Virus record (IMG/VR): IMGVR_UViG_3300032224_000032
Location: 1 to 38,262 of that record
Direction: 5' to 3' (one strand)
Length of the DNA stretch: 38,262 nucleotides
Source of the DNA: a virus
This document shows positions 1 through 38,262 of this stretch, piece by piece. How positions within the stretch are numbered: position 1 is the stretch's first letter; each line of letters starts with the position of its first letter. The translations under genes and the position numbers were made by a program. The notes under the pieces are model-generated. The model was not told the origin of the DNA. It worked only from the letters and a program-made list of their open reading frames with translations, and ran no database searches.

Positions 1-70
1 AAGCTCATGCTTTGAGCTACCGTCTTATATAAGAGTTGATAAGCTCATTAGGTGAGCTACTCCAAAGCTC
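1..70. repeat. Two spaced palindromes plus a half site at the left edge
   Basis: AGCTCA-N5-TGAGCT occurs at 2-18 and again at 42-58, exactly 40 bases apart. Each copy sits in a longer direct repeat (AAGCTCAT....GAGCTAC at 1-20 and 41-60). A half site AGCTC follows at 66-70. The first copy touches the window edge, so the array may extend further left. Regularly spaced dyads just ahead of a small-terminase gene could be operators or packaging-recognition (pac/cos-associated) sites. Nothing in the sequence decides between these. Confidence 0.5.
23..34. promoter_or_regulatory. Perfect 12-base palindrome TCTTATATAAGA
   Basis: TCTTATATAAGA is a perfect palindrome lying between the two AGCTCA dyads. 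It could be a protein-binding site or part of an AT-rich promoter. In an AT-rich leader a 12-base palindrome may also arise by chance, so confidence is low. Confidence 0.3.
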
Positions 71-116
71 GTTGAAAACTAAAAGCCCGCTATTACTCCG
101 CTATTGCGTGGCTTAT

Positions 117-131
117 CTAGTGATCCACTAG
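117..131. promoter_or_regulatory. Dyad CTAGTG-N3-CACTAG
   Basis: A perfect 6+6 inverted repeat with a 3-base spacer (ATC) lies about 25 bases upstream of a consensus -10 hexamer (155-160). This is where a repressor or activator of that promoter could bind. Just upstream, CCGCTATT is directly repeated at 87-94 and 98-105. Both are seen directly; the regulatory role is inference. Confidence 0.35.
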
Positions 132-154
132 GGAGAGAAACAAAAGCATAGGCT

Positions 155-160
155 TATAAT
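155..160 (+). promoter_or_regulatory. Consensus -10 box (TATAAT) of a candidate promoter for the terminase operon
   Basis: A perfect TATAAT lies in GGCTTATAATCC. No good -35 hexamer lies 16-18 bases upstream (that stretch is GGGAGAGA), so the promoter may be activator-dependent or weak. A start near 167 would place the LexA-type box (170-189) over the first transcribed bases, a usual place for a repressor. A second -10-like hexamer, GATAAT (195-200), lies downstream of the box. Confidence 0.45.
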
Positions 161-169
161 CCACCGTTT

Positions 170-189
170 TACTGTATGCTTATACAGTA
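170..189. promoter_or_regulatory. LexA/SOS-box-like operator TACTGTATGCTTATACAGTA
   Basis: This is a 20-base element with perfect 8+8 dyad symmetry: TACTGTAT, GCTT, ATACAGTA. It contains CTGT-N8-ACAG, the core of the LexA operator of gamma- and betaproteobacteria, and differs from the E. coli ideal only in the four central bases. It lies 42 bases before the small-terminase start and just downstream of a TATAAT box, so a bound repressor would block transcription into the packaging genes. The gene at 1149-1373 encodes a LexA-type DNA-binding domain, making host LexA and this phage protein both candidate ligands. Binding is inferred. Confidence 0.7.
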
Positions 190-230
190 GTTGTGATAAT
201 ATGGCCTAATTCCTATTCCGTACCCAATTA

Positions 231-1088
231 ATGAAGATACCCAAACTAACTAAAGCGCAGATAAATGAGGCGCTAAAGAATACGCCAATCCATGAGGTGC
301 TGAACGTATCTAAACGCGCGCTAACCCCCAAACAGATTAAGTACTGTGAGAATGTAGCTAAGGGAGAATCACAAGCAGGAAGCTACCGTAAGGCATACAA
401 CAGCAAGGGAAAGCCAAGCGTTCAGGCTAATGAGGGATACAAGCTAGCCAAACGCCCTGATATTGCCGTGATGATAGAGGCTACGAGAAAGGCTATTGAG
501 TGGGAGAAATCTCATACACTCTCTCAAACAAGGGCGCTGGTGGTGGAAAGACTGACTAAAGAGGCTTTAGATGATGATTCAAGCCCCTCTGCTCGTATCA
601 ATGCGCTTAAGGCACTCGGCACAGTTGCGGGCGTAGATGCTTTCGTACACCGTACTGAAACCAAAGTGATCAAGGATAGCACCAAGATCAGAGCCGATCT
701 AATGGCACAGATAAAAGAAGCCATGCAAGCTAATACGATAGATGTAAGCGATGATCTAGAGGCTATCGAGTTGCTAGCGGAGATCAGCGGGCTTCCAAGG
801 CCAGCCCCGTTCGAGGACGGCACGGGCGCAACCCCACCGGCCCCCGCCCCCACCTTGGCTGCAAAAGATGGCGAGGTATTACTACATACTATTCCAGACG
901 CTCAGTCCCCATCCAAATCCGTTTCCGCCAAAAACGCCCCAATAGAATCAACGAGTTACACGCATGTGGAAACGTTACCACATAGAAATGACTCGGAAGA
1001 GGGGGGTGGGGGTACAAAAAACCACCCAGATTGGCAAGAAGTTCCTACAGGGAACACCCCCCCTTCTGTTTCTAAAACAAAGGGGTAG
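231..1088 (+). CDS. Terminase small subunit
   Basis: DNA-recognition subunit of the packaging motor. Residues about 28-90 follow the usual small-terminase N-terminal pattern: LTPKQ, a short helix, then GSYRKAY and a KLAKRPDIAVMIE segment, expected to form the helix-turn-helix that binds viral DNA and delivers it to the large subunit. Residues 95-190 are helical and probably oligomerise. Residues 190-285 are low-complexity (Pro, Ala, Ser, Gly-rich) and probably disordered. At 285 residues it is longer than many small terminases because of this tail. No Shine-Dalgarno motif precedes the ATG, but no better in-frame start exists. The large subunit lies downstream, separated only by the LexA-like gene. 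Expression is probably controlled by the SOS-like box upstream. Confidence 0.82.
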   Translation: MKIPKLTKAQINEALKNTPIHEVLNVSKRALTPKQIKYCENVAKGESQAGSYRKAYNSKGKPSVQANEGYKLAKRPDIAVMIEATRKAIEWEKSHTLSQTRALVVERLTKEALDDDSSPSARINALKALGTVAGVDAFVHRTETKVIKDSTKIRADLMAQIKEAMQANTIDVSDDLEAIELLAEISGLPRPAPFEDGTGATPPAPAPTLAAKDGEVLLHTIPDAQSPSKSVSAKNAPIESTSYTHVETLPHRNDSEEGGGGTKNHPDWQEVPTGNTPPSVSKTKG

Positions 1089-1092
1089 GGGG
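1001..1092 (+). other. G-run/C-run segment with competing RNA pairings
   Basis: GGGGGGTGGGGG at 1001-1012 can pair with CACCCCCC at 1055-1062. The same C-run (1057-1063) can instead pair with the downstream G-run in AGGGGTAGGGGG (1081-1092). A small hairpin GTTCC-TACAG-GGAAC (1041-1055) sits between. The segment covers the 3' end of the small-terminase gene and the start of the intergenic gap, so it could affect translation or termination before the next gene. It is seen at sequence level only; no folding energy was computed. Confidence 0.3.
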
Positions 1093-1119
1093 TATGTATA
1101 TTTTTTCTATGAAGCGGGC

Positions 1120-1137
1120 TTATCAGATTTCTGATAA
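1120..1137. promoter_or_regulatory. Dyad TTATCAG-ATTT-CTGATAA ahead of the LexA-like gene
   Basis: A perfect 7+7 inverted repeat with a 4-base centre ends 11 bases before the ATG of the LexA-like gene. Its size and symmetry suit a winged-helix dimer operator, making autoregulation a reasonable hypothesis. As RNA it would be a short hairpin just upstream of the ribosome-binding site (GGA at 1141-1143). It has no T-run and is therefore not a typical terminator. Confidence 0.4.
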
Positions 1138-1148
1138 AGCGGAAAAAT

Positions 1149-1373
1149 ATGACTGAGAAGCAAGCCTACATATATGACATTATTAATAAGCATTGGAAGA
1201 TGCATGGGTTTGGTCCGTCTATAGATTACATTATGGAAATAACGGGCGATAGAGGTAGAGGTAATGTACATCGTACTATGAAGAAGTTAGTAGAACTTGG
1301 ATACTGTAAGATGCTGCCCCGCCATGCTCGGAGTATTCGGCCTTCGTATATTAGGGTGCATAAACTAGAGTGA
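1149..1373 (+). CDS. Stand-alone LexA-type winged-helix DNA-binding protein
   Basis: This 74-residue protein covers only the LexA N-terminal domain. The pattern TEKQAYIYDII, then HGFGPSIDYIMEITG, then VHRTMKKLVELGY and ARSIRP follows the three-helix winged fold of LexA (compare LTARQ..VFDLI, G.PPT..EIA, LKALA..G, SRGIR). It stops where LexA would continue into its Ala-Gly cleavage site and Ser/Lys autoprotease domain, so it cannot self-cleave. Recognition-helix residues (GRGNVHRTMKKL) differ from those of E. coli LexA, so operator specificity may differ. It lies between the two terminase genes; its stop overlaps the next start (GTGA). Candidate targets are the dyads at 170-189 and 1120-1137. 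The repressor or activator role is inferred. Confidence 0.7.
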   Translation: MTEKQAYIYDIINKHWKMHGFGPSIDYIMEITGDRGRGNVHRTMKKLVELGYCKMLPRHARSIRPSYIRVHKLE

Positions 1374-2854
1374 AATTAGAAAAACTAATCGAAAGCCTTC
1401 CAGAAGAAGAACAAGATGTTTTGTTTGCTATGGCTCAGGAATACAAAGACTCCCTAAAGCGGGAAAAGTCCCAGAATGATTTTATGGCTTTTGTCCACCA
1501 AATGTGGCCCGGCTTTATTAACGGTGCGCACCATAAGGTTATGGCGCAGAAATTTCAGGATATAGCAGATGGAAAACTTCGTCGTCTTATTATTAATATG
1601 CCTCCTCGCCATACTAAGTCTGAGTTTGCTAGTTACATGCTTCCTGCGTGGTTTTTGGGAAAGTTCCCTGATAAGAAGATTATCCAGTGTTCCAATACTG
1701 CGGAACTGGCTGTTGGCTTTGGAAGAAAAGTACGGAACTTGGTAGGATCCTCTCAGTACCACGAGGTATTTCCAGAAGTAAATTTAAAATCAGATTCTAA
1801 AGCTGCGGGCCGGTGGGACACAAATAAGGGGGGTACTTACTTCGCTATCGGTGTTGGGGGTACCGTTACTGGTAAAGGTGCGGATCTCTTGATTATTGAT
1901 GATCCCCACTCGGAGCAAGAAGCCGCGATTGCCGCGACTAACCCAGAGGTTTACGATAAGGTCTTTGAGTGGTATTCCTCTGGCCCAAGACAACGACTTC
2001 AGCCGGGCGGAGCGATTGTGGTCGTTATGACCCGCTGGAGCCTAAAAGATTTAACTGGAAGAATTTTAAAATCGGCCTTCGAGCGGGATGGCGATGAGTG
2101 GGAAGTAATTAGTTTCCCAGCGATTCTGCCTAGCGAAAGACCATTATGGCCTGCATTCTGGCCCCTAAACGAATTACTCGCTTTAAAAGAAGAACTTCCC
2201 GTTTCTAAATGGAACGCTCAGTATCAACAAAGTCCTACCTCAGAAGAGGGCGCCCTAGTTAAAAGAGATTGGTGGCAGAAGTGGGAAACCGATACCCCAC
2301 CTAAGTGTGAGTTTATTATCCAATCTTGGGATACAGCCTTTACTAAGAATGAACGTTCGGACTATTCTGCCTGTACGACATGGGGAGTTTTTTATCTTAA
2401 TGAAGATGAGATGCAACCCAATATTATTCTTTTGGATGCAATGAAAGAAAGGCTAGAGTTCCCAGAACTTAAAGAACGCGCTTTTAAGATGTACAAAGAA
2501 TGGGAACCAGATGCCTTCATCGTAGAAGCAAAAGCTTCAGGAACACCGCTTATATTTGAGCTAAGGCGTATGGGTATACCCGTAACAGAGTTTACACCTA
2601 CCCGTGGTAATGATAAGATAGCAAGGCTGAATTCCGTAACAGATTTATTTGCGTCTGGCAAGGTGTGGGCGCCCGGCAAAAGGTGGGCTGATGAAGTAAT
2701 CGAAGAAATGGCTTCTTTTCCAAACTCGGATCACGATGACTTAGTGGACTCCTCCACACAAGCTTTGATCCGTTTTAGAAAAGGCGGCTTTATTCGGCTA
2801 CCATCAGACGAAGTAGATGAACCAATTTATAGACGCAAAACCGCGTATTACTAG
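1370..2854 (+). CDS. Terminase large subunit (ATPase and nuclease)
   Basis: Motor that pumps DNA into the prohead and cuts the concatemer. The ATPase half carries a variant Walker A (PPRHTKSE, residues 78-85), Walker B with catalytic acid (LLIIDDPH, 173-180) and a coupling motif (MTRW, 220-223). The C-terminal RNase H-like nuclease shows its acidic residues at SWDTAF (319-324), VEAK (385-388) and DHDDLVD (454-460). The 494-residue length is normal. The start is GTG at 1370, overlapping the stop of the preceding gene by four bases, which suggests translational coupling; there is no better ATG before residue 21. It acts at the portal vertex (gene at 2863) with the small subunit (gene at 231). 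All key catalytic positions appear intact. Confidence 0.95.
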   Translation: MKLEKLIESLPEEEQDVLFAMAQEYKDSLKREKSQNDFMAFVHQMWPGFINGAHHKVMAQKFQDIADGKLRRLIINMPPRHTKSEFASYMLPAWFLGKFPDKKIIQCSNTAELAVGFGRKVRNLVGSSQYHEVFPEVNLKSDSKAAGRWDTNKGGTYFAIGVGGTVTGKGADLLIIDDPHSEQEAAIAATNPEVYDKVFEWYSSGPRQRLQPGGAIVVVMTRWSLKDLTGRILKSAFERDGDEWEVISFPAILPSERPLWPAFWPLNELLALKEELPVSKWNAQYQQSPTSEEGALVKRDWWQKWETDTPPKCEFIIQSWDTAFTKNERSDYSACTTWGVFYLNEDEMQPNIILLDAMKERLEFPELKERAFKMYKEWEPDAFIVEAKASGTPLIFELRRMGIPVTEFTPTRGNDKIARLNSVTDLFASGKVWAPGKRWADEVIEEMASFPNSDHDDLVDSSTQALIRFRKGGFIRLPSDEVDEPIYRRKTAYY

Positions 2855-2862
2855 GAAAAACT

Positions 2863-5349
2863 ATGGCAATTGAAAAAGCACTATACCAACTACCCGAAGG
2901 CATGGATTCTTCACAGGAACCCGCCCTTGATATTGAAATTGAAGATCCAGAATCAGTAACTATTGGTATAGACGGGTTAGAGATTACCCTAGAACCAGAA
3001 GAGGAAAGCGATCAAGACTTTGGCGCTAACCTAGCTGAGTACATGAGCGAAAGCGCTTTGACTGAAATTGCTGGAGATTTAATTGGCGATTTTGATTCTG
3101 ATATAGCCTCCCGCAGAGATTGGATTCAGGCTTACGTAGATGGCTTAGAACTTTTAGGAATGAAGATTGAAGACCGTATGGAACCGTGGCCCGGCGCCTG
3201 TGGCGTTTATCACCCACTGCTTTCCGAAGCCGTCGTGAAGTTCCAATCAGAAACCATTATGGAAACGTTTCCAGCCTCTGGTCCTGTAAAAACTCAGATT
3301 ATCGGCAAAGAAACTCCTGAAAAGAAAGCTGCCGCTGAACGTGTTCAAGCGGACATGAACTACCAGTTAACCGATGTAATGCAAGAATATCGCCCTGAGC
3401 AAGAGCGTTTACTCTGGGGCTTGGGCATTGCAGGTAACGCATTTAAGAAAATTTATTACGATCCAAGCCTTCAACGTCAGGTAGCTATGTATGTTCCTGC
3501 CGAAGATATGGTTGTTCCTTATGGCGCTTCTAGCCTTGAATCAGCAGAGCGTGTTACCCACGTTATGCGCAAAAGCGAAAATGAACTACGCAAACTGCAG
3601 GTTGCAGGATTCTATAGAGATATAGACTTAGGAGAACCAGAAAACGTATTAGATGAAGTAGAAAAGAAAATTGCCGAGAAACTTGGCTTTAGAGCTACCT
3701 CAGATGACAGATTTAAAGTTTTAGAAATGCACGTTGACCTAGACATTGAAGGTTACGAGCATGAAGATGAAGATGGAGAACCTACGGGAATTGCTTTACC
3801 TTATGTTGTAACCATTGAAAAAGGTAGCAATTCAGTTTTGGCAATTAGGAGAAATTGGAATCCAGATGATGAAACTCATAAGAAACGTCAGCACTTTGTT
3901 CACTACGGCTATATTCCCGGTTTTGGCTTCTATTGTTTTGGTCTTATTCATCTTATCGGGGCTTTTGCTAAGTCAGGCACTAGTATCCTCCGCCAGCTTG
4001 TTGATGCAGGGTCACTTTCAAACTTGCCGGGTGGCTTTAAGACCCGTGGCTTGCGTGTTAAAGGAGACGACACACCGATAGCGCCCGGAGAATTCCGTGA
4101 CGTTGATGTACCAAGCGGCACAATGAAAGACAACATTATGACCCTGCCGTACAAGGAACCGTCAATGGTTCTGGCTGGGTTGTTAGATAAGATCGTAGAT
4201 GAAGGCCGTAGATTTGCCTCAGCCGCAGATTTAAAAGTTGCAGATATGTCAGGGAATACCCCGGTAGGGACAACCCTTGCTATTCTGGAAAGAACTTTAA
4301 AAGTTATGTCTGCCGTACAAGCCCGCATTCATTATTCAATGAAACGCGAGTTTAAGTTACTAAAAACTATTATTGCGGATTACACCCCTGAAGAGTATTC
4401 ATATGACCCAGCAGAAGGTGACCGCAAGGCTAAGAAATCAGATTATGACGATGTAGAAGTTATTCCAGTATCCGATCCTAATGCGGCTACGATGAGCCAG
4501 AAGATTATGCAGTATCAAGCTGCTCTTCAGTTAGCTCAATCAGCGCCACAACTCTACAATATGCCTTTGTTGCATCGCCAGATGTTAGATGTTTTAGGAA
4601 TCAAGGACGCTTCTAAGTTAGTCCCCCTACCGGACGATCAAAAGCCACGCGATCCAATTACGGAAAATATGGATAACCTTAAGGGTAAACCATTAAAGGC
4701 TTTCCTATATCAAGACCACGATGCGCATATTGCAGTTCACCTAGCGCTAATGCAGGATCCAAAAATCATGCAAACGATTGGTCAAAACCCACAAGCGCAA
4801 ATGATTATGGGTTCTTTAATGTCCCACATTCAAGAGCATTTGGGTTATGCATATCGCAGACAAATGGAAGAAATGATTGGCGTTCCAATTCCTTATAGCG
4901 AAGAAGAGGACTATGAATTACCAGAAGAAGTAGAACTTCAGATTGCTAGATTAGCCGCGCCCGCAGCACAGAAGTTATTGCAAATTGATAAGACGGCTGT
5001 TGCAGCGCAACAAGCACAGCAAGCAGCGCAAGATCCATTGATTCAAATTCAACAGGCGGAATTGCAAATCAAGGCTCAAGAAGCTCAAACCAAGCAAATG
5101 AAAGCACAGTCTGATGCGCAGGCTAAGGCCCAACAAATGGCTATTGAGCAAGAAAGAATCGCATCACAAGAACGTATAGCGGGAATGCAAATAAACGCTA
5201 AAGTACAAAAAGACAATGCAGATCTACAAATTCAACGCGAAATTGAAGCTGCAAGATTGATGTCTAAGTCAACAACGGAAGCAAACAAACTTGGAGTGGA
5301 TATTGCCAAGCACAACCAAATGATGTCCAAACAAACGAATAGAGGTTAA
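2863..5349 (+). CDS. Portal protein
   Basis: Dodecameric ring at the head vertex through which DNA enters and leaves. It is placed directly after the large terminase. The protein has 828 residues: an acidic N-terminus (1-60), then a segment with EPWPGACGVYHPLLSEA near residue 107, typical of portal proteins of podovirus-like phages. The central wing/stem region is followed by a long Gln/Ala/Lys-rich coiled-coil tail (about 690-815), expected to form the barrel or crown inside the head. The length is at the large end for portals, as in other short-tailed phages with a barrel. The call rests on position, length and family resemblance; portals have no catalytic motif to confirm it. The following small gene starts two bases after the stop. 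Confidence 0.88.
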   Translation: MAIEKALYQLPEGMDSSQEPALDIEIEDPESVTIGIDGLEITLEPEEESDQDFGANLAEYMSESALTEIAGDLIGDFDSDIASRRDWIQAYVDGLELLGMKIEDRMEPWPGACGVYHPLLSEAVVKFQSETIMETFPASGPVKTQIIGKETPEKKAAAERVQADMNYQLTDVMQEYRPEQERLLWGLGIAGNAFKKIYYDPSLQRQVAMYVPAEDMVVPYGASSLESAERVTHVMRKSENELRKLQVAGFYRDIDLGEPENVLDEVEKKIAEKLGFRATSDDRFKVLEMHVDLDIEGYEHEDEDGEPTGIALPYVVTIEKGSNSVLAIRRNWNPDDETHKKRQHFVHYGYIPGFGFYCFGLIHLIGAFAKSGTSILRQLVDAGSLSNLPGGFKTRGLRVKGDDTPIAPGEFRDVDVPSGTMKDNIMTLPYKEPSMVLAGLLDKIVDEGRRFASAADLKVADMSGNTPVGTTLAILERTLKVMSAVQARIHYSMKREFKLLKTIIADYTPEEYSYDPAEGDRKAKKSDYDDVEVIPVSDPNAATMSQKIMQYQAALQLAQSAPQLYNMPLLHRQMLDVLGIKDASKLVPLPDDQKPRDPITENMDNLKGKPLKAFLYQDHDAHIAVHLALMQDPKIMQTIGQNPQAQMIMGSLMSHIQEHLGYAYRRQMEEMIGVPIPYSEEEDYELPEEVELQIARLAAPAAQKLLQIDKTAVAAQQAQQAAQDPLIQIQQAELQIKAQEAQTKQMKAQSDAQAKAQQMAIEQERIASQERIAGMQINAKVQKDNADLQIQREIEAARLMSKSTTEANKLGVDIAKHNQMMSKQTNRG

Positions 5350-5351
5350 CG

Positions 5352-5546
5352 ATGTTAGAAAAAGCGCTTAATCATTTAACTGAAAAGATAGATGACAAAG
5401 TTCAACGATTGCAGGAATCCCTTGGTACAGGAGCAGCTAAAGACTATTCCGATTACCAAAAGATGTGTGGTGAAGTTCAGGGTCTGTTGACCGCACGTCT
5501 TTTTATCGCAGACCTTGCAAAAAACGTGGAGAACTCGGATGAGTGA
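5352..5546 (+). CDS. Small protein downstream of portal, unknown function
   Basis: A 64-residue, mostly helical, soluble protein beginning two bases after the portal stop and overlapping the next gene by eight bases. No signal peptide, membrane segment or metal-binding motif is visible. Charged residues alternate with leucines in a way that suits a short coiled coil. Similar small genes often sit between portal and capsid genes in aquatic podovirus-like genomes, but no role is known to me. Tight coupling with the portal and the GroES-like gene suggests a function in head assembly. Confidence 0.65.
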   Translation: MLEKALNHLTEKIDDKVQRLQESLGTGAAKDYSDYQKMCGEVQGLLTARLFIADLAKNVENSDE

Positions 5547-5949
5547 CCAAACGGTAGTAGATTTAGATAGGGCGGTAGATTTATCAGCATTACTCAACAA
5601 AGAAGCAGATGAAAAAGCACGACAACTTCCGATTCCTTCAGGCTATCGCATCCTTTGCGCTATCCCAGAAGCTGAAGAAGAGTATGAAAGTGGCATATTA
5701 AAGTCTAGCGATACCATTAATTATGAAGAAAAGCTGGCAACAGTACTATTTGTGGTTCATTTGGGGCCTGATTGTTACAAAGATGAGAAGCGATTCCCTA
5801 CTGGGCCTTGGTGTAAGCAGGGTGACTTTGTAATTGTTAGACCAAACGCTGGAACACGCCTCTTAATTCATGGTCGTGAATTTAGACTTATAAATGATGA
5901 CTCCGTAGAATCTGTAGTTCAGGATCCTCGCGGCATCAAACGCGCTTAA
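5539..5949 (+). CDS. GroES-like co-chaperonin (Cpn10 fold)
   Basis: Probably caps the host GroEL chamber during folding of a phage protein, as T4 gp31 does for its capsid protein. After a 30-residue extension the sequence follows the Cpn10 layout: PSGYRILCAIPE as the first strand; a loop with ESGILKSSD at the place of the GroES mobile loop (GGIVL in E. coli); VLFVVHLGPD for the GEVLAVG strand; then KQGDFVIVRPNAGTRL for VKVGDIVIF; and a final acidic segment. The 136 residues exceed cellular GroES (about 97). The ATG at 5539 is chosen over TTG at 5515 because GGAG (5527-5530) lies at good spacing. It overlaps the previous gene by eight bases. Its place between portal and scaffold points to capsid folding. 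The similarity is distant but consistent along the whole domain. Confidence 0.75.
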   Translation: MSDQTVVDLDRAVDLSALLNKEADEKARQLPIPSGYRILCAIPEAEEEYESGILKSSDTINYEEKLATVLFVVHLGPDCYKDEKRFPTGPWCKQGDFVIVRPNAGTRLLIHGREFRLINDDSVESVVQDPRGIKRA

Positions 5950-5959
5950 GGAGTAAAAA

Positions 5960-6937
5960 ATGGCTGAAAACCAACAAGAGATGGAAGAATTTGAATTTCC
6001 TGACGAAGTAGAAGAGAAAAAAGCACCAGAACCTGAAGTTGAAGCTAAATCTGATATAGATATCGAGATTGAAGACGATACCCCACCCGCTGATCGTGAT
6101 CGTAAGAACTTACATCCCTCAGTTGTTAAGGAATTGGAAGAAACCGAGCTAGATAAGTACCAAGAAGAAGCTAAAGACAAGCTAAAACAGCTTAAAAAGG
6201 TATGGCATGATGAACGCAGAGCCAAAGAAGCTGCTTTACGGGAGCAACAAGAGGCTGTACGCGTTGCAAAAAGGTTTATGGATGAGAATAAAACCCTCAA
6301 AGAACGCCTTTCCAACGGTGAAACAGCCTATGTTGATACAGTAAAACAGGCTACAGCGCGAGAAATGGATATGGCGAAAGCTGAATTCAAGTCCGCGTAT
6401 GAATCTGGCGATGCAGACAAGCTTTTAGAAGCGCAGGAAAAGATGACCGCAGCTAGTTTGCGGATGGATAAAGCGCAGAATTATCAGCACGTTTATCAAA
6501 AAGCTTTACAAGAAGAGAAAAACGAGGTACAAAGCAATAATCAGCAAGTAACAACACCCGATCATAAAGCAGTAAGCTGGCAAAAACGAAATGATTGGTT
6601 TGGTCAAGATGAAGAAATGACCAGCCTTGCTCTAGGATTACATGAAAAGTTAGTTCGCAGTGGTGTATCGGCTGGATCTGATGAGTACTACAACCGCATT
6701 GATAACACAATGCGTAAACGATTCCCCGAAAATTTCGAGGATACTAACGACGCGGAAGATGAACCTGTAAAGGAAAATCGACCAAAAGCTAGCACGGTAG
6801 TAGCGCCAGCAACGCGCAGTACGTCCCCTAAAAAGATACGTCTGAGCAAAACGCAAGTTCTTTTGTCTAAAAAACTAGGACTGACCCCTGAGCAATATGC
6901 CCGTGAACTAACTAAATTGGAGGCCCAAAATGGCTGA
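5960..6937 (+). CDS. Capsid scaffolding protein
   Basis: Internal scaffold that guides assembly of the major capsid protein and leaves before or during packaging. Evidence is composition and position. The 325 residues are rich in Glu, Lys, Gln and Ala, with an acidic disordered N-terminus (1-50), long predicted coiled coils (about 60-190), and a basic C-terminal segment ending in helices (SKTQVLLSKKLGLTPEQYARELTKL), the usual capsid-binding end of scaffolds. It lies upstream of the capsid genes after the portal. It has a good ribosome site (AAGGAG) and an 8-base overlap with the next gene. No protease motif is present, so there is no sign of a scaffold-protease fusion. Confidence 0.8.
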   Translation: MAENQQEMEEFEFPDEVEEKKAPEPEVEAKSDIDIEIEDDTPPADRDRKNLHPSVVKELEETELDKYQEEAKDKLKQLKKVWHDERRAKEAALREQQEAVRVAKRFMDENKTLKERLSNGETAYVDTVKQATAREMDMAKAEFKSAYESGDADKLLEAQEKMTAASLRMDKAQNYQHVYQKALQEEKNEVQSNNQQVTTPDHKAVSWQKRNDWFGQDEEMTSLALGLHEKLVRSGVSAGSDEYYNRIDNTMRKRFPENFEDTNDAEDEPVKENRPKASTVVAPATRSTSPKKIRLSKTQVLLSKKLGLTPEQYARELTKLEAQNG

Positions 6938-7379
6938 AGTAAGAACAAAACGTGATGTAGAAACCCGTGCAGTTTATGAGCGACCTACAGAGTGGTCGCA
7001 ACCTGAGCTGCTCCCTGAGCCTGACAAAGAGGCTGGTTTTTCGTATCGATGGATTCGTGTCTCGAACCTAAACGTAGCAGATCCTCGCAATCTTTCAGCA
7101 AAACTGAGAGAAGGTTGGGAACCCGTTAGAGTAGAAGAACAACCTAAATTTCAACTCTTAATTGATCCCAATAGTCGCTTTAAGGACAATATTGAGATCG
7201 GTGGATTATTACTTTGCAAGACTCCGACTGAGTTTGTACAGCAGCGCAACGCACACTATGCGAAGCAAAGCCAAGCCCAAACGGAAGCTGTAGATAATAA
7301 TCTTATGCGCCAAAGTGACCCAAGGATGCCTCTCTTTTCAGAGCGAAAATCCTCGACTAGCTTTGGTAAAGGTTCTTAA
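6930..7379 (+). CDS. Small head-region protein, unknown function
   Basis: A 149-residue soluble protein lying between scaffold and capsid genes and overlapping the scaffold stop by eight bases. Residues 35-110 look like one compact domain (YRWIRVSN....NLSAKLREGWEPV....GGLLLCKTP). The last 40 residues are polar and probably flexible. Similar genes precede the capsid gene in many environmental podovirus-like genomes without a known role. A minor head protein or assembly factor is the simplest reading; this is inference from position. Confidence 0.6.
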   Translation: MAEVRTKRDVETRAVYERPTEWSQPELLPEPDKEAGFSYRWIRVSNLNVADPRNLSAKLREGWEPVRVEEQPKFQLLIDPNSRFKDNIEIGGLLLCKTPTEFVQQRNAHYAKQSQAQTEAVDNNLMRQSDPRMPLFSERKSSTSFGKGS

Positions 7380-7400
7380 TTTTTTATCTAGGAGATTTAA

Positions 7401-8027
7401 ATGGCTTATCCAACCGTTTCTGCTCCCTATGGTCTAGTTCCAGTTAACCGTGCTGACTTTATGCCCTATGCTGGGGCTACTCGTCAGTTACCAATCGCCA
7501 GTACTTATAACACTGCGATTTACAACGGTGACGTAGTTATGATCAAAGGTGGCAATGTTATTAAATCGACTGTAACTATTGACTCAACCACAGACAACAC
7601 CGCTAACTTAACTTATGGTGTGTTTATGGGTGTTCAGTACGTTAATAGTCAAAGTCAGCTAGTTCAAGCTCAATATTACCCCGGTAATGCTGCTGCTACT
7701 TCTGCTGTTGCTTATGTTGTTGACGATCCTATGGCAGCTTTTAAAGTAGCTATTACCTATTCTGGTAACACTACTATTACTACCGCTAACTCGTCTATTG
7801 TTGGTACAAACCAAACATTACGTCAAGGTACAGGATCAGCTACTACTGGTGATTCCGCCGTTTCGCTTATTGCTCCCGTAGTTGGTAGTGGTAACGCAGC
7901 AGCAGCACCTGTTCGTGTGATTGCAGTAGTTCCTGAAACAGCCACTGGCTCAAACGCCTACACGGAAGTTATCGTGAAGTTCACTAACCCCCAAATTCTG
8001 TTGGCTGCGGCCCAGAATTACGTTTAA
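7401..8027 (+). CDS. Probable capsid decoration protein
   Basis: A 208-residue protein rich in Thr, Ser, Ala, Val and Asn, with almost no charged residues after residue 50 and an alternating pattern typical of a beta-sandwich. It sits immediately before the major capsid gene with a strong ribosome site (TAGGAG, 7389-7394), as expected for an abundant virion protein. Decoration or head-stabilising proteins often take this position; the family is recognised only by context and composition. No motif separates a decoration protein from another outer head protein. Confidence 0.55.
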   Translation: MAYPTVSAPYGLVPVNRADFMPYAGATRQLPIASTYNTAIYNGDVVMIKGGNVIKSTVTIDSTTDNTANLTYGVFMGVQYVNSQSQLVQAQYYPGNAAATSAVAYVVDDPMAAFKVAITYSGNTTITTANSSIVGTNQTLRQGTGSATTGDSAVSLIAPVVGSGNAAAAPVRVIAVVPETATGSNAYTEVIVKFTNPQILLAAAQNYV

Positions 8028-8039
8028 GGAGCTAATTAA

Positions 8040-8948
8040 ATGGCTATTTCACGCGCACAACTACTGAAAGAGTTGCTCCCCGGACTGAATGCATTGTTCG
8101 GTTTAGAGTATGCTCGCTACGGTGAAGAACACAAAGAGATCTACGAAACTGAGACCTCAGAGCGTTCTTTCGAAGAAGAAACAAAGCTTTCTGGTTTTTC
8201 TGCTGCACCTGTTAAAAACGAAGGTTCTGCCATCGCTTATGACAATGCTCAAGAAGCATGGACTGCTCGCTACAACCACGAAACTATTGCCCTTGGCTTT
8301 AGCTTGACTGAAGAAGCAATCGAAGATAACCTCTATGATTCTTTATCAGCTCGCTACACCAAGTCCTTAGCTCGTGCTATGGCTTATACCAAACAGGTTA
8401 AAGCTGCTGCTGTATTAAACAACGGTTTCACTACTGGCTATAACGGTGGCGACGGCGTTCCTTTATTCAGCGCATCACACCCATTGGTAAACGGCGGTGT
8501 TAACAGCAACATTCCTTCAACCCCTGCTGACTTAAACGAGACTTCTTTAGAAGCCGCCGTTATTCAAATTAGCTTGTGGACTGATGAACGTGGTTTGTTA
8601 ATTGCTTCCAAACCTAAGAAATTGATCGTTCCACCTTCACTCCAGTTCGTTGCAACTCGTTTGCTCGAAACTGAATTACGTGTTGGTACAAACGACAATG
8701 ATATCAACGCAATTAAGAACAACGGTTCTGTTTCGGAAGGTTACACAATTAACCATTTCTTAACCGACACCAATGGTTGGTTCTTGACCACGGACGTTCC
8801 AAACGGTATGAAGCACTTTGTGCGTTCGCCTTTGGCTCAGTCAATGGACGGCGACTTCGACACGGGCAATGTCCGCTACAAGTCACGTGAGCGTTATAGT
8901 TTTGGCTGGTCTGATCCTCTCGGTATGTTTGGATCTGCTGGTGCTTAA
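8040..8948 (+). CDS. Major capsid protein (HK97 fold)
   Basis: Main shell protein. The 302 residues have an N-terminal helix (MAISRAQLLKELLPGLNALFG). The body has features of the Mu gpT-like or environmental-phage capsid group: RYNHETIALGFSLTEEAIEDN (E-loop/spine helix region, about 78-98), FSASHPLVNGG (about 143-153), KKLIVPPSLQFVATRLL (about 193-209), and a C-terminal SFGWSDPLGMFGS. The ribosome site AAGGAG is strong. It is followed directly by a hairpin and then an intrinsic terminator, consistent with a highly expressed last gene of the head operon. There is no N-terminal delta domain, in keeping with a separate scaffold gene. Confidence 0.9.
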   Translation: MAISRAQLLKELLPGLNALFGLEYARYGEEHKEIYETETSERSFEEETKLSGFSAAPVKNEGSAIAYDNAQEAWTARYNHETIALGFSLTEEAIEDNLYDSLSARYTKSLARAMAYTKQVKAAAVLNNGFTTGYNGGDGVPLFSASHPLVNGGVNSNIPSTPADLNETSLEAAVIQISLWTDERGLLIASKPKKLIVPPSLQFVATRLLETELRVGTNDNDINAIKNNGSVSEGYTINHFLTDTNGWFLTTDVPNGMKHFVRSPLAQSMDGDFDTGNVRYKSRERYSFGWSDPLGMFGSAGA

Positions 8949-8950
8949 TT

Positions 8951-8966
8951 AGTCTTCTATAAGACT
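8951..8966 (+). other. Short hairpin between capsid stop and terminator
   Basis: AGTCTT-CTAT-AAGACT forms a perfect 6-base stem with a 4-base loop two bases after the capsid stop. It may protect the 3' end of the capsid mRNA or be an accessory stem of the terminator that follows. Confidence 0.45.
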
Positions 8967-8973
8967 TACGGAG

Positions 8974-9000
8974 ACCCCGCTCAAAAGGCGGGGTTTTTCT
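8974..9000 (+). terminator. Intrinsic terminator after the capsid gene
   Basis: Stem ACCCCGC (8974-8980) pairs with GCGGGGT (8988-8994) around the loop TCAAAAG and is followed at once by a T-rich tract (TTTTTCTTT). GC-rich stem plus T-run is the standard rho-independent form. It ends the head-gene unit, so the genes from 9130 on need their own promoter or read-through. Confidence 0.9.
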
Positions 9001-9033
9001 TTATGTAAATGTTTCTTTTTTTATTATTTGTAG

Positions 9034-9039
9034 TATTAT
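9034..9039 (+). promoter_or_regulatory. Candidate -10 box (TATTAT) after the terminator
   Basis: TATTAT matches the -10 consensus in five of six positions. It lies in a very AT-rich stretch between the terminator and the structured leader. A transcript from here would start near 9046, at the 5' edge of the predicted structure. No convincing -35 is present. A promoter is expected here because the preceding terminator is strong. Confidence 0.35.
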
Positions 9040-9044
9040 TGGAG

Positions 9045-9120
9045 AAACCGGGAAAACCGGCTTATCAAACTGTCCCGGCAGACAGCATATTGATTGATAA
9101 GCTGATCTTATATGCAAGGA
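9045..9120 (+). promoter_or_regulatory. Structured mRNA leader with alternative pairings
   Basis: GCTTATCAA (9060-9068) pairs perfectly with TTGATAAGC (9094-9102). Inside it CTGTC (9070-9074) pairs with GACAG (9081-9085). The inner loop CCGG can pair with CCGG upstream (9048-9051 or 9057-9060), giving a possible pseudoknot. The 3' arm can alternatively pair downstream: ATAAG (9097-9101) with CTTAT (9107-9111), which would break the outer stem. The ribosome site AAGGA (9116-9120) follows. Such mutually exclusive stems before a start codon suggest cis-acting translational control. No known riboswitch class is recognised. Confidence 0.45.
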
Positions 9121-9129
9121 CAATTTATC

Positions 9130-9639
9130 ATGACTTTAGCAACTACCTCAGCCTTATGGCGTTCAACAGGTGGCGATTCCACTCGTACAGCTTATGCTGG
9201 TTCAATGGATATGGTCGCTCAGTTTTACATCGCCAACACATCTTCTACTACCGCAAACGTAGTGGTTTCAGCTACTAATACAGCTCCAATTATTCTTCCA
9301 GCTAACGCTGTTGTATTAGCTGTTAATATTGCCAACCCATCTACAGGCGCTAATTCTACTTGTAACATAGGGTTTACCCCAATTACTGGTGGCGGCCCCG
9401 GACAGCCTATTACTTTAGGCACTAACGTTCCCGGCGCATTTGTATTGAATGGCAACGTAACAACTCGTCAAGCAATTACTCTTGGTAGTACAGGTGCTGG
9501 CGCTTCTTTAGGTAACGTTGCTAATGCAACTAACTTATTAATCGTTACTTCTGCTATCGGTACTGCTGGTGCTGTTGGCGGTCCTGTTACTGGTTCTATT
9601 CGTTACTACGTAGCTGACAATGGTCAACAAAACGTTTAA
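9130..9639 (+). CDS. Beta-rich virion structural protein, unknown role
   Basis: A 169-residue protein of almost entirely small and polar residues with regular beta-strand alternation, no membrane segment and few charges, as in decoration, head-fibre or tail-tip proteins. The ATG at 9130 is preferred over the in-frame ATG at 9112 because AAGGA (9116-9120) is correctly spaced for it and would lie inside the coding region otherwise. It is the first gene after the capsid terminator and follows the structured leader at 9045-9120. Placement next to the capsid suggests a head-surface protein; function is not recognised. Confidence 0.6.
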   Translation: MTLATTSALWRSTGGDSTRTAYAGSMDMVAQFYIANTSSTTANVVVSATNTAPIILPANAVVLAVNIANPSTGANSTCNIGFTPITGGGPGQPITLGTNVPGAFVLNGNVTTRQAITLGSTGAGASLGNVANATNLLIVTSAIGTAGAVGGPVTGSIRYYVADNGQQNV

Positions 9640-9647
9640 TTAATCTA

Positions 9648-9663
9648 GGGGGATTCGTCCCCC
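9648..9663 (+). other. Stable hairpin with UUCG loop
   Basis: GGGGGA-TTCG-TCCCCC forms a perfect 6-base stem closed on a UUCG tetraloop, nine bases after the preceding stop. No T-run follows, so it is unlikely to terminate transcription. It may act as an mRNA end-protecting or processing stem, or lessen translational coupling between 9130-9639 and 9688-10200. Confidence 0.6.
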
Positions 9664-9687
9664 ACTTAAATCTTTAGGAGATTAATT

Positions 9688-10200
9688 ATGACAATGCAAT
9701 ATGACGTAAAAGGCTCGCACCTTAGCGGTTCTGGCTTTTTATATGTTGGTCGGGTTCGTTTGAAAAACTTGGTATATCAAGGCAATGGCACTGCTGGCGC
9801 TATTGATATTTTTGATACCAATATTGCGCCTAATGCAGCTACGTATGCTCGTACAGGTTATGTTGTTACAGTAACTAGCACTGGACATGGTTTAGCAAAT
9901 GGTCAAACAGTTGGAATTACTTTTGCCCCACTTGCAAACGTTTCAGCTACTGCTGGTAATTTTCCAATAGGAAATGCTACGGCTAATACTTTTACTATTA
10001 CCGATATCAATACAGGTTCTATTGCTAATACAGCAAATTGCACTTATGTTTACGGCAGTAATGAGTGGATGACTAGCTACAATACCGGAACTGCTGTACA
10101 GCCTTTTCAAGTAATTTTTTCTGGCGAAGGCGTATTAGCAAGAAACGGTGTCTATGCAAATGTTACAAATATAACGTACCAAACTGTTCAATATGGCTAA
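9688..10200 (+). CDS. Small structural protein with a repeated-strand (FCCH-like) segment
   Basis: A 170-residue beta-rich protein. Residues about 57-120 contain the pattern VVTVTSTGHGLANGQTVGI, then ATANTFTITD, which recurs in many phage tail and fibre proteins and resembles the FCCH-type beta module. Ends are YDVKGSHLSGSGFLYVGRVRLKN and a C-terminal sheet. It has a strong ribosome site (TTAGGAG) and an 8-base overlap with the next gene. Probable virion surface or tail-associated protein; exact place unknown. Confidence 0.55.
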   Translation: MTMQYDVKGSHLSGSGFLYVGRVRLKNLVYQGNGTAGAIDIFDTNIAPNAATYARTGYVVTVTSTGHGLANGQTVGITFAPLANVSATAGNFPIGNATANTFTITDINTGSIANTANCTYVYGSNEWMTSYNTGTAVQPFQVIFSGEGVLARNGVYANVTNITYQTVQYG

Positions 10201-10450
10201 GAAAAAAGGCCCCTCTCTAGCAATAGGTCGTGGTGAAAAGCTTCCTGTTTCTAAGGGGGCTGGACTTACTGCAAAAGGTAGAGCTAAATACAACGCTGCT
10301 ACTGGTTCTAACCTAAAGGCCCCACAGCCTGAAGGCGGAGCTAGGAAAAAGTCATTCTGCGCACGTATGTCTGGAATGCCCGGACCAATGAAAGACGAAA
10401 AGGGTAGACCTACTCGTAAGGCGGCTAGTTTAGCTCGATGGAAATGTTAA
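10193..10450 (+). CDS. Small basic protein with FCARM motif (DUF6321-like)
   Basis: An 85-residue basic protein. The region from GLTAKGRAKYNAATGSNL to SFCARMSGMPGPM and the ending ASLARWKC match a small uncharacterised family found in many tailed phages (DUF6321, from memory). Two cysteines (in FCARM and at the C-terminus) and many Lys/Arg suggest nucleic-acid or capsid contact, but no function is established. It overlaps the previous gene by eight bases and is followed one base later by the next. Confidence 0.65.
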   Translation: MAKKKGPSLAIGRGEKLPVSKGAGLTAKGRAKYNAATGSNLKAPQPEGGARKKSFCARMSGMPGPMKDEKGRPTRKAASLARWKC

Positions 10451-10451
10451 A

Positions 10452-10694
10452 ATGAGTCCAGATGAAAGACAAGAACTATTAGCTTTAGTAACTACAGCAG
10501 TTGAATCAGTTGTTATTAATAACCGTCTTAGCCCAGATGAGATACATTGGGTTCGTATGGCTATTCAAGCAGAAGCGGAGCGGGCTTCATTACGCAAAGC
10601 GATTATTGAAAAGTCTTTAGCTGGATTGATGTGGATTGCCATTGTCGCCGCTGGTGGCTGGCTAGTTGACTTCGTTACGAGTCATTGGAGATAA
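10452..10694 (+). CDS. Small single-span membrane protein
   Basis: 80 residues: an acidic helical N-terminal half (1-50) and one predicted membrane segment (about 52-71, SLAGLMWIAIVAAGGWLVDF) ending in a short polar tail. No signal peptide or lipobox. Small proteins with this layout are common in aquatic phage structural regions, with no known role. One span with a cytoplasmic helical part could suit a holin-like or membrane-anchoring role, but it is far from the lysis genes at 25431-27178. Confidence 0.6.
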   Translation: MSPDERQELLALVTTAVESVVINNRLSPDEIHWVRMAIQAEAERASLRKAIIEKSLAGLMWIAIVAAGGWLVDFVTSHWR

Positions 10695-10695
10695 G

Positions 10696-11124
10696 ATGAA
10701 AAAGACAAAGAAATTTGAAGATGGCGGTTCTACTGGTGGGCGTTATGAAATGAACGGCGATAGTGGCAGATATGTAGAAGATGTTCCTGCTCCTGTAGCC
10801 GCTACTATGGGTCGAGTGCCTGTTGGAATGGGTCAAGATGGCCCAAGGGCTGCATCGCAATTAGCTGGATTAGGCGGCGTAGCTGGTGGTATGGGAATGC
10901 TTTCTGGCATGGATAGACCTGATGTAGTTGCTAGACCTATGGGCTTAATGGTTCCTCGCGGTAGAGGAATGGGCGCTGGTATGGCTGATCAGATTGCTGC
11001 TTCTAGTATGATGAAAAAAGGCGGTACTGTAAAGAAAATGGCTAAAGGTGGTTCTGTATCTTCAGCCTCTAAACGTGCAGATGGTTGTGCTATTAAAGGC
11101 AAAACTAAAGGGCGGTTTGTATAA
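10696..11124 (+). CDS. Gly/Met-rich basic protein with C-terminal RADGC tag
   Basis: 142 residues. The ATG at 10696 is preferred to TTG at 10666 because GGAG (10687-10690) stands five bases upstream. The N-terminus has KKFEDGGSTGG and DSGRYVED, closely matched near the N-terminus of the large internal virion protein encoded at 30018. The middle is Gly, Met and Pro-rich. The end has KKGG and AKGG repeats, then SSASKRADGCAIKGKTKG. This tag recurs at the ends of the next two proteins. A minor virion or DNA-associated protein is likely from composition; function unknown. Confidence 0.6.
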   Translation: MKKTKKFEDGGSTGGRYEMNGDSGRYVEDVPAPVAATMGRVPVGMGQDGPRAASQLAGLGGVAGGMGMLSGMDRPDVVARPMGLMVPRGRGMGAGMADQIAASSMMKKGGTVKKMAKGGSVSSASKRADGCAIKGKTKGRFV

Positions 11125-11495
11125 TGCCAAGCGTTTCTAAAAAGCAGCATAACCTCATGGCGGCTGTTGCGCATAGTCCAGCATTTGCTAAGAAAGTAGG
11201 GATCCCACAGTCCGTGGGAATGGATTTTAACAAAGCCGATAAAGGCAAAACATTTAAAGGTGGCGGTATGGCTAAAAGCGATATGAAAGAAGATACAAAA
11301 ATGGACAAAGCCCAAGATACGGCGATGATTAAAAAAGCTTTTAAACAGCACGATATGCAAGAGCATAAAGGCGGTAAAGGCACAACTTTAAAATTGGCTA
11401 AAGGCGGATCTGCATCTGCTCGTGCTGATGGCTGTGCTACTAAAGGCAAAACCAAAGGCACAATGATTAAGATGAAATCTGGCGGGATGTGCTAA
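11124..11495 (+). CDS. Lys-rich small protein with RADGC..KGKTKG tag
   Basis: 123 residues, strongly basic. The N-terminus (MPSVSKKQHNLMAAVAHSPAFAKK) resembles a phage family with a conserved SKKQHN/MAAVAH..AFAKK motif, often next to capsid or connector genes. The middle is charged and helical. The end carries AKGGSASARADGCATKGKTKG followed by a short Met/Lys tail. The start overlaps the previous stop by one base (TAATG). Function unknown; possibly a DNA-condensing or internal head protein. Confidence 0.6.
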   Translation: MPSVSKKQHNLMAAVAHSPAFAKKVGIPQSVGMDFNKADKGKTFKGGGMAKSDMKEDTKMDKAQDTAMIKKAFKQHDMQEHKGGKGTTLKLAKGGSASARADGCATKGKTKGTMIKMKSGGMC

Positions 11496-11497
11496 TC

Positions 11498-11746
11498 ATG
11501 CCATTTACAGAAACTGGCAAAGAAAAAGAGAAGCGCGAGGCTTATTACAAGGCTAATAAAGAGCGCGGCATCCGTCAGGAAAAGCAACGGGATTATGAAA
11601 TGTTTGGTACAACCGAACAGAACATCCCTGCCGTAGATACTATGGGCAATGTTACTGGTATGAAATCAGGCGGTAAGGTTTCTTCAGCTTCTGCTCGCGC
11701 GGATGGATGTTGTGTTAAAGGCAAAACCAAAGGAAAAATGGTATGA
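11498..11746 (+). CDS. Small basic protein, third copy of the RADGC tag
   Basis: 82 residues starting from ATG 11498, two bases after the previous stop; an in-frame GTG at 11489 is a less likely start. The N-terminal half is highly charged and helical (ETGKEKEKREAYYKANKERG). The C-terminal half repeats the module MKSGGKVSSASARADGCCVKG and ends in KTKGKMV. The repeat shows shared ancestry or a shared binding partner with the two upstream proteins. The stop overlaps the next start (ATGA). Confidence 0.6.
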   Translation: MPFTETGKEKEKREAYYKANKERGIRQEKQRDYEMFGTTEQNIPAVDTMGNVTGMKSGGKVSSASARADGCCVKGKTKGKMV

Positions 11747-11991
11747 GACCTAGCCGTGGTATGGGCGATATATCCCCATCTAAAATGCCTAAAGGCGAAA
11801 AGAAGTCACGCAGGGATAATACCGATTTCACTCAGTTTGCTGAAGGTGGTAAGGTGGGTTTGTACGCTAATATCAATGCGAAGAAAAAACGGATTGCTGC
11901 TGGTTCTGGTGAGAAGATGAGAAAGCCCGGATCTAAAGGCGCACCTACTAAGCAAGCTTTTATTAACTCTTTAAAAACAGCGAAAAAATAA
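11743..11991 (+). CDS. Small basic phage protein (GLYANI..MRKPG family)
   Basis: 82 residues, basic. The segment FAEGGKVGLYANINAKKKRIAAG and the ending MRKPGSKGAPTKQAFINSLKTAKK are typical of a small protein seen in many tailed phages close to head-tail genes; function undetermined. It has the same EGGKV element as its neighbours but no RADGC tag. It overlaps the previous gene by four bases and the next by one. Confidence 0.6.
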   Translation: MRPSRGMGDISPSKMPKGEKKSRRDNTDFTQFAEGGKVGLYANINAKKKRIAAGSGEKMRKPGSKGAPTKQAFINSLKTAKK

Positions 11992-12167
11992 TGGCTACTA
12001 AAAATTGGATTCAAGACGCAATTAAAAAACCCGGATCATTACGCAAAGCGCTTGGTGCTAAAGCTGGAAAACCTATTCCAGAATCAAAGTTAGCTGCTGC
12101 GGCAAAAAAACCCGGTAAATTAGGCAAACGTGCTAGATTAGCGGAGACATTAAAGGGCTTAAAATGA
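11991..12167 (+). CDS. Very small basic protein (58 residues)
   Basis: ATG at 11991 overlaps the previous stop (TAATG) and the TGA at 12165-12167 overlaps the next start (ATGA), so the reading frame fits the operon exactly. The product begins MATKNWIQDAIKKPGSLRKA, continues with two KKPG repeats and ends RARLAETLKGLK. It is basic and helical, with no signal or membrane segment. Similar tiny proteins recur in phage head-tail regions. Function unknown; a DNA-binding or packaging role is only a guess from charge. Confidence 0.7.
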   Translation: MATKNWIQDAIKKPGSLRKALGAKAGKPIPESKLAAAAKKPGKLGKRARLAETLKGLK

Positions 12168-12373
12168 AACCTGAAGACTTTATTGACCGCCAAATGGAGG
12201 CGTCTGATAAGTTGTTTAAAGTTATGTTTGAAGATCACAAAGAGCGCATGAAAGATATGGTTCTTTGGGCAGATATGAACTCTGGACTAATGCGGAAGTT
12301 AGACGAGAGAGATGAGGAAATAGCAAGATTAACTGCGGAACTTATCGCAATGAAAGCAGCTACCGGACTATGA
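12164..12373 (+). CDS. Small coiled-coil protein
   Basis: 69 residues, helical throughout and strongly charged, with heptad-like spacing in LMRKLDERDEEIARLTAELIAMK (about 42-64). No cysteine, signal or membrane segment. It overlaps both neighbours by four bases and immediately precedes a connector-like gene, so it may help assemble the head-tail joint. Function not recognised. Confidence 0.6.
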   Translation: MKPEDFIDRQMEASDKLFKVMFEDHKERMKDMVLWADMNSGLMRKLDERDEEIARLTAELIAMKAATGL

Positions 12374-13290
12374 CGACTAATGGCGCAACCGCATTTAACC
12401 TAGACCTCAACGACTTAGTTGAAGAGGCTTTTGAGCGGGCTGGTTTAGAGCTACGCACGGGTTATGATATGCGGACTGCCCGTAGATCTTTAAACCTACT
12501 TACGATTGAGTGGGCAAACCGCGGCATTAACCTCTGGACTATCGAGCAGGGTCAAATCCCTATGGTTACTGGGCAAGCATCATACCCATTTCCTGTTGAT
12601 ACCATTGACCTTTTAGACCAAGTAATCCGTACAAATAACGGTACATCTAACCAGATTGACATCAACATTACCCGTATTTCTGAATCCACCTACTCAACAC
12701 TGCCAAATAAGCTCGCACAGGGGCGCCCGATACAAGTGTGGATAAACCGTCAAACAGGCCAATCAAACCCCACCACGGCTGTTTTAACGGCTAATGTAAC
12801 CTCCTCAGCGACTACGATCAATGTAAGTGACGCTACCGTATTAGCTTCTAATGGGTTTATTAACCTAGAAACAGAAACAATTTACTACGCCAACGTCAGT
12901 GGTAACCAACTGATCAACTGCGCCCGCGCCCAAAACGGCACTACGGCAGCAAGTCATGTAGTAACTACAACGGTATATACCAACAACTTACCAAGTATTA
13001 ATGTATGGCCTACCCCTAATTCTCCCGGAAGCCAGTATATGTTTGTGTATTGGAGATTAAGACGGGTACAAGATGCAGGCACAGGCGTTACTGAGCAAGA
13101 CATTCCCTTCCGTTTTTTACCTTGCATGGTAGCTGGATTGGCGTACTATATCGCCATGAAAAAGCCAGAAGTAGATCCAAATAGAGTGATGACACTAAAA
13201 GCGGATTATGAACAGCAGTTCCAACTTGCCGCCGATGAAGACCGTGAAAAGGCCTCTATCAGATTTGTTCCAAGACAGATGTTTTATTGA
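12370..13290 (+). CDS. Head-tail connector-like protein with inserted beta module
   Basis: 306 residues. The N-terminal helical part (about 12-60: DLVEEAFERAGLELRTG, then TARRSLNLLTIEWANRGINLW) and the C-terminal helices (about 245-300) resemble the connector group that attaches below the portal in short-tailed phages (T7 gp11/P22 gp4 type). Between them, residues about 135-200 form an inserted beta module ending NGTTAASH. A related module lies in the nozzle-like protein at 27181 (NNTTAASH). Connector identity is by weak resemblance and position; the insert is directly visible. Confidence 0.6.
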   Translation: MTTNGATAFNLDLNDLVEEAFERAGLELRTGYDMRTARRSLNLLTIEWANRGINLWTIEQGQIPMVTGQASYPFPVDTIDLLDQVIRTNNGTSNQIDINITRISESTYSTLPNKLAQGRPIQVWINRQTGQSNPTTAVLTANVTSSATTINVSDATVLASNGFINLETETIYYANVSGNQLINCARAQNGTTAASHVVTTTVYTNNLPSINVWPTPNSPGSQYMFVYWRLRRVQDAGTGVTEQDIPFRFLPCMVAGLAYYIAMKKPEVDPNRVMTLKADYEQQFQLAADEDREKASIRFVPRQMFY

Positions 13291-13298
13291 GGTTATGA

Positions 13299-13814
13299 AT
13301 GCCCCTTAAAGACCTAGAAGCTCGCAAAGCATACCAAAAAGATTACGCCAGCCGTAATAAAAAAAAGGCTTGCGCTCGCCTTAAGGCATGGAAAAAAGCT
13401 AACCCAGAAAAAGTGGCAGAACAAAATAAAAGATACGCAGAAAAACACCCAGAAAAATTAGTACAAAAAACAATTCGGTGGAGAAATAAGAATCCAGAGC
13501 GGGCTGCGGAACTTTCTAAGCAGGGGCGGCAAAGAAATAAAGGAAGAATTGTTGCCAATAAAGCAAAATATCGGGCCGGTAAAACAAACAGAACTCCAGC
13601 GTGGCTAACCGAAAGCGATTTTTTGCGTATAAAATGTAAATATCAATTAGCGGCAATGCTAAACAAACACGGCGTAGAGCCTTGGGAAGTTGATCATATA
13701 ATCCCATTGCACGGACAAACAGTATCAGGTTTACATGTACCTAGTAATTTGCGGGTTATTACGGCAAGAGAAAATCGTTTAAAAAACAACCGACTGGAGG
13801 AAAGTTATGCCTAG
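13299..13814 (+). CDS. Free-standing HNH endonuclease
   Basis: 171 residues. The C-terminal HNH core shows VDHIIPLHGQ (Asp132-His133 as metal/catalytic pair), GLHVPSNL (Asn150) and ENRLKNN (Asn159). The basic N-terminal 80 residues hold three imperfect repeats built on NPEK (ANPEKVAEQNK, HPEKLVQ, NPERAAELSK), a common DNA-contacting arrangement in phage HNH proteins. The ATG at 13299 follows GAGGT at good spacing. It sits between connector and zinc-knuckle genes, overlapping the latter by eight bases. It is not beside the terminase, so a homing/mobile endonuclease is more likely than a packaging HNH nuclease. Confidence 0.82.
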   Translation: MPLKDLEARKAYQKDYASRNKKKACARLKAWKKANPEKVAEQNKRYAEKHPEKLVQKTIRWRNKNPERAAELSKQGRQRNKGRIVANKAKYRAGKTNRTPAWLTESDFLRIKCKYQLAAMLNKHGVEPWEVDHIIPLHGQTVSGLHVPSNLRVITARENRLKNNRLEESYA

Positions 13815-14235
13815 CAAGTATGCCTCCGGCAAAAATTCAATTGCCGAATGTGATCGTTGCGGGCAAAGGTACATGTTAAAGGAATTAAAAAAGCAAGTAC
13901 TTAAAACTAAACTATATAATATTAAAGTCTGCCCAAGCTGCTGGGACCCGGATCAACCACAATTACAACTTGGTATGTTTCCAATTTCTGACCCACAAGC
14001 TGTACGGGATCCAAGACCAGATGTAAGTTATCAGCAGTCAGGTACTAGTGGTTTGCAGATCAACATTAACGGCGGTACTGGGGTTGATGGATTTGGTAAT
14101 CCAGATATGGGTAGCAGGGTGTTTCAGTGGAATTGGAACCCTGTAGGTGGTTCGAGAAGGTTTGATAATGCATTAACGCCAGATGACTTGAAAGGTTACG
14201 GGCAACTTGGTACAGTAACAATTAGCATAACTTAA
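13807..14235 (+). CDS. Zinc-knuckle protein of the head-tail region
   Basis: 142 residues. The N-terminus has two CxxC pairs (Cys15/18 in CDRCG and Cys42/45 in CPSC), predicted to bind one zinc ion. Next comes DPDQPQLQLGMFPI and DPQAVRDPRPD, conserved in small structural-region proteins of aquatic phages. The second half is Gly/Asn-rich and beta-like. It lies between connector and adaptor genes, so it may be a minor tail or connector component; function unknown. Confidence 0.65.
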   Translation: MPSKYASGKNSIAECDRCGQRYMLKELKKQVLKTKLYNIKVCPSCWDPDQPQLQLGMFPISDPQAVRDPRPDVSYQQSGTSGLQININGGTGVDGFGNPDMGSRVFQWNWNPVGGSRRFDNALTPDDLKGYGQLGTVTISIT

Positions 14236-14245
14236 GGAGCATGAC

Positions 14246-14428
14246 ATGGGATTTAGAAAATCAGCAGATGGAGTAACTAAGACAGGTAAAACTGATACTC
14301 AGGTATTCCCAGACGACGGTAAGAAAGTTATCTTGAGTGGCCCAAAAGCCAACAAAAGTGGCTTAAACAAGAACATGAAGGCAATGGGCCGTAATTTAGC
14401 CCGTGCCGCAAATCAAAGAGGTCGATAA
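14246..14428 (+). CDS. Very small basic protein, unknown function
   Basis: 60 residues, basic (MGFRKSADGVTKTGKTDTQ... ending ARAANQRGR) with a strong ribosome site (AAGGAG) ten bases after the preceding stop. No domain recognised. The stop overlaps the next ATG by one base (TAATG). It belongs with the other small basic proteins around the connector genes. Confidence 0.6.
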   Translation: MGFRKSADGVTKTGKTDTQVFPDDGKKVILSGPKANKSGLNKNMKAMGRNLARAANQRGR

Positions 14429-14685
14429 TGGCTAAATTTAGCGCAAAGAAAATGGGCAAAGAAGTTGGTGCGGCTGCTGTATATGCTGAACCACACACGA
14501 TGAGTGGCGGTCCTGTAAGCGAAAAATCAGCAGTAGTTAAGGCTGGTAATGGCGTAGATGACATTAAGATGTCTGTAGGTGGTGTATTTAAAAGCCAGAA
14601 TGATGAAGTAAAAACTTCGGGTATTAAGATCCGTGGTACTGGTGCAGCCACTAAAGGCGTTATGGCTAGAGGACCAATGGGCTAA
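14428..14685 (+). CDS. Small basic protein, unknown function
   Basis: 85 residues, rich in Lys, Gly, Val and Met; no membrane segment or cysteine. It ends GIKIRGTGAATKGVMARGPMG; RGTGAATKG-type endings recur among small phage head-tail proteins. One-base overlaps with both neighbours show translational coupling to the adaptor gene that follows. Confidence 0.6.
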   Translation: MAKFSAKKMGKEVGAAAVYAEPHTMSGGPVSEKSAVVKAGNGVDDIKMSVGGVFKSQNDEVKTSGIKIRGTGAATKGVMARGPMG

Positions 14686-15374
14686 TGAATTACCAAGAAC
14701 TGTTCGATCAGATTCAAGCCTATACGGAAAATCAATTTCCGGCGACCTATCTCGCCAATGGAAGTACGGTCAGCTATACAACGCAGATTAATACTTTCAT
14801 TCAACAAGCAGAACAGCGTATCTATAACACGATACAAATACCTTCTTTGCGTAAAAACGTTACAGGCAATTGCTCTTCAACTACAGTTTATTTAGGATGT
14901 CCTAACGACTACTTATCAACCTATTCGATGGCGGTTATTGATGGGGATGGCGCTTATGAGTACCTTTTAAACAAGGACGTTAACTTCATTCGTGCAGCCT
15001 ACCCAGACCCAACAGCTACGGGTTTACCTCGGTACTATGCCTTATTTGGTTCTAGATTGAATGATCCAAACGAACTGAGCTTTATGCTAGGCCCAAAACC
15101 CGATGCAAACTACGGTATTGAGCTTCATTACAACGCTTATCCAGAATCTATTGTGGATGCTGGCACATCTTGGCTTGGTGATAATTACTCGCCCGCGCTG
15201 CTTTGGGGATGTATAGTAGAAGCGTATACGTATATGAAAGGCGAACCAGATTTACTAGTAGCCTACAAAGCCAAGTACGATGAAGCAATGCAACAATTGA
15301 ACCGCTTGGGTACAGGACTTGAAAGAAATGACGCATATCGCGTTGGGCAGGCATCAATCAAGGTAAACCCATGA
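14685..15374 (+). CDS. Head-tail adaptor protein (SU10-adaptor-like)
   Basis: 229 residues. Pattern from the start: YQELFDQIQAYTEN, then FIQQAEQRIYN, LRKNVTG, YLGCPNDYLSTYSMAVID, YEYLLNKDVNFIRAAYP, FMLGPKPDANYGIELHY, YPESIV, then SPALLWGCIVEAYTYMKGEPDL. This order is that of the short-tailed-phage adaptor family (SU10 adaptor, distantly T7 gp11). It forms the ring under the portal that receives the nozzle and fibres. The call rests on full-length resemblance recalled from that family. It is coupled to the upstream gene and followed by a 36-base gap with AGGAG before the fibre region. Confidence 0.75.
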   Translation: MNYQELFDQIQAYTENQFPATYLANGSTVSYTTQINTFIQQAEQRIYNTIQIPSLRKNVTGNCSSTTVYLGCPNDYLSTYSMAVIDGDGAYEYLLNKDVNFIRAAYPDPTATGLPRYYALFGSRLNDPNELSFMLGPKPDANYGIELHYNAYPESIVDAGTSWLGDNYSPALLWGCIVEAYTYMKGEPDLLVAYKAKYDEAMQQLNRLGTGLERNDAYRVGQASIKVNP

Positions 15375-15410
15375 AAACCGTAGTAAAATCAACTTTTTTA
15401 GGAGCATAGA

Positions 15411-15845
15411 ATGGCAATTACCCAAGCAATGTGTGATTCGTTTAAGGTGCAAATCCTTGCCGGTCAACAAAATTTAACATCTGGTGCTACACCCGTATAT
15501 AAGATTGCTTTGTATACTAGTTCAGCGACTCTATCAAACGCAACAACTGCGTACACGACTTTAAATGAGCAGACTAGCTCTAGCTCAAACTATACCGCTG
15601 GTGGTAATACACTAACGATTAGCCAAAGTCCTACCTCTACAGGTAACGTAGCGTTTATGTCGTTTGCGAATAGCTCATGGACTAATGCGAATATTACGGC
15701 TAACGGTGCGTTGATTTATAACAGCACTGCAAATACGGCTGTTGCTGTGTTGGCTTTTGGTGGCGATAAAACTGCTACTAACGGTACATTTAGCGTTATA
15801 TTCCCAACAGCGGACTCAACTTCAGCTATTATCCGGATTGCTTAA
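15411..15845 (+). CDS. Small tail/fibre-associated beta protein
   Basis: 144 residues. The sequence begins AITQAMCDSFKVQILAG, has YKIALYTSSATL and YTAGGNTL, and ends AVLAFGGDKTATNG then FPTADSTSAIIRIA. This is a recognisable single-domain beta protein found in many aquatic and enterobacterial phage fibre regions, with unknown role. A good ribosome site (TTAGGAG) precedes it. It opens the fibre gene block. Possibly a fibre-attachment or tail-tip subunit. Confidence 0.6.
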   Translation: MAITQAMCDSFKVQILAGQQNLTSGATPVYKIALYTSSATLSNATTAYTTLNEQTSSSSNYTAGGNTLTISQSPTSTGNVAFMSFANSSWTNANITANGALIYNSTANTAVAVLAFGGDKTATNGTFSVIFPTADSTSAIIRIA

Positions 15846-15858
15846 ACAGGAGCTTTAG

Positions 15859-16323
15859 ATGGCTCTGATCCTTGCAGACCGCATTAAGGAAAATACCACT
15901 ACAACTGGTACTGGCACTATTGTATTAGGTGGTGCGCAGACCGGTTATCAGTCGTTTGCGGTAGTTGGAAATGCAAATACAACGTACTACACCATAGCGG
16001 ATCAAACGGGATCTAACTGGGAAGTAGGTATTGGCACGTATTATTCGGGTAACGTTTCTTTAGCTCGTACTACGATTCTATCTTCAAGTAATGCAGGTGC
16101 TGTTGCTAACTTTACTGCTGGTACTAAAGATGTATTTGTTACTTATCCATCAGAAACTGCTGCATTAGGTGGAAGCGGGCAAGCAATTATAGTAAATCAA
16201 GCAAACGCTACGGCAAACTACACAATTGCTGCTGGTACTAATGGTTTATCTGTTGGGCCTATTTCCGTATCAAACGGCGTGTCAATTACCGTAAGTAGCG
16301 GTCAGCGCTGGTTAGTACTCTAA
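15859..16323 (+). CDS. Fibre-region structural protein (ADR.KE..TTTGTG family)
   Basis: 154 residues, beta-rich. The N-terminal module (LILADRIKENTTTTGTGTI, GYQSFAVVG, YYTIAD, WEVGIGTY, TTILSSSNAGA, FTAGTKDVFVTYP) is widespread in phage fibres, often as the N-terminal part of a longer fibre. Here it is a separate gene with a short C-terminal half that may pair with the next protein. Probable fibre base or connector between adaptor ring and fibres. Confidence 0.65.
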   Translation: MALILADRIKENTTTTGTGTIVLGGAQTGYQSFAVVGNANTTYYTIADQTGSNWEVGIGTYYSGNVSLARTTILSSSNAGAVANFTAGTKDVFVTYPSETAALGGSGQAIIVNQANATANYTIAAGTNGLSVGPISVSNGVSITVSSGQRWLVL

Positions 16324-16332
16324 GGAATAATA

Positions 16333-17415
16333 ATGGCATACGGCACAGTAAACGCAGATGTAATTGGCACTAGCGTAACAGGTTCAAACCTTGGCGCTGG
16401 TAATGCTACACGCTTTAAGAACAGAATCATCAACGGTGCAATGGTTATTGACCAGCGTAATGCTGGGGCTAGTGTTGCAACAACAACAACTGGATCTTTT
16501 GTATATACACTAGATAGATGGTATTACGTTGCAACTGCTGCATCTAAGTTTACAGTTCAACAAAATGCTGGTTCGGTAACTTTACCAACAGGATTTATTA
16601 ATTACCAAGGATGTACTTCAACTTCAGCCTACTCAGTAGCTGCTGGAGATGCGTTTGTGGTTGGTCAATTTATTGAAGGTCTTAATATTGCTGATTTAAG
16701 TTGGGGAACTGCAAACGCTAAAACTGTTACTGTTTCATTTCAAGTATATAGTTCATTAACAGGTACTTTTGGTGGTTGTGTAAAAAATTCAGCAGGTAAT
16801 CGTTCTTACCCATTTACTTATACTGTTTCATCTGCAAATACTTGGACTTCAATTAGTGTAACTGTAGCTGGAGATACTTCAGGAACATGGCTAACAACAA
16901 ATGGTATAGGAATTGGATTAACTTTTGGTCTTGGAGCTGGTACAACTTATAGTGGCACAGCAGGAGCATGGGCTTCAGCAAACTATTACACAGCAACAGG
17001 CGCAACAAGCGTAGTAGGAACATCAGGCGCAACATTCTACATAACAGGCGTACAACTAGAAGTAGGTAGCTCTGCTACTGGATTTGAATATGTTGATTAC
17101 GGAACTCAACTTTATATGTGTAATCACTATTTCTATCAAGGAGTTTTGAGTGGAAGTGGCGCTGTTGGTGTTTCAAGTCAAAATTATAACTATGTTAAAT
17201 TTCCGCAAAACATGAGAACATCGCCAACTGTTGCATGGATTTCAGGTGGCAGAGTTGGAACTGGCTCTGGAGATGCTGCAATAACAGCTTTTAATTCAAT
17301 TATTGGTGGAACTACTGGTGATGCAATTATGAATATAGCGGCAGCAGCTGGTTCAGCTACACAAGCATGCGTTATGTATAACAGCCCAATATTTTCATTA
17401 TCTGCGGAGTTATAA
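16333..17415 (+). CDS. Tail fibre / receptor-binding protein with carbohydrate-binding-like sandwich
   Basis: 360 residues. A short N-terminal anchor is followed by FKNRIINGAMVIDQRN (about 28-43), a hallmark opening of many phage fibre ectodomains. A long beta-sandwich region contains YTLDRW. FYITGVQLEVGSSATGFEYVDY near residue 240 is a motif seen in carbohydrate-binding-type fibre domains. The C-terminal 100 residues (from HYFYQG on) are the most likely receptor-binding tip. Compact, with no enzyme motif, so adhesion rather than depolymerisation is favoured. It begins ten bases after the previous gene. Confidence 0.7.
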   Translation: MAYGTVNADVIGTSVTGSNLGAGNATRFKNRIINGAMVIDQRNAGASVATTTTGSFVYTLDRWYYVATAASKFTVQQNAGSVTLPTGFINYQGCTSTSAYSVAAGDAFVVGQFIEGLNIADLSWGTANAKTVTVSFQVYSSLTGTFGGCVKNSAGNRSYPFTYTVSSANTWTSISVTVAGDTSGTWLTTNGIGIGLTFGLGAGTTYSGTAGAWASANYYTATGATSVVGTSGATFYITGVQLEVGSSATGFEYVDYGTQLYMCNHYFYQGVLSGSGAVGVSSQNYNYVKFPQNMRTSPTVAWISGGRVGTGSGDAAITAFNSIIGGTTGDAIMNIAAAAGSATQACVMYNSPIFSLSAEL

Positions 17416-17586
17416 ATGCAATATAACTATCAACAAACCACAAACATGGATGGTTCTGTAAACGAAAATTGTATTAAGCGTTTGCCTGATAACGCCATTA
17501 TTCCTAACGACCCAGATAACACAGACTGGCAAGCCTACCAAGAATGGTTAGCTGCTGGCAATACTCCTTTACCACCACAGGCTTAA
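17416..17586 (+). CDS. Small fibre-region protein (56 residues)
   Basis: The reading frame starts directly after the fibre stop (ATG 17416) and ends one base before the next ATG. The product begins MQYNYQQTTNMDGSVNENC and ends WQAYQEWLAAGNTPLPPQA. The IPNDPDNTDWQAYQEWLA..GNTPLP element is frequent near phage fibre genes, sometimes as part of fibre-assembly proteins, so a fibre chaperone or cap is possible. Exact fit between neighbours and codon use like theirs support it being real. Confidence 0.65.
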   Translation: MQYNYQQTTNMDGSVNENCIKRLPDNAIIPNDPDNTDWQAYQEWLAAGNTPLPPQA

Positions 17587-17587
17587 T

Positions 17588-18154
17588 ATGACAGTTATTA
17601 TTAATGGCACAGATAACGCTGTAGGAAACCCAGCCGTTCAAGGGGGTACTGGTGGAACGACTACGGGCGTATACTATCCATCGGCAAATGCTATAGCTTT
17701 AGTTACTAATGGTGCAAATGCATTAACAATTTCTAGCACACAAGCAGCTACTTTTGCAAATAATGTATCTATTACTGGCACATTAACATTAACAACTGCC
17801 CTCCCAGTGGATCAAGGCGGTACTGGTGGAACTACCGTTAATGCAGCCTCAACTAATTTAGGAATAATAGGTGTTGGTCAAACTTGGCAAGACGTATCAG
17901 GAAGTAGGGCTGTTGGAACTACCTATACAAATTCCACAGGCAAACCGATTATGGTAGCTGTTACATATACTTGTAGTTCAGCAAATACGGTCCAAGGATT
18001 AACAATAAGCGGTGCTAGTGTATATGCTGCCGCAATTCAAGCTCTTGCAAACTATGCATCTGGATTTTCTTTAATGGTTCCCAATGGTGCAACTTATGTA
18101 ATATTAACAAACGGCGGAACTTTAACATTAGTTACATGGTACGAGTTAAGATAA
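17588..18154 (+). CDS. Small fibre protein with QGGTGGTT repeats
   Basis: 188 residues. VQGGTGGTTTG (about 17-27) and DQGGTGGTTVN (about 74-84) are the collagen-like/fibre motif seen in phage tail fibres, separated by ALVTNGANALTISSTQAATFANNVSITGTL-type segments that recur in fibre shafts. The last 90 residues are a distinct beta domain (VGTTYTNSTGKPIMVAVTY) that may contact a receptor. The stop overlaps the next start (TAATG). Confidence 0.6.
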   Translation: MTVIINGTDNAVGNPAVQGGTGGTTTGVYYPSANAIALVTNGANALTISSTQAATFANNVSITGTLTLTTALPVDQGGTGGTTVNAASTNLGIIGVGQTWQDVSGSRAVGTTYTNSTGKPIMVAVTYTCSSANTVQGLTISGASVYAAAIQALANYASGFSLMVPNGATYVILTNGGTLTLVTWYELR

Positions 18155-18507
18155 TGGAATACTATAAAAACCCTGTTAATAATTTAGTTTATGGATACGA
18201 CCCATTAACACAGCAAGATTTAATTGACCAAGCTATTGCAGATGGTTGGATTAATGTTACTGGTAATTGGCCTTTGCCTCCATCGCCAGAAGAACTTATT
18301 GCTCAATGCAAAGCAACAGCCCAACAACTTTTAAGCGCAACCGATTGGACTTCTATTGCTGATGTGGGCGACCCCACTAAGGCAAACCCTTATCTTATCA
18401 ACCAAGCTGAGTTCATTGCCTATAGAAGTACAGTTAGAGGTTATGCAGTAAACCCAGTAGTAGATCCAATATTTCCTACAATACCAACCGAACAATGGAG
18501 TTCATAA
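18154..18507 (+). CDS. Tail fibre assembly/chaperone-like protein
   Basis: 117 residues from ATG 18154, chosen over 18136 because it forms the TAATG overlap with the preceding gene. It opens MEYYKNPVNNLVYGYD. The second half, with ATAQQLLSATDWTSIADV, NPYLINQAEFIAYRSTVR and a Pro-rich end, matches the C-terminal pattern of phage tail-fibre-assembly proteins, which help trimerise fibres. It lies right after a fibre gene, as expected. Confidence 0.7.
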   Translation: MEYYKNPVNNLVYGYDPLTQQDLIDQAIADGWINVTGNWPLPPSPEELIAQCKATAQQLLSATDWTSIADVGDPTKANPYLINQAEFIAYRSTVRGYAVNPVVDPIFPTIPTEQWSS

Positions 18508-18905
18508 TGTCTTATTACGCTCAATGTTTTCCAACCGCAAATGCAAATTCATCAACGTTTACCGTAGCTCAAGTACTATCTGCGGACGAAGCTTTTGTTG
18601 CTGATCTTCCCGGTTTATGGAAACAAACCTCTTATAACACTTATGGCAACGTGCATTACGCACCAAGCCCTCCCGCTGCACCCCGTACTCCTGATGGTGG
18701 CGTTCCTTTACGAGCTAACTACGCAGGTATTGGATATACATACAATGCATATGATGATGTTTTCTATGCCCCACAACCTTATCCATCATGGATTCTAAAT
18801 ACATCCACTTGGCTTTGGGAAGCTCCAGTACCGTATCCTGATAACGGTAAATCTTATACTTGGGACGAAGCTACATTGTCTTGGGTAGAAATACCTATGC
18901 TTTAA
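18507..18905 (+). CDS. Fibre-region protein with aromatic W/Y-rich C-terminus
   Basis: 132 residues from ATG 18507 (GGAG at 18497-18500, TAATG overlap with the previous stop). The C-terminal half, PLRANYAGIGYTYNAYDDVFY then PYPSWILNTSTWLWEAP, is an aromatic-rich module known from marine and freshwater phage structural genes; function not established. Its neighbours are fibre chaperone and adhesin genes, so a role in fibre assembly or host contact is likely. Confidence 0.55.
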   Translation: MSYYAQCFPTANANSSTFTVAQVLSADEAFVADLPGLWKQTSYNTYGNVHYAPSPPAAPRTPDGGVPLRANYAGIGYTYNAYDDVFYAPQPYPSWILNTSTWLWEAPVPYPDNGKSYTWDEATLSWVEIPML

Positions 18906-18911
18906 GCGTAA

Positions 18912-20117
18912 ATGTCGTCCATAAATGCCCAAGCTGGAAATTCTGCAGCCGTTTCCGCCTTAATAAAAAGTTCGGATGGAACAACTACGTTTGTATTACA
19001 AACAAACGGTTCAAATGCAGTAGTTATAGATTCAACCCAAAACGCTAACATGGCTTCTACTGGGCAGTTTAAAGTTTCTGTTGGAACTGCTGCTCAAAGA
19101 CCTACGCCAACCAACGGAATGATCCGTTACAACACTTCTAACTTAGCTTTTGAAGCTTATATTAATTCTGCTTGGGTATCTTACATTCCAGTAATTATTG
19201 ATGCTTTAATCGTAGGCGGAGGCGGTGGTGCTGCTGGTGGTATTGGCGGTGGCGGTGGCGCTGGTGGTGTTGTATCTTTACCAAAAATTAGTTTAACGCC
19301 TAATACAACATATTCTTTTGCTGTAGGCGCTGGAGGCGCTGGAGGAACTGGTTATGGCGGAGTTTATGGATCTAATGGGACAAGCACAACAGCATTTGGT
19401 GCTACTGCTGCTGGTGGTGGTGGGGGAGTTGGTTATCCTGATACAAGTGGTTACGCTGGAGGTAGTGGCGGCGGTGCTGGAGCAGCTTCTGCTGGTGGTG
19501 GTACTGGCGGACTATCTAGTGGAAATTCTTTAGGAAGCAATACAGGAATTATTTACGGCAATGTTGGATCAAGCCAATATGCGGCTAGAACTGTTGGGGA
19601 TACTCCAACACGTGCTGGTGGTGGAGGTGGTGCAGGATCTCAAGCAAATAATGTAGATACAAATTCTATTAATTCTAGTACTTCTGTTTATGGATTTGGT
19701 TCTGGTGGGTCGGGAATATTGTCAGCTATAACTGGATCTGCATTATATTTTGGTGGTGGAGGCGGTGGAGGATCTTATGTTGGTGGTGGCTATGCTGGAA
19801 ATGGCGGTATTGGCGGTGGCGGTGGTGGATCTGGAAATGATAATGGAGGTTTGGGCGGAGGAAGTTCTTTAAACTCTGGCGCTAACGGTGCCGGTGGTTC
19901 AAACATTACTGGTGGATCTGGCGGTACAAACTCTGGCGGTGGTGGAGGCGGAGGATCTTGGTCTGCTAGTAGCGGTGGCGCTGGTGGATCTGGCGTAGTT
20001 ATTTTATCTATTCCTACTGCCCTATATACTGGCACAACAACAGGTACTCCTACAGTTACTACGAGTGGCGCAAATACTATTCTTAAATATTTAGCATCTG
20101 GATCTTACACAGCATGA
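18912..20117 (+). CDS. Glycine-rich adhesin-like tail protein, paralogue 1
   Basis: 401 residues. N-terminal domain (1-95) with VLQTNGSNAVVIDSTQ and the collar motif QRPTPTNGMIRYNTS followed by a conserved Trp. Residues about 100-365 are a glycine-rich domain with GGGGG blocks alternating with short variable loops (recurring LSAITGSALYFGGGGGG-type element). The ending, SGVVILSIPTALYTGTTTG then TILKYLASGSYTA, is shared by all four paralogues. The composition resembles Gly-rich adhesins such as S16 gp38, where polyglycine helices display receptor-binding loops. No clear ribosome site; the stop overlaps the next start. Confidence 0.7.
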   Translation: MSSINAQAGNSAAVSALIKSSDGTTTFVLQTNGSNAVVIDSTQNANMASTGQFKVSVGTAAQRPTPTNGMIRYNTSNLAFEAYINSAWVSYIPVIIDALIVGGGGGAAGGIGGGGGAGGVVSLPKISLTPNTTYSFAVGAGGAGGTGYGGVYGSNGTSTTAFGATAAGGGGGVGYPDTSGYAGGSGGGAGAASAGGGTGGLSSGNSLGSNTGIIYGNVGSSQYAARTVGDTPTRAGGGGGAGSQANNVDTNSINSSTSVYGFGSGGSGILSAITGSALYFGGGGGGGSYVGGGYAGNGGIGGGGGGSGNDNGGLGGGSSLNSGANGAGGSNITGGSGGTNSGGGGGGGSWSASSGGAGGSGVVILSIPTALYTGTTTGTPTVTTSGANTILKYLASGSYTA

Positions 20118-21250
20118 GTACAACCATTAATACCTCTTCTGCTGGGTTAATCGAATCAACCGATAATTCGGGGATACTACAGCTTCAAACTGCAAATACT
20201 GCGGCATTAACTATTACCACTACGCAAGATGTATTGTGTAATTCAACTGGCGCTGTTTTATTAACATCAGGCACAACTGCTCAAAGACCAGCATCTCCAG
20301 TTAATGGGATGATGCGTTATAACACTACTCTTGGTCAAATAGAGGGATATGCAAATTCTGCTTGGAATTTAATAACTTCTATTTCATTGCCAGCCTATAC
20401 TGCTAGTTATTTGGTTGTTGGCGGTGGCGGAGGTGGTGGATCATTTGGTGGTGGGGGCGGTGCAGGTGGACTTTTAACTGGCAATACAAGTATCTATCAA
20501 GGAACTGTATATCCAGTTACTGTTGGGGCTGGTGGAACTGGATATGGATCATCAGATACAGGAATTAACGGAAACAACGGAGGACCATCCTCTGTTTTTC
20601 AATTTACCGCTTATGGTGGCGGTGGTGGTGGCACTAGATTTGGTTCAACTGCTTCTCCCGCTTATCGTGGAAATGCTGGTAATGATGGTGGTTCAGGCGG
20701 AGGTGGATCTAACTCAGATAGCGGATCTGGCGGCGCTGGCGGTTCTGCAAAATCAAGTCAAGGATATGCTGGCGGAGCTGGCGGAACTGGAACTGCTGGA
20801 ACACCAAACTATTCTCATGGCGGTGGCGGCGGTGCTGGTGGTGCTGGATGTGCTGGAAAAGCCAACGGTACAGTTGGAGCCTATGGTGGTGCTGGAGTTG
20901 CATCTAGCATTACTGGTTCATCAGTAACCTATGCTGGAGGCGGTGGTGGTGGAGTTTATAGCAACGGAACCGTAGGACCCGGCGGTAGTGGTGGAGGCGG
21001 TGCTGGTGGTGGTAATTATAGTGGCGCACCAAGTGCTACAGCGGGAACAGCAAATACAGGCGGTGGTGGAGGTGGTGCTGGGTATAGTGGTGCTGGTAGT
21101 GGGGCTGGTGGATCTGGCGGATCTGGCGTAGTAATTATTTCTGTACCCACCACAAACTATACTGGTACAACTACTGGAAGCCCTACAGTTGCTACAAGCG
21201 GTAATAATACTGTACTAACCTTTACAGCATCTGGATCTTATACGGCATGA
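20114..21250 (+). CDS. Glycine-rich adhesin-like tail protein, paralogue 2
   Basis: 378 residues. Same plan as paralogue 1: N-terminal ILQLQTANTAALTITTTQ, collar motif TAQRPASPVNGMMRYNTT, hinge TASYLVVGGGGGGG, Gly-rich domain (about 100-345) with SSITGSSVTYAGGGGGG, and the common ending. Variable loops between Gly blocks differ from the other copies, as expected for receptor-contact loops. It overlaps both neighbours at ATGA, with the same GCATGA junction on each side, suggesting tandem duplication. Confidence 0.7.
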   Translation: MSTTINTSSAGLIESTDNSGILQLQTANTAALTITTTQDVLCNSTGAVLLTSGTTAQRPASPVNGMMRYNTTLGQIEGYANSAWNLITSISLPAYTASYLVVGGGGGGGSFGGGGGAGGLLTGNTSIYQGTVYPVTVGAGGTGYGSSDTGINGNNGGPSSVFQFTAYGGGGGGTRFGSTASPAYRGNAGNDGGSGGGGSNSDSGSGGAGGSAKSSQGYAGGAGGTGTAGTPNYSHGGGGGAGGAGCAGKANGTVGAYGGAGVASSITGSSVTYAGGGGGGVYSNGTVGPGGSGGGGAGGGNYSGAPSATAGTANTGGGGGGAGYSGAGSGAGGSGGSGVVIISVPTTNYTGTTTGSPTVATSGNNTVLTFTASGSYTA

Positions 21251-22587
21251 GTACAATCATAAACGCTAACGCAAGCGGCATAGTTCAAACCGTAGATGCT
21301 TCTAGCTCTTTGCAATTGCAAACGGCTAATACTGCTGCACTTACAATTAGTAATGCGCAAAATATTACATTTAACTCAACTGGTGCTATTACAGTTCCAG
21401 CGGGAACAACGGCTCAAAGACCAACCGGTTTAACGGGCGCAGTAAGATATAACAGTACTACAGCGCAATTTGAGTTTTATAACAGTAATAATTGGTATTC
21501 CCCTACTACAGTTGCTTTACCTGTTAATACTGTTGCTCCTGTTATCTCTGGCAGCGCTATTGTTGGTCAAACTCTATCATCTACAACTGGTACATGGTCA
21601 GATTTACCTACTAGTTATGGATACCAATGGAGAGCCAATACTACAAACATTACTAATGCTACATCCAGTACATTTGTTCTAACATCTACCCAAGCTAACG
21701 CAAACATGACTTGCAACGTAACCGCTACAAATGCAATGGGTACTGCTAATGCCGTAACATCTAATTCACTTGGTCCAGTTGTTAACGAATACACAGCATC
21801 CTACTTAATTGTTGCTGGTGGCGGTGCTGGCGGAACTCCAGCAGGTGGATATAACAGTGGCGGTGGCGGTGCTGGTGCAGGCGGTTTATTATCTGGTACT
21901 TCAACATTTACTCCGGGATCAGTTTATACAGCAACTGTTGGCGGTGGCGGTACAAACGGCGGTTCTAATAATCCCGGTAATAATGGTAGCAATTCCTCTC
22001 TAACGGGCGTAACTACCGCAGTAGGTGGTGGTGGTGGAGCTAACACAGGCAATGGTTCTTCTGGTGGTTCAGGTGGTGGAAGTTATGGTGGTTTTAATGC
22101 CGCAGGAACATCAGGACAAGGAAACAGTGGCGGTGGTGGTTCTGGTGGAGTATCTCCTTATTCTATGGGCGCTGGAGGCGGTGCTGGTGGTGCGGGTGGT
22201 TCAGCATCGGGTAGTAATTCTGGCAATGGTGGCGGCGGTGCTGCATCTTCAATTACAGGTAGCTCGGTAACATATGCTGGTGGTGGTGGCGGTTCTGGTT
22301 ATAACCCTTTAGGGGGAGTTGCTGGAGGTGGCGGTAGTGGTGGCGGCGGAGGTGGTGGACAAACTTCTAATCCTGCAAGCGGTTCAGCCAACACAGGCGG
22401 TGGTGGTGGTGGTGGATCTTCTGGCGATGGCAATATATACTATGGTGCTTCAGGCGGTTCTGGAGTTGTAATTCTTTCTGTACCAACATCCCGTTATTCT
22501 GGTACAACAACTGGATCTCCATCAGTTACTACAAGCGGATCAAATACGATCATTCAATTTAATGCTAGCGGAACTTACACAGCCTAA
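21247..22587 (+). CDS. Glycine-rich adhesin-like tail protein with Ig-like insert, paralogue 3
   Basis: 446 residues. N-terminal SLQLQTANTAALTISNAQ and collar motif TAQRPTGLTGAVRYNST match paralogue 2. An extra domain at about 93-180 has the pattern of a bacterial/phage Ig-like module (PVISGSAIVGQTLSSTTGTW, SYGYQWR, MTCNVTATNAMGTANA). Then hinge TASYLIVAGGG, Gly-rich domain (about 190-410) and the common C-terminal ending. Ig-like modules in virions often bind surface glycans weakly. It is the longest of the three uninterrupted tandem copies. Confidence 0.7.
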   Translation: MSTIINANASGIVQTVDASSSLQLQTANTAALTISNAQNITFNSTGAITVPAGTTAQRPTGLTGAVRYNSTTAQFEFYNSNNWYSPTTVALPVNTVAPVISGSAIVGQTLSSTTGTWSDLPTSYGYQWRANTTNITNATSSTFVLTSTQANANMTCNVTATNAMGTANAVTSNSLGPVVNEYTASYLIVAGGGAGGTPAGGYNSGGGGAGAGGLLSGTSTFTPGSVYTATVGGGGTNGGSNNPGNNGSNSSLTGVTTAVGGGGGANTGNGSSGGSGGGSYGGFNAAGTSGQGNSGGGGSGGVSPYSMGAGGGAGGAGGSASGSNSGNGGGGAASSITGSSVTYAGGGGGSGYNPLGGVAGGGGSGGGGGGGQTSNPASGSANTGGGGGGGSSGDGNIYYGASGGSGVVILSVPTSRYSGTTTGSPSVTTSGSNTIIQFNASGTYTA

Positions 22588-22589
22588 TT

Positions 22590-23687
22590 ATGTTTGGATT
22601 TAATTCATTCGCCGCAACCCCGTTTGGTGCATTACCCGGCGGGGCGATTAGCGTTGTTGTTAATGTTACTGGCGTTCAGGCAGTTGGTTACTTAGGCACT
22701 GCAAATGCTACAGGCGCAGCTAATGCTTATGTAACCGGAGTTCAGGCTGTTGGTCAAGTAGGTACTGTAACGGCTCAAGCGGGTGCAGTAGTTAATTTAA
22801 CTGGCGTTCAAGCTGTAGGGCAAGTAGGTAGCCTAACCGTAGCCGCAAGTGCAATAGTTAATCTAACAGGCGTTCAAGCGGTTGGGTATTTAGGCACTGC
22901 TAGTGTTACAGGTACTGCGGTAGTAAATCTAACGGGCGTTCAAGGCATAGGTCAGGTTGGCACCGTAACAGTTAAAGAGGGCGCTAACGTATATCTTACG
23001 GGAGTGCAGGGTGTAGGACAAGTTGGCACTGCCACAACCACCGCAGGCGCAACAGTAAACCTTACAGGAGTTCAAGCCCCTGCACAAGTAGGTACTGTAA
23101 CAGTTAAACAAGGCGCTGGAGTAAACCTTACCGGCGTTCAAGCTGTTGGTAAAGCTGGCACCGTAACTACAACTGCTGGTGCTGTAGTATTTTTAACGGG
23201 CGTTACAGGCGTTACCCAACTAGGAACGGCTTCTGCTACTGCGGGGGCAAATGTATACCTTACTGGCGTTCAAGCTGTAGGAAAGGTTGGCACTGTAACC
23301 ACCGCAGCAAATGCTAATGTATATCTAACGGGTGTTCAAGCTCAAGGACAAATTGGTTCAGTTACTACCAGAGCAAGCGCAGTAATCTATTTAACGGGCG
23401 TTCAGGGCGTAGGACAGCTTGGGCAAGTAACCGTTAGATTAACCCAAAATATCCGTGTTACAGGGGTTCAGGCGGTAGGATACATAGGCACAGCAACAAC
23501 TATAGCCAATGCTAATATCTACTTAACAGGGGTTCAAGCTACGGGTATAATTGGCAATGTATTGGTTTGGGGCCAAATACCTAACGACCAAGACCCGAAT
23601 TGGACAGATATTGACGATGATTCTAGCACTAGCTGGAGTCAAATTAGTAATTCAGAAACCACAGAGTGGGAACTTATAGCAGCATAA
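22590..23687 (+). CDS. Protein of fourteen 22-residue repeats
   Basis: 365 residues. A short N-terminus (MFGFNSFAATPFGALPGGA), then from residue 26 fourteen consecutive 22-residue units based on (L/V)TGVQAVGQVGTVT, then a W-rich acidic end (NWTDIDDDSSTSWSQIS). The regular period suggests a beta-solenoid or fibre shaft with one turn or hairpin per unit. Repeats of this style with W-rich ends are frequent in aquatic phage genomes but have no proven function. It lies between adhesin paralogues 3 and 4, so a fibre rod or spacer is plausible. Confidence 0.65.
   Translation: MFGFNSFAATPFGALPGGAISVVVNVTGVQAVGYLGTANATGAANAYVTGVQAVGQVGTVTAQAGAVVNLTGVQAVGQVGSLTVAASAIVNLTGVQAVGYLGTASVTGTAVVNLTGVQGIGQVGTVTVKEGANVYLTGVQGVGQVGTATTTAGATVNLTGVQAPAQVGTVTVKQGAGVNLTGVQAVGKAGTVTTTAGAVVFLTGVTGVTQLGTASATAGANVYLTGVQAVGKVGTVTTAANANVYLTGVQAQGQIGSVTTRASAVIYLTGVQGVGQLGQVTVRLTQNIRVTGVQAVGYIGTATTIANANIYLTGVQATGIIGNVLVWGQIPNDQDPNWTDIDDDSSTSWSQISNSETTEWELIAA
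22665..23588 (+). repeat. Fourteen 66-base tandem repeats inside the coding region
   Basis: Units are exactly 66 bases, in frame, with the best-kept DNA core encoding TGVQ (forms of ACNGGNGTNCA). Units diverge enough not to be recent copies, though several are close at protein level. All fourteen have the same length, which points to structural constraint; unit-number change by recombination remains possible. Confidence 0.85.
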
Positions 23688-23696
23688 AGGACAAAA

Positions 23697-25085
23697 ATGC
23701 CATCAACTTATAGCCCAAGTCTCAAATTAGAACTTATTGGTAACGGCGAACAAGCCGGTACGTGGGGAACAACTACGAATACAAACCTTGGAACCCTGCT
23801 TGAACAAGCAATTACTGGGGTACTTCCGATTACGCTTACTGGCGATGTAACACTTACTGATTATAACGGTTTATCAGATCAAGCCAGAAATGCTGTATTA
23901 ATTTTTAACGGGCTACTTGGCGCTCCATGCAACGTTATTGCCCCGCCATCTCAAAAAGTATACATTGTTAGAAATAGATCTAATGCTACCGTAACTATTA
24001 AAACAACATCAGGCAACGGTATTTCTATTGCTAATGCAGGTAGTGAAGTGGTTTTCTGCGATGGTACTGATTTTTATAGTGCAACCGCATTTAATTATAT
24101 TAACGGCAATTTAACGGTTACTGGAAATGTGGCTATTGGAGTTAGTTTAACAGTTGCTGCAAATGCTACCTTTGGTGCAAATATTTATGGAAATTCTAGT
24201 ACTAAACAATGGTACTTGCCTGTTGGGGATACTGCTTCCCGCGCTTCTTCAGGACAAGTTGGAATACTACGCTATAACAGTGAATTAGCAATATACGAAG
24301 GCTATACGGGCGGTACTTGGGTTCGATTCCAAACCTACCCGCAAGGAGTATATGGCATTAGTTACCTTATCGTAGCTGGCGGTGGAGCAGGTGGATATAT
24401 TAACAGCTTTGGCGGTGGTGCTGGTGGTGGTGGATTTATTGCCAGCTCATTATCTGTAACTCCCGGTGCTACTTATACAATGGTTATTGGCGGCGGTGGA
24501 ACTGGCGCTGGCGGTGCAGGTACTAATTCTTCTATTACAGGCGTTAATATAGCTTCTGGCGGTGGTGCTGGTGGTCAAGCTGGTAGTTATGCTGGTGGAG
24601 GTGGTGGTTATTCAGGCGGTTCAGGTGGTGGTGGTGGTTCTGCTGATGGTGCTTCCGCTGGTGGTGGTGGCGCTGGCGTTTCAGGCCAAGGAAATTCTGG
24701 TGGTAACGGCTCAACATATGCGGGTGGTGGAGGCGGAGGAGGTGGCGCAATTGGTGGTGATGCTGCCCCTAACGGTCCCGGCGGCACTGGTGGTATTGGA
24801 TATTTAAGTACTATTACAGGTAACGCTGTTTATTATGGCGGCGGCGGTGGTGGTGGTAACGGTGGCGCTGGAAGTTCTGGAGGCGGTGGTTCTGCAAACA
24901 ATAACGGCGGTATAAATACAGGTGGCGGTGCTGGTGCTGGAACTACTAGCGGTGGTTCAGGCGTAATTGTTGTTTCTGTTCCTACCGTAAGCTATAGTGG
25001 TACTACAACTGGCGCACCAACAGTTACTATTTCTGGTGCAAACACTATTCTTAAATATACATCTTCAGGAACTTACACAGCATGA
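23697..25085 (+). CDS. Glycine-rich tail fibre with phage-fibre N-domain, paralogue 4
   Basis: 462 residues. Unlike the other three copies it begins with a virion-anchoring-type N-domain (1-130): YSPSLKLELIGNGEQAGTW and NTNLGTLLEQAITG, then YIVRNRSNATVTIKT, a pattern common at the start of aquatic phage tail fibres. The collar motif (GILRYNSELAIYEGY), Gly-rich domain (about 225-430, with LSTITGNAVYYGGGGGG) and common ending follow. It may be the assembled fibre, with paralogues 1-3 as alternative or attached tips. AAGGA ribosome site; the stop overlaps the next start (ATGA). Confidence 0.72.
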   Translation: MPSTYSPSLKLELIGNGEQAGTWGTTTNTNLGTLLEQAITGVLPITLTGDVTLTDYNGLSDQARNAVLIFNGLLGAPCNVIAPPSQKVYIVRNRSNATVTIKTTSGNGISIANAGSEVVFCDGTDFYSATAFNYINGNLTVTGNVAIGVSLTVAANATFGANIYGNSSTKQWYLPVGDTASRASSGQVGILRYNSELAIYEGYTGGTWVRFQTYPQGVYGISYLIVAGGGAGGYINSFGGGAGGGGFIASSLSVTPGATYTMVIGGGGTGAGGAGTNSSITGVNIASGGGAGGQAGSYAGGGGGYSGGSGGGGGSADGASAGGGGAGVSGQGNSGGNGSTYAGGGGGGGGAIGGDAAPNGPGGTGGIGYLSTITGNAVYYGGGGGGGNGGAGSSGGGGSANNNGGINTGGGAGAGTTSGGSGVIVVSVPTVSYSGTTTGAPTVTISGANTILKYTSSGTYTA

Positions 25086-25294
25086 TTATAGAAACTCAAG
25101 CCCAAGATATTCCCGGCAAAGATGCGGACTGCGCAACTAAAATAGAAATCCTTTGTCCAAGTTGTAATCGAGATGTAGATGAAGCTGAACTGGCGGCGCT
25201 AAGATGCAGTGATTGTGGTGCCGATTTATCTGACCCTAAACAGAATCTGGCTGTTGCTGTAACTTCTGTTCCTGTATTTGGAGTAACTTTCTAA
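25082..25294 (+). CDS. Small zinc-ribbon protein
   Basis: 70 residues with two zinc-binding pairs, CPSC (Cys25/28) and CSDC (Cys42/45), 13 residues apart, as in zinc ribbons. No other domain. It overlaps the adhesin stop by four bases and the next gene by one. Such small ribbons occur in phage late regions; DNA or protein binding is possible but unproven. Confidence 0.65.
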   Translation: MIIETQAQDIPGKDADCATKIEILCPSCNRDVDEAELAALRCSDCGADLSDPKQNLAVAVTSVPVFGVTF

Positions 25295-25434
25295 TGTTTA
25301 TTATTGATTACGTATTTGATAAGTTAGGTTATATTCGCAAACCAATACCTGCGCCTTGGCCTTTTCCCCCAGCAAAAGTAAAGCCCGCTACTAAAAAAAC
25401 GGCAAAGAAAACTGTAATTAAGAAGTCCAAATGA
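25294..25434 (+). CDS. Very small basic protein (46 residues)
   Basis: The frame is fixed by a TAATG overlap at its start and an ATGA overlap at its end. The product begins MFIIDYVFDKLGYIRKPIP, has a Pro-rich middle and a Lys-rich end (KKTAKKTVIKKSK). The N-terminal MFIID...LGY pattern recurs in small phage proteins next to holin genes. Perhaps membrane-peripheral through its hydrophobic start and basic tail; function unknown. Confidence 0.65.
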   Translation: MFIIDYVFDKLGYIRKPIPAPWPFPPAKVKPATKKTAKKTVIKKSK

Positions 25435-25637
25435 AACGAGTAACAGTTAAGCAGATGGCGAAGTCTAGAACCATGTGGTTTTCGCTTGCGTTGATGATTG
25501 TTGGTGCGGTATATGAGAACTTTTCTTACTTACAGAATATTATTGATCCTAAATACTACGGAATTATTTTGATGGGCATTGGAGTTACTTGCGCAGTTTT
25601 GCGGTTTTACACTACGTTGCCATTGGATAAAGAATGA
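25431..25637 (+). CDS. Holin-like protein with two membrane spans
   Basis: 68 residues. Two hydrophobic segments (about 14-31, TMWFSLALMIVGAVYENF, and 42-60, YYGIILMGIGVTCAVLRFY) with a short polar loop and the charged end LPLDKE. Size, two spans and the place ahead of spanin and endolysin genes fit a class II-type holin that opens the inner membrane at lysis timing. A similar small protein (KSRT...RFxTTLPL) is found in other phages as a putative holin. There is no enzymatic motif to test, so identity is by topology and neighbours. Confidence 0.65.
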   Translation: MKRVTVKQMAKSRTMWFSLALMIVGAVYENFSYLQNIIDPKYYGIILMGIGVTCAVLRFYTTLPLDKE

Positions 25638-26182
25638 ACAAACTTTTATATATTTTAATACTAGTGCCAATCAATCTAATTGGGACAATTCTCACATATC
25701 CATTGGCATTTTTATTGGGTATCTGCTATTCAACTCAAATTGGTTGGTGCAATAACGGCACAGTTTGGCAATCAGGCCCGCGCCTATGGACCGCGTTACA
25801 CTGGTTTCAAACGCCCGATAATAGCCTAGACGGTGATCAAACTTTTAGATCAGAGCACAACCCTTGCTGGTGGTCTAAGGTTCAATGGCTGTGGCGTGAC
25901 CCGTTCTATGGCTTTGTAGTTAAGTACTTACACGGCACAGACGGAATGACCTATGCTGGCAAAATTGATTGTGGCGCAACAAACCCCGGAACAATTCGTG
26001 TAGAAGGCCAAGGACTCTGGCAATACAACTCATACCAATCGATTTTAGGTGTAATGGTTTGCTTTAACTTTGGACACAACATTCGTGCTTTAGTTGACCC
26101 ACAATATATCAACGACCCAGTTAACAAAGATTTTATTGCAAACTTCCCAGCAACGTTTGCCTTTACTATTAGGTTCGTATAA
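25634..26182 (+). CDS. Membrane-anchored protein of unknown function in the lysis block
   Basis: 182 residues. One hydrophobic N-terminal segment (about 4-30, LLYILILVPINLIGTILTYPLAFLLG), then a Trp/Cys-rich soluble domain (NNGTVWQSGPRLW, HWFQTPDNSLDGDQTFRSEH, WWSKVQWLWRDPFYGF). The WFQTPDNSLDGD stretch is shared with a family of uncharacterised phage and prophage proteins, possibly DUF7338. It lies between holin and spanin with 4- and 1-base overlaps, so it may take part in lysis, but late-region passengers are common. Confidence 0.55.
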   Translation: MNKLLYILILVPINLIGTILTYPLAFLLGICYSTQIGWCNNGTVWQSGPRLWTALHWFQTPDNSLDGDQTFRSEHNPCWWSKVQWLWRDPFYGFVVKYLHGTDGMTYAGKIDCGATNPGTIRVEGQGLWQYNSYQSILGVMVCFNFGHNIRALVDPQYINDPVNKDFIANFPATFAFTIRFV

Positions 26183-26601
26183 TGTTCGGACTAACTATAC
26201 CCATTCAGTTTTACATATACGCAGCTTTAGCCCTAGCAGCAATTGGCGGTATTGGCTATGGTAAATACGAATCCGTTAAATACGATGCGTATGTATCTAA
26301 GGTAGAACTAGCTGCTAAAGAGCAGGAAATGATTAACAAATCAAAGGCTAAAGAAGCCGCTCAAGTTAATGAAAAGGTAAAAAATGACTATGAAAACCGT
26401 ATCGCTCTTATTAAGCGTACTTATGGTGGGATGCGCCTCTCCAGTACCAATCAAACAGGCACAATTTCCAACACCCCCAACGCAACTGATGGCACCCCCG
26501 CCGACCCTAAATTTATTGAAAAATGCGCAATAACTACGCAGATGCTGGTTAGTCTTCAAGGTTGGTTGTCAGAGCAGATTGGTATATTTAATGCAAAGTA
26601 G
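26182..26601 (+). CDS. Inner-membrane spanin (Rz-like)
   Basis: 139 residues. One N-terminal membrane anchor (about 9-26, FYIYAALALAAIGGIGYG), a charged coiled-coil periplasmic region (about 28-80), and the Rz-type end CAITTQMLVSLQGWLSEQIG. With the outer-membrane lipoprotein encoded in another frame inside it (26384-26533), it fuses the two membranes in the last step of lysis. The architecture, nested partner and endolysin directly downstream agree. It overlaps the next gene by 11 bases. Confidence 0.82.
   Translation: MFGLTIPIQFYIYAALALAAIGGIGYGKYESVKYDAYVSKVELAAKEQEMINKSKAKEAAQVNEKVKNDYENRIALIKRTYGGMRLSSTNQTGTISNTPNATDGTPADPKFIEKCAITTQMLVSLQGWLSEQIGIFNAK
26384..26533 (+). CDS. Outer-membrane spanin lipoprotein (Rz1-like), nested in the i-spanin gene
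   Basis: 49 residues, read in the +1 frame wholly inside the Rz-like gene. MTMKTVSLLLSVLMVGCASP shows a basic N-region, hydrophobic core and lipobox (LMVGC, lipidated Cys17), followed by a short Pro-rich mature part (PTPPTQLMAPPPT), the classic Rz1 form. Ribosome site AAGG (26374-26377); ATG 26390 (Met3) is an alternative start. It joins the i-spanin C-terminus across the periplasm to fuse inner and outer membrane. The fully embedded arrangement is that of lambda Rz/Rz1. Confidence 0.88.
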   Translation: MTMKTVSLLLSVLMVGCASPVPIKQAQFPTPPTQLMAPPPTLNLLKNAQ

Positions 26602-27178
26602 TCAACTACACGCCCTTGGTATAGATGATAGATGGTTGGAGCCTTTAAATGCTACTTTCCAGAAATACAACATCTCAACACCAAAGCGTGAAGCAGCGTT
26701 TATTGGTCAGTGTTCTGTTGAAAGCTCTAACTTTACTCGTCTACAAGAAAACCTTAATTACTCCGCTCAAAGACTAACTCAAGTATGGCCTAGCCGTTTT
26801 CCAAATATTAGCATGGCAGAACCTTATGCTAACAACCCAGAGAAGCTTGCTAACTTTGTATACGCTGGGCGCATGGGCAATCTTCAAGATGGCGATGGTT
26901 GGAAGTTTCATGGTAGAGGTTTAATACAATTAACAGGTAGAGAGAATTATGCGAATTGCGGAAGTAGTATTGGTGTTGATATTCTTGATAACCCTGATTT
27001 ATTACTCACTCCCAAATATGCCGCTTTAAGCGCGGGCTGGTTCTGGAATAAACACGGTTTAAATTTACTTGCAGATGCCCAAGAATACGGCACAATGACA
27101 AGAAGAATCAATGGTGGGACTACGGCTCTTGATGAACGTATTGCCAAAATAACTAAAGCGTTACAGGTCTTAGGATAA
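26591..27178 (+). CDS. Endolysin, GH19 chitinase-like muramidase
   Basis: 195 residues from ATG 26591; an upstream TTG (26579) is less likely. Degrades peptidoglycan during lysis. GH19-type signature: AAFIGQCSVESSNF with the probable general acid Glu44, the second acid in RLQENLNYS (Glu53), and GWKFHGRGLIQLTGRENY (about 104-121), the core substrate-binding segment. No signal peptide or membrane anchor, so it depends on the holin for release. No separate cell-wall-binding domain. It overlaps the spanin by 11 bases. Length is typical of single-domain phage GH19 endolysins. Confidence 0.88.
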   Translation: MQSSQLHALGIDDRWLEPLNATFQKYNISTPKREAAFIGQCSVESSNFTRLQENLNYSAQRLTQVWPSRFPNISMAEPYANNPEKLANFVYAGRMGNLQDGDGWKFHGRGLIQLTGRENYANCGSSIGVDILDNPDLLLTPKYAALSAGWFWNKHGLNLLADAQEYGTMTRRINGGTTALDERIAKITKALQVLG

Positions 27179-27180
27179 AT

Positions 27181-29337
27181 ATGCCGTTAACCAAAATCAT
27201 CCTCCGTCCCGGTCTTAATAGAGAAGGTACTAACTACGCCAATGAAGGCGGGTTTTACGATGGCGATAAGATTCGTTTTAGATCTGGCTTTCCTGAAAAA
27301 CTTGGTGGCTGGATTAGATTAAGTGCATATAAGTTCTGGGGTGTATGCCGTTCTATGTGGAACTGGGCTACTTTAGCTGGATATAACTACCTTGGAGTTG
27401 GCACCAATCTTAAATACTATATAGAAAACGGTGGGCAGTATTACGATATTACTCCTGTTGTATCAACGCTTACTTTAAGCAATGCCCTATCTACAGGCCG
27501 TACTACACTTGCAGCTAATGTAAACGCAACTACAACAACCTTATTATTTACTGCATCTACTAATTTTCCACCCCAAAATGGCTACGTTAAGATTGATAGC
27601 GAAGTTATTTTCTATAATGCACTAAGCGCTAATACAGCAACAAACTGCGTACGTGGGTTTAATAACACCACTGCGGCATCCCATACGGCAAATGCTAATG
27701 TTTCTAGTGCGTTTGTTAAGATTTTTGATGGTACTAATAATGCTAATACTAGGGATTACCTTATTCTATCTAACTGCGCTGTTTCGGTTGGAGGGCTAGC
27801 TAATACTGTTATTAATGGCGAGCATCAGATTTTAAGCTATGGATCAGCAGTTTATTACTTCTTAGCTTCTACCTCAGATAACAACTTATCTAATGTAACT
27901 TACTGTACTTCTTCTGCCTCTAATGTAGGCGGTAATGTAACTTGCCAAGTATTGTGCCACGTAGGACTTGAGTACTACGTTAATGGTAATGGTTGGGGCG
28001 CTGGTAATTGGGGTCAATACGGATGGGGTAACGCTGCACCTTTGGGTGTTAGTGTAGGTGAACAACTTGTTATTTGGACCAATGATAACTACGGTCAAGA
28101 CCTTGTATTTGCTCAACGCGGCGGACAGATTTTCTATTGGGATGCAAACTTAGGAACATCCTACCGTGGTAAAAAGTTATCTGATCTAGCTAATACTGCA
28201 TCTTATAGTGGGCAGTTTGTTCCTTATAAAACGCTTGAGGTTTTAGCTTCTGATATTCAACGGTTTGTTTTTGCTTTTGGCGCCAATTCTTATGACCCTA
28301 CAAACGCATTAACGGACTTTGATCCTATGTTGGTACGGTGGTCAGATCAAGAAAACCCATACCAGTGGGTGCCAGATATTACAAACCAAGCAGGCGAGTT
28401 TAGGCTTTCACATGGCTCTTATATTGCTACTACGATTAATACCCGCCAAGAAGTACTAGTATTAACAGATTCTACGCTTTATTCTATGCAATATTTAGGG
28501 CCACCTTATATCTGGGGCTTTCAAGTATTGATGGATAACATTTCGGTAATGGGTCCAAATGCAGTTATTACGGTAAATAACATTACTTACTGGATGGGTG
28601 GGGATAAGTTCTATATGTACTCTGGTCGTGTAGAAACTTTGCCTTGTGCGCTGCGCCAATATGTTTTTGCTGATCTTAATAAAGATCAATCTTGGCAAGT
28701 TACTGTAGGTAGTAATGAGGGCTTTAATGAGATCTGGTGGTTCTATTGCTCTACTAATTCGGTTATAGTGGATAAGTATGTTATCTATAACTACCTTGAT
28801 CGAGTTTGGTATTACGGCACTTTAAACCGTACTTTTTGGTTAGATTCAGGATTGCGCCAAACCCCAATGGGTACTTTCCAAAATGGCGTGGATTCTTTAT
28901 TAAACTCAACTGGTTGTGTGGTTAACCATGAACTTGGTACTGATGATGCTTCAACGGCTACCTCTTTGCCTATTTACTCTTATGTGCAGTCTTCGGACTT
29001 TGATATTGGAGACGGGCATAACTTTGGTTATGTTTGGAGAATGTTGCCTGACGTTAACTTTAATGGATCTAATGTAGATGGCCCAGTTGTTACGATGGAA
29101 TTACAGCCCCGCCAAAACTCAGGTTCAGCATACGGAAGCCCTTCTAACGCTGCAACAGTAAGTGGTAATAACTTTGCTGTATACCCACAATATACGGTTC
29201 AAGAATTTACAGGCCAGATTTATACAAGGATTCGCGCCCGCCAAATGGCAATGAAGATTAGTTCTGATGGCTTAGGGGTATCTTGGCAGTTGGGCGCACC
29301 ACGGATTGATATTAGGCCAGACGGACGGAGAAGCTAA
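27181..29337 (+). CDS. Tail nozzle / tubular protein B-like
   Basis: 718 residues, soluble, beta-rich with many aromatic residues. The N-terminus PLTKIILRPGLNREGTNYA, then GGFYDGDKIRFRSGFPEKLGGW, is the usual start of nozzle/tubular proteins that form the lower short tail (SU10 nozzle; functionally T7 gp12 or P22 gp10). Strand-rich blocks up to residue about 620 suit a propeller plus stem. An inserted module (about 105-175, ending NNTTAASH) is related to one in the connector-like protein at 12370. It follows the endolysin by two bases and overlaps the next gene by one. Identity by resemblance and length. Confidence 0.75.
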   Translation: MPLTKIILRPGLNREGTNYANEGGFYDGDKIRFRSGFPEKLGGWIRLSAYKFWGVCRSMWNWATLAGYNYLGVGTNLKYYIENGGQYYDITPVVSTLTLSNALSTGRTTLAANVNATTTTLLFTASTNFPPQNGYVKIDSEVIFYNALSANTATNCVRGFNNTTAASHTANANVSSAFVKIFDGTNNANTRDYLILSNCAVSVGGLANTVINGEHQILSYGSAVYYFLASTSDNNLSNVTYCTSSASNVGGNVTCQVLCHVGLEYYVNGNGWGAGNWGQYGWGNAAPLGVSVGEQLVIWTNDNYGQDLVFAQRGGQIFYWDANLGTSYRGKKLSDLANTASYSGQFVPYKTLEVLASDIQRFVFAFGANSYDPTNALTDFDPMLVRWSDQENPYQWVPDITNQAGEFRLSHGSYIATTINTRQEVLVLTDSTLYSMQYLGPPYIWGFQVLMDNISVMGPNAVITVNNITYWMGGDKFYMYSGRVETLPCALRQYVFADLNKDQSWQVTVGSNEGFNEIWWFYCSTNSVIVDKYVIYNYLDRVWYYGTLNRTFWLDSGLRQTPMGTFQNGVDSLLNSTGCVVNHELGTDDASTATSLPIYSYVQSSDFDIGDGHNFGYVWRMLPDVNFNGSNVDGPVVTMELQPRQNSGSAYGSPSNAATVSGNNFAVYPQYTVQEFTGQIYTRIRARQMAMKISSDGLGVSWQLGAPRIDIRPDGRRS

Positions 29338-29981
29338 TGGCATCAAACGCTACAAGCATCCGTAATACCGTTGCTCCTAACTTACCTATTGGGCCAGTAG
29401 AGTACAACCAAAACTATCAAGATCAGTTTAGCAATGCATTACGCCTATACTTTAACCAAGTAGATAATGTTACCGGGGCGCTATTAGGAAGTACGGGCGG
29501 GCAGTATCTGGGAAATACCTATATATCTGTTCAGAATAACTCCAATGTAACTGCTACGGCAAACACCGCTACCTTAGTTACCCTCAATACTCTTGATTAT
29601 TCAAGCGGCATGACCTTGGCAAATAGCGCCATTACCGTGTCCCAAAACGGTATTTACAACCTTCAGTTTAGTATTCAACTTCAAAATAATGATAATGAGA
29701 TACACTATGCTGATATTTGGCTGCGCAAAAACAGTACAAATATACCAGCTACGGCTAGTAGGATTGTGCTTCCAGCAAGGAAAAATGCCAGCGAATTTAA
29801 CTATGCACTTGCGGCAGCCAACTTCTTTATTTCCTTAAATACTGGAGATAGCGTTGCCTTGTACTGGGCTACGGATTTTAATACCGTGTCTTTAGTTAGT
29901 TTACCAGCACTTACAACCCCATATGCTAGACCCGTTAGCCCCTCTGTAGTGGCTACATTATCTTTTGTATCAAGGCTATAG
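29337..29981 (+). CDS. Jelly-roll-like fibre or collar protein
   Basis: 214 residues. An N-terminal helix (VEYNQNYQDQFSNALRLYFNQVDN), then a beta domain with ITVSQNGIYNLQFSIQLQN, ADIWLRKNSTNIPAT, LNTGDSVALYWATD and an end LSFVSRL. This order matches a C1q/TNF-like jelly-roll found in many phage structural proteins downstream of the nozzle. Probably trimeric and on the tail surface. It overlaps the nozzle gene by one base. Receptor contact is possible but not shown. Confidence 0.6.
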   Translation: MASNATSIRNTVAPNLPIGPVEYNQNYQDQFSNALRLYFNQVDNVTGALLGSTGGQYLGNTYISVQNNSNVTATANTATLVTLNTLDYSSGMTLANSAITVSQNGIYNLQFSIQLQNNDNEIHYADIWLRKNSTNIPATASRIVLPARKNASEFNYALAAANFFISLNTGDSVALYWATDFNTVSLVSLPALTTPYARPVSPSVVATLSFVSRL

Positions 29982-29993
29982 ACATGATAAAAT
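29965..29993 (+). promoter_or_regulatory. Candidate extended -10 promoter before the internal-protein genes
   Basis: TTGTAT (29965-29970), 17 bases, then TGATAAAAT (29985-29993): an extended -10 (TG-N-TAAAAT) with a half-matching -35. It lies across the end of 29337-29981 and the 36-base gap before 30018, one of few gaps in this region. The ribosome site AAGGA follows. Moderate support only. Confidence 0.35.
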
Positions 29994-30017
29994 CAGCACA
30001 TATTAAGAAGGACTTCT

Positions 30018-31820
30018 ATGTATTCTAACGGAATAATGGGACTAAACGCGCCAGTAATTGGGCAGAACGACGTCTATCCCGGAAGCAATCAAAGTGCATC
30101 TGAGTATGCTACTTCTGCACAAACGCCTGTAAGTTCTTCTGCAATTAACGCGGGATATGACCCCAAGACCGATGCCTATAGCGGGCAAATGATGGCTAAA
30201 GGTGGTATTACCTCTATACGGCGTTTTGAGGAGGGCGGCCCCACCCAAGGTAATTTTGATGATAGCGGTAGATATATAGAAGCCAAACCTGCTTATTCTA
30301 ATGATGATAACGGGAACTTAGTTGATAAAAGCGGAGCAATTGTAGCTACTAAGGAAGCTCGTGATGACCCATATATTAGTCCTATTGCAAGTGATCCTAC
30401 AGAAATTCAATCTTTATATGATTTAAAAAAATCAGATCCGAAACAATTTTACAGTACAGTTGCTGATAAATTAGGCAGTACTATTATTGGAAAGTATCAA
30501 GGAAATGATAACTACGATAACGAATATAACCAGCTTCAGAAGATTAAAGAAATAGATCCAGCGGCTTATTATAAGAATGAGCTTGGCTTTAAAGCGCATC
30601 AAATGGGTTGGCAAGTGGGCCAAAACCGTGGTGAAAGAAACACCGCAAACCAAGAAGCAATTAAAAGCATGATACCAGAAGCACAAAAAGCTGGCCTTTC
30701 TACAGATCAAATTGATTCTATTGTTAGCCAAAACTTTGGGCAAGCCCGCAATCAAAATGTACAACGTATAGCTAATTTGGCTGAAACTGGTGGATCTGGA
30801 TTTAGCTTTCAAAAAGATGTTCAACCCGGGCTAACAATGCTTGCTTTAGCTGCTGGGGCAGCAGCCGCGCCAGAGTTTTTGCCAGCATTACAAGGTGTTG
30901 CTGGCGCTGGTGCTACCGAAGCTGGTATTGGGGCTGGAGCTGGCGCAGATGTATTTGGTGGTTTAGCTGGCACGAGTGGATCATATGGTGGTCTTACTGC
31001 GGCGGAACAAGCTGCTGCTATTACTGCCGCTACTCCTGCGGCTACTACTGTACCTAGTGGAATTGCTGCTCTTGAGGCTGCCAATGCCGTTCCTAGTGGA
31101 TCACTTACTGAGGCGCAATTAGCTAAATTAGCTGCTACACAAGCAGCAGAAGATGCAGGTGCTGTTGTTGGTACTGGACCTGCTCCTGCTGGAAGTGGAA
31201 TACTCGGAAATACATATGGTGCTACGCCTTGGATAACCGCATCAAATGCTGCAAAAGCTGCTTTAGGTTTAAAACTTTTAAGCAGTGGGGCTGGAGGCGC
31301 TGGCGGTGATTCAGGAGGAGGTGCTGGTACTCAAGCTAGTACACAATCTAGCAACCCAACATATACTACAACTACTTCTACCCCAACTAGAGCGCCATCC
31401 GCACAAAGCCCCGCAATGGTTTCTTTTCCAACCATGAGTTCTAATCAGAATATGGGTTCAGTATATAACCCATATCTTTTTAACTACCAAACAAGAAACG
31501 CGGCCCAAGGTGGTCTTATGTACGCTGATGGCGGGATTGCAGATTTAGGCGGATATGCTGCGGGCGGTAAGTTGTTAAAGGGTCCCGGAGATGGAATGAG
31601 TGATAGTATTGTGGCTAATATTGGCGGACAACAGCCCGCTCGTTTAGCTGATGGAGAATTTGTAATACCAGCAGATGTAGTGAGTCATCTAGGTAACGGC
31701 TCTACTGATGCTGGAGCCAAGCATTTATACAAAATGATGGACAAGATTCGCAGAGCTAGGACAGGAAACCCTAAGCAGGGTAAACAGATTAACGCAGATA
31801 AGTTTTTACCAAGGAATTAA
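30018..31820 (+). CDS. Internal virion (ejection-type) protein 1
   Basis: 600 residues. Polar N-terminal part containing MAKGGITSIRRFEEGG and DSGRYIEAK (matched in the small protein at 10696), a helical region (about 130-260), a long Ala/Gly-rich stretch (about 275-440), and a C-terminal signature GPGDGMSDSIVANI then ARLADGEFVIPADVVSHLGN, shared by many environmental podovirus internal proteins. The family is linked to virion internal proteins and not to a known enzyme. Its place ahead of two more large internal proteins and the transglycosylase gene supports ejection with DNA. Confidence 0.65.
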   Translation: MYSNGIMGLNAPVIGQNDVYPGSNQSASEYATSAQTPVSSSAINAGYDPKTDAYSGQMMAKGGITSIRRFEEGGPTQGNFDDSGRYIEAKPAYSNDDNGNLVDKSGAIVATKEARDDPYISPIASDPTEIQSLYDLKKSDPKQFYSTVADKLGSTIIGKYQGNDNYDNEYNQLQKIKEIDPAAYYKNELGFKAHQMGWQVGQNRGERNTANQEAIKSMIPEAQKAGLSTDQIDSIVSQNFGQARNQNVQRIANLAETGGSGFSFQKDVQPGLTMLALAAGAAAAPEFLPALQGVAGAGATEAGIGAGAGADVFGGLAGTSGSYGGLTAAEQAAAITAATPAATTVPSGIAALEAANAVPSGSLTEAQLAKLAATQAAEDAGAVVGTGPAPAGSGILGNTYGATPWITASNAAKAALGLKLLSSGAGGAGGDSGGGAGTQASTQSSNPTYTTTTSTPTRAPSAQSPAMVSFPTMSSNQNMGSVYNPYLFNYQTRNAAQGGLMYADGGIADLGGYAAGGKLLKGPGDGMSDSIVANIGGQQPARLADGEFVIPADVVSHLGNGSTDAGAKHLYKMMDKIRRARTGNPKQGKQINADKFLPRN

Positions 31821-31823
31821 ATT

Positions 31824-32987
31824 ATGGATAATCCATTCGCCCCAAACACCTTACCATCAAGCCCAACAAGCCAGCAGACCACAAATCAAACGACTACTGG
31901 AACAAATACTGGCACCTTATCTCCCTATATACAGCCTTATGTTTCTGATTATTTAACCCGTAGTCAAAACTTAATTGCAAATCAACAAACTCCAGCTTTA
32001 CTAAATCAATCTTATGTTGGTGCAGCTAATTTACAACTTCCTACTGGTTTTGCAAAAGGTTCTGCTTTAGCTCAAGCTGGCGGACAAGGAAATTTAAGCA
32101 CTGCTCCTATCGCTTTAGGCTACGGCTCACAAGGCGCACAATATGGCGCTCAAGGTCTTCAATATGGTCAAACAGGCGCAGCAATGGGAACTGCGGCTAG
32201 CCGAGCTGGTGATATGTATACACAGCAGGCCACAAGTCCAGAGGCAATGGCACAGTATATGTCCCCATACATGCAAAATGTGGTGGATTATCAAAAACAA
32301 CAAGCAATTAGAGATTATCAAATTCAAGCCCCTCAGATGGCTGCTCAATCTGTGGGCGCAGGTGCATTTGGTGGCAATCGTTTAGCCCTTCAACAATCAG
32401 AGGCTAATCGTGGGCTACAGAATCGTTTGGCTGGCATTGAAGCTACAGGGCAACAACAAGCATTTCAAAACGCCCAACAAGCTCAACAGTTTGGTTCTAC
32501 ATTAGGACTTCAAGGACTTCAGGCTGGTATGCAGGGTCAGCAAGTAGGTTTACAAGGGCTTGGTACAGCAATGCAAGGAACACAAATTGGTTTACAAGGT
32601 GTTGGCGGAGCGCAAGCCGGATACTCTGGAGCTACTACAGCCGGTGGTACTTTAGGTAATATTGCAGCGCAAGAATCTCAAGCTAAGTTGGCTCAGTTGG
32701 CTCTGCAAAATCAATTTGGTTTACAACAACAAAACTTCCCATACCAACAACTTCAATTTGCAAACCAACAATTATCTGGATTGCCAATTACTAGCCAAAC
32801 ATCAACAGGAACAAATCAAGGCGTTCAACAAGGAACAATAGCTGGTCCTAGTGGACTCTCTCAAGGACTTGGTCTTTTAACTTCCTTAGGTGGCGCTGGT
32901 TTAATGTACAAAGCATTAGGATTTAAAAAAGGTGGCCTTGTTAGTTCTGGTTTAAATGACATTCGCTTGCATCAATTATTAGGTTAA
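31824..32987 (+). CDS. Internal virion (ejection-type) protein 2, Gln/Gly/Ala-rich
   Basis: 387 residues, very rich in Gln, Gly, Ala and Leu. N-terminal Thr/Gln-rich disordered part, then Q-rich helical repeats (Q(F/Y)G..LGLQGLQAGMQGQQVGLQGL, about 215-260) built on an LQG/MQG period. It ends FKKGGLVSSGLNDIRLHQLLG, with the same KKGG-V element as the small proteins at 10696-11746. It is probably inside the head and co-ejected with its neighbours. No enzyme motif. It starts three bases after the previous stop. Confidence 0.6.
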   Translation: MDNPFAPNTLPSSPTSQQTTNQTTTGTNTGTLSPYIQPYVSDYLTRSQNLIANQQTPALLNQSYVGAANLQLPTGFAKGSALAQAGGQGNLSTAPIALGYGSQGAQYGAQGLQYGQTGAAMGTAASRAGDMYTQQATSPEAMAQYMSPYMQNVVDYQKQQAIRDYQIQAPQMAAQSVGAGAFGGNRLALQQSEANRGLQNRLAGIEATGQQQAFQNAQQAQQFGSTLGLQGLQAGMQGQQVGLQGLGTAMQGTQIGLQGVGGAQAGYSGATTAGGTLGNIAAQESQAKLAQLALQNQFGLQQQNFPYQQLQFANQQLSGLPITSQTSTGTNQGVQQGTIAGPSGLSQGLGLLTSLGGAGLMYKALGFKKGGLVSSGLNDIRLHQLLG

Positions 32988-32989
32988 CT

Positions 32990-34870
32990 ATGAATATTGC
33001 ACAATTATCTGAACAGTTAAAAGATGTGCCACAAGGCACATTAATCAACTACGCCCGCGATCCTAATAGCGTAGTTCCTCAATTCTTAGCTTTGGCTGAG
33101 ATTCAACGCCGCCAACATTTACAGAATGCGCCACAACCTCCAGCATCTACTGTAGCTGTGGACGTATTAAATGAAGCAGCGCCTCAGCCTCAAGTACCAC
33201 AAGTTCCACAAGGAATTCCTCAAGGCATTCCTCAAGCATTACCTCGGCAAATGCCACCACAGATGGCTCTTCCAGAGAACCAGCCCGGAGTTGTTCAGTT
33301 GCCTACAGGTATGCCACAAGGCATGGCTGGTGGTGGAATTGTGGCTTTTGCTAATGGTGGAGAAGCTGATGATGAAGATGCTGATGAAGAAGATCTTCAA
33401 GCATTAAGAGATGAAAATAAAATGATGGCAATGCTTGCTAGAATTAAGGCAAGCACAGGTAATGCAATTGCTGGTATTCCACGAGTTCTTGAATCAGTTA
33501 AAGATTCATTGCCTCGTTCTTATGAAGCAGAAAAAGCTGCAGTAGAGCAAGTTAAGCGTACTGGAATTCCTGCTTCCAAAAGAGGCACACATCCATATGA
33601 AGCTGATGCTATTGCAGCCGCCAAACAAGTTGGCTTAGATCCAGAACTTATGCTCCATGCTTTATATAAAGAAACTGGTGGACATAAAGACCCGGCTCGC
33701 GCGGTATCTAGATCTGGTGCTTTTGGTCCCATGCAGCTAATGGAAGCCGCTGCCAAAGAAGTTGGCGTTAATCGTAAAGATCCATATGAAAACTTGTTGG
33801 GTGGCGCTCGTTATTTAAAAAAACAAGTGGATACCTTTAAGGATCCTACATTGGGTTTAGCTTCTTATAATGCTGGTCCCGGTCGAGTATCTGAAATGCT
33901 TAAACGTGGACGCGGAATTGAATCCTTGCCAATAGAAACACAAAGTTATGTTAAGTATTCAAGTGGCGGTGGAATTAAAGGATATAGCGGAACTGATCAA
34001 GATAGCCTTGTTGGAGAAGATCCATACGGCAGGGGTGATTTTATGCCAAAACAACCGCAATACATAGATGATGCCTATGCGCCATTTGAAAGTGCATACA
34101 ATCCAGCAACTACTGCTGGAACATACATAGATGATGCATATTCGCCATATTCATCTGAAGATTTATATGGAACAAAACCACCAAAATCATTGGATGCTTT
34201 TGAACAGTTTATTGCTAGAAATGCTAAAGAACGTGAGGCTTTAAAAGCTGGTTCTTTACAGGATGTAGCGCTTGCAATAATGCAAGGTGGATTTGGAATA
34301 ATGGGTGGCACATCTCCATATTTAGCGGCTAATATTGGTAAGGGTGCCGAACAAGGCATTAGTACTTATGGCGCGTTAAAGAAAGCCCGTTCTGCTGATT
34401 TAGCCAATTTAGAAAAATCTGAATTAAGTGGATTGCGAGCCAAAGAATTATCTGATCTTAAAAATCTTGAAATAGAAGGCATTAAACAAAGGGCAGCAGC
34501 TAATCTTGAAGAAAGAAAACGCGCAGATATAGCTTCTCTTGATAGAAAAAAAACAGAAGATATTGTTAGGCAAGAGCAGTTTGCACAAAAACGTGTAGAT
34601 GCAGCAAAAGATAACTATAAACAATATATGACTATGCTAGAAGCATCTATCAAATCTCGTTTTCCGCTTGGAGAAATGGATCCAAAATATGCTAAAGCTA
34701 GGGCAGAGGTTTTTGCAACAGATCCAAGGTTAAAACAATTGGAGATGCAAGCATTTCCAGATTTAGTTAATGCAATACCTGTGGCTCCTGTTAGTGGATT
34801 GCCAGCAACTGTTGAAAAAGGCGGTAAAACATACGTATTACAACCCAATGGCAAATACATCGAGAAATAA
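32990..34870 (+). CDS. Internal virion protein with lytic transglycosylase (SLT) domain
   Basis: 626 residues. A Pro/Gln-rich N-terminus (40-110), a GGGIVAFANGG element, then an SLT-type transglycosylase domain (about 198-310): catalytic Glu228 in LYKETGG, SGAFGPMQLM (242-251) and the closing ASYNAGPGRV (291-300). It cuts peptidoglycan locally when ejected, letting the tail channel cross the wall. After this YIDDAY(A/S)P is repeated (358-365 and 379-386, 63 bases apart), then a long charged coiled coil (about 440-560). Comparable to T7 gp16-type function though not homologous throughout. Confidence 0.82.
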   Translation: MNIAQLSEQLKDVPQGTLINYARDPNSVVPQFLALAEIQRRQHLQNAPQPPASTVAVDVLNEAAPQPQVPQVPQGIPQGIPQALPRQMPPQMALPENQPGVVQLPTGMPQGMAGGGIVAFANGGEADDEDADEEDLQALRDENKMMAMLARIKASTGNAIAGIPRVLESVKDSLPRSYEAEKAAVEQVKRTGIPASKRGTHPYEADAIAAAKQVGLDPELMLHALYKETGGHKDPARAVSRSGAFGPMQLMEAAAKEVGVNRKDPYENLLGGARYLKKQVDTFKDPTLGLASYNAGPGRVSEMLKRGRGIESLPIETQSYVKYSSGGGIKGYSGTDQDSLVGEDPYGRGDFMPKQPQYIDDAYAPFESAYNPATTAGTYIDDAYSPYSSEDLYGTKPPKSLDAFEQFIARNAKEREALKAGSLQDVALAIMQGGFGIMGGTSPYLAANIGKGAEQGISTYGALKKARSADLANLEKSELSGLRAKELSDLKNLEIEGIKQRAAANLEERKRADIASLDRKKTEDIVRQEQFAQKRVDAAKDNYKQYMTMLEASIKSRFPLGEMDPKYAKARAEVFATDPRLKQLEMQAFPDLVNAIPVAPVSGLPATVEKGGKTYVLQPNGKYIEK

Positions 34871-34873
34871 TAC

Positions 34874-37800
34874 ATGGCACAAGAGTTTACCCCTGAAGAG
34901 TTGGGAATTATTCCAACTCAACGTGAGTTTTCCCCAGAAGAACTTGGTATTGGTGTAGCAGAAAAGCCTCAAAAATCTGGGTTAAGCGCGGCATTTCAGC
35001 GCGGCGCTGAACAATTTGGCTCTTCGATTAAAACAGCAGCAGAATCCGTTACTAAAGGCGGTGAGGAAGCCGCTAGAGGCGCTCAGGCACGTCAAGCAGA
35101 TATTCAGCGTAGATTGGGTGAAGGTGCAAGCTTAGAGCGTTTACAGAAGGTTTACGAAGAAAAAGGAATATTTCCTGCTGCAAAAGAATTGGCTGGCATG
35201 GTTCCCACTGCTATTGTTGAACAAGCTCCTAATATTGGAGCTACATTAGCTGGTGCTGGAGCAGGAGCTTTAGCTGGATCGGCAGTATTTCCCGGTGTTG
35301 GAACTGTTATTGGCGGTGCGTTAGGCGCATTTGCTCCATCCTATATTCAACAATATGGCGGCAATATTCAACGCCAAGCAGAAGCTCAAGCTGCTCAGGG
35401 TAAACCCTTAGATATTAATCTTGGTGCAGCAGCAGGAACTGCGGTTCCAATGGCTGGATTAGACGTCCTTGGAACGTTTATTCCGTTGGGCGGAAATATG
35501 GTTGCCAAGATTCTTGGACCAACTGCTGGTAAGTTATTAACAACAGGAGGATCTAAAGCGGTAGAAGAGGGTTTGCTAGCTACTATCACCAAAGGTACGC
35601 TAACAGGTATTGCTGCTGAAGTACCAACTGAGGTTACTCAGCAAATGCTTGAGCGGGCGCAAGCAGGGCTATCCCTTACAGATGCTGATGCCTTGAAAGA
35701 ATACGGAGAAACAGCCTTTGCCGTATCTTTACTTGGCCCAATAGGTATTATCGGTCGTGTATCTAATAAGGCACAGGCTGGTAGAGATTTAGCACAAACA
35801 CAAAAATTAGCGGCAGAAACAAATCAGCAGCAAGAAATAAACATACCGGTTACTGATGCTGAAGATCCACAAACATTATATGTTGCGCCAACTGGTGAAG
35901 TATCTTCATCTATAGATCAACTGAATGAATCTTTAAAATATAAGCAATACTATCAAGATTTAACTACGCCAAGCCCAGAAGTTTATGCAAATCCCGGCGA
36001 TCAAGAAGCGATTATGGCAGCTCGTATGGAAGAGGCAAGAAAATACTCTCCAGCAATGCAAAAGCTTAACAAAATAGAAGCCAATAGAATTCAGCGCCAA
36101 GCAGAACAACAAGTTAAAAAAGATGTTGAAAAAACTAAAATATCAGAATTTACAAAAGCTGCGTTTGAGAATGGCGTTATTCTTCCACCATCACCAGAAG
36201 TAGTTGAGGCAGAACGTGCAAAAACTGTTAGTTTTCATAATTTCCGCACAGTTGCTAGACAGGTTGGCAACAAAGTTGAGGTCTATGAAGGTGTATTAAA
36301 TAACAAAGGCAAAATTAATGTTAAAGATCCAGTAACAGGTAAAACATTAACATTCAACCCAAATAACCCAAACATTGTAATTGATCCTACTGAAAAAGAT
36401 ATCTACGCCCTTGAAACTCGCGGGCTTGGAGAAGACTTAAAAACTGTAGATAAAGAAATTATAAAAGCTGATAAAGAAACCAAAACACAGCAATCTGCAT
36501 TTGGGGATTGGATTAAACAGAATCCTATTAGAGACTCTGACGTAATGGACATTCTTCCAGAGGCTGTTTCCCCAACCAAAAAAGGTTATTCCATTAAAAG
36601 GGACGCCAAGCCATTCTTTACTAAAGACGGTAGCGCATTAGATGATCTTGCTGCTAGGGCTTTTGAGGCTGGACTAATGACTCAGGCTGAGTTTGAAAGT
36701 ACCAAAGACAATGGCGGAGTTAATGCTTTTATTAGAAAGCTGGAACAAGTCTATAGGAAAGAGCCGGTAGAAACAGCGGCAAATCAAGACGCATTTGCTA
36801 AAATTCAATCACTTAGTAATGAAAAAGATAACCTAGAAAAAGAACTAGAAAAACGCCAGCAAAATCTTGCAGAGCCAACTGAACAAGAAATTGTTAATAG
36901 ACAGGCCCCATTTATAGCAGCAGAACCAGCTACGCCAATTACAATAGCTCAAGCAGAACAATTAGAGCCAGTAACCCCATCAACCAATGTTTCACCTGAG
37001 GGTGATTTAAGGTTTGAAGTTCCTTATGAATTCTCGGTAAAAGCCAGACAGGATATGAGCAAGATCATTCCGCGTCTTGCTAAAACGTTGGATAAGATGG
37101 GATTGCAAAAAATCAATATCAATCTATCAAAAAATCTTAAGGCTATGATTGATGGAAAAATTACTAAAGTAAACGGTACATACTTAAACCGTATCATTAG
37201 CTTATGTTTAGATAATCCAAATATTGAAGCTACTCTCCACCACGAAGCTATCCATGCTTTAAAAGAAATGGGGCTATTCTCTCCTAAAGAATGGGCTGTA
37301 TTATCAAAGCGGGCTAAAGAACAATGGATAGATAAGTACAACATTAAGACACGCTATCCTAATGCTAGCCCAGAAGTTCAGATAGAAGAAGCCATTGCTT
37401 CTGCATTCCCAAACTACATGAAACAAGTTGGGCAACCTCGTGGATTGTTGCAGCGCATTAAAGATTTTGTACAAAAGGTAGGAAACGTATTCCGTGGCCT
37501 AGGATTTAATACTTCTGAATCTGTATTTGGTAAGGCAGCAGAAGGGCGGTTAACTGGAGAAGGTAAAACAATAATACCTAGAACTGAAACATTAGCTGAA
37601 ATTCCAACCAAAGAAAAGCTTAAAGCACCAATGACCGGTGTAGATCCAGCCTATGCTGAAAAGTTATTAAATCAATTTAGCGCCAAAAAAGAAACTGTTG
37701 CAGAACGTCTTAAGGGGCTTAGAGAAAACTTTTCTGAAAGGCTTATAACTGGATTGTTTGATGAGTTTCGTTCAATCAAAAGGTTTAGTGAAGAAGCCTA

Positions 37801-38262
37801 TATGATGGCTCGTATATCTAAATCTATTGATGGCGGTTTACAGGGCCTTCTAGAGTATGGTCAAGTATTTAATGACGGCGGTGCTTTAAATATCAAACCC
37901 GGCACTAAAGGCTTGTTAGATATCCTTGCCCCCATTGGTAAAGAAGTAGATCAATACCAGATATGGAAAGCCTTAAACCGTGACGCTGCATTGCCATTAG
38001 AAAAGCGTTCTTTTACTCCTGAGTTGTTAGCAGGGAAAGACCAATTGGCTCAGGGAACTCTTGACGGAAAATCCCGTAAGGTGCTTTATGAAACCGCATT
38101 AAAAGAAGAAAATGAGTTAAACAAGTCCGTACTTAAGGTGGCCTTAGACGCTGGCGTTATTGATAAGTACGCATTTAAACGTTTTTCTGATGATATGTAT
38201 TACATTCCATTCTATAAGATCATGGAAGACGGAGACGTAGCTTCTGTTTCTAAATCTTCTAA
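34874..38262 (+). CDS. Large polyvalent-type virion protein with HExxH motif (partial)
   Basis: Open from ATG 34874 to the window edge: at least 1129 residues, C-terminus missing. N-terminus repeats EFTPEELGI / EFSPEELGI (4-12, 18-26). A long Gly/Ala-rich hydrophobic stretch (about 115-160, GATLAGAGAGALAG then GGALGAFAP) could insert in a membrane. A charged middle (about 310-715) has coiled-coil segments. HHEAIHAL contains the zinc-protease motif HEAIH (790-794). The last part resembles large polyvalent-protein-associated domains of giant phage ejection proteins. Probably packaged and ejected with DNA; the metalloprotease role is inferred from the motif, and downstream zinc ligands were not identified. 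Confidence 0.65.
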   Translation, partial: MAQEFTPEELGIIPTQREFSPEELGIGVAEKPQKSGLSAAFQRGAEQFGSSIKTAAESVTKGGEEAARGAQARQADIQRRLGEGASLERLQKVYEEKGIFPAAKELAGMVPTAIVEQAPNIGATLAGAGAGALAGSAVFPGVGTVIGGALGAFAPSYIQQYGGNIQRQAEAQAAQGKPLDINLGAAAGTAVPMAGLDVLGTFIPLGGNMVAKILGPTAGKLLTTGGSKAVEEGLLATITKGTLTGIAAEVPTEVTQQMLERAQAGLSLTDADALKEYGETAFAVSLLGPIGIIGRVSNKAQAGRDLAQTQKLAAETNQQQEINIPVTDAEDPQTLYVAPTGEVSSSIDQLNESLKYKQYYQDLTTPSPEVYANPGDQEAIMAARMEEARKYSPAMQKLNKIEANRIQRQAEQQVKKDVEKTKISEFTKAAFENGVILPPSPEVVEAERAKTVSFHNFRTVARQVGNKVEVYEGVLNNKGKINVKDPVTGKTLTFNPNNPNIVIDPTEKDIYALETRGLGEDLKTVDKEIIKADKETKTQQSAFGDWIKQNPIRDSDVMDILPEAVSPTKKGYSIKRDAKPFFTKDGSALDDLAARAFEAGLMTQAEFESTKDNGGVNAFIRKLEQVYRKEPVETAANQDAFAKIQSLSNEKDNLEKELEKRQQNLAEPTEQEIVNRQAPFIAAEPATPITIAQAEQLEPVTPSTNVSPEGDLRFEVPYEFSVKARQDMSKIIPRLAKTLDKMGLQKININLSKNLKAMIDGKITKVNGTYLNRIISLCLDNPNIEATLHHEAIHALKEMGLFSPKEWAVLSKRAKEQWIDKYNIKTRYPNASPEVQIEEAIASAFPNYMKQVGQPRGLLQRIKDFVQKVGNVFRGLGFNTSESVFGKAAEGRLTGEGKTIIPRTETLAEIPTKEKLKAPMTGVDPAYAEKLLNQFSAKKETVAERLKGLRENFSERLITGLFDEFRSIKRFSEEAYMMARISKSIDGGLQGLLEYGQVFNDGGALNIKPGTKGLLDILAPIGKEVDQYQIWKALNRDAALPLEKRSFTPELLAGKDQLAQGTLDGKSRKVLYETALKEENELNKSVLKVALDAGVIDKYAFKRFSDDMYYIPFYKIMEDGDVASVSKSS

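Follow-up and report, generated by a model that had tools for sequence, protein, structure and literature searches.

A LexA-type operator and a LexA-like protein gene at the predicted promoter of the terminase genes in an uncultured phage

LexA at the promoters of phages and satellites

The closest described counterpart of the locus presented here is P3, the late promoter of the Bacillus tectivirus GIL01, on which host LexA and the truncated LexA homologue gp6 act at separate sites (PMC6182141). In that phage the LexA boxes are of the Bacillus type, and gp6 is an early-gene activator that binds a palindromic site at −43.5 (PMC6182141). A second precedent is the operon I of SaPIbov1, which contains a small terminase gene and which, as stated in PMC11442139 (citing Ubeda 2007), is under LexA control. 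A third piece of information concerns the DNA-binding specificity of LexA itself, since the alphaproteobacterial protein reads a direct repeat, GTTC-N7-GTTC (PMC8565304).

The window, that is, the whole stretch of DNA analysed (38,262 nt, IMG/VR record IMGVR_UViG_3300032224_000032), resembles GIL01 P3 in that a predicted late promoter carries a LexA-box operator together with a different, presumed site for a phage-encoded LexA homologue reduced to its DNA-binding domain. Like gp6, this 74-residue protein is a truncated LexA homologue with a candidate motif in the late promoter. In contrast to GIL01, the protein belongs to the alphaproteobacterial type and is encoded between terS and terL, inside the operon that it would regulate; the site presumed for it, a direct repeat, spans the transcription start and does not overlap the −35 region as in gp6-like activation, and the likely sign of the protein's action is a block. 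With SaPIbov1 the phage would share a LexA box before an operon holding a small terminase gene, and with it a tie between packaging and the SOS response (PMC11442139). SaPIbov1, however, is a Staphylococcus satellite with a Gram-positive LexA box, and the passages of PMC11442139 that treat operon I describe no phage LexA-like gene for it. This precedent, as reported there, also corrects the initial annotation of the window, which had regarded LexA boxes as unusual ahead of packaging genes. The logic proposed below therefore appears to be known in kind, from GIL01 P3 and the SaPI packaging operon, while the LexA class, the position of the gene and the place of the second site differ. No description of this promoter/operator arrangement was found in a search of the open-access literature.

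A LexA-type palindrome ahead of terS

The arms of TACTGTATGCTTATACAGTA are fully symmetric (8+8), and the ATG of terS lies 41 bp further on. The initial annotation had taken this element for a LexA/SOS box standing before the terminase genes, a reading that held at the exact position: on an E. coli LexA matrix the site scores 23.0 bits, compared with 14.1 bits for the second-best site of the window and with a range of 13.3–23.6 bits for E. coli SOS boxes themselves. In random 38-kb sequences the best site averaged 12.2 bits on the same matrix, with a maximum of 18.3 (60 trials). The matrix combines 20 SOS boxes of E. coli from the literature, and the recA and lexA boxes among them were verified in MG1655 DNA. 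Differences between TACTGTATGCTTATACAGTA and the E. coli recA box are confined to the centre. When TACTGTATNNNNATACAGTA was searched with up to three mismatches, 170-189 was the sole match in the 38 kb; this loose pattern averages 0.3 matches in shuffles, so that a loose match is by itself not significant, and the exact 20-mer TACTGTATGCTTATACAGTA, also with up to three mismatches, gave no match in shuffles. An exact CTGT-N8-ACAG at position 9070 was rejected as a LexA site, as it scores 7.5 bits and is intragenic.

Table 1. Coordinates of the features discussed (window positions unless a relative is named)
Feature	Position	Strand	Details
LexA-type palindromic operator (predicted)	170-189	.	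TACTGTATGCTTATACAGTA; about −39 to −20 relative to the predicted start
Extended −10 (predicted)	194-202	+	TGATAATAT; hexamer TAATAT at 197-202; start predicted near 209
Direct repeat, predicted operator of the phage protein	209-225	+	ATTCCT-N5-GTACCC, 11-bp period; about +1 to +17
terS, terminase small subunit	231-1088	+	285 aa; PF03592, phrog_51
Standalone LexA-type winged-helix DNA-binding protein	1149-1373	+	74 aa, no peptidase domain; PF01726, E 1.5e-5
terL, terminase large subunit	1370-2854	+	494 aa; phrog_38 (E 1e-111), PF17289
Portal-like gene	2863-5349	+	ORF list, PHROG/Pfam matches
Same-strand gene run (terS, DNA-binding gene, terL, portal, structural genes)	231-38262	+	ORF list, PHROG matches
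Early-region LexA-like boxes in relatives	L083:622-641, L082:479-498, L084:6149-6168, L086:7368-7387, L087:9392-9411, L088:6575-6594

The leader was compared across 95 non-redundant relatives, of which 26 form the clade holding the window. The dyad is kept ahead of terS in every member of this clade (26/26, 18–25 bits), and in most of them a TGnTAnnnT extended −10 follows exactly 6 nt after the CTGT-N8-ACAG core, from which this gap was measured. In many members a second box stands at a distance of 17–19 bp, or of 32 bp in two of them. All 10 members of the sister clade, E, have weaker boxes in tandem, spaced by exactly 18 bp. Outside these two clades the palindrome is found in none of the 13 outgroups and in 1 of the 39 remaining relatives. 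A scan of whole related genomes allowing two mismatches was not stringent enough to serve on its own. In the window the core likewise ends 6 nt short of the conserved extended −10, overlapping the predicted promoter. Considering its match to the beta/gammaproteobacterial type of SOS box (on the E. coli matrix), its position at the promoter and its conservation, 170-189 is, as judged from sequence, a LexA-type operator.

Several relatives also present a LexA-like box (15–23 bits) in the early region, between a RusA-like gene and an early ParB-like gene (Table 1). This box scores about 15 bits in the clade of the window and 21–23 bits in clade C, in which the terS box is mostly missing. It often lies beside TTTACCCTAAT repeats and, in the clade of the window, also beside the palindrome TGGTAACGTTACCA. 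The stretch 3' of the early box (L082:26-202, L083:912-1100, L084:5689-5928) hardly differs from one relative to another and is found again in clade C. It is not part of the main genes, reads GGSRRNSAYIGGEASTDSTSGWR in one frame, and could be a conserved RNA or a terminator. Finally, an identical 16-base CTGTATGTTTATACAG occurs in two related phages (L082:6875-6894 and G024:40134-40149). In L082 it scores 21.6 bits and falls just inside the start of a gene for a small, secreted-looking protein, and it may be either a coding coincidence or an operator.

The predicted promoter and its transcription unit

The promoter at 194-202 was called because the extended −10 is conserved, and not from a generic sigma-70 scan, which did not flag it and found no strong −35 hexamer. 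The terL gene starts with a GTG that shares bases with the stop codon of the DNA-binding gene, in the sequence GTGA, and all recognisable genes of the linear 38-kb record lie on the + strand, the later ones including virion-structure families. In L002, the closest longer relative, the genes upstream run in the opposite direction, and the promoter therefore heads a rightward transcription unit. Because the same-strand run that it heads fills the window, this is probably the main late promoter, serving packaging and probably particle building, although internal promoters are possible. The suggestion in the initial annotation that the box ties DNA packaging to host DNA damage is thus retained in part: the box does precede terS, but its predicted reach extends well beyond packaging, to the whole + strand run.

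Other features of the region can be mentioned here. The predicted terS leader (203-231) comprises about 22 nt and lacks a clear Shine-Dalgarno sequence, which may mean that the mRNA is almost leaderless. Most of the palindrome clade conserves a stretch upstream of the box (80-130; L002:4700-4760) that includes TAAAAGCCCGC and, further on, TAGGGA. It contains no evident gene and may represent a packaging site or a small RNA. Searches of the window for RNA families and tRNAs found none.

A phage-encoded LexA-type DNA-binding domain

The second gene of the unit encodes a LexA-type winged-helix protein. Its relatives match the LexA DNA-binding domain (PF01726) individually in 46 of 56 cases, and a profile of these 56 sequences matches LexA sequences in the PDB. 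The AlphaFold model of the 74-residue protein has a pLDDT of 91, and its best PDB matches are the LexA-DNA complexes 3jso and 3jsp (TM about 0.8, rmsd 1.2). The reading frame ends immediately after this domain, leaving out the C-terminal S24 peptidase responsible for RecA-stimulated self-cleavage, and no S24 peptidase (PF00717) was matched in 19 related phage contigs. A copy of the gene precedes terL in 79 of the 80 relatives with terL, the remaining contig beginning within terL.

The recognition helix was aligned with those of LexA from Sinorhizobium, Sphingomonas, Methylobacterium and E. coli. In the phages it reads S/G-K/R-S/G/A-N-V/I-H-R, compared with S-K-S-G-I/V-H-R in the alphaproteobacterial proteins and S-P-N-A-A-E-E in that of E. 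coli, whose residues S39, N41, E44 and E45 are missing from the phage helix. This alignment groups the recognition helix with the alphaproteobacterial ones, of which the window's own version (G-R-G-N-V-H-R) shares V-H-R only. The likeness to alphaproteobacterial LexA extends to the winged helix with its S-K-S-x-I/V-H-R motif and RLPNRAR wing, and to a predicted direct-repeat operator with an 11-bp period; the phage protein differs in having no dimerisation/peptidase domain, in its modest identity (about 36%) and in a second half-site that is often RTAC. A lone DNA-binding domain devoid of a dimerisation domain may bind weakly.

At a threshold of E 0.01, the window's protein found no match among 50,697 phage records. 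With a clade-B relative as the query, weak matches to standalone LexA-like phage genes were obtained. F116 gp12, Cosmo gp13 and a protein of Synechococcus phage Ssp-JY39 likewise consist of a short LexA-type DNA-binding domain, annotated as an ORF lacking the peptidase, but the similarity is weak (28–38%), the gene neighbourhoods are different and, in the regions viewed, none stands before terL.

A direct repeat over the transcription start

Downstream of the −10 element, most relatives share a repeat with the consensus RTTCCY-N5-RTWCCY, in which the half-site RTWCCY recurs with a period of 11 bp. It lies just after the −10 in most clades. The window's copy, read as ATTC-N7-GTAC, differs by one base in each half from GTTC-N7-GTTC. 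Such a cognate repeat near the promoter is what the alphaproteobacterial class would possess, and of 49 non-redundant relatives, 33 had [AG]TTC-N7-[AG]T[AT]C in the interval from promoter to terS, compared with 1.3 in shuffles. The perfect GTTC-N7-GTTC is present in 8/49 (0.07 expected). A matrix trained on these same regions recognised the repeat in 74 of the 95 relatives (about 5 expected); a recognisable repeat is missing in about one-fifth of them, mostly in one clade. In four clade-A-like genomes of 61–67 kb, the exact extended form of the repeat occurs once per genome, at terS.

Which protein reads which motif

The idea considered first was that the phage protein itself binds the palindrome, host LexA being uninvolved, so that 170-189 would be a purely autoregulatory site that merely resembles an SOS box. 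The protein has the LexA fold, its gene belongs to the same operon, all relatives that have the palindrome also possess a gene of this type, and the sites before the early ParB-like gene would then provide a small phage regulon. This idea was ranked lower once seven relatives (L114, L115, L120, L125, L132, L136 and L137) were found to carry the window's helix, GRGNVHRTMKKL, and to have kept the direct repeat, the palindrome being missing. Conversely, the helix varies within the palindrome clade (GRGNVHR, SKGNIHR, SKSNVHR, GRGHTHR) while the palindrome remains E. coli-like, and where the helix is GRGHTHR the first half-site becomes ATAC. Since the repeat persists where the palindrome is lost, and the palindrome stays constant where the helix changes, the comparison argues that the half-site goes with the phage protein and that the palindrome does not. 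The missing E. coli residues of the helix also speak against this first idea, which we now regard as improbable. The protein at 1149-1373, which the initial annotation had named as a possible binder of the palindrome, does have a LexA-type domain (PF01726 and fold), but the alphaproteobacterial type of the helix makes 209-225 its likely target.

Two further comparisons bear on the pairing of protein and repeat. The second half-site is GTTC in all nine relatives whose protein has a lysine at the key position, but also in 3 of the 50 others. When the co-change of helix and half-site was placed on the terL tree, it amounted to 2–3 independent events only, too few to decide.

A different assignment would follow if the host were an alphaproteobacterium, because the direct repeat would then be the true SOS box, read by host LexA, and the palindrome would be read by an unrelated regulator of host or phage. 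In line with this, L012, L013, L016, L018, L019, L022, L023, L025 and L127 contain the perfect GTTC-N7-GTTC, and one distant terL relative infects Pelagibacter. Nevertheless, the second half-site in the clade of the window is RTAC, off the host consensus, and the palindrome equals the best E. coli LexA sites in score and is kept in every member of the clade, which makes an alphaproteobacterial host an unlikely explanation of the locus.

Proposed mechanism

The observations could be integrated in a model, to which we assign a probability of roughly 0.55, in which the palindrome is the target of host LexA, the direct repeat is that of the phage protein acting as an autorepressor, and both proteins act on the promoter heading the late unit. 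The palindrome covers the −35 region and the spacer. Its most likely ligand would be a beta/gammaproteobacterial-type LexA of the host, and this would hold the promoter closed until infection or DNA damage sets off the SOS response. The direct repeat covers the transcription start and would most likely be bound by the 74-residue protein; as this is the product of the second gene of the unit it would regulate, its binding could throttle its own operon by feedback. Because it has no peptidase, RecA could not inactivate it.

A more specific version of this model is offered tentatively, with slightly less than even odds: that two LexA specificity classes meet at this promoter, with host LexA using an E. 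coli-type box, and a non-cleavable phage domain of the alphaproteobacterial type using an orthogonal direct repeat. Late genes would then need host SOS induction and would subsequently be limited by a repressor that RecA cannot remove.

The sign of the phage protein's action could also be the opposite one, that is, the activation of the late promoter in the manner of GIL01 gp6. In favour of this, the closest studied analogue is an activator (PMC6182141), and no strong −35 hexamer was found here. Yet gp6 binds upstream of the start, whereas the repeat lies in a blocking position, and we consider activation doubtful in comparison with autorepression. Packaging sites are often found in or beside terS. 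A reading of 209-225 as the small-terminase recognition site (pac/cos) or as a leader-RNA element could draw on this and on the position of the repeat, which in many relatives is close to where terS begins (−15 to −40), but it is not likely, since alphaproteobacterial LexA boxes have the same kind of half-site and the same 11-bp period, the neighbouring gene encodes the matching helix type, and the motif is still recognisable across loci whose TerS identity drops to about 30%.

Host, lifestyle and biological meaning

A search for the host through provirus contigs returned two MAG contigs only, both resembling binned phage DNA. Neither a tyrosine integrase nor a LexA/CI-type peptidase was found in 19 related contigs, and these phages may therefore be strictly lytic, a lifestyle for which one would less expect late genes to be under SOS control; most known examples of late genes timed by DNA damage come so far from temperate phages and satellites. 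The system is small, consisting of one 74-residue protein and about 60 bp of DNA, and is directly testable in vitro. If the proposed model is true, the locus would show that in nature two LexA specificity classes can serve one promoter side by side with no cross-talk, and uncultured aquatic phages, possibly lytic ones, would time their late genes by the DNA-damage response of the host. The two motifs at the promoter suggest that this family of uncultured bacterial viruses couples the expression of its late genes to the DNA-damage signalling of the host.
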